DNA from: Peptoniphilus duerdenii ATCC BAA-1640
Lineage (GTDB): Bacteria > Bacillota > Clostridia > Tissierellales > Peptoniphilaceae
Length of the DNA stretch: 64,000 bases
Direction: 5' to 3'
Assembly: GCF_000146345.1 (NCBI RefSeq)
Contig: NZ_GL397071.1
Span: 1,058,620 to 1,122,619, forward strand
Position numbers and translations under genes: made by a program. The notes below the pieces were generated by a model. It saw only the letters and a program-made list of their open reading frames with translations. It searched no databases and was not told where the DNA came from. Below are positions 1 through 64,000 of the stretch, one piece after another (positions within the stretch are counted from its first letter, which is position 1; each line of letters begins with the position of its first letter).

Positions 1-265
1 AATCATACGAACATAACCCCACCACGGTTATACCCGTTCGACTTCAATGACTCAGCTTTTAGCTTCGTCATTTCCGCTCAGGGTGACTGTTTTCCTTAAG
101 GTTATCACTGTAGAGATCCTTCGACTCCGACGGTACCCGTCTCCGCTCACGATGACCAAGTGGGAGGTTTTATGCTCGATAGGTGTTATTTTATTTGCAA
201 AGTTCATTCTGGCATTAGCTATGGAAGCAGATTGCTTCCGCTACATTTTTTTACCCATTGTAATT
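1..265. repeat. Mosaic interspersed repeat, copy 1 (cut by window start)
   Basis: Non-coding patchwork of modules that recur elsewhere in the window. It begins with an arm containing AACATAACCCCACCA followed by TTATACCCGTTCGACT, then a CGCTCAGGGTGACTG module, a module around GTAGAGATCCTTCGACTC that recurs near 4580, and a hairpin module GGAAGCAGATTGCTTCC that recurs inverted near 4655 and 7655. The sequence is more GC-rich than its surroundings. The frame open from 47 to 370 has no ribosome site and runs through these modules, so I do not call it a gene. Confidence 0.7.
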
Positions 266-289
266 AAATCAAACAAAAATACAAAAAAT

Positions 290-325
290 AAAAGATCGAC
301 ACTTATTTCTAAATGCCGATCTTTT
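290..325. terminator. Possible bidirectional terminator hairpin
   Basis: Arms AAAAGATCG (290-298) and CGATCTTTT (317-325) form a 9-bp stem with an 18-base loop. It has A/T-rich flanks but no long T run. It lies between the repeat and the tRNA-Leu unit. Confidence 0.4.
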
Positions 326-446
326 ATGAAAGTTTTCAAGCACATTGTGCTTTGCTTACACCCTATGTAATTGTGTAAACTACACTGTTAGGTATAAAAT
401 ATGGATTGAAAGGGGTATCTTTTTCTAAACCTTTTGGTTTAGAATA

Positions 447-478
447 AAATTAAAGACCATACAATTTGTATGGTCTTA
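447..478 (-). terminator. Terminator of the tRNA-Leu transcript
   Basis: Near-perfect inverted repeat AAGACCATACAA / TTGTATGGTCTT (453-464 and 466-477) immediately after the tRNA CCA end when read on the minus strand. It is followed by TTTAATTTTATTC. A second small hairpin (TCTAAAC/GTTTAGA) lies just beyond at 424-443. Confidence 0.7.
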
Positions 479-479
479 A

Positions 480-563
480 TGGTGCGGGAAAGAGGACTTG
501 AACCCCCACTCCAATGGAACTAGATCCTAAGTCTAGCGCGTCTGCCAATTCCGCCACTCCCGC
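480..563 (-). tRNA. tRNA-Leu (anticodon TAG)
   Basis: The minus strand folds as an 84-nt class II tRNA. The acceptor stem is GCGGGAG paired to TTCCCGC with discriminator A and an encoded CCA (480-482). The anticodon stem CTAGA/TCTAG encloses loop CTTAGGA, giving anticodon TAG, which reads CUN leucine codons. A variable arm and a T arm with GGTTCAAGTCC are present. The gene stands alone with its own promoter and terminator. Confidence 0.95.
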
Positions 564-577
564 GTGACTACTTATCT

Positions 578-606
578 AGTATATTATGTTTTTCGATTCT
601 TGTCAA
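578..606 (-). promoter_or_regulatory. Sigma-A promoter of tRNA-Leu
   Basis: On the minus strand a consensus -35 TTGACA (601-606) and -10 TATACT (578-583) are separated by exactly 17 bases. The -10 ends 14 bases before the tRNA 5' end. Confidence 0.85.
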
Positions 607-693
607 CACTTTTTTAAAATTTTTTTAAATGTTTTTTAAATTTTTTTCTGACAAGTATTTATCCAAAATATTATCTTTAAGTTCCTCTGTTTT

Positions 694-1086
694 CTAACTT
701 CTAACTTCCATCTGATACTTACACTTTGGGCAGGTTACTTTGATTTTGCCTTTGCCTCTTGGTACTCGCATCTTTTGATGACAGTTGTCGCATTTTATAT
801 ATTTGTATTCTTTTCTATTTTTAAATTGTGTTAGATTTCTTTTATAATTTCTTTTGATTTTATTTACGACGCTTACTATTTTGTCATTTTCAATTCTTCT
901 TACGTATATATTTTTTGAAAATGCTCTTATCAGTGAATATATTAGAAATGTCACAGAAAACATATCGAATAGTCTTACATGGGTCGTATATGCTAGGATT
1001 TTAAATATTAACGCGTTTGTGATGAGAAATATATTTAGCTCATCGACGCCGTTTCTTCCTTGCATGATCTCTTTTAATTTTTTCAT
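694..1086 (-). CDS. Small membrane protein with C-terminal zinc ribbon, function unknown
   Basis: A 130-residue protein that I cannot assign to a named function. An N-terminal leader is followed by two short hydrophobic stretches (about residues 18-35 and 40-55) that could cross the membrane, then a strongly basic linker. The C-terminus carries CDNC and CPKC separated by about 16 residues, a rubredoxin-like zinc ribbon or zinc-finger fold. The layout suggests a membrane-anchored protein with a cytoplasmic zinc ribbon. It is divergent from apt, whose start lies about 80 bases away, so both probably share one promoter region. The start is the ATG at 1086; the antisense frame over the same bases is ignored. 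Confidence 0.7.
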   Translation of the reverse strand: MKKLKEIMQGRNGVDELNIFLITNALIFKILAYTTHVRLFDMFSVTFLIYSLIRAFSKNIYVRRIENDKIVSVVNKIKRNYKRNLTQFKNRKEYKYIKCDNCHQKMRVPRGKGKIKVTCPKCKYQMEVRS

Positions 1087-1166
1087 TTAATCACCATGAA
1101 CATTATAACATGATTTTTAAAATTCAAAAAATCTTATTTTGTGATATACTTATTTCAGGAGGTAGT

Positions 1167-1676
1167 ATGGATTATTCAAAGTATATTAGAAATTTAAAAG
1201 ATTATCCAAAGGAAGGTATAATCTTCAGAGATATAACCACTCTTTTAAAGGATAAGGATGCGTTTAAAGGTGCGATAGATGAACTTGTGGCTCTTGCTCC
1301 TAAGAATGTGGACAAGGTAGTGGGCGTAGAGGCTCGTGGCTTCATCGTAGGTGCTCCTATGGCCTTTCATATGGGTGCAGGATTTGTGCCTGTTAGAAAG
1401 CCTGGTAAGCTCCCATATAAGAAGATCGAAGTTTCTTATGAATTGGAATATGGCACTGACAAGATTGAAATCCACGAGGACGCAATCAGTTCTGGCGAAA
1501 AGGTAATAATTGTTGACGACCTACTTGCAACCGGAGGTACTTCAAAGGCTACCATAGACTTAGTTGAAAGACTAGGTGGTAAGGTTGAAGCGTTGGTATT
1601 TTTAGTTGAACTTACTGACCTACCTGGCAGAGAAGTTCTAAAAGGTTATGATGTTAGAAGCCTCATCAAATATTAA
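1167..1676 (+). CDS. apt: Adenine phosphoribosyltransferase
   Basis: Purine salvage enzyme converting adenine and PRPP to AMP and pyrophosphate in the cytoplasm. The 169-residue product is the usual length for the family. The PRPP-binding signature VIIVDDLLATGGTS is at about residues 112-125, and the N-terminal part has VGVEARGFI and RKPGKLPY, both typical of Apt. The start is the ATG at 1167 because AGGAGG lies just upstream (1157-1162); the longer frame from 1110 would add 19 residues with no ribosome site. It is monocistronic, closed by a strong terminator. In many relatives apt follows recJ or relA, but neither is adjacent here. Confidence 0.95.
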   Translation: MDYSKYIRNLKDYPKEGIIFRDITTLLKDKDAFKGAIDELVALAPKNVDKVVGVEARGFIVGAPMAFHMGAGFVPVRKPGKLPYKKIEVSYELEYGTDKIEIHEDAISSGEKVIIVDDLLATGGTSKATIDLVERLGGKVEALVFLVELTDLPGREVLKGYDVRSLIKY

Positions 1677-1683
1677 ATTTTTA

Positions 1684-1724
1684 TAAAAAGACCCTTCTAT
1701 TTGTAGAAAATAGAAGGGTTTTTC
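1684..1724 (+). terminator. Terminator after apt
   Basis: Stem AAGACCCTTCTATTT / AAATAGAAGGGTTTTT (about 1689-1722) with a 4-base loop and a T run, eight bases after the apt stop. The A-rich left flank could let it work for the AraC gene on the other strand too. Confidence 0.85.
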
Positions 1725-1790
1725 ATTGGACATATAAAATTATATAATTTTAGCAAATTTATTACCAAAACTTTTAATTTTTGGTGGATA

Positions 1791-2432
1791 TTATACAGTA
1801 ACTTCTTGTTTTAGAACCATTTGCTTGTATTCGTTTGGCGTAATTCCTGTGTACTTCTTAAAAGTAGTGGAGAAGTGAGATTGGGAAGAGAATCCACAGT
1901 AACAAGAAATAAATTCAAAGTTTTTCTTGTTTTCGCTGATCAATTCCTTGGCATATCCGATTCTCTTTATATTTATATATTCGCAAAATCTGTAGCCTGT
2001 TTCTTGGGTGAAGAGGTGACAGAGATAATTCTTAGAAATATGTAGCTTTTTCGCCGTTTCAGAAAGGGTAATCTTGTCTCGGAAATTCTTGTTAATGTAG
2101 GAAATAGCTCCTTCTACCAACTCGTGATCAGACTCACTAATCCCAAGTAGAAGTGAATCTCTATATGTGGTGAGCATTGACTCGCCATAATTTGCTAGCT
2201 CCTCACGAGAAATGAAATTTGCGATAGCGATACTATTTCTATGAACCTTGTCTGATAAATCTTTTTTGTACTTGCAAAGAAAATATGTATACAAGAAGAC
2301 ATTTAAAACATTGAGATACTCCTTAAGTTCTTCTGCAGTTGCAATGGTACTGATCCTCTTTCTATAAAGTTTATGTGCCTTGCCGAAACTCTTGATATTG
2401 TTCGCCTTGGCAATCTCTAAATTATTATACAT
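1791..2432 (-). CDS. AraC-family transcriptional regulator
   Basis: A 213-residue regulator with a C-terminal AraC/XylS DNA-binding domain (about residues 105-205). Two helix-turn-helix units are visible: LSETAKKLHISKNYLCHLF, then a second around CGFSSQSHFSTTFKK ending in the family signature TGITPNEYK. The N-terminal 100 residues are mostly helical and show no cupin sensor that I recognise. The gene is divergent from flavodoxin-DUF3793 across a 113-base gap holding a palindrome over the flavodoxin promoter, so flavodoxin is its likely target; that is inference. Cognate effector unknown. Confidence 0.88.
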   Translation of the reverse strand: MYNNLEIAKANNIKSFGKAHKLYRKRISTIATAEELKEYLNVLNVFLYTYFLCKYKKDLSDKVHRNSIAIANFISREELANYGESMLTTYRDSLLLGISESDHELVEGAISYINKNFRDKITLSETAKKLHISKNYLCHLFTQETGYRFCEYINIKRIGYAKELISENKKNFEFISCYCGFSSQSHFSTTFKKYTGITPNEYKQMVLKQEVTV

Positions 2433-2464
2433 GTAATCATCCTTTCTATTTAAAATAAATATAG

Positions 2465-2504
2465 TAATATTTGAAAAATATTATCAATATAACTATATTA
2501 TAAT
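2465..2504 (+). promoter_or_regulatory. Palindromic operator and -10 box of the flavodoxin promoter
   Basis: Perfect dyad TAATATTT-gaa-AAATATTA (2465-2483) followed by TATAAT (2499-2504). With a 17-base spacer the -35 hexamer would be at 2476-2481, inside the dyad. A repressor bound there would block the promoter. No good -35 consensus is seen, which fits an activator-dependent promoter. Confidence 0.45.
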
Positions 2505-2545
2505 GAAAAAGTAGTTGATAGTCAATATCAAGGAAAGGAGAACAT

Positions 2546-2965
2546 ATGAAAGTTAAAATTATTTACTGGTCAGGAACCGGTAACACAGAAAAAATGGCAA
2601 ACGCAATATTTGAAGGGGCAAAAGAGGTAAATGATGATACCACCCTAATCAATGTTTGCGACGCAAAAGTTGATGATGTAAAAGACGCAGACGTTCTTAT
2701 CTTTGGATGTCCAGCAATGGGATCAGAGGAACTAGAAGAAGAGTACATGAGACCATACATGGACAGCGTAAACGAACTACTTAAAGGCAAAAAAGTTGCA
2801 CTATTCGGATCTTACGAATGGGCAGAAGGCCAATGGATGGAATATTGGAAAGAAGAACTAGAAAATCTTGGAGTACAAGTATTCGAAACAGTAATCGCTT
2901 ACGATAATCCATCAGAAGATGCACTTGCAGATTGCAGATCATTAGGAAAGGCAATTGCAAGATAA
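2546..2965 (+). CDS. Short-chain flavodoxin
   Basis: A 139-residue FMN-binding electron carrier, usually substituting for ferredoxin under iron limitation. The N-terminal beta strand leads into the FMN phosphate loop SGTGNTE (residues 9-15). The conserved GCPAMGSEELEE segment and FGSYEWAEGQWM, which stacks on the flavin ring, follow, so this is a short-chain flavodoxin like that of clostridia. A strong ribosome site (AAGGAAAGGAG) precedes the ATG. The next gene overlaps its stop, showing translational coupling to DUF3793. Iron regulation is known for the family, but I see no clear Fur box. Confidence 0.93.
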   Translation: MKVKIIYWSGTGNTEKMANAIFEGAKEVNDDTTLINVCDAKVDDVKDADVLIFGCPAMGSEELEEEYMRPYMDSVNELLKGKKVALFGSYEWAEGQWMEYWKEELENLGVQVFETVIAYDNPSEDALADCRSLGKAIAR

Positions 2966-3560
2966 ATTGACCGACTTTAAAATAAGCGGTAACATAACCA
3001 TTGAGTTCTATAAAAAGATAAGAACATTACCTAATTTAGATTACCTGAATTCTCTCGTAAAGATGAGTATCGCTCCTACTTTGTACGAGAAAAAAGTAGG
3101 AACACTCATGACCATAAGAGAAGATGACAAATCTTCTCTGTCCACATGGAAAACATATAAAGACGAATTAGCGGCAGCACTGAAAGTTCAATACATCGAA
3201 CTTAAAGATGAAAAGAATTATACAGTGATCCTCTTTTATGACAAAAGATATTTGGAAGCAACCCTAAAACAAGAAAGGGTAAAGAAATTTCTAAAATCTA
3301 TCGGTTATGAAAATTCCCACCAGATTAACCATTACCTTCTTAAATTAAAAGATAGATTTAGAGAACAAGTACCAGATGAGGTAGGCATATTTTTGGGTTA
3401 CCACTTCGAAGACGTAGTAGATTTCTACTTCAACAGTGGTAAAGCCTGCCTTGTTTGTGGCTATTGGAAATGCTTTAACAACAAAAATCGCGCGCTATAC
3501 GACTTTAAAAGATACAATCTTGCAAAAGAAAATTACATGAAAAGTTTACTCTATCAATAA
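2955..3560 (+). CDS. DUF3793 family protein
   Basis: A 201-residue protein matching the DUF3793 family by its C-terminal block: a DEVGIFLGYHFEDVVDF segment followed by ACLVCGYWKCF (about residues 139-172). The family is found in anaerobic Firmicutes, has no established biochemical role, and commonly sits next to flavodoxin or iron-uptake genes; that is recalled knowledge. No signal peptide or membrane segment is evident. Translation probably begins at TTG 2955, overlapping flavodoxin by 11 bases with AGGAAAGG just upstream; TTG 2967 is the alternative. It is the last gene of the flavodoxin operon. Confidence 0.82.
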   Translation: MQDKLTDFKISGNITIEFYKKIRTLPNLDYLNSLVKMSIAPTLYEKKVGTLMTIREDDKSSLSTWKTYKDELAAALKVQYIELKDEKNYTVILFYDKRYLEATLKQERVKKFLKSIGYENSHQINHYLLKLKDRFREQVPDEVGIFLGYHFEDVVDFYFNSGKACLVCGYWKCFNNKNRALYDFKRYNLAKENYMKSLLYQ

Positions 3561-3590
3561 AACTGGGATATTCCCAGTTTTATTGTTTTT
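3560..3590 (+). terminator. Terminator after DUF3793
   Basis: Stem AAAACTGGGA / TCCCAGTTTT (3560-3569 and 3572-3581) with TATTGTTTTTT following, overlapping the DUF3793 stop codon. Confidence 0.85.
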
Positions 3591-3599
3591 TGTGTGGAA

Positions 3600-3857
3600 G
3601 GTGGTCATCCAAACATAACCCCACCACTTTTATACCCGTTCGACTCCGGGTGTCGGTAAACCTCCACCCTTCGCTCAGGGTGACCGTCTTCATTAGTTTA
3701 TTCTTAATAAGGAGTTTATAGGTGGTTGTCACCCTGAGAGGCAGTCGAGTTCTGCAAATCAGACTTCACAATGCTCGGCTTCTTTGGAACTCTTTGCACG
3801 AGACCTGCTACGAAATCGAAGATTTCGGCTAGGGCTTCGAATGGGTATAACCTCTGA
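3600..3857. repeat. Mosaic interspersed repeat, copy 2
   Basis: About 245 bases nearly identical to 4845-5092. In order: arm CATAACCCCACCA plus TTATACCCGTTCGACT; a block with GGGTGTCGGTAAACCTCC; CGCTCAGGGTGACCGTC; a TTTATAGGTGGTTGTCACC spacer; then a module running from GGCAGTCGAGTTCTGC to GGCTAGGGCTTCGAATGG. The last module is also in copy 3. The copy begins right after the DUF3793 terminator and ends before the toxin remnant. No open frame in it resembles a transposase. Confidence 0.75.
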
Positions 3858-3910
3858 AGACTTAGTATAGCCATATGAAATAATAATTATTATTCCACAC
3901 ACTTTACTCA

Positions 3911-3942
3911 AAAAATAAAAAAACCCTGCATACACAGGGAAA
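3911..3942 (-). terminator. Terminator of the toxin-antitoxin operon
   Basis: Minus-strand stem CCCTG / CAGGG with a 6-base loop, followed by TTTTTTTATTTTTT, directly after the toxin-frame stop. Confidence 0.75.
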
Positions 3943-4207
3943 TTAAAACTTATTCAAAATATCGTGATGACCGATATCTAATAGCAAAATCAATTCATCA
4001 CCTTCGTAAAACCACAATATTCGAATATCCATATTGATAGAAGACTCCCAAATACCGTCAGTACCTTGAACTTTTTTGGTGCGTAGATGGGTGAGTCGGA
4101 TTATTTACGAAAAACTCAAGCTTCTTTTTGGTCTGTTTCTTTTCAACATCAGACAAAGTTTTATAATGTTTTTTAAAAGCCTTAGAAAAAGTAATTTTGT
4201 AGGTCAT
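3943..4207 (-). pseudogene. RelE/ParE-superfamily toxin, frameshifted
   Basis: Read from the ATG at 4207, the minus strand encodes MTYKITFSKAFKKHYKTL and continues to about residue 41, then meets a TGA after 49 codons. Starting near 4076 another frame continues the protein: TKKVQGTDGIWESSINMDIR, then ILWFYEGDELILLLDIGHHD, ending at TAA 3943. Together they give an about 89-residue RelE/YafQ-like mRNA interferase. The break fits a 2-base deletion in a CT repeat: the expected TCTCTACG appears as TCTACG around 4082-4090. The ATG overlaps the antitoxin stop (TAATG), the usual coupling. The toxin is probably inactive unless frameshifting or a sequencing error is involved. Confidence 0.8.
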
Positions 4208-4464
4208 TACTTGTCGAGTTCCTCAAAAAGAGCATCAATAGAATCGAAAACAGGTTGGTTACCATTCTTAATAGATTCCTTGATTTCGTCAACAGAAGCC
4301 TTTAGATTTTTTATGACATGTTCTGGATAAATGGCAACAGGCACGAGGATAATCCTACCATTATCTTCGATAACTTCGAATTGGTCGCCTTGATTTAGAT
4401 CCATTGAGTTGACAATTTCTTTTGGGATAGTCACTTGAGACTTTGCTTTTAATTCGACTAACAT
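4207..4464 (-). CDS. AbrB/MazE-type antitoxin
   Basis: An 85-residue protein with an N-terminal SpoVT-AbrB swapped-hairpin DNA-binding domain: KAKSQVTIPKEIV (residues 5-17) followed by DQFEVIEDNGRIILVP. The acidic C-terminal half (about 45-85) is the expected toxin-binding segment. It precedes the RelE-like frame on the same strand with a one-base overlap, so the pair is a type II toxin-antitoxin module in which the antitoxin binds the operon promoter and neutralises the toxin. The antitoxin is intact although the toxin frame is broken. A strong ribosome site (AAGGAGG) lies before the ATG. Confidence 0.88.
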   Translation of the reverse strand: MLVELKAKSQVTIPKEIVNSMDLNQGDQFEVIEDNGRIILVPVAIYPEHVIKNLKASVDEIKESIKNGNQPVFDSIDALFEELDK

Positions 4465-4539
4465 AGAAACCTCCTTTTGTTAGAAAATCAAACTTTCTAA
4501 CTAAATTATAAAATTTTTAATTGAAAATGTCAATATACA

Positions 4540-4790
4540 TGGTCATCATGAGAGGTGGTCGTCTTCCTTTAGGATATCATTGTAGAGATCCTTCGACTCT
4601 GACGGTACCCGTATCCGCTAAGGATGACCATGTGGTAGGTGGGTTTTTGTAGCGGAAGCAATCTGCTTCCACAGCCGGGCAGTCGAGTTCTGCAAATCAG
4701 CCTTCACAATGCTCGGCTTCTTTGTAACTCTTTGCACGAGACCTGCTACGAAATCGAAGATTTCGGCTAGGGCTTCGAAGGATCTGACCT
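4540..4790. repeat. Mosaic interspersed repeat, copy 3
   Basis: Modules shared with copy 1 (a stretch with GTAGAGATCCTTCGACTC then ACGGTACCCGT), a hairpin TAGCGGAAGCAATCTGCTTC, and the module GCAGTCGAGTTCTGCAAATC to GGCTAGGGCTTCGAAGG shared with copies 2 and 4. It lies upstream of the antitoxin gene. The 4465-5296 interval holds only copies 3 and 4 and short A/T-rich spacers. Confidence 0.72.
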
Positions 4791-4844
4791 ATATTTAACC
4801 CATCTATCCCCAAAAAATATTAACAACTACTATCCCAAATATAA

Positions 4845-5092
4845 TCATCCAAATGTAACCTCACCATGGTTATACCCGTTCGACTGCGGGTGTCGGTAAA
4901 CCTCCACCCTTCGCTCAGGGTGACCGTCTTCATTAGTTTATTTTTAATAAGGAGTTTATAGGTGGTTGTCACCCTGAGAGGCAGTCGAGTTCTGCAAATC
5001 AAGCTTCGCAGTGCTCGCTTTCTTTGGAACTCTTTGCACGAGACCTGCTACGAAATCGAAGATTTCGGCTAGGGCTTCGAATGGGTATAAGC
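4845..5092. repeat. Mosaic interspersed repeat, copy 4
   Basis: Nearly identical to copy 2 over its whole length in the same orientation, with scattered substitutions. From 5093 to 5296 there is a short tail with a partial AATCATAACCCCATCC arm and then an A/T-rich leader for the response-regulator gene with no other element that I recognise. Confidence 0.75.
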
Positions 5093-5296
5093 TATATTTA
5101 ACCAAGTCTATACAAATGAAATCATCCAATCATAACCCCATCCACAACCTCAAAAACTAAAAATTTTCACAATTCACTTTAAATAATTACCATTACATAG
5201 TATGATAAAAATAGATGTACTTAATTTAAAATAGCTAACAAATAGCTATCACAAATTTACTTTATTCTTAAAAATATAGATTAGAAAGGTGATACA

Positions 5297-5974
5297 ATGT
5301 TTAAAATATTAGTAGTAGATGATGAAGAGAAGATAAGAGAAGTCATAAAGACTTATGCAGAGTTCGAGGGTCACACTGTCGTAGAAGCGGTGGATGGTAT
5401 CGATGCTGTTGAGAAAGCTAGGGAACAAGACTTCGATGTCATTGTTATGGACATAATGATGCCTAGACTTGACGGTTTCTCTGCATACAAAGAAATCAAA
5501 AAGACGAAGAATATTCCAGTCCTTATGCTATCCGCAAGGGGAGAGGAATATGACAAATTATTCGGCTTTGAAATAGGTATTGACGACTACGTGGTTAAAC
5601 CATTTTCTCCTAAGGAACTGATGGCTAGACTAAATGTAATCGTGACTAGAAATAAAAAGTTAAACGACAATAGAGTTATGGAGTTCGAAGGTCTAAAGAT
5701 TGACCTAGATGGGAGAAGCGTATCCGTTGATGGGGAAAGGGTGGACCTAACTCCTAAGGAATACGAACTTCTCACATACCTTGCAAAGAATAAAAACATC
5801 GCCCTCTCAAGGGAACAACTTCTAAACCAAGTGTGGGGCTATGATTTCTACGGCGACGATAGAACCGTGGATACTCATATCAAGATGCTTAGAAACTCAA
5901 TCAAACATTATAGAAAATTTATAGTAACAGTAAGAGGTGTTGGATATAAATTCGAAGAGGACGAAAACAATTAA
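5297..5974 (+). CDS. OmpR-family response regulator
   Basis: A 225-residue two-component regulator. The receiver domain (1-120) has acidic pocket Asp8-Asp9, phospho-acceptor Asp52 in VIVMDIMMP, and the conserved lysine in DDYVVKPFSPKELMA. The C-terminal winged helix (about 128-222) has LTPKEYELLTYLAKN and ends with TVRGVGYKFE, as in OmpR/PhoB proteins. A ribosome site AGAAAGGTG lies before the ATG. It is followed directly by the cognate sensor kinase. The regulon cannot be read from the sequence; no transporter or resistance gene is adjacent. Confidence 0.95.
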   Translation: MFKILVVDDEEKIREVIKTYAEFEGHTVVEAVDGIDAVEKAREQDFDVIVMDIMMPRLDGFSAYKEIKKTKNIPVLMLSARGEEYDKLFGFEIGIDDYVVKPFSPKELMARLNVIVTRNKKLNDNRVMEFEGLKIDLDGRSVSVDGERVDLTPKEYELLTYLAKNKNIALSREQLLNQVWGYDFYGDDRTVDTHIKMLRNSIKHYRKFIVTVRGVGYKFEEDENN

Positions 5975-5984
5975 AAAGACCTCC

Positions 5985-7373
5985 ATGCTATTTAAACTTT
6001 GGAGGTACTTCATAGGCTTTGCAGCCATGATATTCATAATCCTTTGGCTGTTCCAAATAGTATTTCTAAACTATTTCTACGAATCCATGAAGATAAGCGA
6101 AATCACAAGGATCGGAAACACCATACAAAATGAATTCGACTCAGAGGATTTCGGCGAAGTCTTAACCACCTACGCATTAACAAAATCTCTTAAGATTACA
6201 GTCGTAGACGAATACGGTCATTACAGAATGACAAATGACACGGTGCTTGAGTACATGCCACCAATGTCCAAACTTAGATTCGACGCAGAATACGGAAGGC
6301 TCCAGGAAGAAGGATTAAAATATATAATTAAGACCAGCAAGATTCCAAAACTGGACAATTCCCTAATCGAGTTTAACGGATACCTTGGCAACATTGCAGG
6401 GGTTAAATACTATATAACCATCTCTTCAGTCCTAGAACCGGTGGACTCAGCCATAGATATACTAAAAGAACAACTTTTCATCGTTTCCATTATTTCGCTT
6501 GTAATAGCGATGATCATGTCATTCTTTATATCCAAGAGACTATCAGATCCTATAGTGCAAATGTCTAGGACGGCAATAGCGATAGGGAAGGGAAACTACG
6601 ACATCATGTTTAAAAAAGGCGACTACGAAGAGATAGACGACCTGTCAGACACCTTAAACTACGCAACCGGCGAACTTAAAAAGACATTGCAACTTAGAAA
6701 AGACCTCTTGGCAAATGTGAGCCACGACCTAAAGACGCCACTTACGGTCATAAAATCCTACGGAGAAATGATCAGGGACATAAGCGGCGACAACAAGGAG
6801 AAGCGTAACGAACACATCGAAGTCATAATTGAAGAAGCAGACCACCTAACCAAATTGGTAAATGACCTACTGGACGTATCTAAACTGGAATCATCGGTTG
6901 CAAACTACGAAATCACAACCTTTGACCTTGGAGAAATGGTGGATAACCAAGTAATGAGATTTAAAAATTACAGAAGTGACTTTGACTTTGAAGTAATAAA
7001 AACCGGTGACTTAAAAGTAGAAGCAGACTACAAGAGGATAGAACAAGTAGTCTATAACCTCATCTCCAACGCCATCAACTACTCAGGAGAATCTAAAAAA
7101 CTAATTCTTAAGACAGAAGAAACAGAAAAAGGCGTGAGATTCGACTGTATCGACTTCGGAATAGGAATAAAAGAAGAAGACATAAAAGGCATCTGGGACA
7201 GGTTCTACAGAGGAAGCGGCAATAGAACAAGATCCAAAGTAGGCACAGGCTTAGGACTATTCATAGTAAAATCCATCCTAGAAGGACACGGATTTGAATA
7301 CGGAGTAACATCAAAAGTAAACGAAGGAAGTAACTTCTACTTCGTAGCGAAAAAGATGGAGAAAGAAAAGTAA
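5985..7373 (+). CDS. Sensor histidine kinase, two-transmembrane
   Basis: Membrane sensor partner of the preceding regulator, about 462 residues. A first membrane helix (about 8-30) and a second near residue 165-185 flank a roughly 130-residue extracytoplasmic sensor region. Then come a HAMP linker, a HisKA dimerisation helix with the phospho-acceptor in NVSHDLKTPLTV (His about 246), and a HATPase domain with NLISNAINYS (N box), DFGIGI (G1) and GTGLGLFIVK (G2). The start is uncertain: ATG 5985 lies 10 bases past the regulator stop but has a poor ribosome site, whereas GTG 5937 would overlap the regulator and add 16 residues. No downstream gene shares the operon. Confidence 0.93.
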   Translation: MLFKLWRYFIGFAAMIFIILWLFQIVFLNYFYESMKISEITRIGNTIQNEFDSEDFGEVLTTYALTKSLKITVVDEYGHYRMTNDTVLEYMPPMSKLRFDAEYGRLQEEGLKYIIKTSKIPKLDNSLIEFNGYLGNIAGVKYYITISSVLEPVDSAIDILKEQLFIVSIISLVIAMIMSFFISKRLSDPIVQMSRTAIAIGKGNYDIMFKKGDYEEIDDLSDTLNYATGELKKTLQLRKDLLANVSHDLKTPLTVIKSYGEMIRDISGDNKEKRNEHIEVIIEEADHLTKLVNDLLDVSKLESSVANYEITTFDLGEMVDNQVMRFKNYRSDFDFEVIKTGDLKVEADYKRIEQVVYNLISNAINYSGESKKLILKTEETEKGVRFDCIDFGIGIKEEDIKGIWDRFYRGSGNRTRSKVGTGLGLFIVKSILEGHGFEYGVTSKVNEGSNFYFVAKKMEKEK

Positions 7374-7385
7374 AAAAGTAAAAAG

Positions 7386-7418
7386 TAAAAGAGAGAGCAG
7401 AAGCTTTCTCTTTTTTTA
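7386..7418 (+). terminator. Terminator after the histidine kinase
   Basis: Arms AAAGAGA and TCTCTTT with an internally paired loop (AGAAGCTTTCT) and a run of seven T, a few bases after the stop codon. Confidence 0.65.
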
Positions 7419-7460
7419 TGTGGTAAGACAAATACTACAATAACAGTCATAAAATTTAGA

Positions 7461-7635
7461 CCTCACCAGGCTTATACCCATTCGACTACGACGGTTCCGC
7501 ATTGCTCCACCGTCTCCGCTCAGGGTGACTGTCTTCATTTGGGATTATATAGATAACAACCTCGCAACTACAGTTACCCTGAGCGAACGAGGTGAGTCGA
7601 ACGGGTATAACCCTGGTGGGGTTATGTATGGATGA
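7461..7635. repeat. Mosaic repeat, copy 5: inverted-repeat (MITE-like) form
   Basis: The most symmetrical copy. The left arm CCTCACCAGGCTTATACCC plus ATTCGACT is mirrored by the right arm GAGTCGAACGGGTATAACCC plus TGGTGGGGTTATG. An inner pair, CTCAGGGTGACTGTC and AGTTACCCTGAGCG, is also mirrored. The about 175-bp imperfect palindrome with no coding capacity looks like a miniature inverted-repeat element, although target-site duplications are not obvious. Confidence 0.72.
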
Positions 7636-7643
7636 TTATTTAA

Positions 7644-7765
7644 TTTTGTAGCGGAAGCATTTTGCTTCCATAGCCGAGAGGCTCTGCACAGAAAAACCTA
7701 AAGGAAGACAGTCACACTGAGCGAACGAAGTGAGTCGAACGGGTATAACCCTGGTGGGGTTAAGC
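7644..7765. repeat. Mosaic repeat, copy 6: hairpin module plus one arm
   Basis: The hairpin module TAGCGGAAGCATTTTGCTTC is followed by a single right arm, GACAGTCACACTGAGCG then GTGAGTCGAACGGGTATAAC and TGGTGGGGTTA. The frame open on the minus strand at 7698-7889 overlaps this and the SRP RNA, so it is not a gene. Confidence 0.68.
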
Positions 7766-7810
7766 ATTGATGACGGTATTTATGAGCATTAATAATCTCT
7801 ACAAAAAATA

Positions 7811-7840
7811 AAAAAACCGTACTTAATGTACGGTTTCTAA
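7811..7840 (-). terminator. Terminator of the tRNA-Ser / SRP RNA transcript
   Basis: On the minus strand AAACCGTACATT / AAGTACGGTTT forms an about 9-bp stem followed by TTTTTTTATTTTTT, just beyond the SRP RNA 3' end. Confidence 0.88.
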
Positions 7841-7844
7841 TATG

Positions 7845-8115
7845 TAGCCATGCACCTCTTATTGAAAGGCTAATCAATACGGTACCCATGGAGCCAGCTC
7901 CACCCAGGCACCCTCACGGCACACAGAATATCTTACTTAGTGCTGCTTCCGTCAAGACCTGACACGGTTCATAAGCTCCTGTTGCGTGAGACCCAAGTTT
8001 CAACACCGCTTTCATGGGGCAGTCTACCGATTAAACAATCCTCCAAGAGGAATTCAATCCTGCTGTAGCGAATTGCAGGTTACAGGACATCGCTAATTTC
8101 CCATCTAGCATGGCA
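7845..8115 (-). ncRNA. ffs: Signal recognition particle RNA, large Gram-positive type
   Basis: RNA scaffold of the signal recognition particle that binds Ffh. The conserved domain IV tip reads GTGTCAGGTCTTGACGGAAG and then CAGCAC on the minus strand (around 7940-7985), matching the symmetric and asymmetric Ffh-binding loops. The molecule is about 270 nt, so it includes the Alu domain found in Bacillus-type SRP RNAs. Ends are set by the terminal helix GCCATGC (8108-8114) pairing with GCATGGC (7847-7853). It begins right after the tRNA-Ser CCA end, so tRNA 3' processing probably makes its 5' end. Confidence 0.93.
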
Positions 8116-8205
8116 TGGCGCAGGGAGAGGGATTTGAACCCTCGATACAATTTCTCGTATACACGCTTTCCAGGCGTGCACCTTCAGCCACTCGGTCATC
8201 CCTGC
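8116..8205 (-). tRNA. tRNA-Ser (anticodon GGA)
   Basis: A 90-nt class II tRNA with acceptor stem GCAGGGA/TCCCTGC, discriminator G and an encoded CCA (8116-8118). The anticodon stem CACGC/GCGTG holds loop CTGGAAA, giving anticodon GGA for UCC and UCU serine codons. A long variable arm, as expected for serine, and a T arm GGTTCAAATCC are present. Co-transcribed with the SRP RNA, which starts at the next base. Confidence 0.96.
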
Positions 8206-8221
8206 ATGCTTACAGACTTAT

Positions 8222-8250
8222 ATTATACTTGAATATTTAAAAAAAAGCAA
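8222..8250 (-). promoter_or_regulatory. Promoter of tRNA-Ser / SRP RNA
   Basis: Minus-strand -35 TTGCTT (8245-8250), 17-base spacer, -10 TATAAT (8222-8227), 16 bases before the tRNA. The -35 hexamer is built from the right arm and T run of the tex terminator, so the two signals share bases. Confidence 0.8.
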
Positions 8251-8264
8251 GGTTTTACCCTTGC
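8237..8264 (-). terminator. Terminator of tex
   Basis: Minus-strand stem GCAAGG / CCTTGC with a 6-base loop, followed by TTTTTTTTAAA, close after the tex stop. Confidence 0.8.
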
Positions 8265-8274
8265 TCTTAATCCT

Positions 8275-10350
8275 TTATTTAAGTTTTTTTAGTCCAACTC
8301 TTTCTCTTTTTATGTCGATGGAGATGACTTCTACGTTTACTATATCTCCGACACTTACTATGTCTTTTGGATGCTTTACGAATCCTTTTGACAGGTTGGA
8401 GATATGGATCAGTCCTTCTGAATGAAGTCCTATGTCCACGAAACAGCCGAAGTCCACCACGTTTCTTACTGTGCCTTTTAGTACGTCTCCGATTTTTAGG
8501 TCTTCGATGGTTAGTATGTCGGATTTTAAGAATACTTCATCTAGGTCTTCTCTCGGGTCTCTGCCTGGTTTTTTAAGTTCTTCTAAGATATCTCTTAGGG
8601 TGAATAGTCCAACTCCTAGTTCGTTTGCGAGTTCTTCTGTGGCTTCTTCTGTACCTTTTAGTTTCTTTGCTATTTCGTAGGATTCTGGATGGACTGCTGT
8701 GGAGTCGAGGATTTCTTCTCCGTCTAGGATTCTTAGAAATCCTGCTGATTGTTCAAATGCTTTTGGTCCTAGTCCTTTTATATTTTTTAAATCTTTTCTG
8801 CTGTTGAATCTGCCTACTTCGTTTCTATATTTTACGATATTTGTTGCTACTGTGTTGTTGATTCCGCTGACATATTTAAGTAGTGGTACGGATGCTGTGT
8901 TTAGGTTAACTCCTACTGTGTTTACGCAGGTTTCTACCACGTCGTGAAGTTTCATGTCTAGGTTCTTTTCGTTTAGATCGTGTTGGTACTGTCCAACTCC
9001 TATGTGTTTTGGCTCGATCTTAACTAGTTCTGCCAGTGGATCTTGGAGTCTTCGTCCGATGGAGATTGCGCCTCTTACGGTTACATCTAGGTCAGGGAAT
9101 TCTTCTGTGGCTTCTTCTGATGCGGAGTAGATGGATGCGCCTGCTTCACTTACGATGGTCCAGGACACGTTTAGTTCATTTTCTCTTACGAAGTCTGCTA
9201 CGAATGATTCTACTTCCCTCGATGCGGTTCCGTTTCCTATGGCGATGACGTCGATATCATTTCTCTTTATAAGTCCCATTAGTTTCTTTTCAACTTGGGT
9301 CTTGTCGCCTTTTGCCCCTGCTATGAAGAGTACGTCGTGTTCTTTGAAGTTTCCTAGTTTATCTACTGCTGACGCTTTGGTTCCGGTTCTGATTCCAGGG
9401 TCTAGTGCCAACACGTTTTTATCTTTAAGCGGTCTTATCATAAGTAGGTTGTGTAGGTTTTCGCCGAAGAGTTCTATGGATGCTGTCTCTGCGAGTTGGG
9501 TTAAGTCGCTTCTGATTTCTCTTTCTATGGATGGCATAATCAGTCTTTTTAGTGAGTCTTCGATGATTTCTGTCTTTAGTTCTTCCAATGTATGGGAGTT
9601 GATGTAGGTGGATTTGATATTTGAAATGATGATATCCATTGGGCTTACCATTTCAACTTTTAGTACATCGTCTTTTTCACCACGATTGATTGCGAGGGTG
9701 TTGTGGAATTTTAAATCCTTTATCTTTTCTTCGAAGTCATAGTACATTTCATAGACATGATTTTCTTCTTTTTTTGTGGTCTTTAGGCTCGAGAATCTCC
9801 ACACGATCTTCTTGATCATCTCTCTAATCTTACTAGAGTCGGAGATATTTTCTGCTTCGATGTCCTTTGCTCCTTGGAGGATTTCTTCCACTTCTAGTTC
9901 GTCTTCTGGATGTTCTATTTTAAAATTCTTTATAGCTTCTAGTATATCTTCTAAATTTTTTTCTTCTGCAATCATGTTTGCAAAGACTTCGTAGCCTCTT
10001 TCTCTTGCGATGCTTCCTCTGGTGTTTCTCTTAGGCTTGTAAGGTCTGTAGATGTCTTCTAGGGCAGATAGCACGTCTGCTGCGTCTATCTCAGCTACAA
10101 GCTCCTCTGTAAGTTTGCCTTGGCCGTCTATAAGGGATTTAATCTCTTCTTTTCTCGCTTCCAAATTTCTAAGATATGTAAGTCTCTTTAGAAGATTTCT
10201 AAGCTCTTCGTCGGTTAGTCCGCCGGTTACTTCTTTTCTATATCTGGAAATAAATGGAACTGAATCTCCGCCATCTAAAAGTTCGATGGTGGGGATAAGT
10301 CTCTTTTCATCTATATTAAGTTCCTTTGATAATTTCGTTATAATACTCAT
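8275..10350 (-). CDS. tex: Tex-family RNA-binding protein
   Basis: A 691-residue member of the Tex/YhgF family, cytoplasmic nucleic-acid-binding proteins related to Spt6 and linked to transcription or stress responses. In order: the helical N-terminal region containing DSVPFISRYRKEVTGGL (about 29-45), a YqgF/RNase H-like domain with ALDPGIRTGTK (about 316-326), helix-hairpin-helix repeats around RKDLKNIKGLGPKAFEQ, and a C-terminal S1 domain (about 620-691). Length is near the lower end of the family. It is monocistronic with its own promoter and terminator. The many frames on the opposite strand are codon-bias shadows. Confidence 0.95.
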   Translation of the reverse strand: MSIITKLSKELNIDEKRLIPTIELLDGGDSVPFISRYRKEVTGGLTDEELRNLLKRLTYLRNLEARKEEIKSLIDGQGKLTEELVAEIDAADVLSALEDIYRPYKPKRNTRGSIARERGYEVFANMIAEEKNLEDILEAIKNFKIEHPEDELEVEEILQGAKDIEAENISDSSKIREMIKKIVWRFSSLKTTKKEENHVYEMYYDFEEKIKDLKFHNTLAINRGEKDDVLKVEMVSPMDIIISNIKSTYINSHTLEELKTEIIEDSLKRLIMPSIEREIRSDLTQLAETASIELFGENLHNLLMIRPLKDKNVLALDPGIRTGTKASAVDKLGNFKEHDVLFIAGAKGDKTQVEKKLMGLIKRNDIDVIAIGNGTASREVESFVADFVRENELNVSWTIVSEAGASIYSASEEATEEFPDLDVTVRGAISIGRRLQDPLAELVKIEPKHIGVGQYQHDLNEKNLDMKLHDVVETCVNTVGVNLNTASVPLLKYVSGINNTVATNIVKYRNEVGRFNSRKDLKNIKGLGPKAFEQSAGFLRILDGEEILDSTAVHPESYEIAKKLKGTEEATEELANELGVGLFTLRDILEELKKPGRDPREDLDEVFLKSDILTIEDLKIGDVLKGTVRNVVDFGCFVDIGLHSEGLIHISNLSKGFVKHPKDIVSVGDIVNVEVISIDIKRERVGLKKLK

Positions 10351-10367
10351 TCTTCACCTCTTTTTAT

Positions 10368-10395
10368 ATTTTAACATATGTGAAAGATATATCAA
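10368..10395 (-). promoter_or_regulatory. Promoter of tex
   Basis: Minus-strand -35 TTGATA (10390-10395), 16-base spacer, -10 TAAAAT (10368-10373), with AGAGGTGAAGA as ribosome site before the ATG at 10350. Confidence 0.7.
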
Positions 10396-10462
10396 AACAA
10401 TTTAAGTTACCTGTTGTAAAAACCAAATTTTAGGATAATTGCCATATTATTTTAATATTTAG

Positions 10463-10491
10463 TTTAATTCTATACTTTTATGTGGTAAAAT
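10463..10491 (+). promoter_or_regulatory. Promoter of brnQ
   Basis: -35-like TTTAAT (10463-10468), 17-base spacer, -10 TAAAAT (10486-10491), 32 bases before the brnQ ATG. No T-box or riboswitch is apparent in the short leader. Confidence 0.55.
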
Positions 10492-10523
10492 ATTTAGATA
10501 TTAATGACAACGGGGGAGTTAGT

Positions 10524-11816
10524 ATGAATAAAAATAGAAATAAAAATATAATTATCAGTGGATTTGCATTATTCTCAATGTTTTTCGGAGCGGGGAACCT
10601 GCTTTTTGCACCTGCCCTCGGAGAGGCAATGGGTAAGGCATTTATCCCTTCAATGATTGGATTTATAACCGCTGGGGTTGGTCTGGTTATGATGGGAGCC
10701 ATCGCTTCTATGAAGGCTGGAGGCAGCATCCTCGAAGCATCAAGCATAGTAAATCCAACCTTTGGACAGATATTCTCCACCGTTACAGTCCTCGCTATCG
10801 GACCTGGACTTGCGATTCCTAGGACGGCGGCGACCACCTACGAAGTAATCTCCAAAGGACTTATGCCAAATCTATCTCCAGTACTTTCAAGTACAATATT
10901 TTTTATCCTTGTGCTTTTGTTTGTTTACAGACCTTCAAAAGTAGTTAGCAACTTGGGAAGATTCTTGACACCTATGCTACTTATCGTGCTTGGAATTATC
11001 ATTGTAAAAGGATTTGTGCATCCTATCGGAACTCCAGCAGAAAAGGGAATAGTAGGTGCATTTGGAATTGGATTTGAAGAGGGATACCAAACCATGGACG
11101 CTCTCGCAGCGCTAATCTTTGCGAGAATAATCTACGACGACTTCGTAACGAAAGGCTACAGCGATAAAAAGGAAATCCTAGGCATGACCATCAAATCTGC
11201 AATAATAGCAGGAGTGGGTCTATCAGTTATCTACATCGGTCTTGTGTTCATAGGAGCATCTGCCAGTGGAGAAGGTATTTCAGATCTAGGAAGAACAGAA
11301 ATGCTTATCCATTTAACGGGAAGACTTCTAGGAAAATTTGGGAATATCGCCCTGTCACTTTCTATGGCTCTTGCATGTCTAACCACTGCAATCGGACTTA
11401 CAGCCTATGTAGGAGAATATTTCAGCTCACTATTTAAAAACAAAATATCCTACAATGTGATCATACTTATATCATCAGTATTTGCAGCTATCACATCTGT
11501 AAGGGGAGTAGACAATATAGTTGCAATCTCAGCACCGATACTTGTTGCTCTATATCCAACTGCCATAGTTATCATATTTTTAAACACATTTATCGAACAC
11601 CTAGGTAAGAGGGGAATAGTAATCGGATCTATAGTAGGATCACTGATTCCTGCAGTAAACACGATTTTAAATTCAATATTTGGAAATATAGATATATTTA
11701 AACCATTGGAAGATATCCTACCAAAATCACTTGTGGTATTTTCTTGGGTAGTGCCAGTTGTGGTGTTGGCGATAATATTTAATATAATTTACAAAGGAAA
11801 AAAACAAACCGCATAA
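10524..11816 (+). CDS. brnQ: Branched-chain amino acid carrier BrnQ
   Basis: A 430-residue cation-coupled transporter of the LIVCS family, importing leucine, isoleucine and valine. The family signature GFALFSMFFGAGNLLFAP is near the N-terminus (about residues 12-29), and about twelve hydrophobic helices cover the rest, ending in a short basic tail. Translation starts at ATG 10524 behind GGGGGAG; the longer frame from 10482 overlaps the promoter. It stands alone between its promoter and a terminator. Substrate is assigned by family only. Confidence 0.94.
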   Translation: MNKNRNKNIIISGFALFSMFFGAGNLLFAPALGEAMGKAFIPSMIGFITAGVGLVMMGAIASMKAGGSILEASSIVNPTFGQIFSTVTVLAIGPGLAIPRTAATTYEVISKGLMPNLSPVLSSTIFFILVLLFVYRPSKVVSNLGRFLTPMLLIVLGIIIVKGFVHPIGTPAEKGIVGAFGIGFEEGYQTMDALAALIFARIIYDDFVTKGYSDKKEILGMTIKSAIIAGVGLSVIYIGLVFIGASASGEGISDLGRTEMLIHLTGRLLGKFGNIALSLSMALACLTTAIGLTAYVGEYFSSLFKNKISYNVIILISSVFAAITSVRGVDNIVAISAPILVALYPTAIVIIFLNTFIEHLGKRGIVIGSIVGSLIPAVNTILNSIFGNIDIFKPLEDILPKSLVVFSWVVPVVVLAIIFNIIYKGKKQTA

Positions 11817-11868
11817 AAAAAGGTGGTGTTGCAGAAAGATAATTATTCTGCCACACTACCTTTTTTAT
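11814..11868 (+). terminator. Terminator after brnQ
   Basis: Long imperfect stem AAAGGTGGTGTTGCAGAA / TTCTGCCACACTACCTTT with a 9-base loop and T run (TTTTTTATTTTT), adjoining the stop codon. Confidence 0.85.
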
Positions 11869-11921
11869 TTTTAAAAAATTTTGGTTGTATAAATTTATTT
11901 TTTATATCTTATTTGTTGCAT

Positions 11922-11950
11922 AAAAAAATAGGACCTAAGTCCTATTTTTA
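11922..11950 (-). terminator. Terminator of ferredoxin gene
   Basis: Stem AAAAATAGGA / TCCTATTTTT (11924-11933 and 11940-11949) with a 6-base loop, ending in T on both strands. Confidence 0.8.
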
Positions 11951-11958
11951 AGTAAATA

Positions 11959-12129
11959 TTAAGCTTCTGGTTGAGCTGCTCCTGTAGGGCATACTGATGA
12001 GCAAGCGCCACAATCGATACATTGATCTTGATCGATTTCGTAGATTGCACCTTCAGAAATACAGTTTACAGGACATTCTGGTTGACATGCGCCACAAGCG
12101 ATGCATGCATCTGTAATAATATGAGCCAT
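11959..12129 (-). CDS. fdx: 2[4Fe-4S] bacterial ferredoxin
   Basis: A 56-residue clostridial-type ferredoxin carrying low-potential electrons for anaerobic metabolism. Two classic cluster motifs are visible: CIACGACQPECP (about residues 9-20) and CIDCGACSSVCP (about 38-49). Length equals that of Clostridium pasteurianum-type ferredoxin. The start is ATG 12129, after AGCACCTCC on the plus strand (GGAGGTGC in sense); the upstream extension to 12198 lies in the promoter. Monocistronic. The presence of both this and flavodoxin (2546) fits an iron-responsive exchange of carriers, which is inference. Confidence 0.96.
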   Translation of the reverse strand: MAHIITDACIACGACQPECPVNCISEGAIYEIDQDQCIDCGACSSVCPTGAAQPEA

Positions 12130-12169
12130 TATAGCACCTCCATAAAATTTTATACCTTTTACTGTCTTT

Positions 12170-12198
12170 AGTATAACACTAGGAAATAGTTTTATCAA
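12170..12198 (-). promoter_or_regulatory. Promoter of ferredoxin gene
   Basis: Minus-strand -35 TTGATA (12193-12198), 17-base spacer, -10 TATACT (12170-12175). The 12199-12376 stretch holds only a small CCTAG/CTAGG hairpin (12223-12238) and the AT-rich leader of the next operon, with TAAAAT near 12364. Confidence 0.75.
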
Positions 12199-12376
12199 CT
12201 GCTATTTTCAAAATTAATAAACCTAGTAAATCGCTAGGATATTGAAATATAGCCATTTATAGCGAAAATATTCCGCTTGTGTGATTATAATCAAATTCTA
12301 AATGATAATGAGATTATCTAAAATTTAACTAAGATTCATTTTAAAAAAATAATTTTTTCTATGATAAAATAGAGTT

Positions 12377-13066
12377 ATGGATAAAAAAGATTATGTACCG
12401 GGAACGGATATAGAAATATTTCAAAGGGACGATAGATTTAAATATACGACGGATTCCCTAATCCTAAGTTCATTTGCAAATGTAAAGGGAAAGGTATTGG
12501 ACGCAGGATGTGGCAATGGAATCCTAAGCCTTCGCGTATTAAATAGGGCGAGGGAAGTGGTCTCTGTGGATATGGAAGAGATCTACACCGACAATTTAAA
12601 TAGAACCATCGAGCTAAATAATTTAAAAAATATAAAGGTAGTTAATTCCAAGATAGAAAATTTGAAAGGATACTCTGGATACTTCGACACTATCATCACC
12701 AATCCGCCTTACTTCACAGATAGAACTGCCATAGAAGTTTCAGAAGGCAGGGAGCGTCACACAGAGGACATATACATATTTATAAAGGCGCTCTCAAAAT
12801 ATTTAAAGTACGGTGGAAGGATGTACATGGTATTTCCAAGCCTTCGTCTTCAAGAGATAGCGGTCTATCTAAAAGAATTAAATCTCTATATAAAGAGAAT
12901 TAAATTTATAAAGAAGGACATCTCATCTAAGTCAAATATAATGCTACTAGATATTAGGCTCGGCGGCGGATATAATTTGGAAGTGCTACCTGACTTCTAT
13001 ATGTACGAAGGCGGCGAAATGACTGAAGAATTTAAAGCCGTTTACAGAAATGAGGTTATGAAATGA
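12377..13066 (+). CDS. TrmN6-type N6-adenine methyltransferase
   Basis: A 229-residue class I SAM-dependent methyltransferase of the YfiC/TrmN6 family, which in E. coli methylates A37 of tRNA-Val. The SAM-binding loop VLDAGCGNGILSL is at about 36-48 and the N6-adenine catalytic motif TNPPYF at about 113-118. The N-terminus TDSLILSSFANVKGK is typical of the family. Its stop overlaps the rsmI start by four bases (ATGA). This pairing of trmN6-like and rsmI is common in Firmicutes (yabB-yabC order), supporting an RNA target over a DNA target. Confidence 0.88.
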   Translation: MDKKDYVPGTDIEIFQRDDRFKYTTDSLILSSFANVKGKVLDAGCGNGILSLRVLNRAREVVSVDMEEIYTDNLNRTIELNNLKNIKVVNSKIENLKGYSGYFDTIITNPPYFTDRTAIEVSEGRERHTEDIYIFIKALSKYLKYGGRMYMVFPSLRLQEIAVYLKELNLYIKRIKFIKKDISSKSNIMLLDIRLGGGYNLEVLPDFYMYEGGEMTEEFKAVYRNEVMK

Positions 13067-13863
13067 TTTACTTTTGCCCAACTCCAATTGGAAATTTGGA
13101 AGATATAACCCTTAGGACATTGAATGTTCTAAAGTCAGTGGATATTATCTGCTGCGAGGATACGAGAAATTCCATAAAACTTTTGAATAATTTCGACATC
13201 AAGAAAAGACTTATCGCCTACCACAAGTTCAACGAAAGACAGAAGGTGGACGAACTTATAGAACTTTCAGAGAAGAATGATATAGCAATCATCTCTGACG
13301 CAGGGATGCCAGGCATCTCAGACCCAGGATTTATCCTTATGAAAGAATTAATAGACAGGGACATAAAATTCGAAGTTCTACCGGGAAGCACAGCGTCCAT
13401 ACTTGCACTGCTATATTCAGGATTTTCTACGGACCATTTCTTTTTCTACGGATTTTTAGATTCCAAAAGGTCCAAGAGATTAAAAGAATTGGAAGATTTA
13501 AAAGAACTCAAGTTTCCAATTATATTTTACGAAGCACCCCACAGAATTTTGGAAACCTTGGAGGATATGAGAGAAGTCTTTGGAAGTAGAGAGATTTCCA
13601 TTTCTAGGGAACTTACCAAGATGTTTGAAGAGCATATAAGGGGAAGTATCGATGAAATTTTAGAGATGGACTTAACCCTTAAAGGTGAGTTTGTAATTGT
13701 TGTGGATGGTTACGAAGCTGAAGAGGTAGAAGTAAATATAAAGGCTGAACTTGAAAAGAAAGTAGCTACTGGAATGAAGATGAGTCAGGCGATTAAGGAA
13801 GTGGCAAAGGAGTTTGGTTTAAAGAAAAACGATGTGTACAAGGTGAGTTTAGAAGATGAATAA
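13063..13863 (+). CDS. rsmI: 16S rRNA (cytidine1402-2'-O)-methyltransferase
   Basis: A 266-residue tetrapyrrole-methylase-fold enzyme that 2'-O-methylates C1402 in the ribosomal P site. Family motifs seen: CPTPIGNLEDITLRTL at the N-terminus, CCEDTRNSIKLL (about 30-41), ISDAGMPGISDPGF (about 77-90), LPGSTASILALLYSG, and FYEAPHRILETL (about 156-167). Length is slightly short of the usual 280. It is coupled on both sides: ATGA overlap with the gene before, and an 8-base overlap with the nurA-like gene after. Confidence 0.96.
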   Translation: MIYFCPTPIGNLEDITLRTLNVLKSVDIICCEDTRNSIKLLNNFDIKKRLIAYHKFNERQKVDELIELSEKNDIAIISDAGMPGISDPGFILMKELIDRDIKFEVLPGSTASILALLYSGFSTDHFFFYGFLDSKRSKRLKELEDLKELKFPIIFYEAPHRILETLEDMREVFGSREISISRELTKMFEEHIRGSIDEILEMDLTLKGEFVIVVDGYEAEEVEVNIKAELEKKVATGMKMSQAIKEVAKEFGLKKNDVYKVSLEDE

Positions 13864-14797
13864 GGGAGTAGAATTAGAATCTCTAAGAAACGAGATTAAA
13901 AGCGTCGGAATAATCTTGGAAGACAGGTATCGAAAAGTATTTTCACAGGATAGGGATGAATTTAGAAAAAAACTCGTGGAGCGCACTGGAGAAATTGTCG
14001 AACTTCCAAAGCTAGATGAAAAGAAAATAGTAAAATTTAAAAATTTAGTTGGAATAGATGGATCTTATAATAAGTCCGGAGGAAATTTTCCACATTATAT
14101 AGAACTTTACAGGGCATTGGGACTTCGTTTTGACAAGGAATCTGTGGTAGTAAACGAAATATTTACACCACTACTACAAAATACCTTGGAAGAAGAAAAT
14201 AATATGAAGAAGAGGCTCGCAGAGATTGAGCTTAACTGTGCAATTGAGTCCATAATGAAGCTAAATCCAAAATATATTATGATGGACGGCGGACTAATTA
14301 GGTACAACTTAGATGCGAAGGATAAGTTCGAAGAACTTTTGGAAATAGTGGACGAGAAGGACATAGTTCTATTTGGAGTGGTCAAGGACGTAAAGACCGA
14401 CTACATCAGAAGATCCTTCGACTGGGATGAGTTTTATTATGACAGAGAGCTTATGTTTGGAATTCTAAAAAAGGGCGAGGCACTACTTATAAATAATAGT
14501 GTAAATAAAAAGTTTAGCTACAGTTTAAGCTCAGCATTTTTGCGAAGCTCCACCTATCCCGGAGTAATTGGAATAGATGTGTACAATAGAAATAAAACGG
14601 AACTCACAGGCATTGCATCCTTGGTCTACACATTGACGCCGGAAAATTCCAGGGGAGTGCCATACTTTTTAGATATAGTCGATAGCGAAGTTAAGATAAC
14701 CAATATTATGATGGAATCTCTTTTAAAAGATAACTTGGACAGAGGTTACTACGAAAGATTTTTCGTAAGTGAAAGAGATAAAAGGAGTATGAAATGA
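13856..14797 (+). CDS. nurA: NurA-domain 5'-3' nuclease
   Basis: A 313-residue NurA-family nuclease, which in archaea works with the HerA translocase to resect DNA ends. The RNase H-like active-site features are the aspartate in VGIDGSYN (about residue 68) and the second in YIMMDGGLIRYN (about 143), followed by a GVVKDVKTDYIRR segment with the conserved lysine. The C-terminal RGVPYFLDIVDSEV fits the family end motif. It overlaps rsmI upstream and the HerA-type gene downstream (ATGA), so nuclease and motor are made together. The name is by family and context; activity is untested. Confidence 0.87.
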   Translation: MNKGVELESLRNEIKSVGIILEDRYRKVFSQDRDEFRKKLVERTGEIVELPKLDEKKIVKFKNLVGIDGSYNKSGGNFPHYIELYRALGLRFDKESVVVNEIFTPLLQNTLEEENNMKKRLAEIELNCAIESIMKLNPKYIMMDGGLIRYNLDAKDKFEELLEIVDEKDIVLFGVVKDVKTDYIRRSFDWDEFYYDRELMFGILKKGEALLINNSVNKKFSYSLSSAFLRSSTYPGVIGIDVYNRNKTELTGIASLVYTLTPENSRGVPYFLDIVDSEVKITNIMMESLLKDNLDRGYYERFFVSERDKRSMK

Positions 14798-16617
14798 TAA
14801 AAGTAGTTGGAATAACCACTAACAATACATTTTATGTAGGAAGCAAGGAGAGAAACTTCAGGATGAATGAGTTTCTTGCCATAGACGACGAGGCACAGGG
14901 CAGGCTTCTCGGAGAAGTGGTGGAGGCACAGACCTACAATAGATTTATACCGCTTGATATAGGCGGAGATTTTGTTGATAGCTCGGTTCTAATAAGCCTT
15001 AAGAGTTTGGGATACGACCTATCAGAAGATACGATCTATATCGCAAAGGTCAGACTCTTAAAGGAAGCGAAGTATCCAGTGCTAACAGGCTCTGATGTAA
15101 ATATCCCGTCCTTCGAAGAACTAAAGCCGATCATTGCGAAAACTTCGCGAGAAAAGGGACTTACCATTGGAATCATAAAGAACACAGAAGTTTTATATGA
15201 TGAAATGGACGATGAACTAAAAGGAGTTTTGGAGACCTTCGAAGAAGAAAAGACAGAACCACAAAAAGACGTTCCATTTATTTTAAATATAAATTCCATG
15301 CACGAATATCCTCACATAGGAATATTCGGCGGCTCCGGATCAGGTAAGAGCTTCGGACTTAGGGTGCTTCTAGAAGAACTTATGAAGAAAAAAATCCCTA
15401 CCATAGTACTAGATCCCCACTATGAAATGGAATTTGGTGACAGTTCAAATTACGATTTCAAAGATAAGTACAATAAATTTATGGTGGGAAGAGATATTGG
15501 TGTTCAGTTTAGCGAAATAAACGGAATGGAGCTTAAGATAATGCTCTCAGCCGTGTCAGATTTAACAGAATCCATGGAGGCGACTGTTGATATCATCCAT
15601 AGAAAAGGCGGCACTGCGGAAGGCTTAGAGGCTCTCATAGACAATTTAATTGAAGCTATCGACCTTGGAAGGGATAGTATACAAAAAGAAATCGAAATGG
15701 CAAGCGGAGAAGAATTGTCCCACTATGTGCATTTAGAAGATTTACTAAATAAGTACGAGAGAAAAGTAAATATAATGTCCCTTAGAGGAATCGGTTGGAG
15801 ATTAAAACAACTTATAAACCAAGGCATCTTCAATAGAAATATAGATCTTCTATTAAACTCATTAATGGAAGGAAAACTTGTAGTGGTGCAAGGCTCCACA
15901 AAACTTATAAATACATTTAGTACCTATCTTTTAAATAAGACATATAGATTAAGACGTGATTATAAGGATTCCCTTTCAGTGGGTGGAAATGCAGATTATT
16001 TCGTACCATTTATAATAGTTACCGATGAAGCTCACAACTTCGCACCGAAGGCAATCCCATCACCAACTAAATCAGTGCTTCGAGAAATCTCTCAAGAGGG
16101 AAGAAAGTACGGAGTTTTTCTTGTGCTTGCAACTCAAAGACCGACCTTGCTGGATGAAACTATAACCGCACAGCTGAACACAAAATTTATATTTAGAACC
16201 GTCAGGGCACAGGATATCGACACTATTCGTTCTGAAACGGATTTAAGCCCAGAAGAATCTAAAAGACTTCCATATTTAACCACAGGAGATGTATTCGTAT
16301 CATCAGCAGAACTTGGAAGGACTCAGTATGTGAGAATTAGAAAGGCAGACACAACAAGCCCACACAAAGAAAATCCATTCGACGAGCTAAAGACTATGAG
16401 AAACAAACTCAGGGAAGATGAATTTAAAATAGTGGAGGACTATCTTCCAATAGAAGAGACGAACCTTATGATGACAGCGAAAAATATATCTGCATCTAAA
16501 GGCTATGATGTATCGGTAGAAGACTTAAAAGGGATTCTAGAAAGGCTAGAAGAATCAGGACTTGTAGTAAGAGAAAAAGGCTTTCTAGGGGATAAGTATT
16601 TAAGAAAAGAAAATTAA
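14794..16617 (+). CDS. herA: HerA-type DNA translocase ATPase
   Basis: A 607-residue FtsK/HerA-superfamily ATPase forming hexameric motors on DNA. An N-terminal HAS-barrel-like region (about 1-100) is followed by the Walker A GGSGSGKSFGLRVL (about 178-191). A helical insertion precedes Walker B IIVTDEAHNF (about 406-415), then the sensor segment LATQRPTLLDETI and an arginine region near RTVRAQDIDTIRSETD. The last 90 residues are a helical tail with a winged-helix-like end. It is the final gene of the trmN6-rsmI-nurA-herA operon. The DUF87 family also includes defence ATPases, but the NurA partner favours DNA-end processing. Confidence 0.9.
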   Translation: MIKVVGITTNNTFYVGSKERNFRMNEFLAIDDEAQGRLLGEVVEAQTYNRFIPLDIGGDFVDSSVLISLKSLGYDLSEDTIYIAKVRLLKEAKYPVLTGSDVNIPSFEELKPIIAKTSREKGLTIGIIKNTEVLYDEMDDELKGVLETFEEEKTEPQKDVPFILNINSMHEYPHIGIFGGSGSGKSFGLRVLLEELMKKKIPTIVLDPHYEMEFGDSSNYDFKDKYNKFMVGRDIGVQFSEINGMELKIMLSAVSDLTESMEATVDIIHRKGGTAEGLEALIDNLIEAIDLGRDSIQKEIEMASGEELSHYVHLEDLLNKYERKVNIMSLRGIGWRLKQLINQGIFNRNIDLLLNSLMEGKLVVVQGSTKLINTFSTYLLNKTYRLRRDYKDSLSVGGNADYFVPFIIVTDEAHNFAPKAIPSPTKSVLREISQEGRKYGVFLVLATQRPTLLDETITAQLNTKFIFRTVRAQDIDTIRSETDLSPEESKRLPYLTTGDVFVSSAELGRTQYVRIRKADTTSPHKENPFDELKTMRNKLREDEFKIVEDYLPIEETNLMMTAKNISASKGYDVSVEDLKGILERLEESGLVVREKGFLGDKYLRKEN

Positions 16618-16682
16618 ATTTTCTTGGATAGAATAAAATATAAAGACGATATATTAAATCCTACGACAGAAGGAAAAAATAA

Positions 16683-16712
16683 AATAAAAGATAATAAAAG
16701 ATAATAAAAGAT
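16683..16712. repeat. Three tandem 10-bp units
   Basis: AATAAAAGAT occurs three times head to tail. The surrounding 16618-16950 interval is very A/T-rich and, apart from this repeat and the terminator at 16755, shows no gene or RNA that I recognise. Confidence 0.7.
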
Positions 16713-16754
16713 ATAAAATCGAAATAGAAATACAAATTTATAGGACAAAATATA

Positions 16755-16781
16755 AAAGGCGAGGGCAACCTCGTTTTTTTA
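16755..16781 (+). terminator. Terminator downstream of herA
   Basis: Stem CGAGG / CCTCG with a GCAA tetraloop and seven T (16760-16780), about 140 bases after the herA stop. Confidence 0.8.
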
Positions 16782-16952
16782 ATTGTAATTTGTAACCACA
16801 CCGGTTAGACCTGAGTTCCGTATATCTTTAGCGATGAAAAAGAAATAAAAAGAATTCAATTTAAAAAATGGTTTGTAAACACAAAAAAATAAATAATAAA
16901 AAAATAAAGATCTTACTTGGATTTCATTTCACAATTTAAAATAAAATAGGCA

Positions 16953-16985
16953 TAAAAAAAACCTCTCATTTGAGAGGTTTTTTTA
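16953..16985. terminator. Terminator of the opp operon, bidirectional
   Basis: Perfect stem AACCTCTCA / TGAGAGGTT with a 2-base gap, flanked by A8 and T7, just past the substrate-binding protein stop. Confidence 0.85.
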
Positions 16986-16997
16986 AGCGCCAATTTA

Positions 16998-18836
16998 TTA
17001 TTGAGCTACTGCTCTGTCTTTTGAAGTTACTTCTATACTGTATAGTCCGAAGTGTTCTCCTTCAACGTATGGTCTGTAGTCAAAGTGTTTAACTCTGTTG
17101 TTGATTACAATCCAGTCAGTTGAGAATCTTGTTGGAATGTATGGAACTTCTTCCATAGCGATCTTTTGGAATTCTTTGTATGCGTTTGTTCTGAATTCTT
17201 CATCTAAAGCTTCGTTAGATGCGATCTTCTTAAGAACATCTTGCATTGCTGGAGAAGTGTATCTTGGTAAGTTAAACTTAGCTCCTTCTCCGAAGAATCC
17301 TGATGGGTCTGGGTTAGATCCAGTGTTCCATCCAGCCATGAATGCATCGATTTCAGGATCGTCTTCGTCGATCTTGTCATAGAATACGTTGAAGTCCATT
17401 AGTCTGTCGCCGTAAAGTTTTACGTTAAGACCAATTTCTTTCCATTGTTGCATATAGTATTGAGATAGTGGTTCAGCTGTTTCTCCACCTGCCATGTGAG
17501 CGAAGTTGATTACTAGAGGTTTTCCATCTGGAGTTTCTCTGAATCCGTCTCCGTCAGTATCTTTGTATCCTGCGTCATCAAGAAGTTTCTTAGCAAGATC
17601 CATGTCAAAGTAGCATCCCTTTACAGATGGGTCATAGATTTGTCCAAATGCTGGTGGGATTGGAGAGTTTGCGAAGTAAGATAATCCGTTGAAGAATTTT
17701 TGTCCGATTGAATCGTTATCAATAGCGTGTCCCATTGCTTTTCTAAGAGCTGGGTCAGCCATCTTGCAGTTTGGATCAAATACAACTTTCTTTTGAGCTT
17801 CGTCCCATTTACCAAGTTTGAATCCTAGGTAGTTCCAAGAAAGTCTTGGTACACCAACAGTTTTAACGTTAGATAGATCTTTAACGTCTCCGTAGATGTC
17901 GTTACCAGGTCCTAGGTAAATATCGAATTCTCCAGCTTTCATAGAAGCTACAGCTTGAGCTGATGGAAGAACTCTGATTTCAAGGTTTTTGATTTTTGGA
18001 GCTCCCCAGATGTAGTGTTCGTTAGCTTTGAAAGTAACAGATTCACCAGGAACTATATTAGTTACATAGTAAGGTCCGTATGAAAGAGGGTTCTTTCTAA
18101 GAGCGTCACAACCAGCAACGTCTTTCATTGCGATACCTTCGTATTGTTTTGCGTTTACATATTCAAATTGAAGTCCGCCACCCCAAAGGATTGAAGGGTA
18201 GAATTCTTTAAAGTGAACGATAAGTTTAGAATCGTCAACTTTTTCAAGTCCTGAGATATGATCAGCTTTTCCTTCATTGTATTCTATTGCTCCAACTACG
18301 TTTTGAGTGTCTTCGTCAAATCTTACTGATTTAGAGTCTAAAATGTAGTCTTGGTTACATACAATTTCGTACATTTTGATGATATCATCAGTAGTTACTG
18401 TGTCACCATTGTTCCATTTGAACTTAGGGTTGATTTCTGCAGTAGCAGTTTTTGCTTTTGCATCAAATGTCCATCTTACTGGAACTTCATCTTTTGGATT
18501 TTGGTTCATTTCGAAGTTAGGTCCACCTGCTGATGCACCGTTCATTGTGTAACCTAAGATGTTAAAGTCAAGATCATCTTGAGCTAGTACTCCGTTTAGT
18601 ACTCCCTTAAAAGTAGAGTCAGAAATAAGAGCTACTCTTAATGTGTCGTCAGCTGCATCAATTACGTCTCCGTCATTGTCGATAACAGCTTCCATATTTG
18701 GCTTTGATCCTTCTTGTTGTGCGTCTCCTGCATTGGCTTTGTTGCCGTTAGCTTTATTTGCTCCACCATTACCGCAAGCAGTAAGAATAATAGCAAATGC
18801 TAAAAGTAGTGAGACTTTTTTTAGGATATTTTTCAT
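16998..18836 (-). CDS. Oligopeptide ABC transporter substrate-binding lipoprotein
   Basis: A 612-residue family 5 solute-binding protein. The signal peptide ends in lipobox LTAC with lipid-anchored Cys21, followed by a low-complexity N/G/A linker. The body has the family features VRWTFDAKAKTATAEI, then RKAMGHAIDNDSIGQKFF (about 360-377) and near the end a SNPDPSGFFGEGA segment. It probably captures peptides outside the cell for the two permeases encoded just upstream in the operon. It is the last gene of dppDFBCA-like order. The family also binds nickel or other ligands, but length and the peptide-type permeases favour oligopeptides. Confidence 0.93.
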   Translation of the reverse strand: MKNILKKVSLLLAFAIILTACGNGGANKANGNKANAGDAQQEGSKPNMEAVIDNDGDVIDAADDTLRVALISDSTFKGVLNGVLAQDDLDFNILGYTMNGASAGGPNFEMNQNPKDEVPVRWTFDAKAKTATAEINPKFKWNNGDTVTTDDIIKMYEIVCNQDYILDSKSVRFDEDTQNVVGAIEYNEGKADHISGLEKVDDSKLIVHFKEFYPSILWGGGLQFEYVNAKQYEGIAMKDVAGCDALRKNPLSYGPYYVTNIVPGESVTFKANEHYIWGAPKIKNLEIRVLPSAQAVASMKAGEFDIYLGPGNDIYGDVKDLSNVKTVGVPRLSWNYLGFKLGKWDEAQKKVVFDPNCKMADPALRKAMGHAIDNDSIGQKFFNGLSYFANSPIPPAFGQIYDPSVKGCYFDMDLAKKLLDDAGYKDTDGDGFRETPDGKPLVINFAHMAGGETAEPLSQYYMQQWKEIGLNVKLYGDRLMDFNVFYDKIDEDDPEIDAFMAGWNTGSNPDPSGFFGEGAKFNLPRYTSPAMQDVLKKIASNEALDEEFRTNAYKEFQKIAMEEVPYIPTRFSTDWIVINNRVKHFDYRPYVEGEHFGLYSIEVTSKDRAVAQ

Positions 18837-18849
18837 TACTTACCTCCTG

Positions 18850-19806
18850 TCATCCTAATCTTTGTCTTGCGTCAGATGCACGGCGCAGTGCTTGTCCGAC
18901 ATAATTTATACATAACATCAAAAACAATATTGTTAATGATGCAGGTACCCATACATATGGTTTATCTTGTATGATTTCTGGCTTACTTGCAAGTGCTATA
19001 AGTGTACCTAGTGAAGGAACGTTAGCTGGTAGTCCGAAACCTAAGAATGAAAGTGAGGTTTCAATACCGATGTTTCCTGCAAGGGCTAGAGTTGAGTCAA
19101 CTATAAGGATTGATGAAATGTTTGGAAGTATTCCACCGTACATGATCTTAAGATCGGATGTTCCCATAGTCTTAGATGCATTTACATAGTCACGTCTACT
19201 TTCTGATAGGGCTTTAGATCTTACAAGTCTTGCAGTTCCTATCCAATAGAAAGCTGACATTATTAAAACTAAGCTCATAGCTGAGAAGTTTTTAATCATT
19301 GTTACAAGTACAATAATTATCATAAGAACTGGTAGAAGTGATATAAAGTCTACAATTCTCATCACTACAGAGTCAAATTTGCCTCCATAATATCCAACCA
19401 TAAGACCTACGAAAAGTCCTACAAAAGTTGTTATAACTGTTACACCGAATCCGATAAGAACTGAGTTACGAGCACCTACTATTGTAAGAGCCATTACACT
19501 ACGTCCACCGGAGTCTTTTCCAAACCAAGTCCAGAAGCTTTCGCTAGATGGTCTTGCGTATTTTTCGAATATATCTACTTTTACGACTAAATCTTCTGAA
19601 ATGAAGAATGATGTGATAATTATAAAAGATAAGAATGCTACGATTAGCCAAAATGCAACTGTTGCAACTTTATCTTTTTCAAACTCTCTAAGGATAACTT
19701 TGAAACCCATTGGGTTTTCCATTTTTCCTTCTTCGAGTTTCTTCATATCTATTGCTTTTGATTCTTTTGCTTCATTAGGAGCTATCTCTTTTTTGTTTTT
19801 ATCCAT
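18850..19806 (-). CDS. Oligopeptide ABC permease, OppC/DppC-type
   Basis: A 318-residue inner permease subunit. After a charged cytoplasmic N-terminal tail (about 1-55) come six hydrophobic helices. The ABC coupling motif is seen as KTMGTSDLKIMYGGILPN (about 208-225), where the usual EAA loop lies. It ends in SDARQRLG, resembling the typical DPRLR ending of OppC. An OppB-type permease lies 12 bases upstream and the binding protein follows, so it forms a heterodimeric channel with OppB. Confidence 0.94.
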   Translation of the reverse strand: MDKNKKEIAPNEAKESKAIDMKKLEEGKMENPMGFKVILREFEKDKVATVAFWLIVAFLSFIIITSFFISEDLVVKVDIFEKYARPSSESFWTWFGKDSGGRSVMALTIVGARNSVLIGFGVTVITTFVGLFVGLMVGYYGGKFDSVVMRIVDFISLLPVLMIIIVLVTMIKNFSAMSLVLIMSAFYWIGTARLVRSKALSESRRDYVNASKTMGTSDLKIMYGGILPNISSILIVDSTLALAGNIGIETSLSFLGFGLPANVPSLGTLIALASKPEIIQDKPYVWVPASLTILFLMLCINYVGQALRRASDARQRLG

Positions 19807-19818
19807 GATGGTAGCCTC

Positions 19819-20781
19819 CTATTCTATTCTTATTCTTGGGTCAACGATACTCATGATGATATCAGAAAGTAGTGAACCAAGTAAGTTTAAAAATCCATAT
19901 AGCATTACTAACGCATTTACAACAGAATAGTCACGAAGTAGTATGGCATCTATAAATAAGTTACCCATACCAGGATAGTTGAATATTCTTTCTGCAATCA
20001 TTGATCCTCCAAGAAGACCAGTTATTTGGAATCCGAAGAATGCTGCTATTGGTAGAAGAGAGTTCCTAAATATATGATGTGAATATACTTTTTTCATAGG
20101 TACACCCTTTGATCTAGCTGTCTTAACATAGTCTTGTGTCTTAGCGTCTATGATTTCGTTTCTTAGATATTGGATAGTACCAGTTGTTGAAAGTACAGCT
20201 ATACATCCCGCAGGCATGATAAGGTGCTTCATTCTATTTAAGAAGTAAGCAAATGTGCCTTTGGCTATGTGAGGATCTACAGAACCCATTGTTGGTAACC
20301 ATTTAAGTACATAACCAAATAGTAAAAGTGTAAATAGGTATAGTACAAATGATGGCATTGCGTATGAAATGAAGTTATATAGAATAACTCCTTTATCAAA
20401 CTTAGATCCTGGGTTTCTACCAGCTTTAATTCCTAGTGGAAGAGCAATTATATAACTTAGAACAGTTGCAAATAATGCTAATGCAAATGTGTTTGCAGCT
20501 CTTGCACCGATTACTCTAGTTACAGGTTGCTTATATTGGAATGATTTTCCGAAGTCACCTTGTACAGCTTTAGAAATCCATCTCCAATATTGTTGATACC
20601 ATGGGTCATACCATCCAGATTCACGTCTGATTTGTTCTAGTACTTCTGGTTTAACATTTCCACCGATTGATCCAGTAAGTGCATCTCCTGGCATTTGTTT
20701 AGCCATGATGAAGATTAATAAACTCAATATAAATAATTGAGGGATCATTAGAAGCACTCTACGTAAGACTGTTTTCCACAT
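19819..20781 (-). CDS. Oligopeptide ABC permease, OppB/DppB-type
   Basis: A 320-residue permease subunit. The N-terminus MWKTVLRRVLLMIPQLFILS is typical of OppB. Six membrane helices are predicted by eye, and the coupling loop reads YVKTARSKGVPMKKVYSHH (about 218-236). The end SIVDPRIRIE has the DPR(I/L)R tail of the family. Its start overlaps the ATPase gene stop by one base, consistent with translational coupling. Confidence 0.95.
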   Translation of the reverse strand: MWKTVLRRVLLMIPQLFILSLLIFIMAKQMPGDALTGSIGGNVKPEVLEQIRRESGWYDPWYQQYWRWISKAVQGDFGKSFQYKQPVTRVIGARAANTFALALFATVLSYIIALPLGIKAGRNPGSKFDKGVILYNFISYAMPSFVLYLFTLLLFGYVLKWLPTMGSVDPHIAKGTFAYFLNRMKHLIMPAGCIAVLSTTGTIQYLRNEIIDAKTQDYVKTARSKGVPMKKVYSHHIFRNSLLPIAAFFGFQITGLLGGSMIAERIFNYPGMGNLFIDAILLRDYSVVNALVMLYGFLNLLGSLLSDIIMSIVDPRIRIE

Positions 20782-21719
20782 TATTTCTCTCCTCCTTTAA
20801 GTGCGACAAAGTGAGTATCAGAAATTTGTGTCAATGGATATACCTTATTATTGCTATCATAGTAAAGATCATATTTTTCATCATATTCTTTTTCTACTTC
20901 GTCTCTTTGGCGTTTAAGTTCTTCTTTTAATGTAGGGTCAGTGTCAGGAATAGAAGCGATAAGTTTTCTTGTGTAAATATGTTTTGGATTGTTATAAATA
21001 TCTTCTCTTGTTCCTGCTTCTACGAATCTACCTCTGTGCATTATATAGATGTAGTCACACATATGTCTTACAACTCCTAAGTCGTGGGAGATGAATATAT
21101 ATGTTAGATTGAAATCTTTTTGAATTTTCTTCATGTAGTTTAGTACTTGAGCTTGTACTGAAAGGTCAAGTGCTGAAACTGGTTCGTCTGCAATTATTAG
21201 TTTTGGATAACAAGCAACTGATCTTGCAACCCCGATTCTTTGTCTTTGACCACCAGAGAATTCGTGAGGGTACTTGTAGATTGCTTCTTTAGCCATACCT
21301 ACAATTGCAAGTAGTTCTAGAACTCTTTCAAATTCTTCTTCTTTATTTAAGTTTTCGAAGTTTCTAATAGGTTCGCCTATAATATCGATAACTCTTTTTC
21401 TAGGGTCTAATGAACTCATTGAGTCTTGGAAGATCATTTGAACGTCTTTGTTATAATGGATAGACTTTCTAACTGATTTCTTAGTTACGTCATGTCCATT
21501 GTATAGGATTTCTCCTGATGTAACATGTTCAAGACCTACAATGGTTTTACCGATTGTAGATTTACCAGATCCTGATTCTCCGATAAGTCCAATAGTCTTA
21601 CCTTCGTCTATAGTCATGTTTACACCGTCAACAGCATATACATAGTCTATAATTTTGTTGAAAAATCCACCACGAATAGGGTAGTGCACCTTTAAATCTT
21701 TTATTTCTATTAAAGCCAT
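20781..21719 (-). CDS. Oligopeptide ABC ATPase, OppF/DppF-type
   Basis: A 312-residue ATPase powering import. Walker A GESGSGKSTIGKTI, Q-loop MIFQDSMSSLDPRKRV, signature FSGGQRQRIGVAR, Walker B KLIIADEPVSALD and switch histidine FISHDLGVVRH are all present, with the C-terminal OppF-type region. The start is taken at ATG 21719, preceded by GAGGTG in sense and just after the OppD-type stop; the frame could be read from 21737 but that overlaps the previous gene. It pairs with the OppD-type ATPase. Confidence 0.95.
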   Translation of the reverse strand: MALIEIKDLKVHYPIRGGFFNKIIDYVYAVDGVNMTIDEGKTIGLIGESGSGKSTIGKTIVGLEHVTSGEILYNGHDVTKKSVRKSIHYNKDVQMIFQDSMSSLDPRKRVIDIIGEPIRNFENLNKEEEFERVLELLAIVGMAKEAIYKYPHEFSGGQRQRIGVARSVACYPKLIIADEPVSALDLSVQAQVLNYMKKIQKDFNLTYIFISHDLGVVRHMCDYIYIMHRGRFVEAGTREDIYNNPKHIYTRKLIASIPDTDPTLKEELKRQRDEVEKEYDEKYDLYYDSNNKVYPLTQISDTHFVALKGGEK

Positions 21720-21720
21720 A

Positions 21721-22716
21721 TTACACCTCGTAATCAAATTTAAAATGTTTGTAGCATGTACATCTTACAAAGTGTCCTGGTTCAGCTTCGTGAAGCTGTG
21801 TAATCTCTTCGTGTTCGCTTTCTGGAACCCAAGGAATTCTAGGTGCAAATCTACATCCTGTACGAGGTAGGTTAATAAGTGATGGAACCATACCTTGAAT
21901 AACGTGTAGTTCTTCGTTTTCTGAATCCTTTTGAGGGATAGAATTTAGAAGAGATCTTGTATATGGATGTAAAGGATTTTTAAATAATTCATTTACATTT
22001 GCAAGTTCTACAATTTCTCCAGCATACATTACAGCAACTCTGTCTGCCATTTGCGCTACGACACCAAGGTCGTGGGTGATAAGTATAATACCTGCGTGCA
22101 TTTCTTTTTGTATATCAAGCATAAGGTCTAGTATTTGTGCTTGAATAGTTACGTCAAGAGCTGTTGTAGGTTCGTCAGCTATCATAATCTTAGGCTTACA
22201 TGCAAGGGCTATAGAGATAATAACTCTTTGTCTCATACCACCAGAAAGTTCGTGAGGATATTGCCTCATTATTCTCTTTGGATTTTCAATTCCAACTCTG
22301 GTTAAAAGCTCTTCTACTCTAGCCATTCTTTGCTCTTTAGTCATATCAGTGTGATAGATAAGGGCTTCTTCGATTTGATCTTCAATTCTTTGAAGCGGAT
22401 TAAGAGCAGATAGTGGGTCTTGGAAAATCATACCGATTTTTCCGCCACGGATTTCATTGTATTTATCCTCGTCGTATTCCAGAATATTTTCACCTTCGAA
22501 AATAACTTCACCAGATACTCTAGTGTAATTAAAATCGTGAAGTCCCATTATAGTTGTAGCAAGAGTGGATTTACCACATCCTGATTCTCCAACTATCGCT
22601 AAAACTTCATCTGGATACAAGGACAAATTAACATCGTCTACGGCATCGTAGTAGTCGTCTTTGATTCTGAAAGCCGTATGTAGGTCTTTCATCTCAAGTA
22701 AAACTTCTTTGTCCAT
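21721..22716 (-). CDS. Oligopeptide ABC ATPase, OppD/DppD-type
   Basis: A 331-residue ATPase, first gene of the importer operon. Walker A GESGCGKSTLATTI, Q-loop IFQDPLSALNPLQRIEDQ, signature LSGGMRQRVIISI, Walker B KIMIADEPTTALD and LITHDLGVVAQMA are seen. The C-terminus carries RTGCRFAPRIPWVPE, a version of the cysteine-bearing tail of OppD/DppD proteins that usually reads GCxFxxRC and continues to a distal Cys pair (here RCTCYKH). Confidence 0.95.
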   Translation of the reverse strand: MDKEVLLEMKDLHTAFRIKDDYYDAVDDVNLSLYPDEVLAIVGESGCGKSTLATTIMGLHDFNYTRVSGEVIFEGENILEYDEDKYNEIRGGKIGMIFQDPLSALNPLQRIEDQIEEALIYHTDMTKEQRMARVEELLTRVGIENPKRIMRQYPHELSGGMRQRVIISIALACKPKIMIADEPTTALDVTIQAQILDLMLDIQKEMHAGIILITHDLGVVAQMADRVAVMYAGEIVELANVNELFKNPLHPYTRSLLNSIPQKDSENEELHVIQGMVPSLINLPRTGCRFAPRIPWVPESEHEEITQLHEAEPGHFVRCTCYKHFKFDYEV

Positions 22717-22753
22717 TTAATTACTCCATTCTTTTTTTAAGTTGTGTTTATTA

Positions 22754-22773
22754 TACCATAATTATGTATGGTA
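22754..22773. promoter_or_regulatory. Palindrome upstream of the opp operon
   Basis: Perfect dyad TACCATA-attatg-TATGGTA with 7-bp arms, 38 bases upstream of the OppD-type start. On the minus strand it overlaps a TATAAT (-10). It is a candidate operator controlling the importer. I do not recognise the motif as a known regulator box. Confidence 0.5.
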
Positions 22774-22977
22774 AATAAAGTTTTTAAAATTTTATCTTAA
22801 AAACTATGAAAGAAAATTCACATAGAATTTCTAACCTTATAGTAATCATTATAATGAAAATCTTTTCATAAAGCAATAAAAGTTTCATGGAATGTAACAA
22901 AATCTCTGTATTTATAGTGTGCAATAGATTACCTATGTATTTTAAATTTGTATTTCTTCTAATTTTCACAAAATGGT

Positions 22978-23006
22978 TTGAGAAAAACAATTTTTTTGTA
23001 TAAAAT
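22978..23006 (+). promoter_or_regulatory. Promoter of prfB
   Basis: -35 TTGAGA (22978-22983), 17-base spacer, -10 TAAAAT (23001-23006), about 25 bases before the prfB start. The rest of 22774-22977 is A/T-rich, holding a 23-bp motif at 22881-22903 also found at 34073-34095, and no gene. Confidence 0.65.
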
Positions 23007-23031
23007 ATAATTAGTTATAACGGAGGTAATG

Positions 23032-24138
23032 ATGGAACAGAATGTTTATTTAGATAAAACAAAATTAGATGAAATAGAAAGTATGGTAAATTCTCTTATA
23101 GAATCTATGGATATAGATGGAATGAAGGCAAAACTTAGAGACTTAAATGATAAACAAATGGAAGAAGGTTTCTGGGACGATACAGAGTCTGCTCAAAAAA
23201 CTATAAAAGAATTTAATCATTATAATAGAAAGATTGAAAACTTAAAAAGTTTAACAGATGAGATATCTTCTTTAAAAGATCTTCTTGAAATTATGGAAAT
23301 GGAAGGAGACTATTCAAGCTACAAAGATTTCAAAGATGATCTTATAAAACTTGAAAAGCATGCAGAAGATTTCAAGATTGCTACACTTTTAAATGACAAA
23401 TATGACGACAACGATGTAATTCTACAGATTCATGCGGGAGCAGGTGGAACCGAAGCGCAAGACTGGGCATCGATGCTTCTTAGAATGTATACGAGATACT
23501 GTGAACAGAAAGGATTTTCTGCAGAGATTTTGGACCTGCAAAAAGAAGATGAAGCTGGAATCAAATCTGCAACGCTACTTATAAAAGGAGACTCTTGCTA
23601 CGGATATTTAAAAGGAGAAAAGGGCGTCCACAGACTCGTAAGAATTTCTCCTTTCGATTCAAATAAGAGAAGACACACATCATTTTCTTCTGTGGATGTC
23701 TATCCAGAGCTTGAAGATGTTGAAGATGTAGATATAAAGCCAGAGGATTTAAAGATTGACACATACAGATCTTCGGGAGCAGGCGGACAACACGTAAATA
23801 CAACAGACTCTGCCGTAAGAATCACTCACATTCCAACGGGAGTAGTAGTTCAATGTCAAAATGAAAGAAGTCAAATTCAAAACAGAGAGACTGCTATGAA
23901 ACTTCTAAAAGCAAAACTTATATCTCTTGCTCAAGAAGAACAGAAGGAAGCTATAGAAGATCTATCTGGCAACTATTCGCAAATAGCTTGGGGAAGTCAG
24001 ATAAGATCCTATGTTTTCCAACCATATACAATGGTAAAAGATCACAGAACCAACGAAGAAATTGGTGATGTGGAGTCCGTTATGGATGGAAATTTAGATC
24101 CTTTTATAAACGCATATTTACAATCTAAGGTAAAATAA
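23032..24138 (+). CDS. prfB: Peptide chain release factor 2
   Basis: A 368-residue class I release factor recognising UGA and UAA. The RF2-type anticodon element SPF lies in VRISPFDSNKRRHTSF (about 205-220), and the peptidyl-hydrolysis motif GGQ in SSGAGGQHVNTTDSAVRI (about 248-265). Unlike most prfB genes, the reading frame runs without the internal UGA frameshift site near codon 25: residues SLIESMDIDGMKAKL are in one frame. GGAGG at 23022 is better spaced for ATG 23032 than for ATG 23029. A single gene with its own promoter. Confidence 0.96.
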   Translation: MEQNVYLDKTKLDEIESMVNSLIESMDIDGMKAKLRDLNDKQMEEGFWDDTESAQKTIKEFNHYNRKIENLKSLTDEISSLKDLLEIMEMEGDYSSYKDFKDDLIKLEKHAEDFKIATLLNDKYDDNDVILQIHAGAGGTEAQDWASMLLRMYTRYCEQKGFSAEILDLQKEDEAGIKSATLLIKGDSCYGYLKGEKGVHRLVRISPFDSNKRRHTSFSSVDVYPELEDVEDVDIKPEDLKIDTYRSSGAGGQHVNTTDSAVRITHIPTGVVVQCQNERSQIQNRETAMKLLKAKLISLAQEEQKEAIEDLSGNYSQIAWGSQIRSYVFQPYTMVKDHRTNEEIGDVESVMDGNLDPFINAYLQSKVK

Positions 24139-24170
24139 TAAAAATATTTGATATTTTATTTATAAATATG

Positions 24171-24199
24171 TTGACAAAATAAAAACTAACTGATAGAAT
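24171..24199 (+). promoter_or_regulatory. Promoter of the infC-rpmI-rplT operon
   Basis: Near-consensus sigma-A promoter: TTGACA (24171-24176), 17-base spacer, TAGAAT (24194-24199). Confidence 0.85.
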
Positions 24200-24205
24200 G
24201 GACCA

Positions 24206-24303
24206 GTATTGAAAGTAGAGCTCGCACTCTCACCTTACGCCGATGGAGGTTTAAGGTAAAAATTATCGAGATATTTTTGCGGGCTTTTTGCCCGCTTTTT
24301 TAA
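24206..24303 (+). promoter_or_regulatory. infC leader with transcription attenuator
   Basis: The roughly 100-nt leader contains ACCTTA...TAAGGT (24232-24257) around CGCCGATGGAGG, then an intrinsic terminator GCGGGC-ttttt-GCCCGC with a T run (24279-24302) located before the infC ribosome site. A terminator placed between promoter and first gene is the layout of the Firmicutes L20/infC leader, where L20 binding promotes attenuation. Assignment to that class is by layout, not by covariance. Confidence 0.8.
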
Positions 24304-24320
24304 TTTATGGAGGTGCTACA

Positions 24321-24842
24321 ATTATTAAAGAACTTCAAATCAACGAAGCTATTAGAGAACAGGAAGTAAGACTTATCGACGAAGATGGAGAACAAATAGG
24401 AGTTGTCTCAAGAAGACATGCTCTTGATTTAGCAATTGAAAAGAGGCTTGATCTAGTTAAGATTGCGCCACAGGCTAAACCACCTGTTTGTCGTATCATG
24501 GACTATGGAAAGTACAGATACGAACTTATTAAAAGGGAAAAAGAATCAAAGAAAAAACAAAAGGTGATTAGTATAAAAGAAATCAGATTTACACCAAGTA
24601 TCGAAGATCATGATTTAAGAACAAAGGCTAATCAAACTATTGGTTTTTTAAAAAGAGGAGATAGGGTTAAAGTTTCTGTTCGTTTTAGAGGGCGAGAGCT
24701 TGGACATACAGAATTAGGACGTGAAGTTCTAGATAACTTTGTCGAACTCATATCCGACAATGGTGTAGTAGATAAAAAACCAAAGATGGAAGGTAGAAGC
24801 ATGGTTATGTTTCTAAATCCAAAGAATGAAAAGGAACAATAG
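24321..24842 (+). CDS. infC: Translation initiation factor IF-3, ATT start
   Basis: A 173-residue factor that binds the 30S subunit and polices start-codon choice. The N-domain begins KELQINEAIREQEVRLID, with the linker rich in K/R, and the C-domain holds IKEIRFTPSIEDHDLRTK (about 82-99) and VRFRGRELGHTELG. No ATG exists at the family start. GGAGGTG (24309-24315) points to ATT 24321 (or ATT 24324), the rare start codon by which IF-3 limits its own translation. The upstream alternative at 24288 would lie inside the attenuator. Operon: infC-rpmI-rplT. Confidence 0.95.
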   Translation: MIKELQINEAIREQEVRLIDEDGEQIGVVSRRHALDLAIEKRLDLVKIAPQAKPPVCRIMDYGKYRYELIKREKESKKKQKVISIKEIRFTPSIEDHDLRTKANQTIGFLKRGDRVKVSVRFRGRELGHTELGREVLDNFVELISDNGVVDKKPKMEGRSMVMFLNPKNEKEQ

Positions 24843-24851
24843 GAGGATAAT

Positions 24852-25043
24852 ATGGCTAAGATGAAAACCCATAGAGCGTCAGCGAAGAGATTTAAGAGAA
24901 CTGGCTCTGGAAAAATAAAGAGATTTTTTGCATTTAAAGGTCATCTTACAGGAAAGAAGACATCTAAGAGAAAAAGAAAATTAAGAAAATCAGCAGTAGT
25001 ATCTAAAGGCGATCAAAGAAGAATTGATCACATGATTCCTTAA
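24852..25043 (+). CDS. rpmI: 50S ribosomal protein L35
   Basis: A 63-residue, very basic ribosomal protein. The N-terminal [20 protein letters not shown] and the downstream [18 protein letters not shown] segment are classic L35. It starts 9 bases after infC with an AGGAGG ribosome site and is followed by rplT after 14 bases, giving the universal bacterial infC-rpmI-rplT order. Confidence 0.97.
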
Positions 25044-25057
25044 TATAGGAGGTAGAA

Positions 25058-25402
25058 ATGAGAGTTAAAAGAGGCGTTAACGCTAAGAAAAGACATAAGA
25101 AAATATTAAAACAAGCCAAAGGATATTTTGGAGCAAAATCTAAATTATTTAGACCAGCTAACCAAGCTGTTATGAAATCTCTTAACTACCAATTCTTCGG
25201 TAGAAAGCAAAGAAAGAGAGACTTCAGACAACTTTGGATCGCAAGAATCAATGCAGCTTGTAGACAAAATGGAATGAGTTATTCAAAATTCATCGCTGGA
25301 CTTAAAAAACATGAAGTAGAAATCAACAGAAAGATGCTTTCTGAAATTGCTATAAATGATCCACAAGGTTTTGCAAAGCTTGTTGAATTAGCTAAAAACT
25401 AA
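25058..25402 (+). CDS. rplT: 50S ribosomal protein L20
   Basis: A 114-residue 23S rRNA-binding assembly protein, and in Firmicutes the repressor acting on the infC leader. Seen: [20 protein letters not shown] at the N-terminus, [20 protein letters not shown] (about 48-67) and the C-terminal [10 protein letters not shown]-like [16 protein letters not shown] ribosome site AGGAGG precedes the ATG. Last ribosomal gene of the operon, followed by a terminator. Confidence 0.97.
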
Positions 25403-25433
25403 GAGTTCCCCTTGTGGGAACTTATTTTTTTTA
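25402..25433 (+). terminator. Terminator after rplT
   Basis: Stem AGTTCCC / GGGAACT (25404-25410 and 25416-25422) with T run TATTTTTTTTT. It ends only about 9 bases before the next coding start (25442), so the potassium transporter may rely on read-through or a promoter inside rplT. Confidence 0.85.
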
Positions 25434-25441
25434 AAAATATT

Positions 25442-26779
25442 ATGACGAAAATATACGAGAGAATAGTTAAGAATGTTCCTCTATTTTTAGGGATGTCATT
25501 CTTAATAGTAATCTTAATTGGTGCAACACTTCTAAGCCTTCCGATTGCATCTGTGGATGGAAACTCTGTAGGTTTTGTAAATTCATTCTTCACAGCAAGC
25601 TCTGCCACTGCAGTAACAGGACTTGTAGTAGCAAACACAGCGACACAGTGGACAATGTTTGGAAAAGTTGTAATCATAACTCTAATTCAAATAGGTGGAC
25701 TGGGGACGATTACTTTATTTTCAATTGCAACGGTACTTCTAGGTAAGAAGGTTTCTCTACAACAGAGACTTCTTGTGAAGGAGCAGCTAAATATAACATC
25801 CATGTCTGGAATAGTAAAATGGGTTATATATGTTACTAAGATTACATTTTTAATTGAATTTACTGGAGCTTTGCTTTTAAGTTTTTCTCTAATTCCAAAA
25901 TATGGATTTATAACTGGAGTTTGGTATTCTATATTTCATGCGATATCAGCTTTTTGTAATGCGGGATTTGATCTCTTTGGAGATTCAATTGTGTCATATA
26001 GTGGAGATATCTATATAAACATGATTATATGTGGTCTAGTTATTATGGGAGGACTTGGATTTTTAGTCTACATGGACATATATAATTCAAGAAATTTTAG
26101 AAATTTAAAGATGCACTCAAAGGTTGTAATCTCTGTATCAGCTCTTCTACTAATCATAGGGACAGTTGCAACGCTTTTAATAGAGTATAACAATTCTCTA
26201 AGCATTGGAGATTTTGGCTTTGGACACAAGGTGCTAGCTTCTTTTTTCCAATCAACAGTTACTAGAACCGCTGGATTTAATTCCATAGATATAGGGCAAG
26301 TTCACGATGCGACGGCAATTATATACATTCTTCTAATGTTTATAGGAGGAAGTCCTGCATCCACTGCCGGTGGGCTTAAGACCACCACATTTGCGGTTAT
26401 GATTTTCTCTACCATAGGAATGGTTAGAGGTGAACATGACATAGTTATATTTAATAGAAAGATAGATAAAGAAGTAATACTTAGGGCGCTTGCAATAACC
26501 ATTGTCTGCATCTCCCTTGTCATTACTGTTACGATGGCTGTTGCTATTATAGAGCATGACAGGTTTGAATTTTTGGATATATTATTTGAATCTGTAAGTG
26601 CATTTGGAACCGTAGGTATGACTAGAGGAATAACTCCTCATCTTTCTGATATCTCAAAGATAATCCTTGGGTTTACAATGTTTATAGGTAGAGTTGGACC
26701 GACCACCATTGCGGTAGGTCTCATGAAGACGAAGCCATCTAGTATTAAGTACGCATCAGGGAAAATATTGGTAGGGTGA
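25442..26779 (+). CDS. ktrB: Trk/Ktr-type potassium channel subunit
   Basis: A 445-residue membrane protein of the TrkH/KtrB superfamily, the pore for K+ uptake. Four pore-loop repeats are seen with filter glycines: SATAVTGLVVANTAT (about 60-74), SAFCNAGFDLFG (about 175-186), TRTAGFNSIDIGQ (about 275-287) and SAFGTVGMTRGITPH (about 385-399). Length and lack of extra helices fit KtrB more than TrkH. The start is ATG 25442; upstream codons overlap the rplT terminator, and the ribosome site is weak. The regulatory subunit follows after 4 bases. Confidence 0.92.
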   Translation: MTKIYERIVKNVPLFLGMSFLIVILIGATLLSLPIASVDGNSVGFVNSFFTASSATAVTGLVVANTATQWTMFGKVVIITLIQIGGLGTITLFSIATVLLGKKVSLQQRLLVKEQLNITSMSGIVKWVIYVTKITFLIEFTGALLLSFSLIPKYGFITGVWYSIFHAISAFCNAGFDLFGDSIVSYSGDIYINMIICGLVIMGGLGFLVYMDIYNSRNFRNLKMHSKVVISVSALLLIIGTVATLLIEYNNSLSIGDFGFGHKVLASFFQSTVTRTAGFNSIDIGQVHDATAIIYILLMFIGGSPASTAGGLKTTTFAVMIFSTIGMVRGEHDIVIFNRKIDKEVILRALAITIVCISLVITVTMAVAIIEHDRFEFLDILFESVSAFGTVGMTRGITPHLSDISKIILGFTMFIGRVGPTTIAVGLMKTKPSSIKYASGKILVG

Positions 26780-26783
26780 TAAA

Positions 26784-27440
26784 ATGAAATCATATATAGT
26801 ATTTGGTTGTGGAAAGTTTGGATCTTCTGTTGCGAAGACACTTTCTGAACTTGGAAACGAAGTAATGATTGTGGATATAAATATGGATTCCATAGAGGAG
26901 ATTGCAGATTATGTAACCACAGCGATACAATGCGATGTAATGGATCAAAATGCAACCAGCGAAATGGGACTTAAAAATTTCGATGCAGCGGTAGTTGCAA
27001 TAGGAACCAATTTTGAAGCGGCAATTATGTCCACAGTTCTTGCTAAAGAGGCAGGGATTGAGTATATAGTAGCTAAGGCTATAAACAATAGACAAGCTCT
27101 TATACTTAAGAAGCTTGGGGCTGATAAAATAATATTTCCGGAAAGAGATATGGGTGTGAGAGTTGCGCACAATTTAAGTGCATCCAACTTGATGGACTTC
27201 ATACAACTTTCTCCAGACTATTCAATTGCAGAATTTTTATGTCCAGTTACTTGGACAGGCAAGACTTTGAAACAACTAAATGTTAGAAATAAGTACAAAG
27301 TTACAGTTCTTGCAATAGAACGCGGAAATAATGATATACAAATAGATCCTCATCCGGATTCAGCTCTTCAAGAAGGAGATGTGCTAGTGCTACTTGGCAA
27401 GGATGAAGATTTAAAAGACATCGAAAAAATAACTAGTTAA
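26784..27440 (+). CDS. ktrA: Potassium uptake regulatory subunit KtrA/TrkA
   Basis: A 218-residue cytoplasmic gating ring protein for the preceding channel. An RCK_N Rossmann fold at the N-terminus has FGCGKFGSSVAKTL (about 6-19), the nucleotide loop, and VMIVDINMD with the acidic ribose-binding end. The C-terminal RCK_C/TrkA-C part (about 135-215) includes LQEGDVLVLLGKDEDLKDIE. ATP/ADP binding gates the KtrB pore in known systems. It overlaps no gene but is only 4 bases after ktrB. Confidence 0.95.
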   Translation: MKSYIVFGCGKFGSSVAKTLSELGNEVMIVDINMDSIEEIADYVTTAIQCDVMDQNATSEMGLKNFDAAVVAIGTNFEAAIMSTVLAKEAGIEYIVAKAINNRQALILKKLGADKIIFPERDMGVRVAHNLSASNLMDFIQLSPDYSIAEFLCPVTWTGKTLKQLNVRNKYKVTVLAIERGNNDIQIDPHPDSALQEGDVLVLLGKDEDLKDIEKITS

Positions 27441-27444
27441 TAAT

Positions 27445-27484
27445 TTTAAGATCTTAGATGCATCATTTAAGATCTTTTTTTTTT
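27445..27484 (+). terminator. Terminator after ktrA
   Basis: Stem AAGATCTTA / TAAGATCTT with an inner ATG/CAT pairing and ten T after it, just beyond the ktrA stop. Confidence 0.88.
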
Positions 27485-27565
27485 ACAAAAATTTTAAAAT
27501 TATGATTGTTTAAAATTTGATTATCAAGTAAAAAATCGGGTAAACTTATAAAAGAGGTGATAATA

Positions 27566-28144
27566 ATGATTACATTAGAAGCAATCGACTACGTTATAAA
27601 TATGACTGGAGCAGAATTTAGCGATGTAAGAATAGCGCTTATAGACGCAGATGGAGATGTAGATCGCGCTATAGAACTTATAAAGGAAAGAAAACAATTT
27701 AGAAAATTTGATAAAGAACATAATGATAGTGAATTTGAAAGTGAAGCAGAAGAAGTATTCAAAGATTTTCAAGATAAATTTACAAAGTCTGCAAGCAAAA
27801 CTTTTGGAAATTTACAAGGAAGCGTAGAAGATATAATCGAAGCGATAAAAGAAATCTTTAGAAAAGGAAACGCTAGAAAATTACTTATCGAAAAGAATGG
27901 AGAAACTGTACTTCAACTATCTCTTACTGCATCAATAGTTGCAGCTATTGCAGCACCGATTGCAGCAGTTTTGGGACTTGGTGTAGCTTATTCAAATTCA
28001 TATAAGTTCTTAATCATGATGGAAGATGGAACAAGCATCGACGTAGAAGAATATATTAAAAGCAAGACTAAATCAAGTAAAAATGATTCATCAGATGACG
28101 AAGAAGAACAAACTATCATAGATGAAGACGAAGAAGATAAATAA
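27566..28144 (+). CDS. UBA-like plus DUF4342 protein, function unknown
   Basis: A 192-residue protein. The N-terminal 45 residues look like a UBA/TS-N fold (TLEAIDYVINMTGAEFSDVR then DADGDVDRAIELI). A charged linker follows, then a DUF4342-like domain (about 92-165) with RKGNARKLLIEKNGETVLQL and an A/G-rich hydrophobic hairpin (VAAIAAPIAAVLGLGV) that may enter the membrane. The last 30 residues are almost all acidic. Known family members have no firm function. The start is ATG 27566 because GAGGTGA lies five bases before; the GTG at 27557 is inside the ribosome site. Monocistronic. Confidence 0.85.
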   Translation: MITLEAIDYVINMTGAEFSDVRIALIDADGDVDRAIELIKERKQFRKFDKEHNDSEFESEAEEVFKDFQDKFTKSASKTFGNLQGSVEDIIEAIKEIFRKGNARKLLIEKNGETVLQLSLTASIVAAIAAPIAAVLGLGVAYSNSYKFLIMMEDGTSIDVEEYIKSKTKSSKNDSSDDEEEQTIIDEDEEDK

Positions 28145-28156
28145 AATTATTTTTTT

Positions 28157-28188
28157 GGTAGCTACTAACTGGTAGCTACTTTTTTTAT
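28157..28188 (+). terminator. Terminator after the DUF4342 gene
   Basis: GTAGCTAC-taactg-GTAGCTAC followed by seven T. Each arm is itself a palindrome. Confidence 0.75.
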
Positions 28189-28254
28189 TGTTTAGAAAAA
28201 ATTAGTAGTGAAAAATTTTAAAAAATGCTTCATGTAACAAGATTAGAGTATTTG

Positions 28255-28284
28255 TTGATAATACTCCTACTATTCTGATATAAT
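28255..28284 (+). promoter_or_regulatory. Promoter of the Asp23-fakA operon
   Basis: -35 TTGATA (28255-28260), 18-base spacer, -10 TATAAT (28279-28284), 23 bases before the Asp23 gene start. Confidence 0.75.
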
Positions 28285-28306
28285 AGATGTAATTGGAGGT
28301 GAGCTT

Positions 28307-28660
28307 ATGCCAGCAATCATAAATAGTGAAAAAGGTGCTGTAGTAATTGAAAACAATGTAATCGCAACCATAGCAGGGATGGCCGCTATGAAATCCTACG
28401 GCATAGTAGGCATGGCTTCTAAAAGTGCAACTGATGGACTTTTGGAACTACTAAAATTTGAAAATATTTCTAAAGGAATAAAAGTTTTAACTGAAGACGA
28501 TAAATTAATGATAGAAATCCATGTAGTATTAGAATATGGAGTAAGAATATCTACTGTTGGAGAAAATATAATCGACAATGTTAAGTTCTATATCAAAGAT
28601 TTAACTGGTATTGAACCTTACAATGTTGAGGTTATAGTTGAAGGAGTAAGAATTAAATAA
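28307..28660 (+). CDS. Asp23/Gls24 family envelope-stress protein
   Basis: A 117-residue cytosolic protein of the Asp23/Gls24 family (YloU-like). Visible family features are the start GAVVIENNVIATIAGMAAM, GIVGMAS, and the middle VLEYGVRISTVGENI followed by a C-terminal GIEPYNVEVIVEGVRI. It directly precedes fakA, the same order as yloU-yloV in Bacillus. Members have been linked to membrane and alkaline-shock physiology; the exact role is unclear. Ribosome site GGAGGTGA, with the start at ATG 28307. Confidence 0.93.
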   Translation: MPAIINSEKGAVVIENNVIATIAGMAAMKSYGIVGMASKSATDGLLELLKFENISKGIKVLTEDDKLMIEIHVVLEYGVRISTVGENIIDNVKFYIKDLTGIEPYNVEVIVEGVRIK

Positions 28661-28669
28661 GAGGTATGT

Positions 28670-30304
28670 ATGACTAATAAAAATATTTCACTTAAGTCAT
28701 GTATTAATGGCGCGGTGAATTTTCTTTTAATGAACAAGGACCATGTAAATACCCTTAATGTCTTTCCTGTTCCTGACGGGGACACTGGTACTAACATGGG
28801 TCTTACATCTAAATCTGCCTTAAAGCAGGTTAATGAACTACAATCTGATGACGTTTATGAAGTAGCTCTTGCGGCTTCTCGTGGTTCTCTTATGGGAGCC
28901 AGAGGAAACTCAGGGGTAATTTTATCCCAATTTTTAAGAGGTTTTGCCGAAGGGCTTAAAGATAAAAAAGTTATAACTAACAAAGATTTTGCAAAGGCAT
29001 TGAAATCTGCATCAGACACAACCTATAAAGCTGTAATGAAACCTACTGAAGGTACAATCCTAACTGTAGGTAGAGAGACGGCTGATTTTGCTATGAAAAA
29101 TTATAGCAAGTACGAAAATATTTTAGATTTTATGGAAGATATTGTGAAAGCTTCTAAAGAATCTTTGGAAAGAACTCCAGAAAAACTTCCTGTATTGAAA
29201 GAAGCAGGAGTGGTTGACTCTGGTGGAGCTGGTCTTGTATATCTATTAGAAGGAGCGCTTAGAGCTCTAAGGGGAGAAGTAATCGAAGTTGTAGGAGAAG
29301 ATGAAGAGCTTAAAAAGAAAGAGCAGAAAGAAATTTCTTTTGACGATTACGACAAAGATTTGGAATTCGGTTACTGTACAGAATTTGTTATAAGAACAGA
29401 TATTGACGATACAGATGAATTAAAAAATAAATTGATGCCGCTAGGAGATTGTCTACTAGTAGTAGGTGGAGCAGGAACTGGAGTTATAAAAGTTCACGTT
29501 CACACAAATAATCCTGGTAGAGCACTTGAATACGCGGTAGAACTTGGTCAACTTCAAGATATAAAGATCGATAACATGAGGTACCAACACAAGGAAACTC
29601 TATTCGATGAAGCTGAAGTGGAAAAAGCTAGAAAGAGCAATATAAAGAAGAAATATGCCATAGTTTCTGTTTCTATGGGAGAAGGAATAAACGAAGTCTT
29701 CAACTCACTAAATGTTGACTATATAATTGAAGGAGGACAAACCATGAATCCTTCTACAGAAGATTTCTTAAAGGCGATTGATAGTTTAAATGCCGATCAC
29801 ATCATACTTCTTCCAAACAACTCAAACATAATTCTTGCTGCTAACCAAGCTAAGGAACTATCAGACAAGGATGTGTATGTAGTAGAAACTAAATCCGTTC
29901 CACAAGGTATAGGAGCGCTATTTGTACTTGATGAAGAAAAAGATCCAGAAGAAAATATTGAAAATATGAAAGAAGAATTAAATCATATTAAGACTGGATC
30001 TGTAACCTATGCTGTTAGAGATACCACTTCAAATGGATCTCAAATCAAAAAAGATCAAATAATTGGCCTTACCGGAAAAGAAATAGAATCCTTTGGCGAT
30101 GATTTGGATGAAGTAACTGAAAAACTCATCGAAAAAATGGTGGACGACGAATCTTCTGTCATTACTCTATACTATGGAAATGGACTTGAAGAAGAAGATA
30201 CAGAAAATCTAATGGATAAGCTAGAAGAAACATATGATGAATTGGATGTGGTGTTCGTAAGAGGAGCGCAACCACTATACTATTACATCTTATCAGTAGA
30301 ATAG
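28670..30304 (+). CDS. fakA: Fatty acid kinase catalytic subunit FakA-like
   Basis: A 544-residue DAK2-domain kinase (YloV family). FakA phosphorylates fatty acids presented by a DegV-type FakB for phospholipid synthesis. The DAK2 domain (about 8-200) has NVFPVPDGDTGTNMGLTSKS, the Mg-ATP aspartates, and RGNSGVILSQFLRGF. A middle domain and a DegV-like C-terminal half (about 310-544) follow. It starts 9 bases after the Asp23 gene. No degV/fakB homologue lies in this window, so the partner must be elsewhere. Confidence 0.93.
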   Translation: MTNKNISLKSCINGAVNFLLMNKDHVNTLNVFPVPDGDTGTNMGLTSKSALKQVNELQSDDVYEVALAASRGSLMGARGNSGVILSQFLRGFAEGLKDKKVITNKDFAKALKSASDTTYKAVMKPTEGTILTVGRETADFAMKNYSKYENILDFMEDIVKASKESLERTPEKLPVLKEAGVVDSGGAGLVYLLEGALRALRGEVIEVVGEDEELKKKEQKEISFDDYDKDLEFGYCTEFVIRTDIDDTDELKNKLMPLGDCLLVVGGAGTGVIKVHVHTNNPGRALEYAVELGQLQDIKIDNMRYQHKETLFDEAEVEKARKSNIKKKYAIVSVSMGEGINEVFNSLNVDYIIEGGQTMNPSTEDFLKAIDSLNADHIILLPNNSNIILAANQAKELSDKDVYVVETKSVPQGIGALFVLDEEKDPEENIENMKEELNHIKTGSVTYAVRDTTSNGSQIKKDQIIGLTGKEIESFGDDLDEVTEKLIEKMVDDESSVITLYYGNGLEEEDTENLMDKLEETYDELDVVFVRGAQPLYYYILSVE

Positions 30305-30331
30305 GCAGATTTAATCTGCTTATTTTTTTTA
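30303..30331 (+). terminator. Terminator after fakA
   Basis: Short stem GCAGAT-tta-ATCTGC with a T-rich tail (TTATTTTTTTT), directly after the fakA stop. The 6-bp stem may be leaky into recG. Confidence 0.7.
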
Positions 30332-30356
30332 AAAATTTTTGGAATTGGAGTAATAG

Positions 30357-32369
30357 ATGAAGCTATTCGATAAACTAGATACTTTAAATGGAGTGGGTCC
30401 TAAGAAAAAATCCTACTTGGAAGCGATGGGCCTTGAAACAATTTCAGATCTTGCGGAATATTTCCCTATTAGATTTATAGATTCAACCAATATGAAGCCG
30501 ATAAAAGATTTGGTGGAAGGGGAGTTTGCGACCATTAAAGCAGAAGTGGTGCAGGTGGTCCCTCACTATCACGGCAGACTTAAAAGACTGGATGTAATTG
30601 TAACAGATGGATTTAATCTAAAAATTTCTTTCTTTAATCAAAACTTTCTATCTTCGACATTTTTAAAAGGGGAACAGTTCTACTTCTATGGCAAGGTGTC
30701 AAGGTTTGGAAACAATCTCACCATGACCTCGCCAAAATTTGAAAATGTAAAGAGAAAAAAGGTACTAGGAAGTATCATTCCCGTCTATCAACAGTCGAAG
30801 GATATAAATAACAAAGAACTTATAAAATTAACAGACCAAGTGCTAAAAGAATATGCTTGGAAAAATGTCCTTCCACAAGAAATTTTGGAAAAGTACAAGC
30901 TCTATGACATGGACAAGACCATGAGAGAGCTACACAGACCTAAATCTCAAAAAACTTACGGAAACGCAAGAAACTCCTATTCATTCTACGAAATTTTAAT
31001 CTATCTTCTAGCCTTATCTACAATAAAAAAAGATAGGGAAGAGACGGACATAAAACTTATAGAATTTGAAATAGAAGAGTTTCTAAACACATTACCATTT
31101 ACCCTAACCGATTCACAGATGAAAGTAATCGAAGAAGTAAAGGGAGATTTAAAGAGCGGCTACAGGGTAGACAGGCTTATCCAAGGGGACGTAGGTTCAG
31201 GTAAAACTGTGGTTGCAATGGCAATAATGTATCTATTCTATAAAAATGGATTTCAATCTGCAATCATGGCACCGACAGAAATCTTGGCGACCCAGCACCA
31301 CAATTCATTTAAAAATACTTTTGATAAACTTGGAATAAATGTAGCACTTCTTATCGGCTCAATGAAGAAATCACAAAAAGATGAGGTCCTAGAAGATTTA
31401 AAATCTGGAAAAGTTGACATGATTGTTGGGACCCACGCGCTTATATCGGAAAATGTAGAATTTAAAAATCTCGGCATAAGTATAGTGGACGAGCAACATA
31501 GATTCGGAGTTTTGCAGAGAAAAAATCTTTCTGACAAGGGAGTGCACACCATCGTCATGACTGCAACCCCGATACCTAGGACACTTGCACTTGTAATGTA
31601 CCAAGATCTTCAAGTTTCTACCATCGACACACCACCTGCGGGAAGGCTTAAGATTCAAACTGCAACCATAAATGAAAATGGGCTTATAAAAGCACTTGAA
31701 TTTATAGAAAAAGAGTTGAAAGAAGGAAGACAGGCGTATATAATCTGTCCTATGATCGACGAAAATGAGATGCTCGATTTAAATTCTGTTAAGAAGGTCT
31801 ATAAAGAGATTAAAAAATATTTCAAAGATTACAATGTTGGTCTTCTTCATGGTCAGATGAAACCTGATGAGAAGGACAGACAGATGGAAGACTTTGAGAA
31901 GAATAAAATAAATGTACTTGTTTCAACCACAGTAGTTGAAGTCGGAGTAAATGTGCCAAACGCTACGGTGATGATGGTGGTAAATGCAGAGAGATTTGGA
32001 CTATCCCAACTCCATCAGCTAAGGGGAAGAGTAGGAAGAGGAACTCACCAAGGTTACTGCATACTATATAATAAATCTGAATCGGAAATAGCCTCTATGA
32101 GGATGAAGGTCATGGTAGAATCCACAGATGGATTCTATATTTCGGAAAAAGATTTGGAACTTCGTGGCTCGGGAGATATATTCGGAGTAAGACAATCGGG
32201 ATTTATGGGATTTATCATGGCAAACCCGATAAAAGACAAAATGATTTTAAAATACGCTGCCCTAGAAGCTAAAAATATATATAGAGATGACCCGGATTTT
32301 ATAAAGCCAGAGCATCTTCAACTAAAAATAAGCGTAGATAGACTAATTTCTAGAAAGTTTAATTGTTAG
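30357..32369 (+). CDS. recG: ATP-dependent DNA helicase RecG
   Basis: A 670-residue superfamily 2 helicase reversing stalled forks and branch-migrating recombination intermediates. An N-terminal wedge/OB domain (about 1-230) opens with LNGVGPKKKSYLEAMG. Helicase motifs are I GDVGSGKTVVA (about 277-287), Ia APTEILATQH, II VDEQHRFGVLQR (the DEQH box), III MTATPIPRTLAL, V TTVVEVGVNVPNA and VI QLRGRVGRGTHQGYC. Length is near the usual 680-690. GGAG lies before the ATG. Confidence 0.96.
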   Translation: MKLFDKLDTLNGVGPKKKSYLEAMGLETISDLAEYFPIRFIDSTNMKPIKDLVEGEFATIKAEVVQVVPHYHGRLKRLDVIVTDGFNLKISFFNQNFLSSTFLKGEQFYFYGKVSRFGNNLTMTSPKFENVKRKKVLGSIIPVYQQSKDINNKELIKLTDQVLKEYAWKNVLPQEILEKYKLYDMDKTMRELHRPKSQKTYGNARNSYSFYEILIYLLALSTIKKDREETDIKLIEFEIEEFLNTLPFTLTDSQMKVIEEVKGDLKSGYRVDRLIQGDVGSGKTVVAMAIMYLFYKNGFQSAIMAPTEILATQHHNSFKNTFDKLGINVALLIGSMKKSQKDEVLEDLKSGKVDMIVGTHALISENVEFKNLGISIVDEQHRFGVLQRKNLSDKGVHTIVMTATPIPRTLALVMYQDLQVSTIDTPPAGRLKIQTATINENGLIKALEFIEKELKEGRQAYIICPMIDENEMLDLNSVKKVYKEIKKYFKDYNVGLLHGQMKPDEKDRQMEDFEKNKINVLVSTTVVEVGVNVPNATVMMVVNAERFGLSQLHQLRGRVGRGTHQGYCILYNKSESEIASMRMKVMVESTDGFYISEKDLELRGSGDIFGVRQSGFMGFIMANPIKDKMILKYAALEAKNIYRDDPDFIKPEHLQLKISVDRLISRKFNC

Positions 32370-32391
32370 ATTATTGATAATGTGTTAAAAT
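32363..32391 (+). promoter_or_regulatory. Promoter of rsmD-coaD operon
   Basis: -35 TTGTTA (32363-32368, overlapping the end of recG), 17-base spacer, -10 TAAAAT (32386-32391). Confidence 0.65.
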
Positions 32392-32409
32392 AGTAATAAT
32401 TGGAGGACT

Positions 32410-32970
32410 ATGAGAGTAATATCAGGAATAGCAAAGGGTATGCGTCTTGTGTCCGTTGAAGGAATGGATGTAAGACCTACAGCAGACAGAGTAAAAGAAT
32501 CTGTATTTAATATTATTGGTCAATATTTTCATGACAAAGAAGCACTGGATATATTTTGTGGATCTGGAGGAAATGGTATAGAATTTCTATCCAGGGGAGC
32601 AAAAAGCTGTGTCTTTGTAGATACTTGTAGCGAATCACTAAAAGTTACAAGAGAAAATCTAAAGCACACCAAGCTAAATGAAGGTGCAAAAGTCATAAAT
32701 ATGGACTATAAAAAATATTTAAAGACCACAGAGGATAGATTTGACATCATCTACATGGATCCACCATTTGACGAACTGCAAAAGTATCGTCATACATTAG
32801 CAATAATACTTGAAAGAAACTTACTTAAAAAAGATGGATTGCTAGTGGTAGAATATAGGTATGGAAGTAGAATAGACTTTACAGGCTATGAAGTACTTAA
32901 AGAAAAGAAGTATGGATCTACATCCATAGCAGTATTGGGAGTGCCAGATGAAAGCAATATATGCCGGTAG
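32410..32970 (+). CDS. rsmD: 16S rRNA (guanine966-N2)-methyltransferase
   Basis: A 186-residue class I methyltransferase modifying G966 of 16S rRNA. The start MRVISGIAKGMRLVSVEGMD is typical. RPTADRVKESVFNI (about 22-35), SAM loop ALDIFCGSGGNGIEFLSRGA (about 45-64) and catalytic motif YMDPPFDELQ follow. Its last 23 bases overlap coaD. The rsmD-coaD pair is common in bacteria. A GGAGG ribosome site precedes the ATG. Confidence 0.96.
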   Translation: MRVISGIAKGMRLVSVEGMDVRPTADRVKESVFNIIGQYFHDKEALDIFCGSGGNGIEFLSRGAKSCVFVDTCSESLKVTRENLKHTKLNEGAKVINMDYKKYLKTTEDRFDIIYMDPPFDELQKYRHTLAIILERNLLKKDGLLVVEYRYGSRIDFTGYEVLKEKKYGSTSIAVLGVPDESNICR

Positions 32971-33427
32971 TTTTGATCCGGTAACGAATGGGCATATAGA
33001 TATAATAAAACGTGCCAGAAATATTTTCGGAGAAGTTACAGTCGCAGTCTTAAACAATGTCAAGAAACATGGACTCTTCACAGTAGAGGAGAGGATGGAA
33101 CTTCTAGAAGAAGTGACAAAGGACCTTGACGGAGTAACAATAGATTCATTTACAGGACTACTTGCAGATTATGCAAAAGAAAATAACTGTAAAGTAATCA
33201 TAAGAGGCATAAGGACAGCTTCTGACTATGAAAGTGAATATATATTAGCAATGGCAAATATGCACTACTATGAAGGTTTAGAAACGGTATTTCTACTATC
33301 ATCGAACAAGAACACATTTGTAAGTTCAACCCTTGCAAAGGAAGTGGCGATGTTTGATGGGGATTTAAGTTTATTTGTGCCAGATATAGTAGGCGACGCT
33401 ATGAAAGAAAAATTAATTGGGAGGTAG
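32948..33427 (+). CDS. coaD: Phosphopantetheine adenylyltransferase
   Basis: A 159-residue nucleotidyltransferase catalysing the fourth step of coenzyme A synthesis, 4'-phosphopantetheine plus ATP to dephospho-CoA. The N-terminal AGSFDPVTNGHIDIIKRA has the (T/H)xGH motif. VIIRGIRTASDYESEYILA (about 84-102) and the ISS-like VSSTLAKEVAMF near the C-terminus follow. Full length for the family. It overlaps rsmD, so translation is coupled. Confidence 0.97.
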   Translation: MKAIYAGSFDPVTNGHIDIIKRARNIFGEVTVAVLNNVKKHGLFTVEERMELLEEVTKDLDGVTIDSFTGLLADYAKENNCKVIIRGIRTASDYESEYILAMANMHYYEGLETVFLLSSNKNTFVSSTLAKEVAMFDGDLSLFVPDIVGDAMKEKLIGR

Positions 33428-33430
33428 CAG

Positions 33431-33871
33431 ATGACACTAATGGAATTGGTAGATGAGTTAGAACAACTTATCCAAACAGCAAGCAGTATTCCTCTAACAG
33501 GAAAGACTGTAGTAGAAAAAGAAGAAGTTCTAGAAATAATAAGAGATATAAAGGCAGAACTTCCATCAGAAATCAAAGAAGCACAAAAGATTTCAACAGA
33601 CAGAGAACAAATCATCACAGGAGCGCATGAAGAAGCTGACAGAATCATGGCAGCAGCAAGAGCTCACGCAGAAGAAATGATAAGAGAAGATGAACTTGTT
33701 CTAAAGGCAAATGAAAGAGCGGAAGAAATTCTAAGCTCAGCACAAAGAGAATCCACTCAAATTAGAGAAGGAGCTCGTGACTATGCAGATGAATTACTAG
33801 AAAGAACACAAACAAATCTTACTGAAATAATCAAAACAATAAATTCAAACAGACAGGAACTTAGAGGATAA
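33431..33871 (+). CDS. Coiled-coil protein of the coaD operon, function unknown
   Basis: A 146-residue, highly charged, mostly helical protein. The N-terminal third LMELVDELEQLIQTASSIPL is followed by a long coiled coil (about 50-140) with alanine- and glutamate-rich heptads such as EEADRIMAAARAHAEEMIRE. It resembles ATP-synthase B-subunit or DivIVA-like coiled coils, but no membrane helix is present and I cannot name it. It begins 3 bases after coaD with a GGGAGG ribosome site, and its stop lies inside a terminator hairpin. Similar short coiled-coil genes follow coaD in other clostridia (recalled, not checked). Confidence 0.8.
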   Translation: MTLMELVDELEQLIQTASSIPLTGKTVVEKEEVLEIIRDIKAELPSEIKEAQKISTDREQIITGAHEEADRIMAAARAHAEEMIREDELVLKANERAEEILSSAQRESTQIREGARDYADELLERTQTNLTEIIKTINSNRQELRG

Positions 33872-33888
33872 CTAAGTTCCTTTTTTAT
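33855..33888 (+). terminator. Terminator of the rsmD-coaD operon
   Basis: Stem GGAACTTAG / CTAAGTTCC (33856-33864 and 33872-33880) with six T after it. It overlaps the last codons of the coiled-coil gene. Confidence 0.88.
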
Positions 33889-33934
33889 TTGTGATTTTTG
33901 CTTTTAGAACATTAAAATTAATAATTGTTACTAC

Positions 33935-33983
33935 GCTATACGTATAGCATTTAAAAAAATAATTCATGCTCTATGTAGAGCAT
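33935..33983. repeat. Two tandem palindromes
   Basis: GCTATACGTATAGC (33935-33948, perfect) and ATGCTCTA-tg-TAGAGCAT (33966-33983), each followed by ATTTAAAA. The rest of 33889-34234 is A/T-rich and holds the 23-bp motif at 34073-34095 and the promoter at 34136; no gene was seen. Confidence 0.7.
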
Positions 33984-34135
33984 TTAAAATTTATACTAAA
34001 ACTTTAAATTTCAAAAAAGAAATAAATCTTAAAAGTTTTATTGTTTCAAAAATATAATTTTAATATTTTATAAGTTTCACCAAATGTAACGAAATTATCG
34101 TGATTTATATTTAACACAACTTTCATAATAAACTA

Positions 34136-34164
34136 TTGCAAATAGCAAAACATAATGTTAGACT
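34136..34164 (+). promoter_or_regulatory. Candidate promoter of the rhodanese gene and cluster
   Basis: -35 TTGCAA (34136-34141), 17-base spacer, -10 TAGACT (34159-34164), leaving a 70-base leader that ends in AAAAGGAGG. Confidence 0.55.
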
Positions 34165-34234
34165 AATAAACAGTGAGAACATAAATGCTTTTTATTTTTA
34201 TAAAAAATTTTCGCATTTATAAAAGGAGGATATT

Positions 34235-34981
34235 TTGAAAAATATAAAATTATTTTCAGTTGTAGCACTTTCTCTAGCACTTTTAGCTGGATGTTCAAAT
34301 GATAAGCCAGCTAACCAAGGCGCAAACAAACAAAATGCAGGGGCTGCTACAGAAAACAAAGTTGCCTATACTGAAATGGCAGGAGAAGAACTAGATAAGA
34401 TTGAAGAAGATAACAAGGCTAAAGAAAAATACTTAGTTATCGATGTTAGACCAACTGAACAATACAACGAAGGTCACGTTAAACACGCTATCAACATTCC
34501 AGTTGATGAACTAAAAGACAGACTTTCTGAAATCGAATCTTACAAAGATAAAGATGTTGTAACAGTTTGCAATACTGGTAAAAAATCTTCTGAAGCTGCG
34601 CAAATCCTAGTTGACAATGGATTTACAAAAGTTGCTAACGCTCAAGGCGTAAAAGACTTTTCATACACAACTATGACTAAGGCTGCTACAGTTCTTGGAC
34701 CACAGTTCAATGAAATGGCAAAATCAGGAAACTACACAATCATTGACGTAAGAGATGAAAAAGATTACAACGAAGGACACATTGAAGGCGCAATCCATAC
34801 AACAGTTGACACTTACATGGATGATATTAAGAGTTTCCCAACTGACAAACCATTCTTAACCTACTGTTATTCAGGCAATAGATCATGGCAAGTAGCTGAC
34901 GAACTAGCTAAAGAAGGACATGAAGTTTACAATGCGTATGACGGAACAAAAGAATACGACGGATACGAATTGGTAAAATAA
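34235..34981 (+). CDS. Tandem-rhodanese lipoprotein
   Basis: A 248-residue exported lipoprotein with a signal peptide and lipobox LAGC (Cys20), then a low-complexity linker. Two rhodanese domains follow: the first (about 60-145) has VIDVRPTEQYNEGHVKHAIN and active loop CNTGKKS (Cys112). The second (about 150-245) has IIDVRDEKDYNEGHIEGAIH and CYSGNRS (Cys211). Both catalytic cysteines are kept, so sulfur-transfer activity outside the membrane is possible. It starts at TTG 34235 with an excellent AAAGGAGG site. YnjE of E. coli is also an exported multi-domain rhodanese located beside ynjBCD, which appear downstream here. Confidence 0.9.
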   Translation: MKNIKLFSVVALSLALLAGCSNDKPANQGANKQNAGAATENKVAYTEMAGEELDKIEEDNKAKEKYLVIDVRPTEQYNEGHVKHAINIPVDELKDRLSEIESYKDKDVVTVCNTGKKSSEAAQILVDNGFTKVANAQGVKDFSYTTMTKAATVLGPQFNEMAKSGNYTIIDVRDEKDYNEGHIEGAIHTTVDTYMDDIKSFPTDKPFLTYCYSGNRSWQVADELAKEGHEVYNAYDGTKEYDGYELVK

Positions 34982-34989
34982 CTAATTAT

Positions 34990-35024
34990 TAGGCTTTGGG
35001 GATTACTCCAAAGCCATTTTTTTG
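34990..35024 (+). terminator. Terminator between rhodanese gene and the next gene
   Basis: Stem GGCTTTGG / CCAAAGCC (34992-34999 and 35008-35015) followed by ATTTTTTTG. The next coding start (ATG 35029) lies right after the T run, so downstream genes depend on partial read-through or on another promoter. Confidence 0.85.
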
Positions 35025-35028
35025 TATT

Positions 35029-36474
35029 ATGATTATTTTTTTTACAAGAACACCAGAGCTGGGTCAGACGAAAACCAGACTCTCTCCATATTTAAAAGAT
35101 GAGGAGATTTTATCTATTTCGTACAAGTTAATAGAAAATCAGTATCGAGAAATTAAAAATACTGGTGATGAATATAAAATATATTTTAGCGGTAAACTTC
35201 CTGAGGATATAGATAAAAAATATTTAATTCCACAAAGTGGCGATGGTTTAGGAGAAAAGATGGGCAATGCAATCAAATCTGAACTTAAAAATAGAGACAA
35301 GGTTGTACTTTTGGGTTCAGATCTTATAGGTCTAGATTCTACAAAAATAAAAAAATGCCTGGACAAACTAAACGACTACGATGTGGTGCTTGCTCCTACC
35401 TATGACGGTGGATACGGACTAGTTGGAATGAGAAAATACTACGATATTTTTTCGGACATCACCTATTCAAATGGCGAAGTCTTACAAAATACCATAAAAA
35501 GGATTGAAAGTTTTGGACTTAGTTACTACTTGACGGATAAAATTCTGGATATAGATGAGTATGTCGACCTAGTAAGATTTGAAGTGAGAGATAATGATTT
35601 AAAAGTCCTAGGTCAAGGGGAGTACAATCTAAACTTTCTATCTAAGAATCAAGTTATAAGGGTGAACCTCGGTTCCCAGATGCACCTTGGATCTCGCCAG
35701 CTCAAATATGAATATGACGCTCTTAAATTTTTAGAAAAATCAAAAGTTACTCCAGAGCCGATTGATTATATCGAAGATTCTTTTTGGCTCAAAAAACCTT
35801 ATTTAATTATGAAATATTATGAGGGCAGACCCCTCGACTATAAAAAAGATCTAAAAATTGCGGCAAAACTTCTATCTTCCATTCATGGTCTCGATATAGA
35901 AGGATCAGACTTAATCGTGGCACATAGACCATTTAAGGCGATGTACGACGAATTTATATCCATGTACTCCCATTACAAAAGCTTCGACCAAAAAGATTTA
36001 GAAATCGAAAAGAGAATTGACGAACTCTTTAGAATTCTTGAAACTTCCAACATGGATGAAGAGATTTCAAACCCTTCAATTATAAATACGGAACTAAATA
36101 ACCACAATTTTATAATTGGAGATAAAAGTGTGGTAATCGACTGGGAGAAGCCAATCATCGGAGAAGCGGAGCAGGATCTTGCACATTTCTTGGTGCCTAC
36201 TACCACCTATTGGAAGACGGACACAATCCTAAGTGAAGAAGAGATGCTAGATTTCTTAGATGAATACGAAAAATATAGACCTGTGGACAGAAGAAAATTC
36301 TATAAATACTTGATGTTTAATTCTCTAAGGGGAGTTACCTGGTGTTCCATGGCGATGGTTGAATATAGTAAAGATAGAGCGATAAAAAATCTAGATACAG
36401 AGAAAAAGATAAAAGAATATCTCTCAGTAGATTTTTTAGATATGTTAAAGAAACTTTATAAGGAGGATTTATGA
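35029..36474 (+). CDS. DUF2064 (TIGR04282-like) transferase fused to an APH-type phosphotransferase
   Basis: A 481-residue two-domain protein. The N-terminal about 190 residues match DUF2064/TIGR04282 nucleotide-sugar-type transferases: FFTRTPELGQTKTRLSP, VLLGSDLIGLDS, and VVLAPTYDGGYGLVGMRK. The C-terminal about 270 residues look like an aminoglycoside-phosphotransferase/choline-kinase fold, with ATP-site-like LMKYYEGRPL-type IMKYYEGRPLD, a catalytic loop INTELNNHNFIIG and a metal aspartate in VVIDWEKP. The usual HxDxxxxN loop is changed to NTELNNHN, replacing the catalytic Asp by Glu. Role unknown; TIGR04282 proteins are associated with unusual sugar synthesis. Starts right after a terminator; ribosome site weak. 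Confidence 0.82.
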   Translation: MIIFFTRTPELGQTKTRLSPYLKDEEILSISYKLIENQYREIKNTGDEYKIYFSGKLPEDIDKKYLIPQSGDGLGEKMGNAIKSELKNRDKVVLLGSDLIGLDSTKIKKCLDKLNDYDVVLAPTYDGGYGLVGMRKYYDIFSDITYSNGEVLQNTIKRIESFGLSYYLTDKILDIDEYVDLVRFEVRDNDLKVLGQGEYNLNFLSKNQVIRVNLGSQMHLGSRQLKYEYDALKFLEKSKVTPEPIDYIEDSFWLKKPYLIMKYYEGRPLDYKKDLKIAAKLLSSIHGLDIEGSDLIVAHRPFKAMYDEFISMYSHYKSFDQKDLEIEKRIDELFRILETSNMDEEISNPSIINTELNNHNFIIGDKSVVIDWEKPIIGEAEQDLAHFLVPTTTYWKTDTILSEEEMLDFLDEYEKYRPVDRRKFYKYLMFNSLRGVTWCSMAMVEYSKDRAIKNLDTEKKIKEYLSVDFLDMLKKLYKEDL

Positions 36475-37172
36475 AAAAAGAAAACAGAAATAGAATAATA
36501 CTTCTAATTATAATTGGAATATTTTTTGCAGTTTACTTCTTCGTTCCATCTGTAAAAAGAGAAGTAAATGAATCCATAAGAGTGCTTACAAAAGTTGATA
36601 TTAATGGAGTTGCAGAATATATAAGAGGATTTGGAGTATATGCGGTTGTGGTTTCATTCTTACTAATGCTACTTCAATCACTTATTTCGCCTATACCAGC
36701 ATTTTTCATCACCTTATCCAATGCGATGATTTGGGGATGGGCAAAGGGAGCGTTACTATCTTGGTCAAGTGCAATGGTAGGAGCTGCAATGTGCTTCTTT
36801 ATTGCTAGAATCTTGGGTAGAGACGTAGTTAGGAAATTTGCATCAGAAGGAGTTCTAGTAGCGATAGAAGAATTCTTTAAAAAATATGGAAAATATGCAA
36901 TTATGGTAGCGAGACTTCTTCCATTTATACCATTTGACGCAGTATCATATGCTGCAGGATTAACCTCAATGGACTTCTGGGGATTCTTCCTTGCAACAGG
37001 TATAGGACAACTTCCAGCGACAATAGTTTATTCCTATGCAGGTGGAAGCTTGACCGGAGGAGCACAAGCTCTAATGGTAGGACTTTTAATCCTATTTGCA
37101 GCATCAATTATTATCTACGTGGCTAGAAAAATTTACAATGACAAACAAACAGAACGAAATAAAATTAAATGA
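36471..37172 (+). CDS. TVP38/TMEM64 (SNARE-associated, DedA-like) membrane protein, first
   Basis: A 233-residue integral membrane protein. After one N-terminal helix (about 8-26) the VTT-type core has QSLISPIPAFFITLSNAMIW, GWAKGALLSWSSAMVGAAMC, and VARLLPFIPFDAVSYAAGL with the conserved R/P segment (about 143-161). The family includes E. coli YdjX/YdjZ and Bacillus YtxB-like proteins; DedA-superfamily members are linked to lipid scrambling or flipping. It overlaps the fusion gene by four bases (ATGA). Paired with a second homologue next door. Confidence 0.9.
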   Translation: MKKENRNRIILLIIIGIFFAVYFFVPSVKREVNESIRVLTKVDINGVAEYIRGFGVYAVVVSFLLMLLQSLISPIPAFFITLSNAMIWGWAKGALLSWSSAMVGAAMCFFIARILGRDVVRKFASEGVLVAIEEFFKKYGKYAIMVARLLPFIPFDAVSYAAGLTSMDFWGFFLATGIGQLPATIVYSYAGGSLTGGAQALMVGLLILFAASIIIYVARKIYNDKQTERNKIK

Positions 37173-37821
37173 TAGACGCATGAATGCAATTAAGATTACA
37201 ATTATGATCTTGATTGCACTCATTTCTATATTTGTAGTTAGGAAATTCTCCTTTGAAGATATAAAATCATTTGTAGATTCAAATGGACATGTGGCGGCGC
37301 TCTTTTATATCCTTATATTTACAATCCTTCCGGTATTTTTCTTTCCGGTGATAATAATCGTCCTAGTTGGAGGAGCACTATTTGGAATTTGGAAAGGATC
37401 CCTATATACGATGATTGGTGTGGTTTTAAATACGCCAATTATGTACATCATGGGCAGATTTCTCTTAAAGGATTTTGTAAGAAATTTCGTCAATAACCAC
37501 ATGAGTGAGAAGCTATCTTCTGCACTATATAGTGAGAACCAAAAGGTTTTGTCACTAGTTTTATTTATCATAAGGCTTAGCCCGATATTTAGCTACAATG
37601 TGGTGAACTATATCTCTGGAATTACTGAGATAAACTTTTTTTACTACCTTCTTACTACGTTTGCAGGGGTAATTCCAGGGGTATTGGTGTTTAATTATTT
37701 TGGAGAAGCTGTCTTAAATCCGGGATCAAAAGAATTTATCTATTCAATATTATTTTTAATTTCTTTGGTAATAATATCGGCGATAATTTCTAAGCTATTC
37801 TTAAAAGAGGAGAAGAAATGA
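37138..37821 (+). CDS. TVP38/TMEM64 membrane protein, second
   Basis: An about 227-residue membrane protein homologous to the preceding gene: FFFPVIIIVLVGGALFGIWK (about 78-97), TMIGVVLNTPIMYIMGRFLL, and FIIRLSPIFSYNVVNYISG (about 141-159). The start is uncertain: ATG 37138 overlaps the previous gene by 35 bases, ATG 37180 would lie just after its stop, and the open frame extends back to 37096. Two consecutive copies are also present in E. coli as ydjX and ydjZ. It overlaps the glycosyltransferase gene by four bases. Confidence 0.87.
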   Translation: MTNKQNEIKLNDRRMNAIKITIMILIALISIFVVRKFSFEDIKSFVDSNGHVAALFYILIFTILPVFFFPVIIIVLVGGALFGIWKGSLYTMIGVVLNTPIMYIMGRFLLKDFVRNFVNNHMSEKLSSALYSENQKVLSLVLFIIRLSPIFSYNVVNYISGITEINFFYYLLTTFAGVIPGVLVFNYFGEAVLNPGSKEFIYSILFLISLVIISAIISKLFLKEEKK

Positions 37822-38498
37822 AAAAACTTGGTATAGTCATACCAACCTATAACGAAGAAAAAATCATAGATAGAACACAGGAGATGATCTCTCGATTTTC
37901 TGATCTTTGTGATATTGTGTTTTCCGATGGATATTCTACGGATAAAACCTATGAAAAAATAAATTTTAAAAAGATTAAGAGGTCTAGGTACAGATCCAAT
38001 CAGATGAATGAGGGAGCGAAGGAACTTAAAAACGACAAAATTCTTTTTCTCCACGCAGATAGCAAAATTTCTAGAGAAGAAGTACTTGAACTAATAGAAG
38101 AAGATTGTGATTTTGGATGTTTTAGGCTTAAGTTTGAACCGACTTCACTCTTTTTAAAAACTATTGAGTGGGGTTCCAACTTCCGAGTAAAATACAGGCA
38201 CATAGCCTTCGGTGATCAGGGAATATTTATAAAGCGGGAACTCTTTGAAAAAATTGGAGGGTTTAAACCTCTTTCGCTTATGGAGGACTATGAACTCTCT
38301 CTCACCTTAAAAGAAATGGGAATCTATCCAAAACTTCTTGAAAGTGAGATCACCACATCTTCGAGAAGATTTATAAAGGGTGGACCTCTTAAGACATTAT
38401 TTAAGATGCAAAAATACCAAGAGATGTATAGAAAAGCGAGAACAGGTGGAGACATCTACGCCTGTGCAGAAAAAATAGAGGAATTATATAGGAGCTAA
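37818..38498 (+). CDS. TIGR04283-like family 2 glycosyltransferase
   Basis: A 226-residue GT-A glycosyltransferase. The start LGIVIPTYNEEKIIDRTQ carries the nucleotide-sugar motif, followed by VFSDGYSTDKTY, RSRYRSNQMNEGAKEL and the DXD-like FLHADSKIS (about 74-82). The segment AFGDQGIFIKRELFEKIGGF and MEDYELSL match the TIGR04283 rSAM/selenodomain-associated transferase 2 family. TIGR04282 and TIGR04283 proteins are frequent neighbours, and here they share an operon. No membrane helix; acceptor unknown. Confidence 0.85.
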   Translation: MKKLGIVIPTYNEEKIIDRTQEMISRFSDLCDIVFSDGYSTDKTYEKINFKKIKRSRYRSNQMNEGAKELKNDKILFLHADSKISREEVLELIEEDCDFGCFRLKFEPTSLFLKTIEWGSNFRVKYRHIAFGDQGIFIKRELFEKIGGFKPLSLMEDYELSLTLKEMGIYPKLLESEITTSSRRFIKGGPLKTLFKMQKYQEMYRKARTGGDIYACAEKIEELYRS

Positions 38499-38499
38499 A

Positions 38500-39447
38500 A
38501 TGAATGTACTAGAGAAAACGAAAGAAAATTGCATACATTGCAAGAGATGCACCAAAGCTTGCGACTTTTTATCCAAGTACGGTATGGATCTTTCGGATTT
38601 TGCAAATAGACCGGACCTTAGGTACTCCTGTTTTCTCTGTGGCAAGTGCAAGGATGTGTGTCCGGTGGATTTAGACGGTAAAGAAATCTCTCTCTTTATG
38701 AGGAGAAAAAATCCAAAGGGACTTAAATTCGTAAAGTTTATGAAGAACAATTATAAACTTCGAAATATCGGTAAGAAAAAATCTAAAGATCTAATATTTT
38801 TAGGATGTAACTATCCAGGATTTTTACCTAAGACCAGCGAAAAGATAATTGAAATTGGATATGAACATGGAGCGGATTTCTCTGTGGATTGCTGTAAGCG
38901 ACCTACCCATGACATGGGTGGAGAAGCGCCACTTGAAATCTTGGAGAAGAATCTAAAATCTCAAAGTGTAGAGAGAATAATTTGCCTATGTCCAAACTGT
39001 TACCACTTTTTAAAGGGCAAGATCTATGCAGAAGTTATTTCCGTCTATGAATATTTAAGAGAAATTGGAGTTGGAAAGAAAATTGACGAGACTTGCAATG
39101 TATTTTTTCCATGCTCCGACAGATATTCAAGGAAAATCTTCGAAGATATAAAGTATTTTGCAAAAGATTATGAAGAACCATTCACATCCATCGGCTGCTG
39201 TGGTCTCGGAGGAGGAGCCATAAAGCAGGAAGGGGATGTTGTGGATAGATGGAAAGAAAAGATGAATTCCTTGGATAAGGAAAATATATACACCTATTGT
39301 TCTTCCTGTGCGGGGATTTTTCACAATGGGTACAAAAGAGATAATGTGAAGAACTTCTTGACAGAGATACTTGAAGTTGAAGAAGAACCTTCAGAAGAGT
39401 TCGCAAAGAACGTAATGAAATTCAAATTTAAAAAACACAGGAGGTAG
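38500..39447 (+). CDS. Fe-S oxidoreductase, HdrD/GlpC-like
   Basis: A 315-residue cytoplasmic protein. Two [4Fe-4S] ferredoxin motifs lie at the N-terminus: CIHCKRCTKAC (about 12-22) and CFLCGKCKDVCP (about 46-57). The rest has two CCG-like domains seen as VDCCKRPTHDMGG, CLCPNCYHFLKG, then SIGCCGLGGGAIKQEG and TYCSSCAGIFHNGY. That arrangement is the heterodisulfide reductase/GlpC type, moving electrons to a thiol-disulfide or quinone site. E. coli ydjY, between ydjX and ydjZ, is also a ferredoxin-type protein, though I do not claim orthology. It begins one base after the glycosyltransferase stop. Confidence 0.85.
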   Translation: MNVLEKTKENCIHCKRCTKACDFLSKYGMDLSDFANRPDLRYSCFLCGKCKDVCPVDLDGKEISLFMRRKNPKGLKFVKFMKNNYKLRNIGKKKSKDLIFLGCNYPGFLPKTSEKIIEIGYEHGADFSVDCCKRPTHDMGGEAPLEILEKNLKSQSVERIICLCPNCYHFLKGKIYAEVISVYEYLREIGVGKKIDETCNVFFPCSDRYSRKIFEDIKYFAKDYEEPFTSIGCCGLGGGAIKQEGDVVDRWKEKMNSLDKENIYTYCSSCAGIFHNGYKRDNVKNFLTEILEVEEEPSEEFAKNVMKFKFKKHRR

Positions 39448-39448
39448 T

Positions 39449-40726
39449 ATGTTTAACAAGAACTTACTAAAAAAATTATCAGTATTTATGTTAGCGGTAT
39501 TTTTATTGGTGGGATGTGGCAAGTCTGAAAAACCACAAAACAATGCGGCAAATAAAAATAACACAAATCAAACTGAAACTGCAAAAGACGCAGCAGATAT
39601 GACTTTTGAAGAAGCATTAGAATCTGCAAAAGGAAAGACCGTTAACTTCTATGGATGGGGTGGAGATGAAAAGAGAAACAATTGGATCGACAACTCTATC
39701 GCACCTAAGATGAAGGAAAAATATGACATCACAGTGAACAGAGTTCCAATGGACATCGACGAAATCAACAACCTTCTTCTAAACGAAAAGAATGCAGGTA
39801 AGGATGGTTCAATCGACGTTATCTGGATCAATGGAGAAAACTTCGCAGCAGCTAAGAAACAAGATTTTCTATTCGGACCATTTACTGACAAACTTCCAAA
39901 CTTTAAAGACTATGTAGATGGAGAATCTGCAGACGTGAAATATGACTTCGGTGAACCAACTGAAGGACTAGAAGCTCCATATGGAAAGGCACAATTCGTA
40001 TTCGTTTACGACAGTGCAGTAATTCCAAACCCACCTAAGAATGCGGAAGAACTTCTAGAAGTAGCAAAAGCAAACCCAGGCAAATTAACCTACGCAGCTC
40101 TACCTGATTTCACAGGTTCAGTGTTCGTTAGACAAATTATGTCAGATTTACAAGGCTACGAACAATTCATGGACAAGAATCTTACACAAGATAAACTTGC
40201 AGAAATGATGAAGCCAACAATTGACTATCTAAATGAACTTAAACCATACCTATGGAAGGAAGGTAAGACCTATCCATCAGACAATCCAACTCTTACAAAT
40301 ATGTTCTCTGACGGAGAAGTTGCAATGGCAATGAGCTACAATCCAAACCAAGCATCAATGCTGATTAACGATAAAAAAGCACCAGCAACCACTAGATCAT
40401 TTGTCTTTGACAAAGGAAATATAGGTAACACCCACTTCCTTGCAATTTCTAAGATGAGTCCAAACAAAGACGCTGCAATGGTATTTATAAATGAAATCCT
40501 AGCACCAGAAAATCAAATTGAAAAGGCTGACCCAGCAGTGCTTGGAGATCTACCTGTAGTAAGCTACGACAAATTAACTGACGATCAAAAGAAGCTTTAT
40601 GATTCAATAAATATCGGGGAAGCAACCATCCCTTACAACGAACTTGACGCTAAGAAAGTACCGGAAATGCCGGCACAACTAGTACCATTAATTGAAAAGA
40701 TATGGGAAGAAAACGTACTAAATTAG
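39449..40726 (+). CDS. YnjB-type ABC substrate-binding lipoprotein
   Basis: A 425-residue lipoprotein with lipobox LVGC (Cys23) and an N/K/T linker. The mature body resembles E. coli YnjB (COG4134): GKTVNFYGWGGDEKRNNWI, DVIWINGENFAAAKK, YGKAQFVFVYDSAVIPNPP, LPDFTGSVFVRQIM and PYLWKEGKTYPSD all have YnjB counterparts. The ligand of this family is not established. It starts one base after the Fe-S gene with AGGAGG and is followed by two permeases and an ATPase, so it is the capture subunit of a complete importer. Confidence 0.9.
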   Translation: MFNKNLLKKLSVFMLAVFLLVGCGKSEKPQNNAANKNNTNQTETAKDAADMTFEEALESAKGKTVNFYGWGGDEKRNNWIDNSIAPKMKEKYDITVNRVPMDIDEINNLLLNEKNAGKDGSIDVIWINGENFAAAKKQDFLFGPFTDKLPNFKDYVDGESADVKYDFGEPTEGLEAPYGKAQFVFVYDSAVIPNPPKNAEELLEVAKANPGKLTYAALPDFTGSVFVRQIMSDLQGYEQFMDKNLTQDKLAEMMKPTIDYLNELKPYLWKEGKTYPSDNPTLTNMFSDGEVAMAMSYNPNQASMLINDKKAPATTRSFVFDKGNIGNTHFLAISKMSPNKDAAMVFINEILAPENQIEKADPAVLGDLPVVSYDKLTDDQKKLYDSINIGEATIPYNELDAKKVPEMPAQLVPLIEKIWEENVLN

Positions 40727-41559
40727 ATTTATCATACCTGCCGGGAATCGCACTAATCGCTGTGGTGATTCTCGGCGGTTTTATAAAATCTATTATTATA
40801 TCATTTGGATTTTACAAAGAAATAGGGATAAGTGAATTTACAACCAAGTACTACAGAGAGATTTTAACTTCCAAAGGATTTTTAAATTCTCTTTTTTTCA
40901 CATTTAAATTCGCTGCAATTTCATCTATCTTGGCGGTAATAATCGGACTATTTATGGCATATGGAATCTATTTTTATAAGAAAAAATCTTCCTTTAGCTT
41001 AAATATTCCTATGATAATACCCCATATGATCGTGGTGGTAATACTTTTAAATCTATTTTCTGAAGCAGGATTATTTTCAAGAATTTTAGCAAATCTTGGA
41101 ATAATAGATAGTCCGCATAAGTTCGTTCCGCTATTTTATACAAAGAGTGCCATAGGAATAATCCTCGTATATATTTTTAAAGGAGCACCATTTGCGGCGG
41201 TGGTATTCTTAAATGGAATTAATAAAATCGGAATGGAACAGTTTAGTGCAGCTAGGAATTTGGGAGCAACAGAAAGTTACGCCTTCTACCACATCTACTA
41301 CAAGAGGGTCAAATCTTCTCTGTTAAAAGTGCTTTTAATACTATTTACATTTTCCATGTCATCCTACGAAGTCCCATACCTAATTGGGCCTACGACACCT
41401 CGCGCAATTGCGGTGAAATCCTATATAGAATTTACGCAAAATGATTTTATCTACAAACCATATTCCTTGGCTTATAACGTAATTCTTGGGCTCATTGGAA
41501 TAGTTACGGTAATTGTATTTTTGATGTTGGAGTTTAAAGATGATGAAGACTTTATCTAA
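40702..41559 (+). CDS. YnjC-type ABC permease, N-terminal half equivalent
   Basis: A 285-residue permease with about six helices. The N-terminal LPGIALIAVVILGGFIKSII is the first helix, and the ABC coupling loop reads FSAARNLGATESYAFYHIYY (about 181-200). E. coli YnjC is a single protein with two such units; here they are two adjacent genes, this being the first. It overlaps the binding-protein gene by 25 bases (ATG 40702 behind GAAAAGA), and the next permease overlaps it by 20. Confidence 0.88.
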   Translation: MGRKRTKLDLSYLPGIALIAVVILGGFIKSIIISFGFYKEIGISEFTTKYYREILTSKGFLNSLFFTFKFAAISSILAVIIGLFMAYGIYFYKKKSSFSLNIPMIIPHMIVVVILLNLFSEAGLFSRILANLGIIDSPHKFVPLFYTKSAIGIILVYIFKGAPFAAVVFLNGINKIGMEQFSAARNLGATESYAFYHIYYKRVKSSLLKVLLILFTFSMSSYEVPYLIGPTTPRAIAVKSYIEFTQNDFIYKPYSLAYNVILGLIGIVTVIVFLMLEFKDDEDFI

Positions 41560-42331
41560 GACATTTGTAAATATTTTAATATTTTTACTGTGCTACACGG
41601 CGATTACTCTTACATTGGGAGTGTTTCGAGAAAGCTATCCATATCCTGTGATCTTTGGCGGTACATTTTCAACAAGGGCGATCGAATATTTAAAAGTAGA
41701 CAGAAATCTTTTAAATTCCATTGTAAATTCTATGGTAATAGGCACCATCTCCACATTTATAGCAACATTTTTAAGTTACTTTGTAGCAAGGAGAATAAGC
41801 ACCAATAGAAAGTTTAAAAAACTTCTCATGGCGGTGGTATTTCTACCGATGGTAGTATCTGCAACATCCATTGGAATTGGGCTCCAACTAATATTTATAA
41901 AACTTGGCATGGCAGGTAAGATTCCTGCGATAATTCTTGTGCACATAGTGTATATAATTCCATATTCAGTTTGGATTATGATACCAGGATTTGAAAGTTT
42001 CGATGAGGATCTCTACAATCAAGCGAGAATCCTAGGAGCGTCGAAATTAAAAGCGACGGTAAATTCCATACTCGTTCATATGTTTTCATTTATAAAGACA
42101 TCCATCATCATGGGATTTATCCTTTCCTTCTCCCAATATTATTTGACCTTGGTACTTGGAATAGGAATGGTAAACACATTTACTCTACTTTCATTCCCAT
42201 TTATGGTGGTAAAAGATAGGAGTATAACCGCTGTCATGAGTATAATATTTATTCTTTTAAATGTACTATTTATCCTTGGAATAGAACTTATTTCAAAAAT
42301 AATTATAAGGAGCAAAAAATGGCATATATAG
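41540..42331 (+). CDS. YnjC-type ABC permease, C-terminal half equivalent
   Basis: A 263-residue permease. Hydrophobic helices alternate with a coupling loop LYNQARILGASKLKATVNSI (about 154-173). Helix AVVFLPMVVSATSIGIGLQL and the C-terminal helices fit the binding-protein-dependent transport family. It completes the heterodimeric channel with the preceding gene. Two adjacent ATG codons (41540, 41543) are possible starts. It overlaps the ATPase gene by 13 bases. Confidence 0.9.
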   Translation: MMKTLSKTFVNILIFLLCYTAITLTLGVFRESYPYPVIFGGTFSTRAIEYLKVDRNLLNSIVNSMVIGTISTFIATFLSYFVARRISTNRKFKKLLMAVVFLPMVVSATSIGIGLQLIFIKLGMAGKIPAIILVHIVYIIPYSVWIMIPGFESFDEDLYNQARILGASKLKATVNSILVHMFSFIKTSIIMGFILSFSQYYLTLVLGIGMVNTFTLLSFPFMVVKDRSITAVMSIIFILLNVLFILGIELISKIIIRSKKWHI

Positions 42332-43236
42332 AACTTAGAAATATTACAAAATCCTATGGAGATAGAATGATATTAAAAGATATTTCCTTTGATATAAACG
42401 AAGGGGAAACTATCTCCATAGTGGGACCATCGGGTACGGGAAAATCTACACTTCTTAGAATTATTTGCGGAATACTTGAAGAGGATGGCGGAAGTATAAC
42501 GGTGGCGGGAGAAAATCTCTTGAATTTGCCACCAGAAAAGCGAAACACCCTTATGATGTTTCAAAACTTTGAACTATTTCCACATCTCACAGTGTGGGAC
42601 AATGTGGCATTTGGTCCAAGGGCAAAAAAGATGAAGAAGGATGAAATATTTAAAAAGGTAGAATACTTTTTGGACTTAGTTGACCTAAACCATAGAAAAA
42701 ACGCCTACCCAAAAGATTTATCAGGAGGGGAAAGACAGAGGGTCGCACTTATAAGATCACTTATAAATGAACCGAAGATGCTACTTCTCGATGAACCATT
42801 TTCAAGTCTAGATGAAATACTTAGAGACAGGGTGAGAAAATCCACCTTTGAAATTCTACAAGATCTAAAGATCTCTACACTTTTCGTAACCCACAGCATC
42901 GAAGAAGCTTCTATGTATTCAGATAGAGTTATCGTCATGCAAGAAGGAAGAATCATAGGAATAGGAACTCCAAAAGAACTATACGAACACCCAAGTTGCA
43001 AAGAAGTTGCAGAATTTCTATATAAAGAAAATGTCTTTGACGATTACTTTTTAAAGAAGGAAGATATTAAAATAAAACTGGGAAGCGAATATAGTATAGA
43101 TAGAAAAAGTTTTGTGAATGGAGAGTATAGGTACGAAATCGGAAAATATATAGCTTATAGTAGCGATGAATATAATCTCGGAGACGAAGTAGATTTAGAA
43201 ATAAAGAGGAGAGCATATGAAAAAAGTACTTGTTGA
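42319..43236 (+). CDS. YnjD-type ABC ATPase
   Basis: A 305-residue ATPase of the importer. Walker A GPSGTGKSTLL (about 35-45), Q-loop MMFQNFELFPHLTVWD, signature DLSGGERQRVALIR (about 133-146), Walker B KMLLLDEPFSSLDE, and switch LFVTHSIEEA are clear. A C-terminal extension of about 80 residues follows the core; it may be a regulatory domain. Tight overlap with both neighbours. Confidence 0.93.
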   Translation: MAYIELRNITKSYGDRMILKDISFDINEGETISIVGPSGTGKSTLLRIICGILEEDGGSITVAGENLLNLPPEKRNTLMMFQNFELFPHLTVWDNVAFGPRAKKMKKDEIFKKVEYFLDLVDLNHRKNAYPKDLSGGERQRVALIRSLINEPKMLLLDEPFSSLDEILRDRVRKSTFEILQDLKISTLFVTHSIEEASMYSDRVIVMQEGRIIGIGTPKELYEHPSCKEVAEFLYKENVFDDYFLKKEDIKIKLGSEYSIDRKSFVNGEYRYEIGKYIAYSSDEYNLGDEVDLEIKRRAYEKSTC

Positions 43237-44029
43237 TTTTGACAACACCATAAATGTGAGGGGCTGTGACATAGACGATGCTTTTGCATTATTTTTTCTA
43301 CTGAGCCATAAAGATGTGGAAGTAGTGGGAATAACCACCACATTTGGAAATAGTAACGAAGACGATACCTACAACTCAACCGTTATGATGAATAATGACC
43401 TTGGAATAGAAATTCCTCTTAAAAAAGGCGGAATATATTCCTACGATGCTGCAAAATTTATAAAAGAAAAAGTTGAAAGAGAAAAGGTAAGTTTAATCTC
43501 CCTGGGCTCCACAACAAATACTATGAAGGCTCTCGCCCTTGGAATGGATACGAAAAATCTTACTGAATTTGTACAAATGGGAGGCATTACATCTCCACTA
43601 TATTTTAAAGGGATGGTAATGGATGAGCTTAATATGTCCATAGATTTTCTTGCCACCAACTACGTATTAGAAAGAATCGAGAAACCTGTAATAATCACAG
43701 GCAATAATTGTATCGAAAAGAAGTACAAAGTTAAAGATGGAGAGTATGTTTCAAAATATATGAAGTATCTCGACTCTCACATGCGTCGCTGGAAGGCAGA
43801 GTTTGAAGTAAAATATAAAGAAGAAGAACTAGTAATATGGGACGCACTAACTGCCCTATATGTAACCAATCCAGAATTTTTTGAAATAGAGAAGAGAAAG
43901 ATAAGACTTGGAGAAAATATGATGACCGGATACTTGGAAGAAGGAGAGGACAAGGAAATCCTCATCCCTCGATTAAAAGATACGGTGGACGCAATGGAAT
44001 ATATAGTAAGCACCATTGAAAACAATTAA
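43217..44029 (+). CDS. Nucleoside hydrolase family protein, variant active site
   Basis: A 270-residue IunH-family protein, enzymes that split ribonucleosides into base and ribose using a calcium held by an aspartate cluster. The usual N-terminal DTDPGxDD is here spread out: LVDFDNTINVRGCDIDDAFA, an insertion of several residues between the first Asp and the DD pair. GNSNEDDTYN and VQMGGITSP are family-like, and VIWDALTALYV resembles the conserved WDxxA region near the C-terminus. Last gene of the ynjBCD-like operon, overlapping the ATPase gene by 20 bases. A salvaged ligand of nucleoside type is plausible, unproven. Confidence 0.85.
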   Translation: MKKVLVDFDNTINVRGCDIDDAFALFFLLSHKDVEVVGITTTFGNSNEDDTYNSTVMMNNDLGIEIPLKKGGIYSYDAAKFIKEKVEREKVSLISLGSTTNTMKALALGMDTKNLTEFVQMGGITSPLYFKGMVMDELNMSIDFLATNYVLERIEKPVIITGNNCIEKKYKVKDGEYVSKYMKYLDSHMRRWKAEFEVKYKEEELVIWDALTALYVTNPEFFEIEKRKIRLGENMMTGYLEEGEDKEILIPRLKDTVDAMEYIVSTIENN

Positions 44030-44049
44030 ATAAAAGATTATTTTAAAAT

Positions 44050-44076
44050 TTGCACGAGAGATCGTGCTTTTTTTAT
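44050..44076 (+). terminator. Terminator of the ynjBCD-like cluster
   Basis: Stem GCACGA-gaga-TCGTGC with seven T (44052-44074), soon after the nucleoside hydrolase stop. Confidence 0.88.
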
Positions 44077-44080
44077 TTGG

Positions 44081-44122
44081 AAATTATAAAAAATAAATTC
44101 AAAATTATAAAAAATAAATTCA
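44081..44122. repeat. Two tandem 21-bp units
   Basis: The 21-base unit starting AAATTATAAAAAATAAATTC occurs twice head to tail (44081-44101, 44102-44122), very A/T-rich, in front of the phoH promoter. Confidence 0.75.
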
Positions 44123-44154
44123 AAATATATAACATAGCATTAATAAATATAAAA

Positions 44155-44183
44155 TAGCTTTTAAATAATAAATATGGTACAAT
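44155..44183 (+). promoter_or_regulatory. Candidate promoter of the phoH-era block
   Basis: -35 TAGCTT (44155-44160), 17-base spacer, -10 TACAAT (44178-44183). From here to 58018 the genes are almost continuous and no clear internal terminator was seen. Confidence 0.5.
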
Positions 44184-44206
44184 AAATAGGATATGGAGGT
44201 TATTAC

Positions 44207-45229
44207 TTGAAAGAAAATCAATGTAAAATTGTGCCGATTTCAGACACAAATATTTTAAATACACTTTTTGGTAATTTAGATGAATACCATAAGCTCATTG
44301 AGAGCTCTATGGGAGTTAAAATAATCGTGAAAGAAGATCTCTTAGAAATATACGGCGACGAAATTGCCACGGAAAATGCGGCTCTTCTAATCGAAAATCT
44401 AAAGGAATTAATAATCAGACAGAAATCTTTGGAAAAAAAGGACGTTGAATATTCCATAGCCTTAATTAAACAGGGCGAGATGAAGCCGATGACAGAACTT
44501 CTAAACGATGTTATCGTCCACACTGCTATGGGTAAACCGATCCGTTCAAAGACTTTGGGACAGAAAAAATATGTGGATGCCATGAAGGACAACGACATTG
44601 TATTCGGAGTTGGTCCTGCCGGAACTGGTAAGACCTACCTTGCGATGGCGATGGCTGTAAAGGCATTTAAAAATAAAGAAGTAAACAGAATTATCCTTAC
44701 AAGACCTGCAGTAGAAGCTGGAGAATCTCTAGGATTTTTGCCTGGAGATTTACAGATGAAAGTCGATCCATACCTTAGACCTCTCTACGATGCGTTATTT
44801 GAAATTATGGGACACGAAAACTACACCAGGTACGTTGAAAAAGGTTTGATCGAAGTAGCTCCTCTAGCATACATGAGAGGTAGGACTCTCGATTCATCCT
44901 ATGTAATTCTTGACGAGGCACAAAACACCACCAACGAACAGATGAAGATGTTTCTAACTAGACTCGGTTATGGTTCGAAGGCAATAATCACAGGAGATAT
45001 CACTCAAATCGACCTTCCAAAGGGCAAATCCTCTGGACTTAAAACCGTTATGAGAATCCTAAAGGATGTAAAGGGAATCGAAATAGTTAAACTTGATCGA
45101 AACGACATCGTAAGACATCCACTAGTTCAAAGGATAATCGATGCCTACGACAGATGGGAAAATAAACAAAGTAAAGAAAATAAAGATAGTAAAAAAGATA
45201 CAACATCAAACAGAAGGAAAGAAAGATGA
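44207..45229 (+). CDS. phoH: PhoH-like ATPase
   Basis: A 340-residue cytoplasmic ATPase of the PhoH/PhoL family, found next to ybeY and linked to RNA metabolism. An N-terminal KH-like region (about 10-70) precedes Walker A GPAGTGKTYLAMAMA (about 137-151), RPAVEAGESLGFLPGDLQMK, Walker B SYVILDEAQNTT (about 231-242) and the sensor ITGDITQIDLP. The tail is low-complexity N/K/D. It starts at TTG 44207 behind TGGAGGT. The phoH-ybeY pair overlaps by four bases. Confidence 0.94.
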   Translation: MKENQCKIVPISDTNILNTLFGNLDEYHKLIESSMGVKIIVKEDLLEIYGDEIATENAALLIENLKELIIRQKSLEKKDVEYSIALIKQGEMKPMTELLNDVIVHTAMGKPIRSKTLGQKKYVDAMKDNDIVFGVGPAGTGKTYLAMAMAVKAFKNKEVNRIILTRPAVEAGESLGFLPGDLQMKVDPYLRPLYDALFEIMGHENYTRYVEKGLIEVAPLAYMRGRTLDSSYVILDEAQNTTNEQMKMFLTRLGYGSKAIITGDITQIDLPKGKSSGLKTVMRILKDVKGIEIVKLDRNDIVRHPLVQRIIDAYDRWENKQSKENKDSKKDTTSNRRKER

Positions 45230-45660
45230 TTTATTTCGACAATAGACAGGATTTAATAGAAATCGATGAAGAGATAGAAAATATTGTAGAGAAATCTATC
45301 GAAGCTGCCTTAAAAGAAATAGAGTTCACAGATGACTACGAGGTTTCCGTTTCATTTGTCGGCGATGATGAAATCCATGAACTAAACAGGGATTACAGAG
45401 GGGTAGATAGAACTACCGATGTGCTTTCTTTTCCTATGGACGATGAATTTACAAACATGCTTGGCGATATCGTCATAAATATAAATAAGGTTATCGAACA
45501 GGCAAAGGAATATGGACACAGCGAGAAGAGAGAGATTTCCTATTTAACTGTGCACTCAAGTCTTCACCTAATGGGATTTGACCACGAGGAAGAAGAGGAC
45601 AAAAAAGAGATGAGAGCAGTGGAAGATAGGGTTATGGAAAAATTAGAAATTAGTAGATAA
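45226..45660 (+). CDS. ybeY: Endoribonuclease YbeY
   Basis: A 144-residue zinc-dependent single-strand RNase acting in 16S rRNA 3' maturation and ribosome quality control. The metal site is seen as TVHSSLHLMGFDHEEEED (about 106-123), equivalent to HxxxHxxGxDH. The N-terminal half has VSFVGDDEIHELNRDYRG and TDVLSFPM, typical of the family. Coupled with phoH (ATGA) and followed by the dgkA fusion after one base. Confidence 0.96.
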   Translation: MIYFDNRQDLIEIDEEIENIVEKSIEAALKEIEFTDDYEVSVSFVGDDEIHELNRDYRGVDRTTDVLSFPMDDEFTNMLGDIVININKVIEQAKEYGHSEKREISYLTVHSSLHLMGFDHEEEEDKKEMRAVEDRVMEKLEISR

Positions 45661-45661
45661 T

Positions 45662-46369
45662 ATGAAAAATAGTAGCTTTATTTCATCTTTTAACTATGCG
45701 GTGCAGGGAATAATCTCCGCACTTACAACTGAAAGAAATATGAAATTTCATTGGCTTGCCTGTCTTGGAACGATTATAATTTCTCTGTTCTTTGACTTAA
45801 CTAAGATGGAATTTCTCATCTTATTATTTGCGATTACACTTGTAATAGTCCTTGAACTTATAAACACAGCCATCGAAAGAACGGTGGACCTGGTTGTTAC
45901 GGACTACAATCCGATTGCAAAGTATGTAAAGGACGTCTCTGCAGGAGCGGTTATGATTGCATCACTAAATGCAGTGGTGGTTGCATACTTACTCTTTTAT
46001 AACAAGATCTCAAATATAGGACAGATCGCCCTTGTAAAGATTAAAAATTCTCCAGACCATTTGGCACTGGTTGCGGTGATTATAGTCCTCATTCTAACCA
46101 TTGGAGGCAAGTACCTCATGGCAAAGAAGAATGGAGGATCATACTTCCAAGGGGGAGCAGTTTCAGGACACACATCAATTGCCTTTTGTGCTGCCACAGT
46201 GATATCTCTAGTTGCACAAAAAACTGTGATAACCACATGTGCCTTGGGACTTGCACTACTGGTAGCAGAAAGTAGAGTTGAAACTGGAGTCCACAGAAAA
46301 TCGGAAGCAGTTGCAGGAGCAATAGTTGGAATCTCTGTTGCAATCTTTGTATTTAAACTATTTACGTGA
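45662..46369 (+). CDS. dgkA: Undecaprenol/diacylglycerol kinase fused to PAP2-like domain
   Basis: A 235-residue membrane protein with two parts. The N-terminal about 120 residues are a DgkA/UdpK kinase with three helices: ERNMKFHWLA near the start and VLELINTAIERTVDLV (about 60-75) are its catalytic landmarks. The C-terminal about 100 residues resemble a PAP2 phosphatase: GGSYFQGGAVSGHTSIAFC with the SGH motif (about 160-180) and SRVETGVHRKSEAVAG with histidine nucleophile region, although the usual final Asp is Glu. Kinase and phosphatase on one lipid carrier could recycle undecaprenyl phosphate. Such fusions exist in Firmicutes by recollection. A single-base gap follows ybeY. Confidence 0.88.
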   Translation: MKNSSFISSFNYAVQGIISALTTERNMKFHWLACLGTIIISLFFDLTKMEFLILLFAITLVIVLELINTAIERTVDLVVTDYNPIAKYVKDVSAGAVMIASLNAVVVAYLLFYNKISNIGQIALVKIKNSPDHLALVAVIIVLILTIGGKYLMAKKNGGSYFQGGAVSGHTSIAFCAATVISLVAQKTVITTCALGLALLVAESRVETGVHRKSEAVAGAIVGISVAIFVFKLFT

Positions 46370-46376
46370 GGTGAAT

Positions 46377-46775
46377 ATGGAAATTAAAAAACTAATAGAA
46401 CTTGCATTAGATGCAAAGGAAAAGATGACCTACACTCCATACTCAAAGTTCAACGTTGGTTGTGCTGTTGAGATGGAAGATGGCTCTGTGTACCAAGGTG
46501 GAAATATAGAAATCGTCTCCTATTCACCGACCATTTGTGCGGAGAGGGTGGCAATTTTCAAAGCAGTCTCGGAAGGTCATAGAGAGATTAAAAAGATTGT
46601 CATAACAGGAGATAATAAAGACACCTTTCCATGTGGGGTTTGTAGACAGGTAATTCGAGAATTTTCGAAGGACCCAGAAATTATAATTGCAAACTCGACA
46701 GAGGATTATAGAAAGTTTACACTGGAAGAGATACTTCCCCATAGTTTTGGACCGGAGGAATTAAATAATGTTTAA
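46377..46775 (+). CDS. cdd: Cytidine deaminase
   Basis: A 132-residue homotetrameric zinc enzyme deaminating cytidine and deoxycytidine in pyrimidine salvage. The active site CAE in TICAERVAIFKAV (about 51-63) and the zinc pair PCGVCRQVI (about 84-92) are intact, and YTPYSKFNVGCAVE at the N-terminus is the substrate region. The start is ATG 46377 behind GTGAGGTGA; the frame extends back to 46326 within the previous gene. Era overlaps its end by 8 bases. Confidence 0.96.
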   Translation: MEIKKLIELALDAKEKMTYTPYSKFNVGCAVEMEDGSVYQGGNIEIVSYSPTICAERVAIFKAVSEGHREIKKIVITGDNKDTFPCGVCRQVIREFSKDPEIIIANSTEDYRKFTLEEILPHSFGPEELNNV

Positions 46776-47649
46776 ATCGGGATATGTAGCGGTGATTGGC
46801 AGACCAAACGTAGGCAAATCGACGCTTTTAAATAGACTAATCGGCATGAGAATCCTTGCAGTTTCTGACAAGGCTCAAACCACGAGAAATAAAATAAACT
46901 TAATATATAGCGACGACGATAGTCAAATAATATTTCTCGATACACCTGGTATGCAGACCCCAAGAAACGAACTGGGTGACTACATGCTAAGAGAATCTAG
47001 CTCAGCCTTAGAAGATGTGGACCTAATCACATACATCGTGGATACTTCTAAAATAATTGGAAAACAGGACAGGGCTATTCTAGAAAAATTAAAGAAGATA
47101 AAAGACAAAAAAGTAATCCTACTTATAAATAAAATCGACAGTATTCCTAAGGAAGATATACTTCGTTTAATAGAAATGTATTCGAAGGAGATGGATTTTC
47201 TAGATGTCATACCAATCTCTGCAAGAGAAGGAGACGGCACAGAAATCTACCTAGACACTGTTAAGAAGAATCTTCCAGAAGGACCGAAGTACTACACAGA
47301 CGAATATGTAACCGACAGACCTATGAAGTTTATAGTTGCAGAGATAATAAGAGAAAAAGCACTTAGGTTTTTGCAAGAAGAAGTACCTCATGGGGTGGCT
47401 GTTGAAATAGAAAAGATGGAAGAACTAGAAGATAGGACCAATATCATTGCTACGATTTATGTGGAAAGAGATAATCACAAGGGCATAATCATTGGCAAGA
47501 ATGGCACCATGCTTCAAAAGATTGGCACCCAAGCTAGACACGATCTCATGGACTTACTTATGACAAAGGTGGATCTAAGAATTTGGGTTAAGGTCGATAA
47601 AAACTGGAGGGATAACGAAACCAGATTAAAAGGACATGGCTACCTATGA
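46768..47649 (+). CDS. era: GTPase Era
   Basis: A 293-residue essential GTPase for 30S assembly that binds the 16S 3' end. G1 GRPNVGKSTL (residues 11-20), G3 DTPGMQTP (about 58-65), G4 NKID (about 118-121) and G5 SAREG are seen. The C-terminal KH domain (about 205-290) includes GIIIGKNGTMLQKIG and a final LRIWVKVDKNWRDNE. Placed between cdd and recO as in Bacillus; four-base overlap with recO. Confidence 0.97.
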   Translation: MFKSGYVAVIGRPNVGKSTLLNRLIGMRILAVSDKAQTTRNKINLIYSDDDSQIIFLDTPGMQTPRNELGDYMLRESSSALEDVDLITYIVDTSKIIGKQDRAILEKLKKIKDKKVILLINKIDSIPKEDILRLIEMYSKEMDFLDVIPISAREGDGTEIYLDTVKKNLPEGPKYYTDEYVTDRPMKFIVAEIIREKALRFLQEEVPHGVAVEIEKMEELEDRTNIIATIYVERDNHKGIIIGKNGTMLQKIGTQARHDLMDLLMTKVDLRIWVKVDKNWRDNETRLKGHGYL

Positions 47650-48329
47650 TTAGAACAGAAGGTATAGTTCTTTCTGAGAGGAACGCTGGAGAAAGCTCTA
47701 AAGCTTTAAAAGTGTATACCCTTGACGCGGGTCTTGTGACCATCTATGCAAAGGGAGCGCTTAAGAGAAGTTCAAAAGTAACCAGCTCTTCACAGGTGTT
47801 CTTTGTAAACGAATATACCATTTCAAAATCAGGAGTCTTCTACTATATTAAGAGTGCAAATATACTATCTTCAAACTTGCACCTAAGACAGAGCCTTGTA
47901 AAACTTTCATATGCAAATTTAGTATTAGAAATCTACTTAAAAAGCAATATGGAAGAGATAGAAAATAAGAATGCATACCTACTTTTAAAAAAATACTTAG
48001 AAACAATAGAAGATTCTACTGCGAGGGTGAGAACCATGCAGCTTCTACTCAAATATATTTCATTTATAGGGTTTAGACCGGCGATGAAAGGAAAATACTT
48101 TTTAGTAGATGGGGGCGGACTTTCACCTAATTTAGAATATTCTTCTAAGTACTATGAATTAAATGACGAAGAAGTAGAATATCTAAATCTCTTGATGTAC
48201 AAAGATTTAGAATTTGAGTTTCAAAAGAAAGATTTCGAAAGGAAGATCTTTCACATAATTATAGAATATATAAAATACTGTCTAGATTTAAGACAAATAA
48301 ACTCATTGGAGTTAATTAGGGAGGAATAA
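47646..48329 (+). CDS. recO: DNA repair protein RecO
   Basis: A 227-residue RecF-pathway mediator loading RecA on single-stranded DNA. The N-terminal OB fold begins [20 protein letters not shown] and contains [12 protein letters not shown] (about 37-48). The helical C-terminal half has [20 protein letters not shown]; the usual zinc-binding CxxC is missing, as the segment has no cysteines, which is seen in some relatives. Its last base overlaps glyQ (TAATG). Confidence 0.92.
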
Positions 48330-49207
48330 TGTATTTTCAAGATTTAATTAAGAATTTGACAAGCTACTGGATGGAAAGAGGAGCAATCATAATGGAGCCT
48401 TACGACATAGAAAAAGGCGCAGGAACTATGAACCCTCACACATTTTTAAGATCCCTTGGACCAGAACCATGGAGAACAGTATACGTAGAACCATCTAGAA
48501 GACCAGCAGACGGAAGATATGGAGAAAATCCAAATAGACTATATCAACATCACCAACTACAAGTAATCTTAAAACCATCTCCAGAAGATGTACAAGAACA
48601 ATATCTTGGATCCCTTGAAGCAATAGGAATAGACACCAGCATCCACGACATTAGATTCGTAGAAGACAACTGGGAATCACCTACCTTAGGAGCATGGGGA
48701 CTTGGATGGGAAGTATGGCTTGACGGAATGGAAGTTACACAATTTACCTACTTCCAACAAGTAGGAGGAATAAACTGTGATCTTGAATCAGCAGAGCTTA
48801 CCTATGGTCTTGAAAGAATTGCAATGTACTTACAAAATGTGGATTCAGTTTACGAAATTCAATGGAACGAAAATATCAAGTACGGCGATATTTTCAAAAT
48901 GGCAGAGTACGAACAATCCAAGTACGGATTTGAAGATGCGGATGTAGATATGCTTAAACATCTCTTTGACGTATATGAAAAAGAATCTGAAAGAATAATC
49001 GAACTAGGACTTGTGCTTCCAGCATACGACTACACACTTAAATGCTCACACACTTTTAACCTTCTTGACTCAAGGGGAGCACTTTCAGTATCAGAAAGAA
49101 CATCCTATATAGCAAGAGTTAGAAATAGGGCGAGAAAAGTTGCGGAAACATTCTTGAAACAGAGAGAAGAACTTGGCTATCCACTTTTAAACAGAGGTGA
49201 CAAATAA
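48329..49207 (+). CDS. glyQ: Glycyl-tRNA synthetase alpha subunit
   Basis: A 292-residue catalytic subunit of the alpha2beta2 class II enzyme charging tRNA-Gly. [17 protein letters not shown] at the start, [18 protein letters not shown] (about 31-48), [20 protein letters not shown] (motif 2 area) and [13 protein letters not shown] (motif 3 area, about 155-167) identify it. Overlaps recO by one base and glyS by one base (TAATG). No T-box is visible because the gene lies inside the operon. Confidence 0.97.
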
Positions 49208-51273
49208 TGAATTATTTACTTGAAATTGGAATGGAAGAGTTGCCAGCAAGATATGTAGACCTTGCACTCATTCAAATAAGAGATAAGGCAGATAAATTTT
49301 TAAGAGACAATCTAATTGATTACAAAGATATAAGAACCTATGCAACACCAAGAAGACTTACTCTTTTTATAGATGGCATAGAAGAATTCCAAAGAGATAT
49401 CGACGAAGAAGTAAAGGGACCTGCAAAGAAGATCGCCTTTGATGAAGATGGAAACCCTACAAAACCACTAGAAGGATTTTTAAAATCTAAGAATTTAAAA
49501 CTAGAAGATATCGAAATAAAAGACTTAAAGGGAACCGAATACGTATACGGACAAGTTCACAAAAAAGGTGAAAAGTCAGAAGAAATTCTAAAGGTCGAAA
49601 TCCCAAGTCTAATAAAAGGTATAACCTTCCCTAAGAATATGAAATGGGGCGGTAAGAATCTTAAATTTGCAAGACCTATTAGATGGGTTGTCAGCATGCT
49701 AGATAGTGAAGTTGTAGAATTTCCTTTCGAAGGAATACCAGTAGGAAGTGTAACTAGAGGTCATAGATTCTTAGGAAGCTCTCATATTGAAATAGATCAC
49801 GTGGACAATTACGAAAAACTTCTTGAAGAAAACTATGTAATCCTAGATCAAAAGAAGAGACTTGAAATTATAAAAATAAATGCAAAAAAAGAAGCGAAAG
49901 CTCTCGGTGGAGAAATAAAAGAAGATAAGGATCTACTAGATGAACTTACCTATATCAACGAATATCCAACTCCTATTACTGGAAATGTAAAAGAAGAATA
50001 TCTAGAACTTCCAGCGGAAGTAATAACCACACCAATGAGAGATCATCTTCGCTACATCCCTGTATATAACGAAGACGGAGATCTACTTCCATACTTCATA
50101 ACCGTTAGAAACGGAACTGATTACAAAAAAGAAGTAGTTTCTAAAGGAAATGAAAAAGTACTAGGAGCGAGACTTGAAGATGCAAAATTCTTCTACAACG
50201 AAGATATCAAAACCAAATTAGAAGATCTAAATGAAAATCTAAAAGGTCTTATGTTCCAAGATAAACTTGGCACAATGTATGATAAATCTCTAAGAATAGA
50301 TAAACTTTCTCGTGAAATAGGAGAAAAATTAGAAGTTGCAGACGAATCTCTAGTAGATTTAAAGAGAGCGGCAGAACTTTCTAAAGCAGATTTAACTACC
50401 AAGATGGTTACAGAATTTACAGAACTTCAAGGAACCATCGGCTCAATCTATTCAAAGCTTCAAGGAGAAAAACCTCTAGTAAGCCAAGCAATCTTCGAAC
50501 AATACCTACCTAGATTTGCAGGAGATGAACTTCCAGAGACAACTATCGGTTCAATCCTTGCCCTAGCAGACAAGATTGACACAATAGTAGGACTATTTGC
50601 AATAGGTCTAATTCCAACTGGATCACAAGACCCATTTGCCCTAAGAAGACTTTCAATCGGAGTTATAAATATTCTAAAGGATAAGAACTGGGATCTATCT
50701 CTAAGCGATATAGTTGACCACGCTCTATACACCTATGTTCAAGAAAATAATCTAACCTTCAACTACGAAGAAGTTAAAGAAAAAATCCTAGATTATTTCA
50801 GAGCTAGAATCAAAAATATTCTTGAAGATATGAATATCAGATACGACATCATCCAAGGTGTAATCGCATCTGATGGAACCGTAATTGAAACAATTGACAA
50901 AGCGATAAAACTAAATGAATTCTTTAAAGAAGATAGAACAGAACTTACAGACGCATTAACTAGAGTTCACAACCTCGCAACCAAGTATGAAGAAGGGGAA
51001 GTTGCCGAAGAAAGATTTGAAGACCCTTCAGAAAAAGAACTCTATAATAGATTTGAATCCATAAGACCAGATGTAGAAACCTTGATAAACGACAAGAAAT
51101 ATGAAGAAGCATTACTTGCTTTAAATCCATTAGTACCATTTATAGATAAATTCTTCGATAGCTGTATGGTGCTTGTAGATGATGAAAATGTAAGAAATAA
51201 CCGTTTAGCACTACTACATTTAATCGATAGCCTTGTAGAAAGAGTAGTGAACATAGAATCTATTAAGGAATAA
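49207..51273 (+). CDS. glyS: Glycyl-tRNA synthetase beta subunit
   Basis: A 688-residue tRNA-recognition subunit. It opens with LLEIGMEELPARYVDLAL, has GPAKKIAFDEDGNPTKPLEG (about 72-91), FPKNMKWGGKNLKFARPIRW (about 141-160), and the HD-like core including TEFTELQGTIGSIYS and ALADKIDTIVGLFAIGLIPT. A C-terminal DALR-type anticodon domain (about 590-688) ends with FFDSCMVLVDDENVRNNRL. Beginning overlaps glyQ; the ccpN-like gene follows 2 bases later. Confidence 0.97.
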   Translation: MNYLLEIGMEELPARYVDLALIQIRDKADKFLRDNLIDYKDIRTYATPRRLTLFIDGIEEFQRDIDEEVKGPAKKIAFDEDGNPTKPLEGFLKSKNLKLEDIEIKDLKGTEYVYGQVHKKGEKSEEILKVEIPSLIKGITFPKNMKWGGKNLKFARPIRWVVSMLDSEVVEFPFEGIPVGSVTRGHRFLGSSHIEIDHVDNYEKLLEENYVILDQKKRLEIIKINAKKEAKALGGEIKEDKDLLDELTYINEYPTPITGNVKEEYLELPAEVITTPMRDHLRYIPVYNEDGDLLPYFITVRNGTDYKKEVVSKGNEKVLGARLEDAKFFYNEDIKTKLEDLNENLKGLMFQDKLGTMYDKSLRIDKLSREIGEKLEVADESLVDLKRAAELSKADLTTKMVTEFTELQGTIGSIYSKLQGEKPLVSQAIFEQYLPRFAGDELPETTIGSILALADKIDTIVGLFAIGLIPTGSQDPFALRRLSIGVINILKDKNWDLSLSDIVDHALYTYVQENNLTFNYEEVKEKILDYFRARIKNILEDMNIRYDIIQGVIASDGTVIETIDKAIKLNEFFKEDRTELTDALTRVHNLATKYEEGEVAEERFEDPSEKELYNRFESIRPDVETLINDKKYEEALLALNPLVPFIDKFFDSCMVLVDDENVRNNRLALLHLIDSLVERVVNIESIKE

Positions 51274-51275
51274 AT

Positions 51276-51893
51276 ATGGAACTAACCAAAAGACAAGAAG
51301 AAATAATTGAAATAGTAAAAGAGGGAGAACCTATAATAGGCGACGAGATTGCTGAAAGATTGGGACTTTCAAGGGCGACCATAAGACCTGATCTTTCCAT
51401 CCTTGTGATGTTAAATATTTTAGGTGCAAGACCTAAGTATGGTTATTACTTCAGAGGAGATGTGGACACCCAATCTATAAACAATAAACTTCAAAAGATG
51501 TTGGTAAAGGACTATATGTCCACCTCAGCAATTTTAGACGAAGAAGATAGCATAAACGATGCGATAGTAGAACTATTTGCATCAGATATTGGAACTATAT
51601 TCGTAACGAGCAAATCAAAATTAATCGGAGTAGTAAGCAGAAAAGATTTACTAAGAGCCACCATGACGAAGATGGATATAGAAACCACTCCCGTTTCAGT
51701 GATCATGACTAGAATGCCAAATGTGTTTACCGTAAGCCCTAGGGCAACTGTAAAAGAAGCGGCTCAAATTTTATATAATCATGATGTGGACGCTATTCCA
51801 GTTATAAATCAACATTTAAAAGTGGTTGGAAGATGGACCAAGACCAATGCGCTAAATGTATTTATAGAATTATCTAAGACTAAGGAAGATTAA
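51276..51893 (+). CDS. ccpN: CcpN-like repressor, HTH plus two CBS domains
   Basis: A 205-residue regulator. An N-terminal winged helix-turn-helix (about 1-65) has DEIAERLGLSRATIRPDLSI. Two CBS domains (about 75-135 and 140-200) follow, with IFVTSKSKLIGVVSRKDLL and VDAIPVINQHLKVVGRWTK, which sense nucleotides. In Bacillus CcpN represses gluconeogenic genes and sits between glyS and yqfL, exactly as here. Symbol by synteny and domain match; direct targets unknown. Confidence 0.9.
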   Translation: MELTKRQEEIIEIVKEGEPIIGDEIAERLGLSRATIRPDLSILVMLNILGARPKYGYYFRGDVDTQSINNKLQKMLVKDYMSTSAILDEEDSINDAIVELFASDIGTIFVTSKSKLIGVVSRKDLLRATMTKMDIETTPVSVIMTRMPNVFTVSPRATVKEAAQILYNHDVDAIPVINQHLKVVGRWTKTNALNVFIELSKTKED

Positions 51894-51894
51894 T

Positions 51895-52707
51895 ATGCCT
51901 AATATTTCAATATTCGTAATCTCCGACTCAGTTGGAGAGACAGGAGAACTAATTGCTAAAGCATCTGTAAAACAGTTTGAAGCTACAGACTACGAAATTA
52001 GAAGATTTCCATACCACAACAGCGTCGAACAAATAAAACCGATTATGGAGATGGCTTCCAGATGTAAAAAAGCGGTGGTTGTGTACACCAACGTAGTTCA
52101 AGAAACTAGGGACTACATTCAAATGAAGGGAAGGGAACTCGGCATCCATCTTATAGATGTAATGGGCGAGCCACTCTATGAATTTGAAAAAGCATTGGGA
52201 CATCCTCCACTTAGAGAACCTGGACTAATAAGGCGTCTTGACGAAAATTATTTCAAAAAAGTGGAGGCAATTGAATTTGCAGTTAAGTATGATGATGGCA
52301 AGGATCCTAGGGGAGCTAAGAAAGCTGACATATGCCTAGTAGGTATCTCTAGAACTTCTAAGACTCCGCTTTCAATGTACCTTGCAAATAAAAATTACAA
52401 AGTCGCAAACATTCCATTGGTTCCAGAAGTACCGGTACCACAAGAAGTTTATGACAAGGATGTAAATAGGGTAATCGGACTTACATGTAGACCGAGAAAA
52501 CTTATTTCCATAAGAGAAGAAAGGCTTAGATCACTGGGACTTTCTCAAGGCGCAAAATACGCTGATATAGAAAGAATCAGAGAAGAGCTTATGTACGCAG
52601 ATGAAGTCATGAGAAAACTTGGCTGTGTAGTTATAGACGTAACTGATAAGGCAATAGAAGAAACTGCAGAGATAGTGCTCGATCATATGAAAAGTGTAGG
52701 ACTATGA
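51895..52707 (+). CDS. PPDK/PEP synthetase regulatory protein, bifunctional kinase-phosphorylase
   Basis: A 270-residue DUF299 protein that phosphorylates and dephosphorylates pyruvate phosphate dikinase or PEP synthetase on threonine with ADP and phosphate. The start FVISDSVGETGELIAKASVK holds the first motif. The P-loop GISRTSKTPLSMYLANKNYK is at about 149-168, and VIGLTCRPRKLISIREERL (about 203-221) follows. It stands directly after the ccpN-like gene as yqfL does in Bacillus. The target enzyme is not in the window. Confidence 0.93.
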   Translation: MPNISIFVISDSVGETGELIAKASVKQFEATDYEIRRFPYHNSVEQIKPIMEMASRCKKAVVVYTNVVQETRDYIQMKGRELGIHLIDVMGEPLYEFEKALGHPPLREPGLIRRLDENYFKKVEAIEFAVKYDDGKDPRGAKKADICLVGISRTSKTPLSMYLANKNYKVANIPLVPEVPVPQEVYDKDVNRVIGLTCRPRKLISIREERLRSLGLSQGAKYADIERIREELMYADEVMRKLGCVVIDVTDKAIEETAEIVLDHMKSVGL

Positions 52708-53726
52708 ATATAAGAGAAAATAGGGAGATTCTTGAAGAGAAAATTTTAAAACCCTACGCATGCCATTCAAAGGATGCGAAGAGAAAGTACGCTGAAGAAG
52801 ATTGTAAAATCAGAACCAGTTACCAAAGGGATAGGGATAGAATCATCCATTCAAAATCTTTTAGAAGATTAAAACACAAGACCCAGGTCTTTATCAGTCC
52901 AGGCAGAGACCACTTTAGAACCAGACTCACCCACACATTGGAAGTGCAACAGATTGCAAGGACCATTGCAAGGGCACTTGAATTAAATGAAGATTTGGTA
53001 GAAGCGATAGCTTTGGGCCACGACCTTGGTCATACTCCATTTGGTCACAGTGGAGAGACTGTTTTAAATAGACTTAAACCAGGTGGATTTCGCCACAACG
53101 AACAATCCATAAGGGTGGTGGATTTTCTAGAAACAGGAGAGAAGAGAAGAGGACTAAATCTAACAGAAGATGTGTTAGATGGAATCCTTCATCACACCGG
53201 AGACAGAATGGCATCCACCTTGGAAGGAAAAATAATTAAGTTTGCAGATAGAATTGCCTATATTAACCACGATATAGATGATGCTATTAGGGCGGGAATT
53301 TTAAAAGAAGAAGACCTTCCAAAAGAAGAAATAGAAATACTCGGTAGCACCCATTCAGCAAGAATTGGCACCATGATCAGCTCAATCATAAATAAATCCT
53401 ACGGCGAAGAAATAATTGAAATGGAGCCGGAAGTTTATGAAGCGACTATGAACCTTAGAAAATTTATGTTTGATAGGGTCTACCTGGATAAAAATGTAAA
53501 AGTTGAAGATACGAAAGTAGATAGAATACTTACATATCTCTACAATTTTTACAAAAAAGATTTATATAGAATACCGAAAGAACATCTAAGTTTGTATGAA
53601 AATATTGAACACACAGAGGACGAAATAGTGGCAGACTATATAGCGGGCATGACAGATACCTTCGCCATCCATGTGTTTAGAGAGATATGCATTCCTAAAG
53701 GATGGGATAGTAGAGATGAGAATTGA
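52704..53726 (+). CDS. dgt: dGTPase-like HD-domain triphosphohydrolase
   Basis: A 340-residue HD-superfamily enzyme converting dGTP (and other dNTPs in relatives) to nucleoside and triphosphate. RRLKHKTQVFISPGRDHFRT (about 53-72), HTLEVQQIARTIARAL (about 76-91), HD motif ALGHDLGHTPFGHSGE (about 100-115) and FADRIAYINHDIDDAIRAG (metal ligand Asp) are seen. It is not part of the Bacillus order at this position, where another gene lies; clostridia often have dgt before dnaG. Four-base overlap with the gene before and 11-base overlap with dnaG. Confidence 0.93.
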   Translation: MNIRENREILEEKILKPYACHSKDAKRKYAEEDCKIRTSYQRDRDRIIHSKSFRRLKHKTQVFISPGRDHFRTRLTHTLEVQQIARTIARALELNEDLVEAIALGHDLGHTPFGHSGETVLNRLKPGGFRHNEQSIRVVDFLETGEKRRGLNLTEDVLDGILHHTGDRMASTLEGKIIKFADRIAYINHDIDDAIRAGILKEEDLPKEEIEILGSTHSARIGTMISSIINKSYGEEIIEMEPEVYEATMNLRKFMFDRVYLDKNVKVEDTKVDRILTYLYNFYKKDLYRIPKEHLSLYENIEHTEDEIVADYIAGMTDTFAIHVFREICIPKGWDSRDEN

Positions 53727-55512
53727 CGACAGAGTTTTGGATGAAATACGCCAAAAATCAAGTATCGTAGATGTTATAAGTGAATATGTAGATTTAAAGA
53801 AAAAGGGCTCAAACTACATGGGATTGTGCCCTTTTCATTCTGAAAAAACCCCTTCATTTTCCGTATCAGAATCGAAGCAAATATTTAAATGTTTTGGATG
53901 CAGCGCTGGCGGCGATGTGATCACATTTATAATGAAGATTGAGCATTTATCTTTTATAGAAGCAGTAAAATTCTTGGCAGAGAAATATAATATTGAACTA
54001 AGTGAAGAAAAAGTAGACAAAAAGAAACTCGATAAAATTACGAGATGCTATGAAGCCAATGTGCTTGCAGCAAAATTTTATATGCAAAATCTAAAGAATA
54101 ATAAGATGGCACTTGAATACTTAGAGAGAAGAGAAATAGGTCCAGAAGTTATTACTGCCTATGGGCTTGGCTTTGCGGAAGATAGCTGGAACAATCTGCT
54201 TAACTATATGAAGTCCAACGGATATAACGAAGAGGAACTAGTAGAGTACAACCTGGTTTCTAAATCACAAAATGGAAAGTACTTTGATAGATTTAGAAAT
54301 CGAATTATGTTTCCGATCATCGATTTAAGACGAAGGGTAATTGCCTTTGGTGGAAGAGTTATGGACGATTCCATGCCAAAATATTTAAATAGCACAGATA
54401 CAGTTGTATTTCATAAGGGAAGAAATCTCTACAACCAAAATATAGTAAAAAATTTAGACAGAAGTAGAATTATTCTCGTAGAAGGCTACATGGATGTTAT
54501 TTCTCTCTACAAAAGTGGTATAAAGTATAGTGTAGCAAGTCTAGGTACAGCACTTACTCCAGAGCAGGCAGAGCTTGTAAAAAAATTCGGCAAAGATGTA
54601 TACATCTGCTACGACGGAGATGAGGCAGGCATAAGAGCTACGAAGCGCGCCATTGGGATTTTGAGATCTGTTGGAGTAAATCCAAAGATCATAAGACTTC
54701 CTGAAGGACTTGATCCAGATGAATATTTAAAAAAATATGGAGCATTCAACTTCGAAGTGACCTTATCTGAAGCGACAAACTATTTTGAATACTTGATCGA
54801 AGATCTAAAGAAAAACTTCGACATAAGTACCACGGATGGGATGACTGGATTCTTAGTGGAATCAGCAAAACTTGTCGCTACAATAAAAAACCCTATTGAA
54901 AGGGATCTTGAAATCGACAGACTCTCAAAAGATTATAAAGTTACGAGATCTGCAATTATAAACTATATAAACAGAAACAAACAAAATTACGAGGACAAGA
55001 GAGAAAGAAATAGGGAATATAATTTAAAAAATAGTAGACAAACTACAAAGCCGGTAGCTAAAAATATACAAAACGGATTTAAAAAATCAAAATACCAACT
55101 TATGGCTTATGCAGCGGCTGACGAAAATTATATAAAGATAATTAAAAAGTACTTAAACTTAGAAGAATACCTCGAAAAAAATGAAGTAGAGGTCATAAAA
55201 TCTTTGGAAGAAGCCTATGAAAAAAGTGCAAAAGATCCACTTGAAGATTTAAAAGAAAGTGGCAAAATTACAGAGACTTCCTACAGAATTATAAAAGAAA
55301 TTGAAGTCTCCCATGAATATCCAGATAAAATCATAGAAGAACTTGCAAAGACTATTATAAAGAGTAAGCTACAAGAAGATTTAAAATCGAATCTATCAAA
55401 ATTGGAAAAATTAGATAGAAATGAGCCAAATTACAAAGAAAAATTGAAAGAATTATCAGAAATTATTATAGATTTAAACCAAAAACTTAAAGGAGAAATG
55501 AAAAATGACTGA
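53716..55512 (+). CDS. dnaG: DNA primase
   Basis: A 598-residue primase making RNA primers. The N-terminal CHC2 zinc domain has [13 protein letters not shown] and [11 protein letters not shown] (about 37-66). The RNA polymerase core follows with [20 protein letters not shown] and [23 protein letters not shown] motifs [13 protein letters not shown] (about 255-267) and [15 protein letters not shown] (about 297-311) hold the catalytic acids. A helical DnaB-binding tail ends it. The start is ATG 53716 inside the end of dgt; the frame to 53671 lies in dgt. It overlaps rpoD by 8 bases. Confidence 0.96.
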
Positions 55513-56617
55513 TCATTTAGATTTTGAAGATGAAGATCAATCTATGTCTAAAGACTCCATAGTAGATTCTCTCATGAAGACAGGAAAGAAAAAGGGAAAT
55601 CTTACCTATGAAGAAATAGTAGATGCTCTAGATGAAATTCCTATGGAAAGTGATGAAATTGATTCATTGTATAAAGAATTTGAAAAAAAAGGCATCGAAC
55701 TATTGGATGAAGAGATAGGTGACGATGAAGATGATGACGATGATAAGATCGACTTATCTAAAGAAGATTTGTCCGTTCCAAAGGGAATAAGTGTAGACGA
55801 TCCTGTGAGAATGTACTTAAAGGAAATCGGTAAAATTCCTCTATTAACAGCGGACGAAGAAGTGGTCATAGCAAAGAGAATGGAAAAGGGAGACAGGGAA
55901 GCTGCAAGAGAACTTGCTGAAGCGAACCTAAGACTTGTAGTATCCATCGCCAAAAGATACGTAGGAAGAGGAATGAGTTTCCTTGACTTGATTCAAGAAG
56001 GTAACCTTGGACTTATGAAAGCGGTAGACAAATTCGACTACACAAAGGGATTTAAATTCTCAACCTATGCAACCTGGTGGATTAGACAAGCCATCACAAG
56101 AGCCATTGCAGACCAAGCAAGAACCATAAGGATTCCTGTTCACATGGTGGAAACAATAAATAAACTTGTGAGAATTCAAAGACAATTGGTGCAAGATCTA
56201 GGTAGAGATCCATCTCCAGAAGAAATTGCAGAAGAGATGAATATAGATGTGGAAAGGGTTCGTGAAATTCAAAAGATCGCACAAGAACCAGTATCTTTAG
56301 AGACACCAATCGGTGAAGAAGAAGACTCCCATCTTGGAGATTTTATCCCTGATGAAGAAATCCAATCACCACAGGACGCTGCAACATTTACACTTCTAAG
56401 AGAACAACTTGGAGATGTCCTCGACACTCTTACAGATAGAGAAAAGAAAGTCTTGACCCTAAGATTTGGACTTGAAGACGGCAGAAATAGAACTCTTGAA
56501 GAAGTTGGCAAAGAATTCGATGTCACAAGAGAAAGAATAAGACAGATTGAAGCAAAAGCACTTAGAAAACTTCGCCACCCAAGCAGAAGTAGAAAATTAA
56601 AGGATTATTTGGAATGA
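55505..56617 (+). CDS. rpoD: Primary RNA polymerase sigma factor SigA/RpoD
   Basis: A 370-residue housekeeping sigma factor. A short region 1.1 and an unusually acidic stretch ([16 protein letters not shown], about 72-87) precede region 1.2 [20 protein letters not shown] (about 99-118). Region 2 has [18 protein letters not shown] (about 186-203), region 3 follows, and region 4 has [20 protein letters not shown] and the helix-turn-helix [20 protein letters not shown] (about 329-348). It recognises TTGACA/TATAAT promoters such as those called in this window. dnaG-rpoD order is typical. Confidence 0.98.
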
Positions 56618-57300
56618 TTTCTAAGAGATTAAATAAAATATCTAGCCATATAAAGGGAAAGAGAATGGCTGACATAGGCACAGATCACGGTCTTGTGCCT
56701 ATTTTTCTAATTGAAAATAAAATCGTAGACTATGCCATAGCTGCAGATATTTCAAAACCATCCCTTCAAAAGGCAATAGATTTAGCAAAAGAAAAAAATA
56801 TAGAACTGGACGCAAGGCTCGGAGATGGCATGGAGGTTTTAAATCCGGAAGATGGAATCGAAACTGTAGTAATAGCTGGCATGGGAGGAGTCTTGATCGG
56901 AGAGATACTTTCCGCATCAGAAATTTCTAAGAATGTTAGACTCATCCTCCAACCGATGCAAGGTGCAAGAGAACTTAGAAAATATTTATTTGAAAACGGA
57001 TACGAAATAGTAGATGAAGATGTGGTTTTTGAAGACGATAGATACTTCGAGATAATCGTCGCAGAATATGATGGTAAGATAAGAGAAGTTTCAAATGAAA
57101 TGGAACTTAAAATCCCAATAAAGGCTCTTAGAAAAAATCAGGAAGAAGCATTTTTATATGTAGATTATCTAAAAGGTGCAAATCTTTTCATAATGAAAGG
57201 ACTAAAACAGGGTAAGAGAGCCCTTAAGAGATATATAGAACTGAAAAAAGAAGTGAATTATTATGAAAAAATCAATGACAAGTACAGAAAAAATAATTGA
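56614..57300 (+). CDS. trmK: tRNA (adenine22-N1)-methyltransferase
   Basis: A 228-residue class I methyltransferase, YqfN/TrmK family, which makes m1A22 in some tRNAs. [17 protein letters not shown] (about 20-36) is the SAM loop, [16 protein letters not shown] and [15 protein letters not shown] (about 87-101, replacing the NPPY-type motif) follow. A C-terminal helical coiled region ends it. It overlaps rpoD by four bases and the Nif3-like gene by 38, matching the Bacillus yqfN-yqfO order. Confidence 0.94.
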
Positions 57301-58018
57301 ATATATAAGAAAGATTGCTCCGGAACAGTATCAGGAAGAATGGGACAACTCCGGCTACCAAGTTAGAATAAAGAACGAAACAGAAAAGGTCATCCTATGT
57401 ATGGACGTAACGGATAAAGTTATTGATCATGCAGTAGAAAGTGGAGTAAAATTAATTATCTCCCACCATCCGATGATATTTACGGGCATAAAGAGAATAG
57501 ACGAAGATAGCTACCTTGGAAAAAATATAATTAAACTTATAGAAAATAAAATTTCTGTCTACTCATCCCACACCAGCCTTGACGTTTCAGATAAAGGTGT
57601 AAACGTCGCATTGGCAGAAGCTCTTGGACTTCCAATAGTAGAAAACTTTGCCATGACTGATAGTACAACCATTGGCTACGTTCTTGAAAATAATATTGGG
57701 GATGAAATCTACGAAAGATTAAATGCTCTCGGAGCAATCTTCTACGGCAAAAAAGTGCCAGTTGAAAGGCTTGCTATCGTAGGAGGTTCTGGTATGAGCT
57801 ACTTCGACGAGGTAGTATCCAGAGGTCTTAATATGTATATAACCGGAGATGTGAAGCACCACGACGGACAGAGAGCCTACGAAGATAATATTTCTCTAGT
57901 GGATCTTACCCATTATGGTTCAGAAAAATTTGCATTAGATAAGTTAAAAGAGCTTTTGGAAGAAAAATTTACAATAGATGTGGAAATAATTGACACAAAT
58001 TTTAAGTTTTATATATAA
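57263..58018 (+). CDS. Nif3-like dinuclear metal centre protein
   Basis: A 251-residue hexameric GTP cyclohydrolase I type 2/YqfO family protein with an unclear physiological role. Metal ligands lie in LIISHHPMIFTG (about 60-71), SSHTSLDVSDKGVN (about 95-108) and near the end ITGDVKHHDGQRA (about 194-206), LTHYGSEKF. N-terminus EEWDNSGYQVR is the family start signature. The long 38-base overlap with trmK is notable but the frame is clear. Last gene of the phoH-to-yqfO block. Confidence 0.93.
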   Translation: MKKSMTSTEKIIEYIRKIAPEQYQEEWDNSGYQVRIKNETEKVILCMDVTDKVIDHAVESGVKLIISHHPMIFTGIKRIDEDSYLGKNIIKLIENKISVYSSHTSLDVSDKGVNVALAEALGLPIVENFAMTDSTTIGYVLENNIGDEIYERLNALGAIFYGKKVPVERLAIVGGSGMSYFDEVVSRGLNMYITGDVKHHDGQRAYEDNISLVDLTHYGSEKFALDKLKELLEEKFTIDVEIIDTNFKFYI

Positions 58019-58061
58019 TATAAAAATGAAAAAACTTTAAATATAAGACAAAGAGGTGCTT

Positions 58062-58835
58062 ATGATAGAAATAAAAAATCTTACGAAGATCTTCAAACTG
58101 ACGAAGAAGATGAAGAAAGAACTAAAGACTAAGGACAGTGAAAAAATCGCTGTAAATAATATTAATTTAAGTATCAAAGAAGGGGAAATATTTGGGATTC
58201 TAGGAACCAACGGCGCCGGTAAGACCACAACCCTAAGAATTATTTCCACACTTCTTAAGCCAACTTCTGGCACTGTAGAAGTAAATGGATTAGATACGGT
58301 AAAAAATGGAGAGAAGGTAAGAGAGAAGATTGGATTTTTAACTTCAGAAATAAAACTCGATCCAAACTTCACACCGGATTATCTCTTTGATTTCTTCGGC
58401 GAACTTAGAAATGTTCCAAAAGCAACAATAAAAGAGAGAAAAGAAAAATTATTTTCATACTTTGGAATAGATGATTTTAAACACAAGAAGATCGAAGAAC
58501 TTTCCACAGGAATGAAGCAAAAAGCAGCAATTGCGGTGAGCCTTATGCACAATCCAGAAATAATAATCTTTGACGAACCGACATCCGGTCTTGATATTAT
58601 AACCGCAAAATCTGTACTTGACTATATAAAAGAACTTAAATCAGAAAATAAAACCATCATAATGTCCACCCACAATATGACCGAAGCGGAAAAAGTCTGC
58701 GACAGAATCGGAATTATAATCGATGGCAAGCTAGTGTTTCACGGAACTATTGACGAAGTGGTAGAAAAGACTGATGCAAAAGATTTGGAAGAAGCATTTT
58801 TTAAACTTTATTCAAATGAAAAAGGAGAAGACTAA
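58062..58835 (+). CDS. ABC transporter ATPase, NatA-like
   Basis: A 257-residue ABC-2 type exporter ATPase. Walker A GTNGAGKTTTLRIISTL (about 46-62), an insertion of lysine-rich residues before it (KIFKLTKKMKKELKTKDSEK), signature ELSTGMKQKAAIAVSL, Walker B IIIFDEPTSGLDI and switch IMSTHNMTEAEK are seen. The start is ATG 58062 behind AAGAGGTG; the GTG at 58056 is within that site. The permease follows with a TAATG overlap. Sodium export is known for NatAB, but the substrate here is unknown. Confidence 0.92.
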   Translation: MIEIKNLTKIFKLTKKMKKELKTKDSEKIAVNNINLSIKEGEIFGILGTNGAGKTTTLRIISTLLKPTSGTVEVNGLDTVKNGEKVREKIGFLTSEIKLDPNFTPDYLFDFFGELRNVPKATIKERKEKLFSYFGIDDFKHKKIEELSTGMKQKAAIAVSLMHNPEIIIFDEPTSGLDIITAKSVLDYIKELKSENKTIIMSTHNMTEAEKVCDRIGIIIDGKLVFHGTIDEVVEKTDAKDLEEAFFKLYSNEKGED

Positions 58836-60028
58836 TGGGAATGATGATAATACTTAAGAAAGAACTGAGAAGAGTCTTCGGCGATAAAAAAATGATTTTT
58901 GGAATGTTCATCTTGCCACCACTTATGATGGTAATTATATTTTCACTGATTGGAAATACAATGAACAATATGATGGACGATATGAAAACCCACAAATCTC
59001 TTGTTTATTTCTCCAACCTAGATGAAAAGACAAAAGCAGATTTTGGAAGCATTGCCGAAACCATGACCATCGAGAGTATAAAAGATGGGGAGATGGAAAA
59101 TCTAAAAGAGAAGCTTAAAAATGGAGAGATAGATGCGATAGTAGAACTTCCATCTGATTTCAGACAAAAAATCGAAAACTATGATAGAGAAAATATCCCG
59201 AATATAAATATTTTTTACAACCCTTCAGAAGACAATTCCGATATGGCATATAAAAAACTTGAGTCAGTATTCGATGAAGGTATAAAGAAAAATATTATAA
59301 AAGAAAGAATAGGAGACGAAAAAATATTAGAAGTATTCACCATCAATAAGGATGTAGATGGACAGATTTTCAAAGAAGAAAAGATGTCTGGCAAAGCACT
59401 ATCTATGATGCTTCCATATTTTATTGTTATCATGCTCTATAGCTCCATCATGGGTCTTTCAATCGATACATTTACAGGAGAAAAAGAAAGAGGAACTATG
59501 GCAAGCCTTCTTCTTGCACCGATAAAGAGAACAGACATCGTCCTTGGAAAATTAATCGGACTTACACTAATCTCCATGATATCTTCGATTGCCTATGTGG
59601 TTTCAATGTCAATCGTAATGCCAAAAGCAATGTCCTTTGGTCAAGATACTACTGTGAAATTTACATTTACTCAGTTTGGACAGATTGCACTTATAATGCT
59701 TTCAATGGCATTTCTAATGGTGGCGATGATTTCTATAATTGCAACCTATGCAAAGAATGCAAAGGAAGCGGGCACATATATAGCTCCGCTCTATATTATT
59801 GTCATAGTTGCAGGAGTTTTGACCATGACCTCAACGGGAGAAGCATCTCCAATTAAATTCTTGATTCCAATCTACGGAAGCTGCCTTGCAATAGGTCGTT
59901 CTATAGTTTCTGAATTAGATACTTTAAATCTTATCTATTCAGTTGGATCCAACGTACTAATTGGACTAGTATTCTCATTCATCGTTGCCAAGATGTTTGG
60001 AAGCGAAAAAATAATGTTTAACGCATAA
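58835..60028 (+). CDS. ABC-2 type permease, NatB-like
   Basis: A 397-residue exporter permease. One N-terminal helix (about 20-43, FGMFILPPLMMVIIFSLIG) is followed by an about 140-residue extracytoplasmic region and then five or six helices (about 180-390). ALSMMLPYFIVIMLYSSIMG, GEKERGTMASLLLAPIKRTD and the following GKLIGL are family hallmarks. It overlaps the ATPase gene and ends at a strong terminator. Confidence 0.92.
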   Translation: MGMMIILKKELRRVFGDKKMIFGMFILPPLMMVIIFSLIGNTMNNMMDDMKTHKSLVYFSNLDEKTKADFGSIAETMTIESIKDGEMENLKEKLKNGEIDAIVELPSDFRQKIENYDRENIPNINIFYNPSEDNSDMAYKKLESVFDEGIKKNIIKERIGDEKILEVFTINKDVDGQIFKEEKMSGKALSMMLPYFIVIMLYSSIMGLSIDTFTGEKERGTMASLLLAPIKRTDIVLGKLIGLTLISMISSIAYVVSMSIVMPKAMSFGQDTTVKFTFTQFGQIALIMLSMAFLMVAMISIIATYAKNAKEAGTYIAPLYIIVIVAGVLTMTSTGEASPIKFLIPIYGSCLAIGRSIVSELDTLNLIYSVGSNVLIGLVFSFIVAKMFGSEKIMFNA

Positions 60029-60030
60029 AA

Positions 60031-60065
60031 ATTTAACCCATTCGCAGTTGAATGGGTTTTTTAAT
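60031..60065. terminator. Terminator after the NatAB-like genes
   Basis: Stem AACCCATTC-gcagtt-GAATGGGTT (60036-60059) with T after it; the left flank AAAAATTT gives a weaker T run on the minus strand, so it may also end the exonuclease transcript. Confidence 0.85.
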
Positions 60066-60076
60066 GTTTATTTTTA

Positions 60077-60961
60077 TTATATGTCTTTGCAAATGTAACT
60101 TACCACCGATTTTAAATTATACATTTCAATGGATTTCAAATTTAAAATTACAACTTCTTCTGGAGATTTAAGGTCGCTTACCTCAACCGGGAAATCTCTT
60201 TTTAGAACATAGTTGCAGATTAAATTCTTGGAATATTTTCCACTCTTTGTGTATATATCCAATGCAAACTCACCGTCATGTATATTTAGCAGGTAGTCCT
60301 TTGAATTTAAAAACATATCTGGAAAGGTTGTGACACCTGAGATTTTAAGGGTGTCATGATCGAGATCTATATCTCTTATTTCGAGATAATCTTCGCCAAA
60401 AGTAATCCTATTTTCTCTATGAATCAGAAATCTATTTTCATAGAGGTACACAAGACCTTCTACATCTTTAAGATTGTGGTGTCCAATAATATCTAGATTC
60501 TTTTCGTCCTTTGATGTGAGATAATTTCTAAATAGTTCAACCACTTCCGCACCTGATATATCCTCTCCACGATCTAAATTAAAATACTTTTCAACTTCCA
60601 TCTGTCTTAAGGACTTCATAGGGAAGAGATGTCTGTACCTGTTGAAATACTTGTAGAGGTCCGTGGATTTATATTCAAAATTCAAATTATAATACTTTGC
60701 CCTCTGTCTTATAAAAGGAAGGTCGAAGGACTCTCCATTGTATGTAATAAAGTTGCATCCATTATATTTTTCTATAAAATCGGAGATAAGTTCCTGCTCA
60801 TCCTTTAGATCTTCGATGACAGTAGTCACTATTTTTACTCCGTCAGAAACGGTGATGGATACGATGGGATTTTGATGTGTGAGTCCTGTGGTCTCAATAT
60901 CCATAAAAACAAAATCGTCATATTTATTATTTTTTTCGTTAATAGTCTCAAATACTTTCAT
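60077..60961 (-). CDS. YprB-like DEDD-type exonuclease
   Basis: A 294-residue RNase H-like nuclease (RNase_H_2/YprB family). DEDDh/y exonuclease motifs: Exo I FVFMDIETTGLTHQNP (about 18-33), Exo II FITYNGESFDLPFIRQRAKY (about 91-110), and Exo III HHNLKDVEGLVYLYENR (about 160-176, with a histidine near the Asp). A C-terminal domain of about 110 residues with no family known to me follows. It is divergent from the LUD-domain gene at 61031. Bacillus YprB is uncharacterised, so nucleic-acid substrate is inferred. Confidence 0.85.
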   Translation of the reverse strand: MKVFETINEKNNKYDDFVFMDIETTGLTHQNPIVSITVSDGVKIVTTVIEDLKDEQELISDFIEKYNGCNFITYNGESFDLPFIRQRAKYYNLNFEYKSTDLYKYFNRYRHLFPMKSLRQMEVEKYFNLDRGEDISGAEVVELFRNYLTSKDEKNLDIIGHHNLKDVEGLVYLYENRFLIHRENRITFGEDYLEIRDIDLDHDTLKISGVTTFPDMFLNSKDYLLNIHDGEFALDIYTKSGKYSKNLICNYVLKRDFPVEVSDLKSPEEVVILNLKSIEMYNLKSVVSYICKDI

Positions 60962-60971
60962 AATTACCCAC

Positions 60972-61000
60972 TTTAAATATTTTCTTATTTAAATTATAAT
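60972..61000 (+). promoter_or_regulatory. Candidate promoter of LUD-desulfurase-thiI operon
   Basis: -35-like TTTAAA (60972-60977), 17-base spacer, -10 TATAAT (60995-61000), 30 bases before the coding start. Confidence 0.5.
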
Positions 61001-61030
61001 TGATACTAGGTTATTTAGAAAGGGGAAGCA

Positions 61031-61627
61031 ATGATAAATTTAGTGAGAACGAGAAATAGTCTGATGAAGAACGGATTTATTTCTGAAATATTTGAAACTG
61101 GAGCAGAGGCAAGAGATTACTTCATGAACTTTATAAAGCCAGGCAGAACTGTGGCAGTGGCAGGATCTGTAACTCTTGAAGAGCTTGATATATATAATTC
61201 TTTAAAAGAAAAAGGAGCAGACGTGTCCATGCACTGGTTGGACAGGGACTACCAAAGCAGCATGATGAAATCACATATGGCAGATTTCTTCGTGACTTCT
61301 GCAAACGCGGTAACTGAGGACGGACAGATTCTCATGGTGGACTACTATGGAAATAGAATCAGTGCTGTTACCTTTGGCAAGAAAAAAGTATTCTTCTTTG
61401 TTGGAAGAAATAAGGTTGTAACCGATGTAAACTCAGGATTTAATAGATCTTTAATAATCGCTCAACCACAAAATTTCAAGAGAATGGAACTAGAAAGCCT
61501 AAAGAAAAACATGAGACTTGATTTTGATAGACAAGAAGATACGAATATTATGGAGCTAACTCTTAAACATGGTCCTAAATTCCAAGATACATATGTGTTT
61601 TTAATTAACGAAGATTTGGGGTATTAA
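61031..61627 (+). CDS. LUD-domain (LutC-like) protein
   Basis: A 198-residue protein of the LUD/DUF162 family, related to LutC of the lactate utilisation complex. TVAVAGSVTLEELDIYNSLK, VTSANAVTEDGQILMVDYYG (about 96-115) and VFFFVGRNKVVTDVNSG are family motifs. No lutA or lutB is near, so a role in lactate use is not supported; single LUD proteins are widespread in clostridia. It is followed after one base by the desulfurase (TTG start). Confidence 0.88.
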   Translation: MINLVRTRNSLMKNGFISEIFETGAEARDYFMNFIKPGRTVAVAGSVTLEELDIYNSLKEKGADVSMHWLDRDYQSSMMKSHMADFFVTSANAVTEDGQILMVDYYGNRISAVTFGKKKVFFFVGRNKVVTDVNSGFNRSLIIAQPQNFKRMELESLKKNMRLDFDRQEDTNIMELTLKHGPKFQDTYVFLINEDLGY

Positions 61628-61628
61628 A

Positions 61629-62771
61629 TTGATTTATTTAGATAATTGCGCAACTACAAAACCGAGACCAGAAGTGGTGGATATGATGGTGAAGGTGCTA
61701 ACAACTGACTTTGGAAATCCTTCCTCCCTTCATAGAATGGGAATGGATGCAGAAAAGATCAGAGAAGGTGCAAGGGCGAGTCTTGCAAAATTCATCCATG
61801 CAAATCCAAAGGAAATATTCTTTACCTCTGGCGGAACTGAAAGCAATAATATTGCGGTACAAGGTTTTATAGAAAAGAATAAGAGATTTAAAAAGATAAT
61901 CACCACAACCATAGAACATTCTTCTCTTAGAAAATTATTTCTTCGCTACAGAGATCTCGGTTATGAAGTGGTGCTACTTCCCGTAGATCCAAAGGGCAAA
62001 GTCTTAATTTCTGAACTTAAAAAAGAAGTAAATGACAACACAGCGGTGGTAGCCCTTGCCCAAGTAAATAGCGAACTAGGAACTATCCAAGATATCAAAG
62101 AAATCGTAAAGATTGTAAAAGAAATAAATCCTAATACTTTTGTCCATGTGGATGGGGTCCAAGCCCTTTGCAAAATTCCTGTGGATGTGAAGGAACTTGG
62201 CTGTGACAGTTATGCAATGAGCTCCCACAAAGTATATGGACCGAAGGGAACAGGAGCTTTGTATATAAAGAATGCGGTGGCAATTCCTTCAATAGTTTAC
62301 GGAGGAGGACAGGAAAAAGATGTCCGTTCAGGAACAGAAAATATGCCGGGAATAGCAGGTTTTAAAGTTGCAATAGACTGCGAATTAGAAGATTTTGAAA
62401 AAGAATATGCCCATGCGAAAAAGATTAAGGCATACCTACTTAAAAAGTTGGAAGAAAATTTGGACCGTTACCAAGTAAATGGTGAAGATGGTAGCCCATA
62501 TATTACCAGTGTTTCAATAGAAGGCACCAGGGGAGAGGTAATTCTTCACTACTTGGAAGAGTTTGATATATTTATAAGCACAGCATCTGCTTGTAACAGC
62601 AATGGCACAGAAAAATCTGCGGTTTTGCAGGGAATAGGACTTCCAGAAAATCTAATGGAAGGCACAATCAGAATTTGCATATGTAAAGATATAGATGAAA
62701 AAGATATAGACGAATTCATCGAAAAACTTATTTATTCGGTGAAGGAAGTCAGAGGAGTGATGGAAAGATAA
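61629..62771 (+). CDS. Cysteine desulfurase, NifZ-type for ThiI
   Basis: A 380-residue PLP enzyme releasing sulfur from cysteine as enzyme persulfide. IYLDNCATTKPRPEVVDMM at the N-terminus, TSGGTESNNIAVQGF (about 67-81), HVDGVQALCKIP and PLP lysine MSSHKVYGPKGTGALY (about 197-212) are seen. The persulfide loop STASACNSNGTEKSAV holds the catalytic Cys (about 322). It directly precedes thiI with a one-base overlap, as nifZ-thiI in Bacillus, so its sulfur likely goes to s4U8 in tRNA. It begins at TTG 61629, immediately after the LUD-domain stop; the ribosome site is weak. Confidence 0.95.
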   Translation: MIYLDNCATTKPRPEVVDMMVKVLTTDFGNPSSLHRMGMDAEKIREGARASLAKFIHANPKEIFFTSGGTESNNIAVQGFIEKNKRFKKIITTTIEHSSLRKLFLRYRDLGYEVVLLPVDPKGKVLISELKKEVNDNTAVVALAQVNSELGTIQDIKEIVKIVKEINPNTFVHVDGVQALCKIPVDVKELGCDSYAMSSHKVYGPKGTGALYIKNAVAIPSIVYGGGQEKDVRSGTENMPGIAGFKVAIDCELEDFEKEYAHAKKIKAYLLKKLEENLDRYQVNGEDGSPYITSVSIEGTRGEVILHYLEEFDIFISTASACNSNGTEKSAVLQGIGLPENLMEGTIRICICKDIDEKDIDEFIEKLIYSVKEVRGVMER

Positions 62772-63937
62772 TGTTTAAATATGCAGTAGGACTCTCACTT
62801 GGAGAGTTGGTTTTAAAAGGAAAAAATAGGGGAAGTTTTATCGACGCGCTTATAAAGCAAGTTGTAAGATCTCTCCACGATATAGAATATAAAAAGATTT
62901 ACCAAGACATTGGAAAAGTATATATTGAATGCGAAAAAGAAAACATGGATAGAATCATCAAAAGGGTGTCCCACGTATTTGGGATTGTATACCTAAGTCC
63001 ATGTATAAAAGTCGGTAAAGACGAAGACGAAATAAGAGAAGCGATAAAAGAAATAACGAGAGAAACTCTAGAAAAGAATGATTTCAAAACTTTTAAAGGA
63101 GAAACGAAGAGGGCAGACAAGAAATTTCCGATGACCAGCATGGAATTTAGCCGCGTCATAGGAGAAACTGTTCTAAAAAATTTCGATATAAATGTTGATG
63201 TTCATAATCCGGACTTCTATGTCTATGTGGACATAAGACAAGATGCATATGTGTACACAGAAAAATTTAGAGGACATGGAGGACTACCTCTTGGCACAAA
63301 TGGCACAGGACTACTTCTTTTATCAGGAGGAATAGACAGCCCGGTGGCAGGTTACATGATGGCGAAGCGTGGCGTGAAGGTGGACGCTCTCCACTTCCAT
63401 TCATTCCCATTCACATCTAAGAGGGCAGAAGAAAAAGTAATAAAACTTGGTGAAATAGTTAGCTCCTACTCAGGACCGATGAAGATTTATTCAGTGAACA
63501 TCCTTCCAATTCAGAAAGAAATAAACAAACACTGCCACGAATCTCAGATGACCGTCCTATCAAGAAGGTTTATGATGAGAATCGCAGAGAGTATCTCAGC
63601 AAAAAACGGGTATAAATCAATTATAACCGGAGAAAATCTCGGACAAGTTGCTTCCCAAACTATAGAAGGACTAGCCTGCACCGATGCGATTACAGACAGA
63701 TTGGTATTTAGACCACTAATCGGAATGGACAAGGTGGACATCATAGAAATATCTAAGAGAATAGGAACCTATGAAACATCAATCCTTCCATTCGAAGATT
63801 GTTGCACAGTGTTCTTACCTAAACATCCACTTCTAAAACCAACCATAGAAATTATGGAAAAATCAGAAGAAGGCTTGGACATTGATAAATTAGTCGAAGA
63901 AGCAATAGAAAACATGACCATAATTAATATTGAATAG
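62771..63937 (+). CDS. thiI: tRNA 4-thiouridine synthase ThiI
   Basis: A 388-residue enzyme placing 4-thiouridine at U8 of tRNA, and possibly supplying sulfur for thiazole. An N-terminal ferredoxin-like and THUMP domain (about 1-165) leads into the PP-loop SGGIDSPVAGYMMAKRGVKV (about 183-202). TGENLGQVASQTIEGL and the C-terminal CCTVFLPKHPLLKP are typical. There is no rhodanese domain, as in Bacillus ThiI, where the partner desulfurase supplies sulfur. Confidence 0.97.
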   Translation: MFKYAVGLSLGELVLKGKNRGSFIDALIKQVVRSLHDIEYKKIYQDIGKVYIECEKENMDRIIKRVSHVFGIVYLSPCIKVGKDEDEIREAIKEITRETLEKNDFKTFKGETKRADKKFPMTSMEFSRVIGETVLKNFDINVDVHNPDFYVYVDIRQDAYVYTEKFRGHGGLPLGTNGTGLLLLSGGIDSPVAGYMMAKRGVKVDALHFHSFPFTSKRAEEKVIKLGEIVSSYSGPMKIYSVNILPIQKEINKHCHESQMTVLSRRFMMRIAESISAKNGYKSIITGENLGQVASQTIEGLACTDAITDRLVFRPLIGMDKVDIIEISKRIGTYETSILPFEDCCTVFLPKHPLLKPTIEIMEKSEEGLDIDKLVEEAIENMTIINIE

Positions 63938-63946
63938 GAGGAGAAA

Positions 63947-64000
63947 ATGAAAAGACAAGGAAAGATAGGTGGCTCACTACTAATCATAATAGCATTGGTA
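63947..64000 (+). CDS. Start of a further gene, cut by the window end
   Basis: Eighteen codons (MKRQGKIGGSLLIIIALV) start at ATG 63947 behind an AGGAGGAG ribosome site that overlaps the thiI stop. Positively charged start followed by a hydrophobic helix, so a signal peptide or membrane anchor is likely. Too short to name. Confidence 0.6.
   Translation, partial: MKRQGKIGGSLLIIIALV

Follow-up and report, generated by a model that had tools for sequence, protein, structure and literature searches.

The window analysed here, a 64,000-nucleotide stretch of the Peptoniphilus duerdenii ATCC BAA-1640 genome, carries eleven co-directional open reading frames on its forward strand between positions 34235 and 44029 (Table 1). 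The families, positions and strand given in an initial annotation were borne out by a check of the reading frames and by scores that exceed curated cut-offs, as was the tight spacing from 36471 onward, where successive genes lie 1 base apart or overlap. That annotation treated the eleven as a single run; they are indeed co-directional, but a strong terminator-like hairpin carrying a T run follows the rhodanese stop codon and overlaps the TTG at 34996. The DUF2064-kinase gene thus probably starts at ATG 35029 instead, and the main transcript probably begins with it; the rhodanese may have its own transcript or an attenuated one. The true start of the second TVP38/VTT protein is probably downstream of the TTG at 37096. 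A riboswitch as a clue to the ligand was dropped, the Rfam scan of the window region (E<=1) having returned no match; in relatives, the matches were limited to tRNAs, a PyrR site, a T-box and a SAM riboswitch, and no such element lay immediately upstream of the unit.

Table 1. Genes and transcript-end features of the unit, in window coordinates.
Feature	Position	Strand	Evidence
Tandem-rhodanese lipoprotein	34235..34981	+	PF00581, two stretches, 118.9 bits
Intrinsic-terminator-like hairpin, rhodanese / DUF2064-kinase gap	34992..35015	+	10 pairs, 6 GC, then ATTTTTTTGT; consensus match only
DUF2064-kinase fusion, 492-aa ORF	34996..36474	+	PF09837 + PF01636; TIGR04282, 142.8 bits vs cut-off 134
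TVP38/VTT protein 1	36471..37172	+	PF09335, 99 bits
TVP38/VTT protein 2	37096..37821	+	PF09335, 74 bits
TIGR04283 family-2 glycosyltransferase	37818..38498	+	187.3 bits vs cut-off 182
Fe-S oxidoreductase, HdrD/GlpC-like	38500..39447	+	4Fe-4S ferredoxin domain + two CCG motifs
YnjB-family solute-binding lipoprotein	39449..40726	+	NF008633 (PRK11622), 469.4 bits vs cut-off 203
ABC permease 1	40702..41559	+	PF00528 (BPD_transp_1)
ABC permease 2	41540..42331	+	PF00528 (BPD_transp_1)
ABC ATPase	42319..43236	+	PF00005, 126.9 bits
Variant nucleoside hydrolase (NH)	43217..44029	+	IU_nuc_hydro PF01156, 83.5 bits vs cut-off 34.2
Intrinsic-terminator-like hairpin at unit's end	44052..44067	+	consensus match only

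The rhodanese lipoprotein has a Cys at the CxxGxxS position in each of its two domains, scores below the cut-off of NF045521 'rhoda_near_glyco' (80 vs 145) and is kept in the corresponding operon of Peptoniphilaceae relatives. The following gene, with conserved PxxGxxKxRL, GxD and DxGY motifs, fuses an N-terminal TIGR04282/DUF2064 CofC-like nucleotidyltransferase to a C-terminal APH-fold kinase; other lineages encode these domains in two adjacent genes, and this pattern of fusion here and adjacency elsewhere links the kinase with the nucleotidyltransferase. Such coupling is familiar from AmgK-MurU and FKP, in which an anomeric sugar kinase is paired with a nucleotidyltransferase, although the sequence families differ. 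NTELN replaces the HxD motif of APH enzymes in the window protein, and all 16 aligned sequences retain the Mg-binding Asn and DWE and carry Glu (NTELN/NTEVN) at the position of the catalytic Asp of APH enzymes, a substitution that speaks against the explanation preferred below. A comparison of the kinase with the PDB gave no meaningful match. The glycosyltransferase conserves DGxSxD, HxD, GD and a C-terminal D across both radical-SAM and importer loci, and the cysteines of the Fe-S protein form two sets (C103, C131C132, C164xxC167 and C205, C233C234, C267xxC270).

NH shares its fold and Ca-site Asp residues with the IU-NH family (RihA, RihC and plant NRh2b/NRh3); its AlphaFold model (pLDDT 93.5) matched nucleoside hydrolases in Foldseek (TMq 0.84), and D7, D9, D20, D21 and D209 are invariant in the alignment. 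It departs from the pyrimidine and IU enzymes, as seen when it is aligned with RihA and RihC of E. coli, by a 7-residue insertion in the Ca loop, deletion of the active-site flap, and Trp-Asp in place of the His-Asp (His241-type) in all intact members. Its lack of the canonical 5'-OH-contacting Asn was considered as evidence of a 5' modification of the substrate and set aside as a weak hint, the column being variable (K, A, N, G). Likewise, an in-frame TGA in one NH gene (L061) falls at a Trp position, and a nonsense change is a more likely reading of it than selenocysteine. For YnjB, the model was of moderate quality (pLDDT 75.6) and the fold search scored many solute-binding proteins with different ligands alike, so the attempt to read the ligand from the fold was dropped; a sequence search of the PDB returned only maltose-binding proteins (7e-6).

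That these genes form a single functional unit, as initially proposed with co-occurrence beyond chance as its check, was supported in surveys of 130 Peptoniphilaceae and 398 Bacillota genomes. Among the 13 Peptoniphilaceae genomes with YnjB, NH was found in 12, always within 5 kb (1.6 expected; hypergeometric P = 8e-13), and the kinase in all 13 (2.7 expected; hypergeometric P = 8e-11). Across the Bacillota, NH is a discrete subfamily present in 15/398 genomes, all at E<=1e-88, and nine of those 15 have YnjB (1.1 expected; P = 8e-8). These genes also cluster in Anaerococcus, Terrisporobacter, Clostridium and Vagococcus, and the closest relative locus (L143) has the matching gene order plus one gene, so the clustering is not a product of chance. 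The YnjBCD version found here has NH as its most constant partner: the two make up minimal operons without the sugar module (L115 and L061), with everything else absent in P. acidaminophilum, and NH adjoins the DUF2064-kinase fusion where the importer is absent (L123-L125). At two loci, L055 and L130, the unit lacks NH, an observation that weighs against the preferred explanation. No paper linking YnjB, NH and TIGR04282/TIGR04283 was found in the openly licensed literature.

E. coli has the operon ydjX-ydjY-ydjZ-ynjA-ynjB-ynjC-ynjD-ynjE, as the initial annotation stated, and at the end of this operon lies ynjF on the other strand; ydjXYZ-ynjABCD and ynjE are FNR-activated (PMC3688515). A TVP38 pair, an Fe-S protein, a YnjB-family protein, ABC components and a rhodanese gathered in one cluster are common to this system and the unit, but the E. 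coli cluster lacks the DUF2064 protein, kinase, TIGR04283 protein and NH of the unit and has YnjA, a single large permease (YnjC) and YnjF, a CDP-alcohol phosphatidyltransferase (CDP-AP) that is absent from the unit. The transferases and hydrolase had been viewed as simple additions to YnjBCDE; the distribution of these genes contradicts this. At Bacillota YnjB loci, NH and a YnjF-type CDP-AP occur together in 0/38 and CDP-AP stands instead of NH in 20/38; among five annotated plasmid loci outside the Bacillota CDP-AP is present in four and NH in none. With CDP-AP in place of NH at most of the 38 loci, the YnjB family as a whole may not share a nucleoside ligand, a point against the explanation preferred below.

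The view of simple addition also conflicts with a second exclusion, seen at 49 loci that contain the DUF2064/TIGR04283 pair (the window and 48 others). A common core of rhodanese, DUF2064-kinase, two TVP38 proteins, TIGR04283 and Fe-S protein, often with a C-GCAxxG-C-C protein, is accompanied by YnjBCD and/or NH at 20 of the 49 and by ArsS or a BioB-like radical SAM enzyme at 22, and at none by both (Fisher P = 3e-8). Sibling species exchange the two modules at one operon slot: L143 reads rhod-[DUF2064-kinase]-VTT1-VTT2-GT-FeS-CGCAxxG-YnjB-perm-perm-ATP-NH, and L128, from the same genus, has the same genes through CGCAxxG followed by CMD-ArsS (ArsS 407 bits vs 300). The kinase tree requires eight changes of the importer+NH label, at least five of them on well-supported branches, and three of the ArsS label, at least two on such branches. 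A single genome (G346) carries ArsS as well as NH, each at a locus of its own, which is a further observation against the preferred explanation.

ArsS adenosylates arsenic (as cited in PMC12159101), and replacement of importer and NH in relatives by this builder of arsenic-containing nucleosides suggests what the ligand may look like. Together with the constancy of NH and the minimal NH-YnjBCD operon, this exchange favors the nucleoside- or sugar-type ligand of the initial annotation; that annotation's suggestion of sulfur, selenium or arsenic in the ligand is conjectural. Arsenosugar gene sets comprise ArsS, TIGR04282 and TIGR04283 with a TIGR04169 peroxidase-like protein; the unit likewise has the two transferases over cut-off, and its TVP38, Fe-S and rhodanese genes, with the C-GCAxxG-C-C gene of relatives, also neighbor the arsenosugar genes within the corresponding operon of sister species, but YnjBCD and NH stand where ArsS and the TIGR04169 protein would be. 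Strict arsenosugar biosynthesis was rejected for the unit, with no match to ArsS (TIGR04167) at E<=1e-20 in this genome and a best score for ArsM, the arsenite methyltransferase, of 53 bits against a cut-off of 263. A further idea, that a phosphorylase supplies the sugar-1-phosphate at ArsS loci and that these therefore lack the kinase, was also dropped, as Peptoniphilaceae ArsS loci keep the kinase.

The explanation we prefer, at roughly even probability, is that the unit corresponds to the arsenosugar-type (ArsS/TIGR04282/TIGR04283) operon but lacks ArsS and is fed by import, with a pathway running from uptake to transfer. From its gene content, conserved linkage and motifs, and from the exclusivity and swapping of modules, we infer the following reactions, ligand, acceptor and direction of flow. 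YnjBCD would import a ribonucleoside, probably one that carries a modification at its 5' position or close to it, and NH would split off the base to free the ribose part. The kinase would phosphorylate the freed sugar at its anomeric carbon, as NahK, AmgK and MtnK do, and the fused nucleotidyltransferase would turn the sugar phosphate into an NDP-sugar. The TIGR04283 protein would then move the sugar onto an acceptor, perhaps a lipid as judged from family associations (TVP38, CDP-AP and flippase-like neighbours), which the two TVP38 proteins would carry across the membrane. The rhodanese, the HdrD-like Fe-S protein and the C-GCAxxG-C-C protein of relatives may serve in sulfur transfer or thiol redox chemistry. 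A more specific proposal, which we regard as tentative and less likely than not, is that YnjBCD and NH salvage exogenous arsenosugar-type (5'-substituted) ribosides and so replace ArsS, the E. coli YnjF-type transferase anchoring a like ligand to lipid.

Ordinary nucleoside scavenging, in which a common nucleoside is imported and split for its base and the sugar module uses plain ribose, is unlikely: it fits the minimal NH-YnjBCD operons and the hydrolase fold of NH, but not the swapping of these genes for ArsS, whose product is a 5'-modified adenosine; that swap implies a role for the sugar part. Nor does it fit the retention of NH beside the DUF2064-kinase where the importer is absent, or the departures of NH from RihA/RihC at the flap, Ca loop and His-Asp. 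Less probable still, YnjBCD might take up an oxyanion, thiosulfate, metal or lipid precursor, with its neighbours serving sulfur/selenium or molybdenum-cofactor metabolism. Rhodanese, TusA-like, YedE-like and selenium-associated LysR genes recur near YnjB, a YnjBCD-kinase-NH set appears to lie within a molybdenum-cofactor gene cluster (L042), the annotation of E. coli ynjE is molybdopterin synthase sulfurtransferase, and CDP-AP rather than NH marks most YnjB loci; the close linkage of NH to YnjB in the Peptoniphilaceae and the minimal NH-YnjBCD pair argue for a nucleoside instead. Degradation or detoxification of an imported riboside that resembles an arsenosugar or a drug, with its waste sugar tagged for export by the transferases, is rather improbable: an importer with a hydrolase is catabolic in character and the redox and rhodanese proteins fit, but activation by kinase and nucleotidyltransferase followed by glycosyl transfer is an anabolic route, and the core also accompanies a biosynthetic radical SAM enzyme. 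Chance gathering of unrelated cassettes at one site is very improbable, for although order and orientation differ among genera, the order is fixed in several of them, reading frames overlap, module exclusivity is strict, and the co-occurrence has a hypergeometric P <1e-10.

To our knowledge, what follows ArsS in arsenosugar assembly has not been established, and the widespread YdjXYZ-YnjABCDEF system of E. coli is uncharacterised. Both become testable through the exclusive swap, which leads one to expect a riboside ligand for the YnjB clade found here, ribosidase activity for NH, and the downstream order kinase, nucleotidyltransferase, glycosyltransferase. Where a genome lacks ArsS, it is unsafe to name TIGR04282/TIGR04283 proteins automatically as arsenosugar glycosyltransferases. 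Should the salvage proposal, with its lipid-anchoring counterpart in E. coli, prove true, it would provide the first function for the YdjXYZ-YnjABCDEF system.

The initial annotation placed an eleven-gene unit on the forward strand of the window, and this reading proved right: eleven ORFs were found there, and the named families of the unit exceeded the curated Pfam and NCBIfam cut-offs (see table). Given the two terminator-like hairpins, the main transcript in the 2.12 Mb genome of Peptoniphilus duerdenii probably extends from the gene for D-A, a TIGR04282/DUF2064 nucleotidyltransferase-like domain fused to an APH-fold kinase, to that for the variant nucleoside hydrolase (NH). The Fe-S protein combines a ferredoxin domain with two CCG motifs, as do HdrD and GlpC, and the TIGR04283 protein carries motifs of a family-2 glycosyltransferase using nucleotide sugars. 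The halves of D-A are adjacent separate genes in other lineages, and its kinase and all relatives have Glu where the catalytic Asp is usual. Alignment with RihA and RihC of E. coli showed that NH keeps the Ca-site Asp residues, with seven extra residues inserted between DxD and DD; unlike these enzymes, it lacks a flap region of approximately 25 residues and has Trp-Asp in place of His-Asp. The AlphaFold model was a confident nucleoside-hydrolase fold, and an active site opened and altered in this way would be compatible with an unusual substrate. Another NH, at locus L061, is probably a decaying copy.

Positions and gene orders of the unit and of compared loci (VTT, TVP38 protein; YnjBCD, importer)
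Feature	Coordinates	Strand	Description
Unit in the window	34235-44029	+	Tandem rhodanese lipoprotein, D-A, TVP38/VTT x2, TIGR04283 glycosyltransferase, Fe-S protein, YnjB-family lipoprotein, permease x2, ATPase, NH
Strong terminator-like hairpin	34992-35015		Directly 3' of rhodanese gene; overlaps TTG taken as D-A start
Likely D-A start	35029		ATG
Second terminator-like hairpin	44052-44067		End of unit
L143			Rhodanese, D-A, VTT1, VTT2, TIGR04283, Fe-S, C-GCAxxG-C-C, YnjB, permease, permease, ATPase, NH
L128			Rhodanese, D-A, VTT1, VTT2, TIGR04283, Fe-S, C-GCAxxG-C-C, TIGR04169 protein, ArsS
L042	6479-18021		YnjBCD-kinase-NH between MoeA-like and MoaA/MoaC/MogA-like genes, adjoining a gene reading like truncated ModA
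L055	18149-19588		Gene reading like nicotinate phosphoribosyltransferase, after unit; locus without NH
L061	13394-14275		NH gene adjoining YnjBCD, broken by in-frame TGA at a Trp position

The earlier proposal of a joint pathway is supported by the co-occurrence of YnjB, NH, TIGR04283 and the kinase, families which coincided above expectation in 398 Bacillota genomes (YnjB, NH and TIGR04283) and in 130 Peptoniphilaceae genomes (YnjB, NH and the kinase). Among the Bacillota, YnjB and TIGR04283 exceeded their cut-offs in 30 and 26 genomes, respectively, and the NH profile matched 15, each at E<=1e-88, no further match falling below 1e-30. YnjB shared a genome with NH in nine cases (expected 1.1, P=8e-8) and with TIGR04283 in seven (expected 2.0, P=0.0016), and TIGR04283 and NH coincided in seven (expected 1.0, P=1e-5); these P values are inflated by kinship among genomes, which the YnjB and kinase trees address in part. 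Within the Peptoniphilaceae, YnjB was found in 13 genomes, NH in 16 and the kinase in 27; the kinase was present in all 13 YnjB genomes, and NH in 12 of them, in each case no more than 5 kb from YnjB as judged by the coordinates listed. When loci of YnjB relatives from named genomes were compared, eleven homologous genes were found clustered in Anaerococcus, the loci of which group with the window's YnjB, in Terrisporobacter and Clostridium, and more divergently in Vagococcus. A minimal NH-YnjBCD set without any other part is carried by a Peptoclostridium acidaminophilum megaplasmid, its YnjB having 51% identity to that of the window.

In genomes without YnjB (G086 excepted), most TIGR04283 loci have a radical-SAM gene, either ArsS (TIGR04167; 387 bits for a representative, cut-off 300) or BioB-like, with TVP38, C-GCAxxG-C-C, YdjY and TIGR04169 proteins as recurring neighbors. 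Of the 11 genomes among the 398 Bacillota in which ArsS exceeded its cut-off, nine had TIGR04283 (expected 0.7) and none had YnjB (expected 0.8). The sole genome among the Bacillota seen to hold both ArsS (three copies) and NH, G346, has them at separate loci (L101 and L082). At loci with DUF2064 and TIGR04283, radical SAM was found at 22, YnjBCD and/or NH at 19 and the window, neither at seven and both at none (Fisher 3e-8); because these loci were gathered partly via YnjB and NH searches, the proportions are not population frequencies, and the zero double count is not an artefact of that sampling. For three of the seven (L134, L136 and L140), a YnjBCD-NH operon lies at another site of the genome (L133, L135 and L139); the same holds for L096, there with a kinase (L044). 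The cleanest comparison is that of L143 with L128, which belong to a single genus within the Peptoniphilaceae: L143 has the window's order plus one gene, whereas L128 ends in ArsS (407 bits) and the TIGR04169 protein (161 bits). A third member, L125, has NH alone after the core (in general rhodanese, D-A, two TVP38, TIGR04283 and Fe-S, often with C-GCAxxG-C-C), and in L123 and L124, from two further genomes of one genus that are both closest to Anaerococcus, NH adjoins D-A and the importer is absent. The kinase tree requires eight changes of the importer-NH label, five or more of them on well-supported branches, and three of the ArsS label (two or more), which indicates that the exchange happened more than once.

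At YnjB loci with readable context (n=38), NH was found at 15, a YnjF-type CDP-alcohol phosphatidyltransferase (CDP-AP) at 20, both at none and neither at three (Fisher 5e-8). The kinase, DUF2064 and TIGR04283 genes go with NH, the partner being CDP-AP at one locus, L048; the labels require six changes on the YnjB tree, at least four forced by well-supported branches. Outside the Bacillota, the CDP-AP version occurs in E. coli, a Klebsiella IncR plasmid, Ilyobacter, Pseudoalteromonas and Aliiroseovarius, and in Deinococcus a lysophospholipid acyltransferase adjoins YnjB. The E. coli version shares importer, TVP38, Fe-S and rhodanese parts with the window's, but differs in the enzyme for the presumed ligand. 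Its ydjXYZ-ynjABCD and ynjE promoters are FNR-activated (PMC3688515), which would point to anaerobic use of the system. The Klebsiella plasmid cluster (L116) also has a TVP38/FAD-oxidoreductase fusion, DoxX, DUF692 and a sigma factor, and the YnjB proteins on Salmonella, E. coli, Citrobacter and Providencia plasmids (matches H6-H18) are, like the Klebsiella one, 67% identical to E. coli YnjB. YedE-like transporter halves and a TusA-like protein recur beside YnjB at L044, L046, L048, L051 and L058, most with a selenium-associated-type LysR nearby.

If ArsS and YnjBCD with NH feed one core, the imported ligand would most simply be a ribonucleoside comparable to the ArsS product. NH would cleave it, and the D-A fusion would couple kinase to nucleotidyltransferase. 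APH-fold kinases such as NahK, AmgK and MtnK phosphorylate an anomeric hydroxyl, and kinase-nucleotidyltransferase pairs such as AmgK-MurU and FKP make NDP-sugars. A lipid acceptor for the TIGR04283 transfer is suggested by the TVP38 proteins, the CDP-AP alternative and flippase-like neighbors. At L081, L084, L086 and L090, a BioB-like radical SAM, possibly for a different 5'-modification, occupies the ArsS position adjoining DUF2064 and TIGR04283; given such alternatives, several 5'-substituted sugars may be substrates of the core. In the window's genome, no ArsS was detected and no ArsM over its cut-off, and SelD is present. The YnjB model was of moderate quality, its fold neighbors binding polyamines, iron, sugars and others. 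Sulfur or selenium would also be in keeping with the sulfur-transfer and redox partners; arsenic may be one candidate element alongside these two. Judged by the searchable literature, both module swaps are new, and through them the function of the unit becomes testable.
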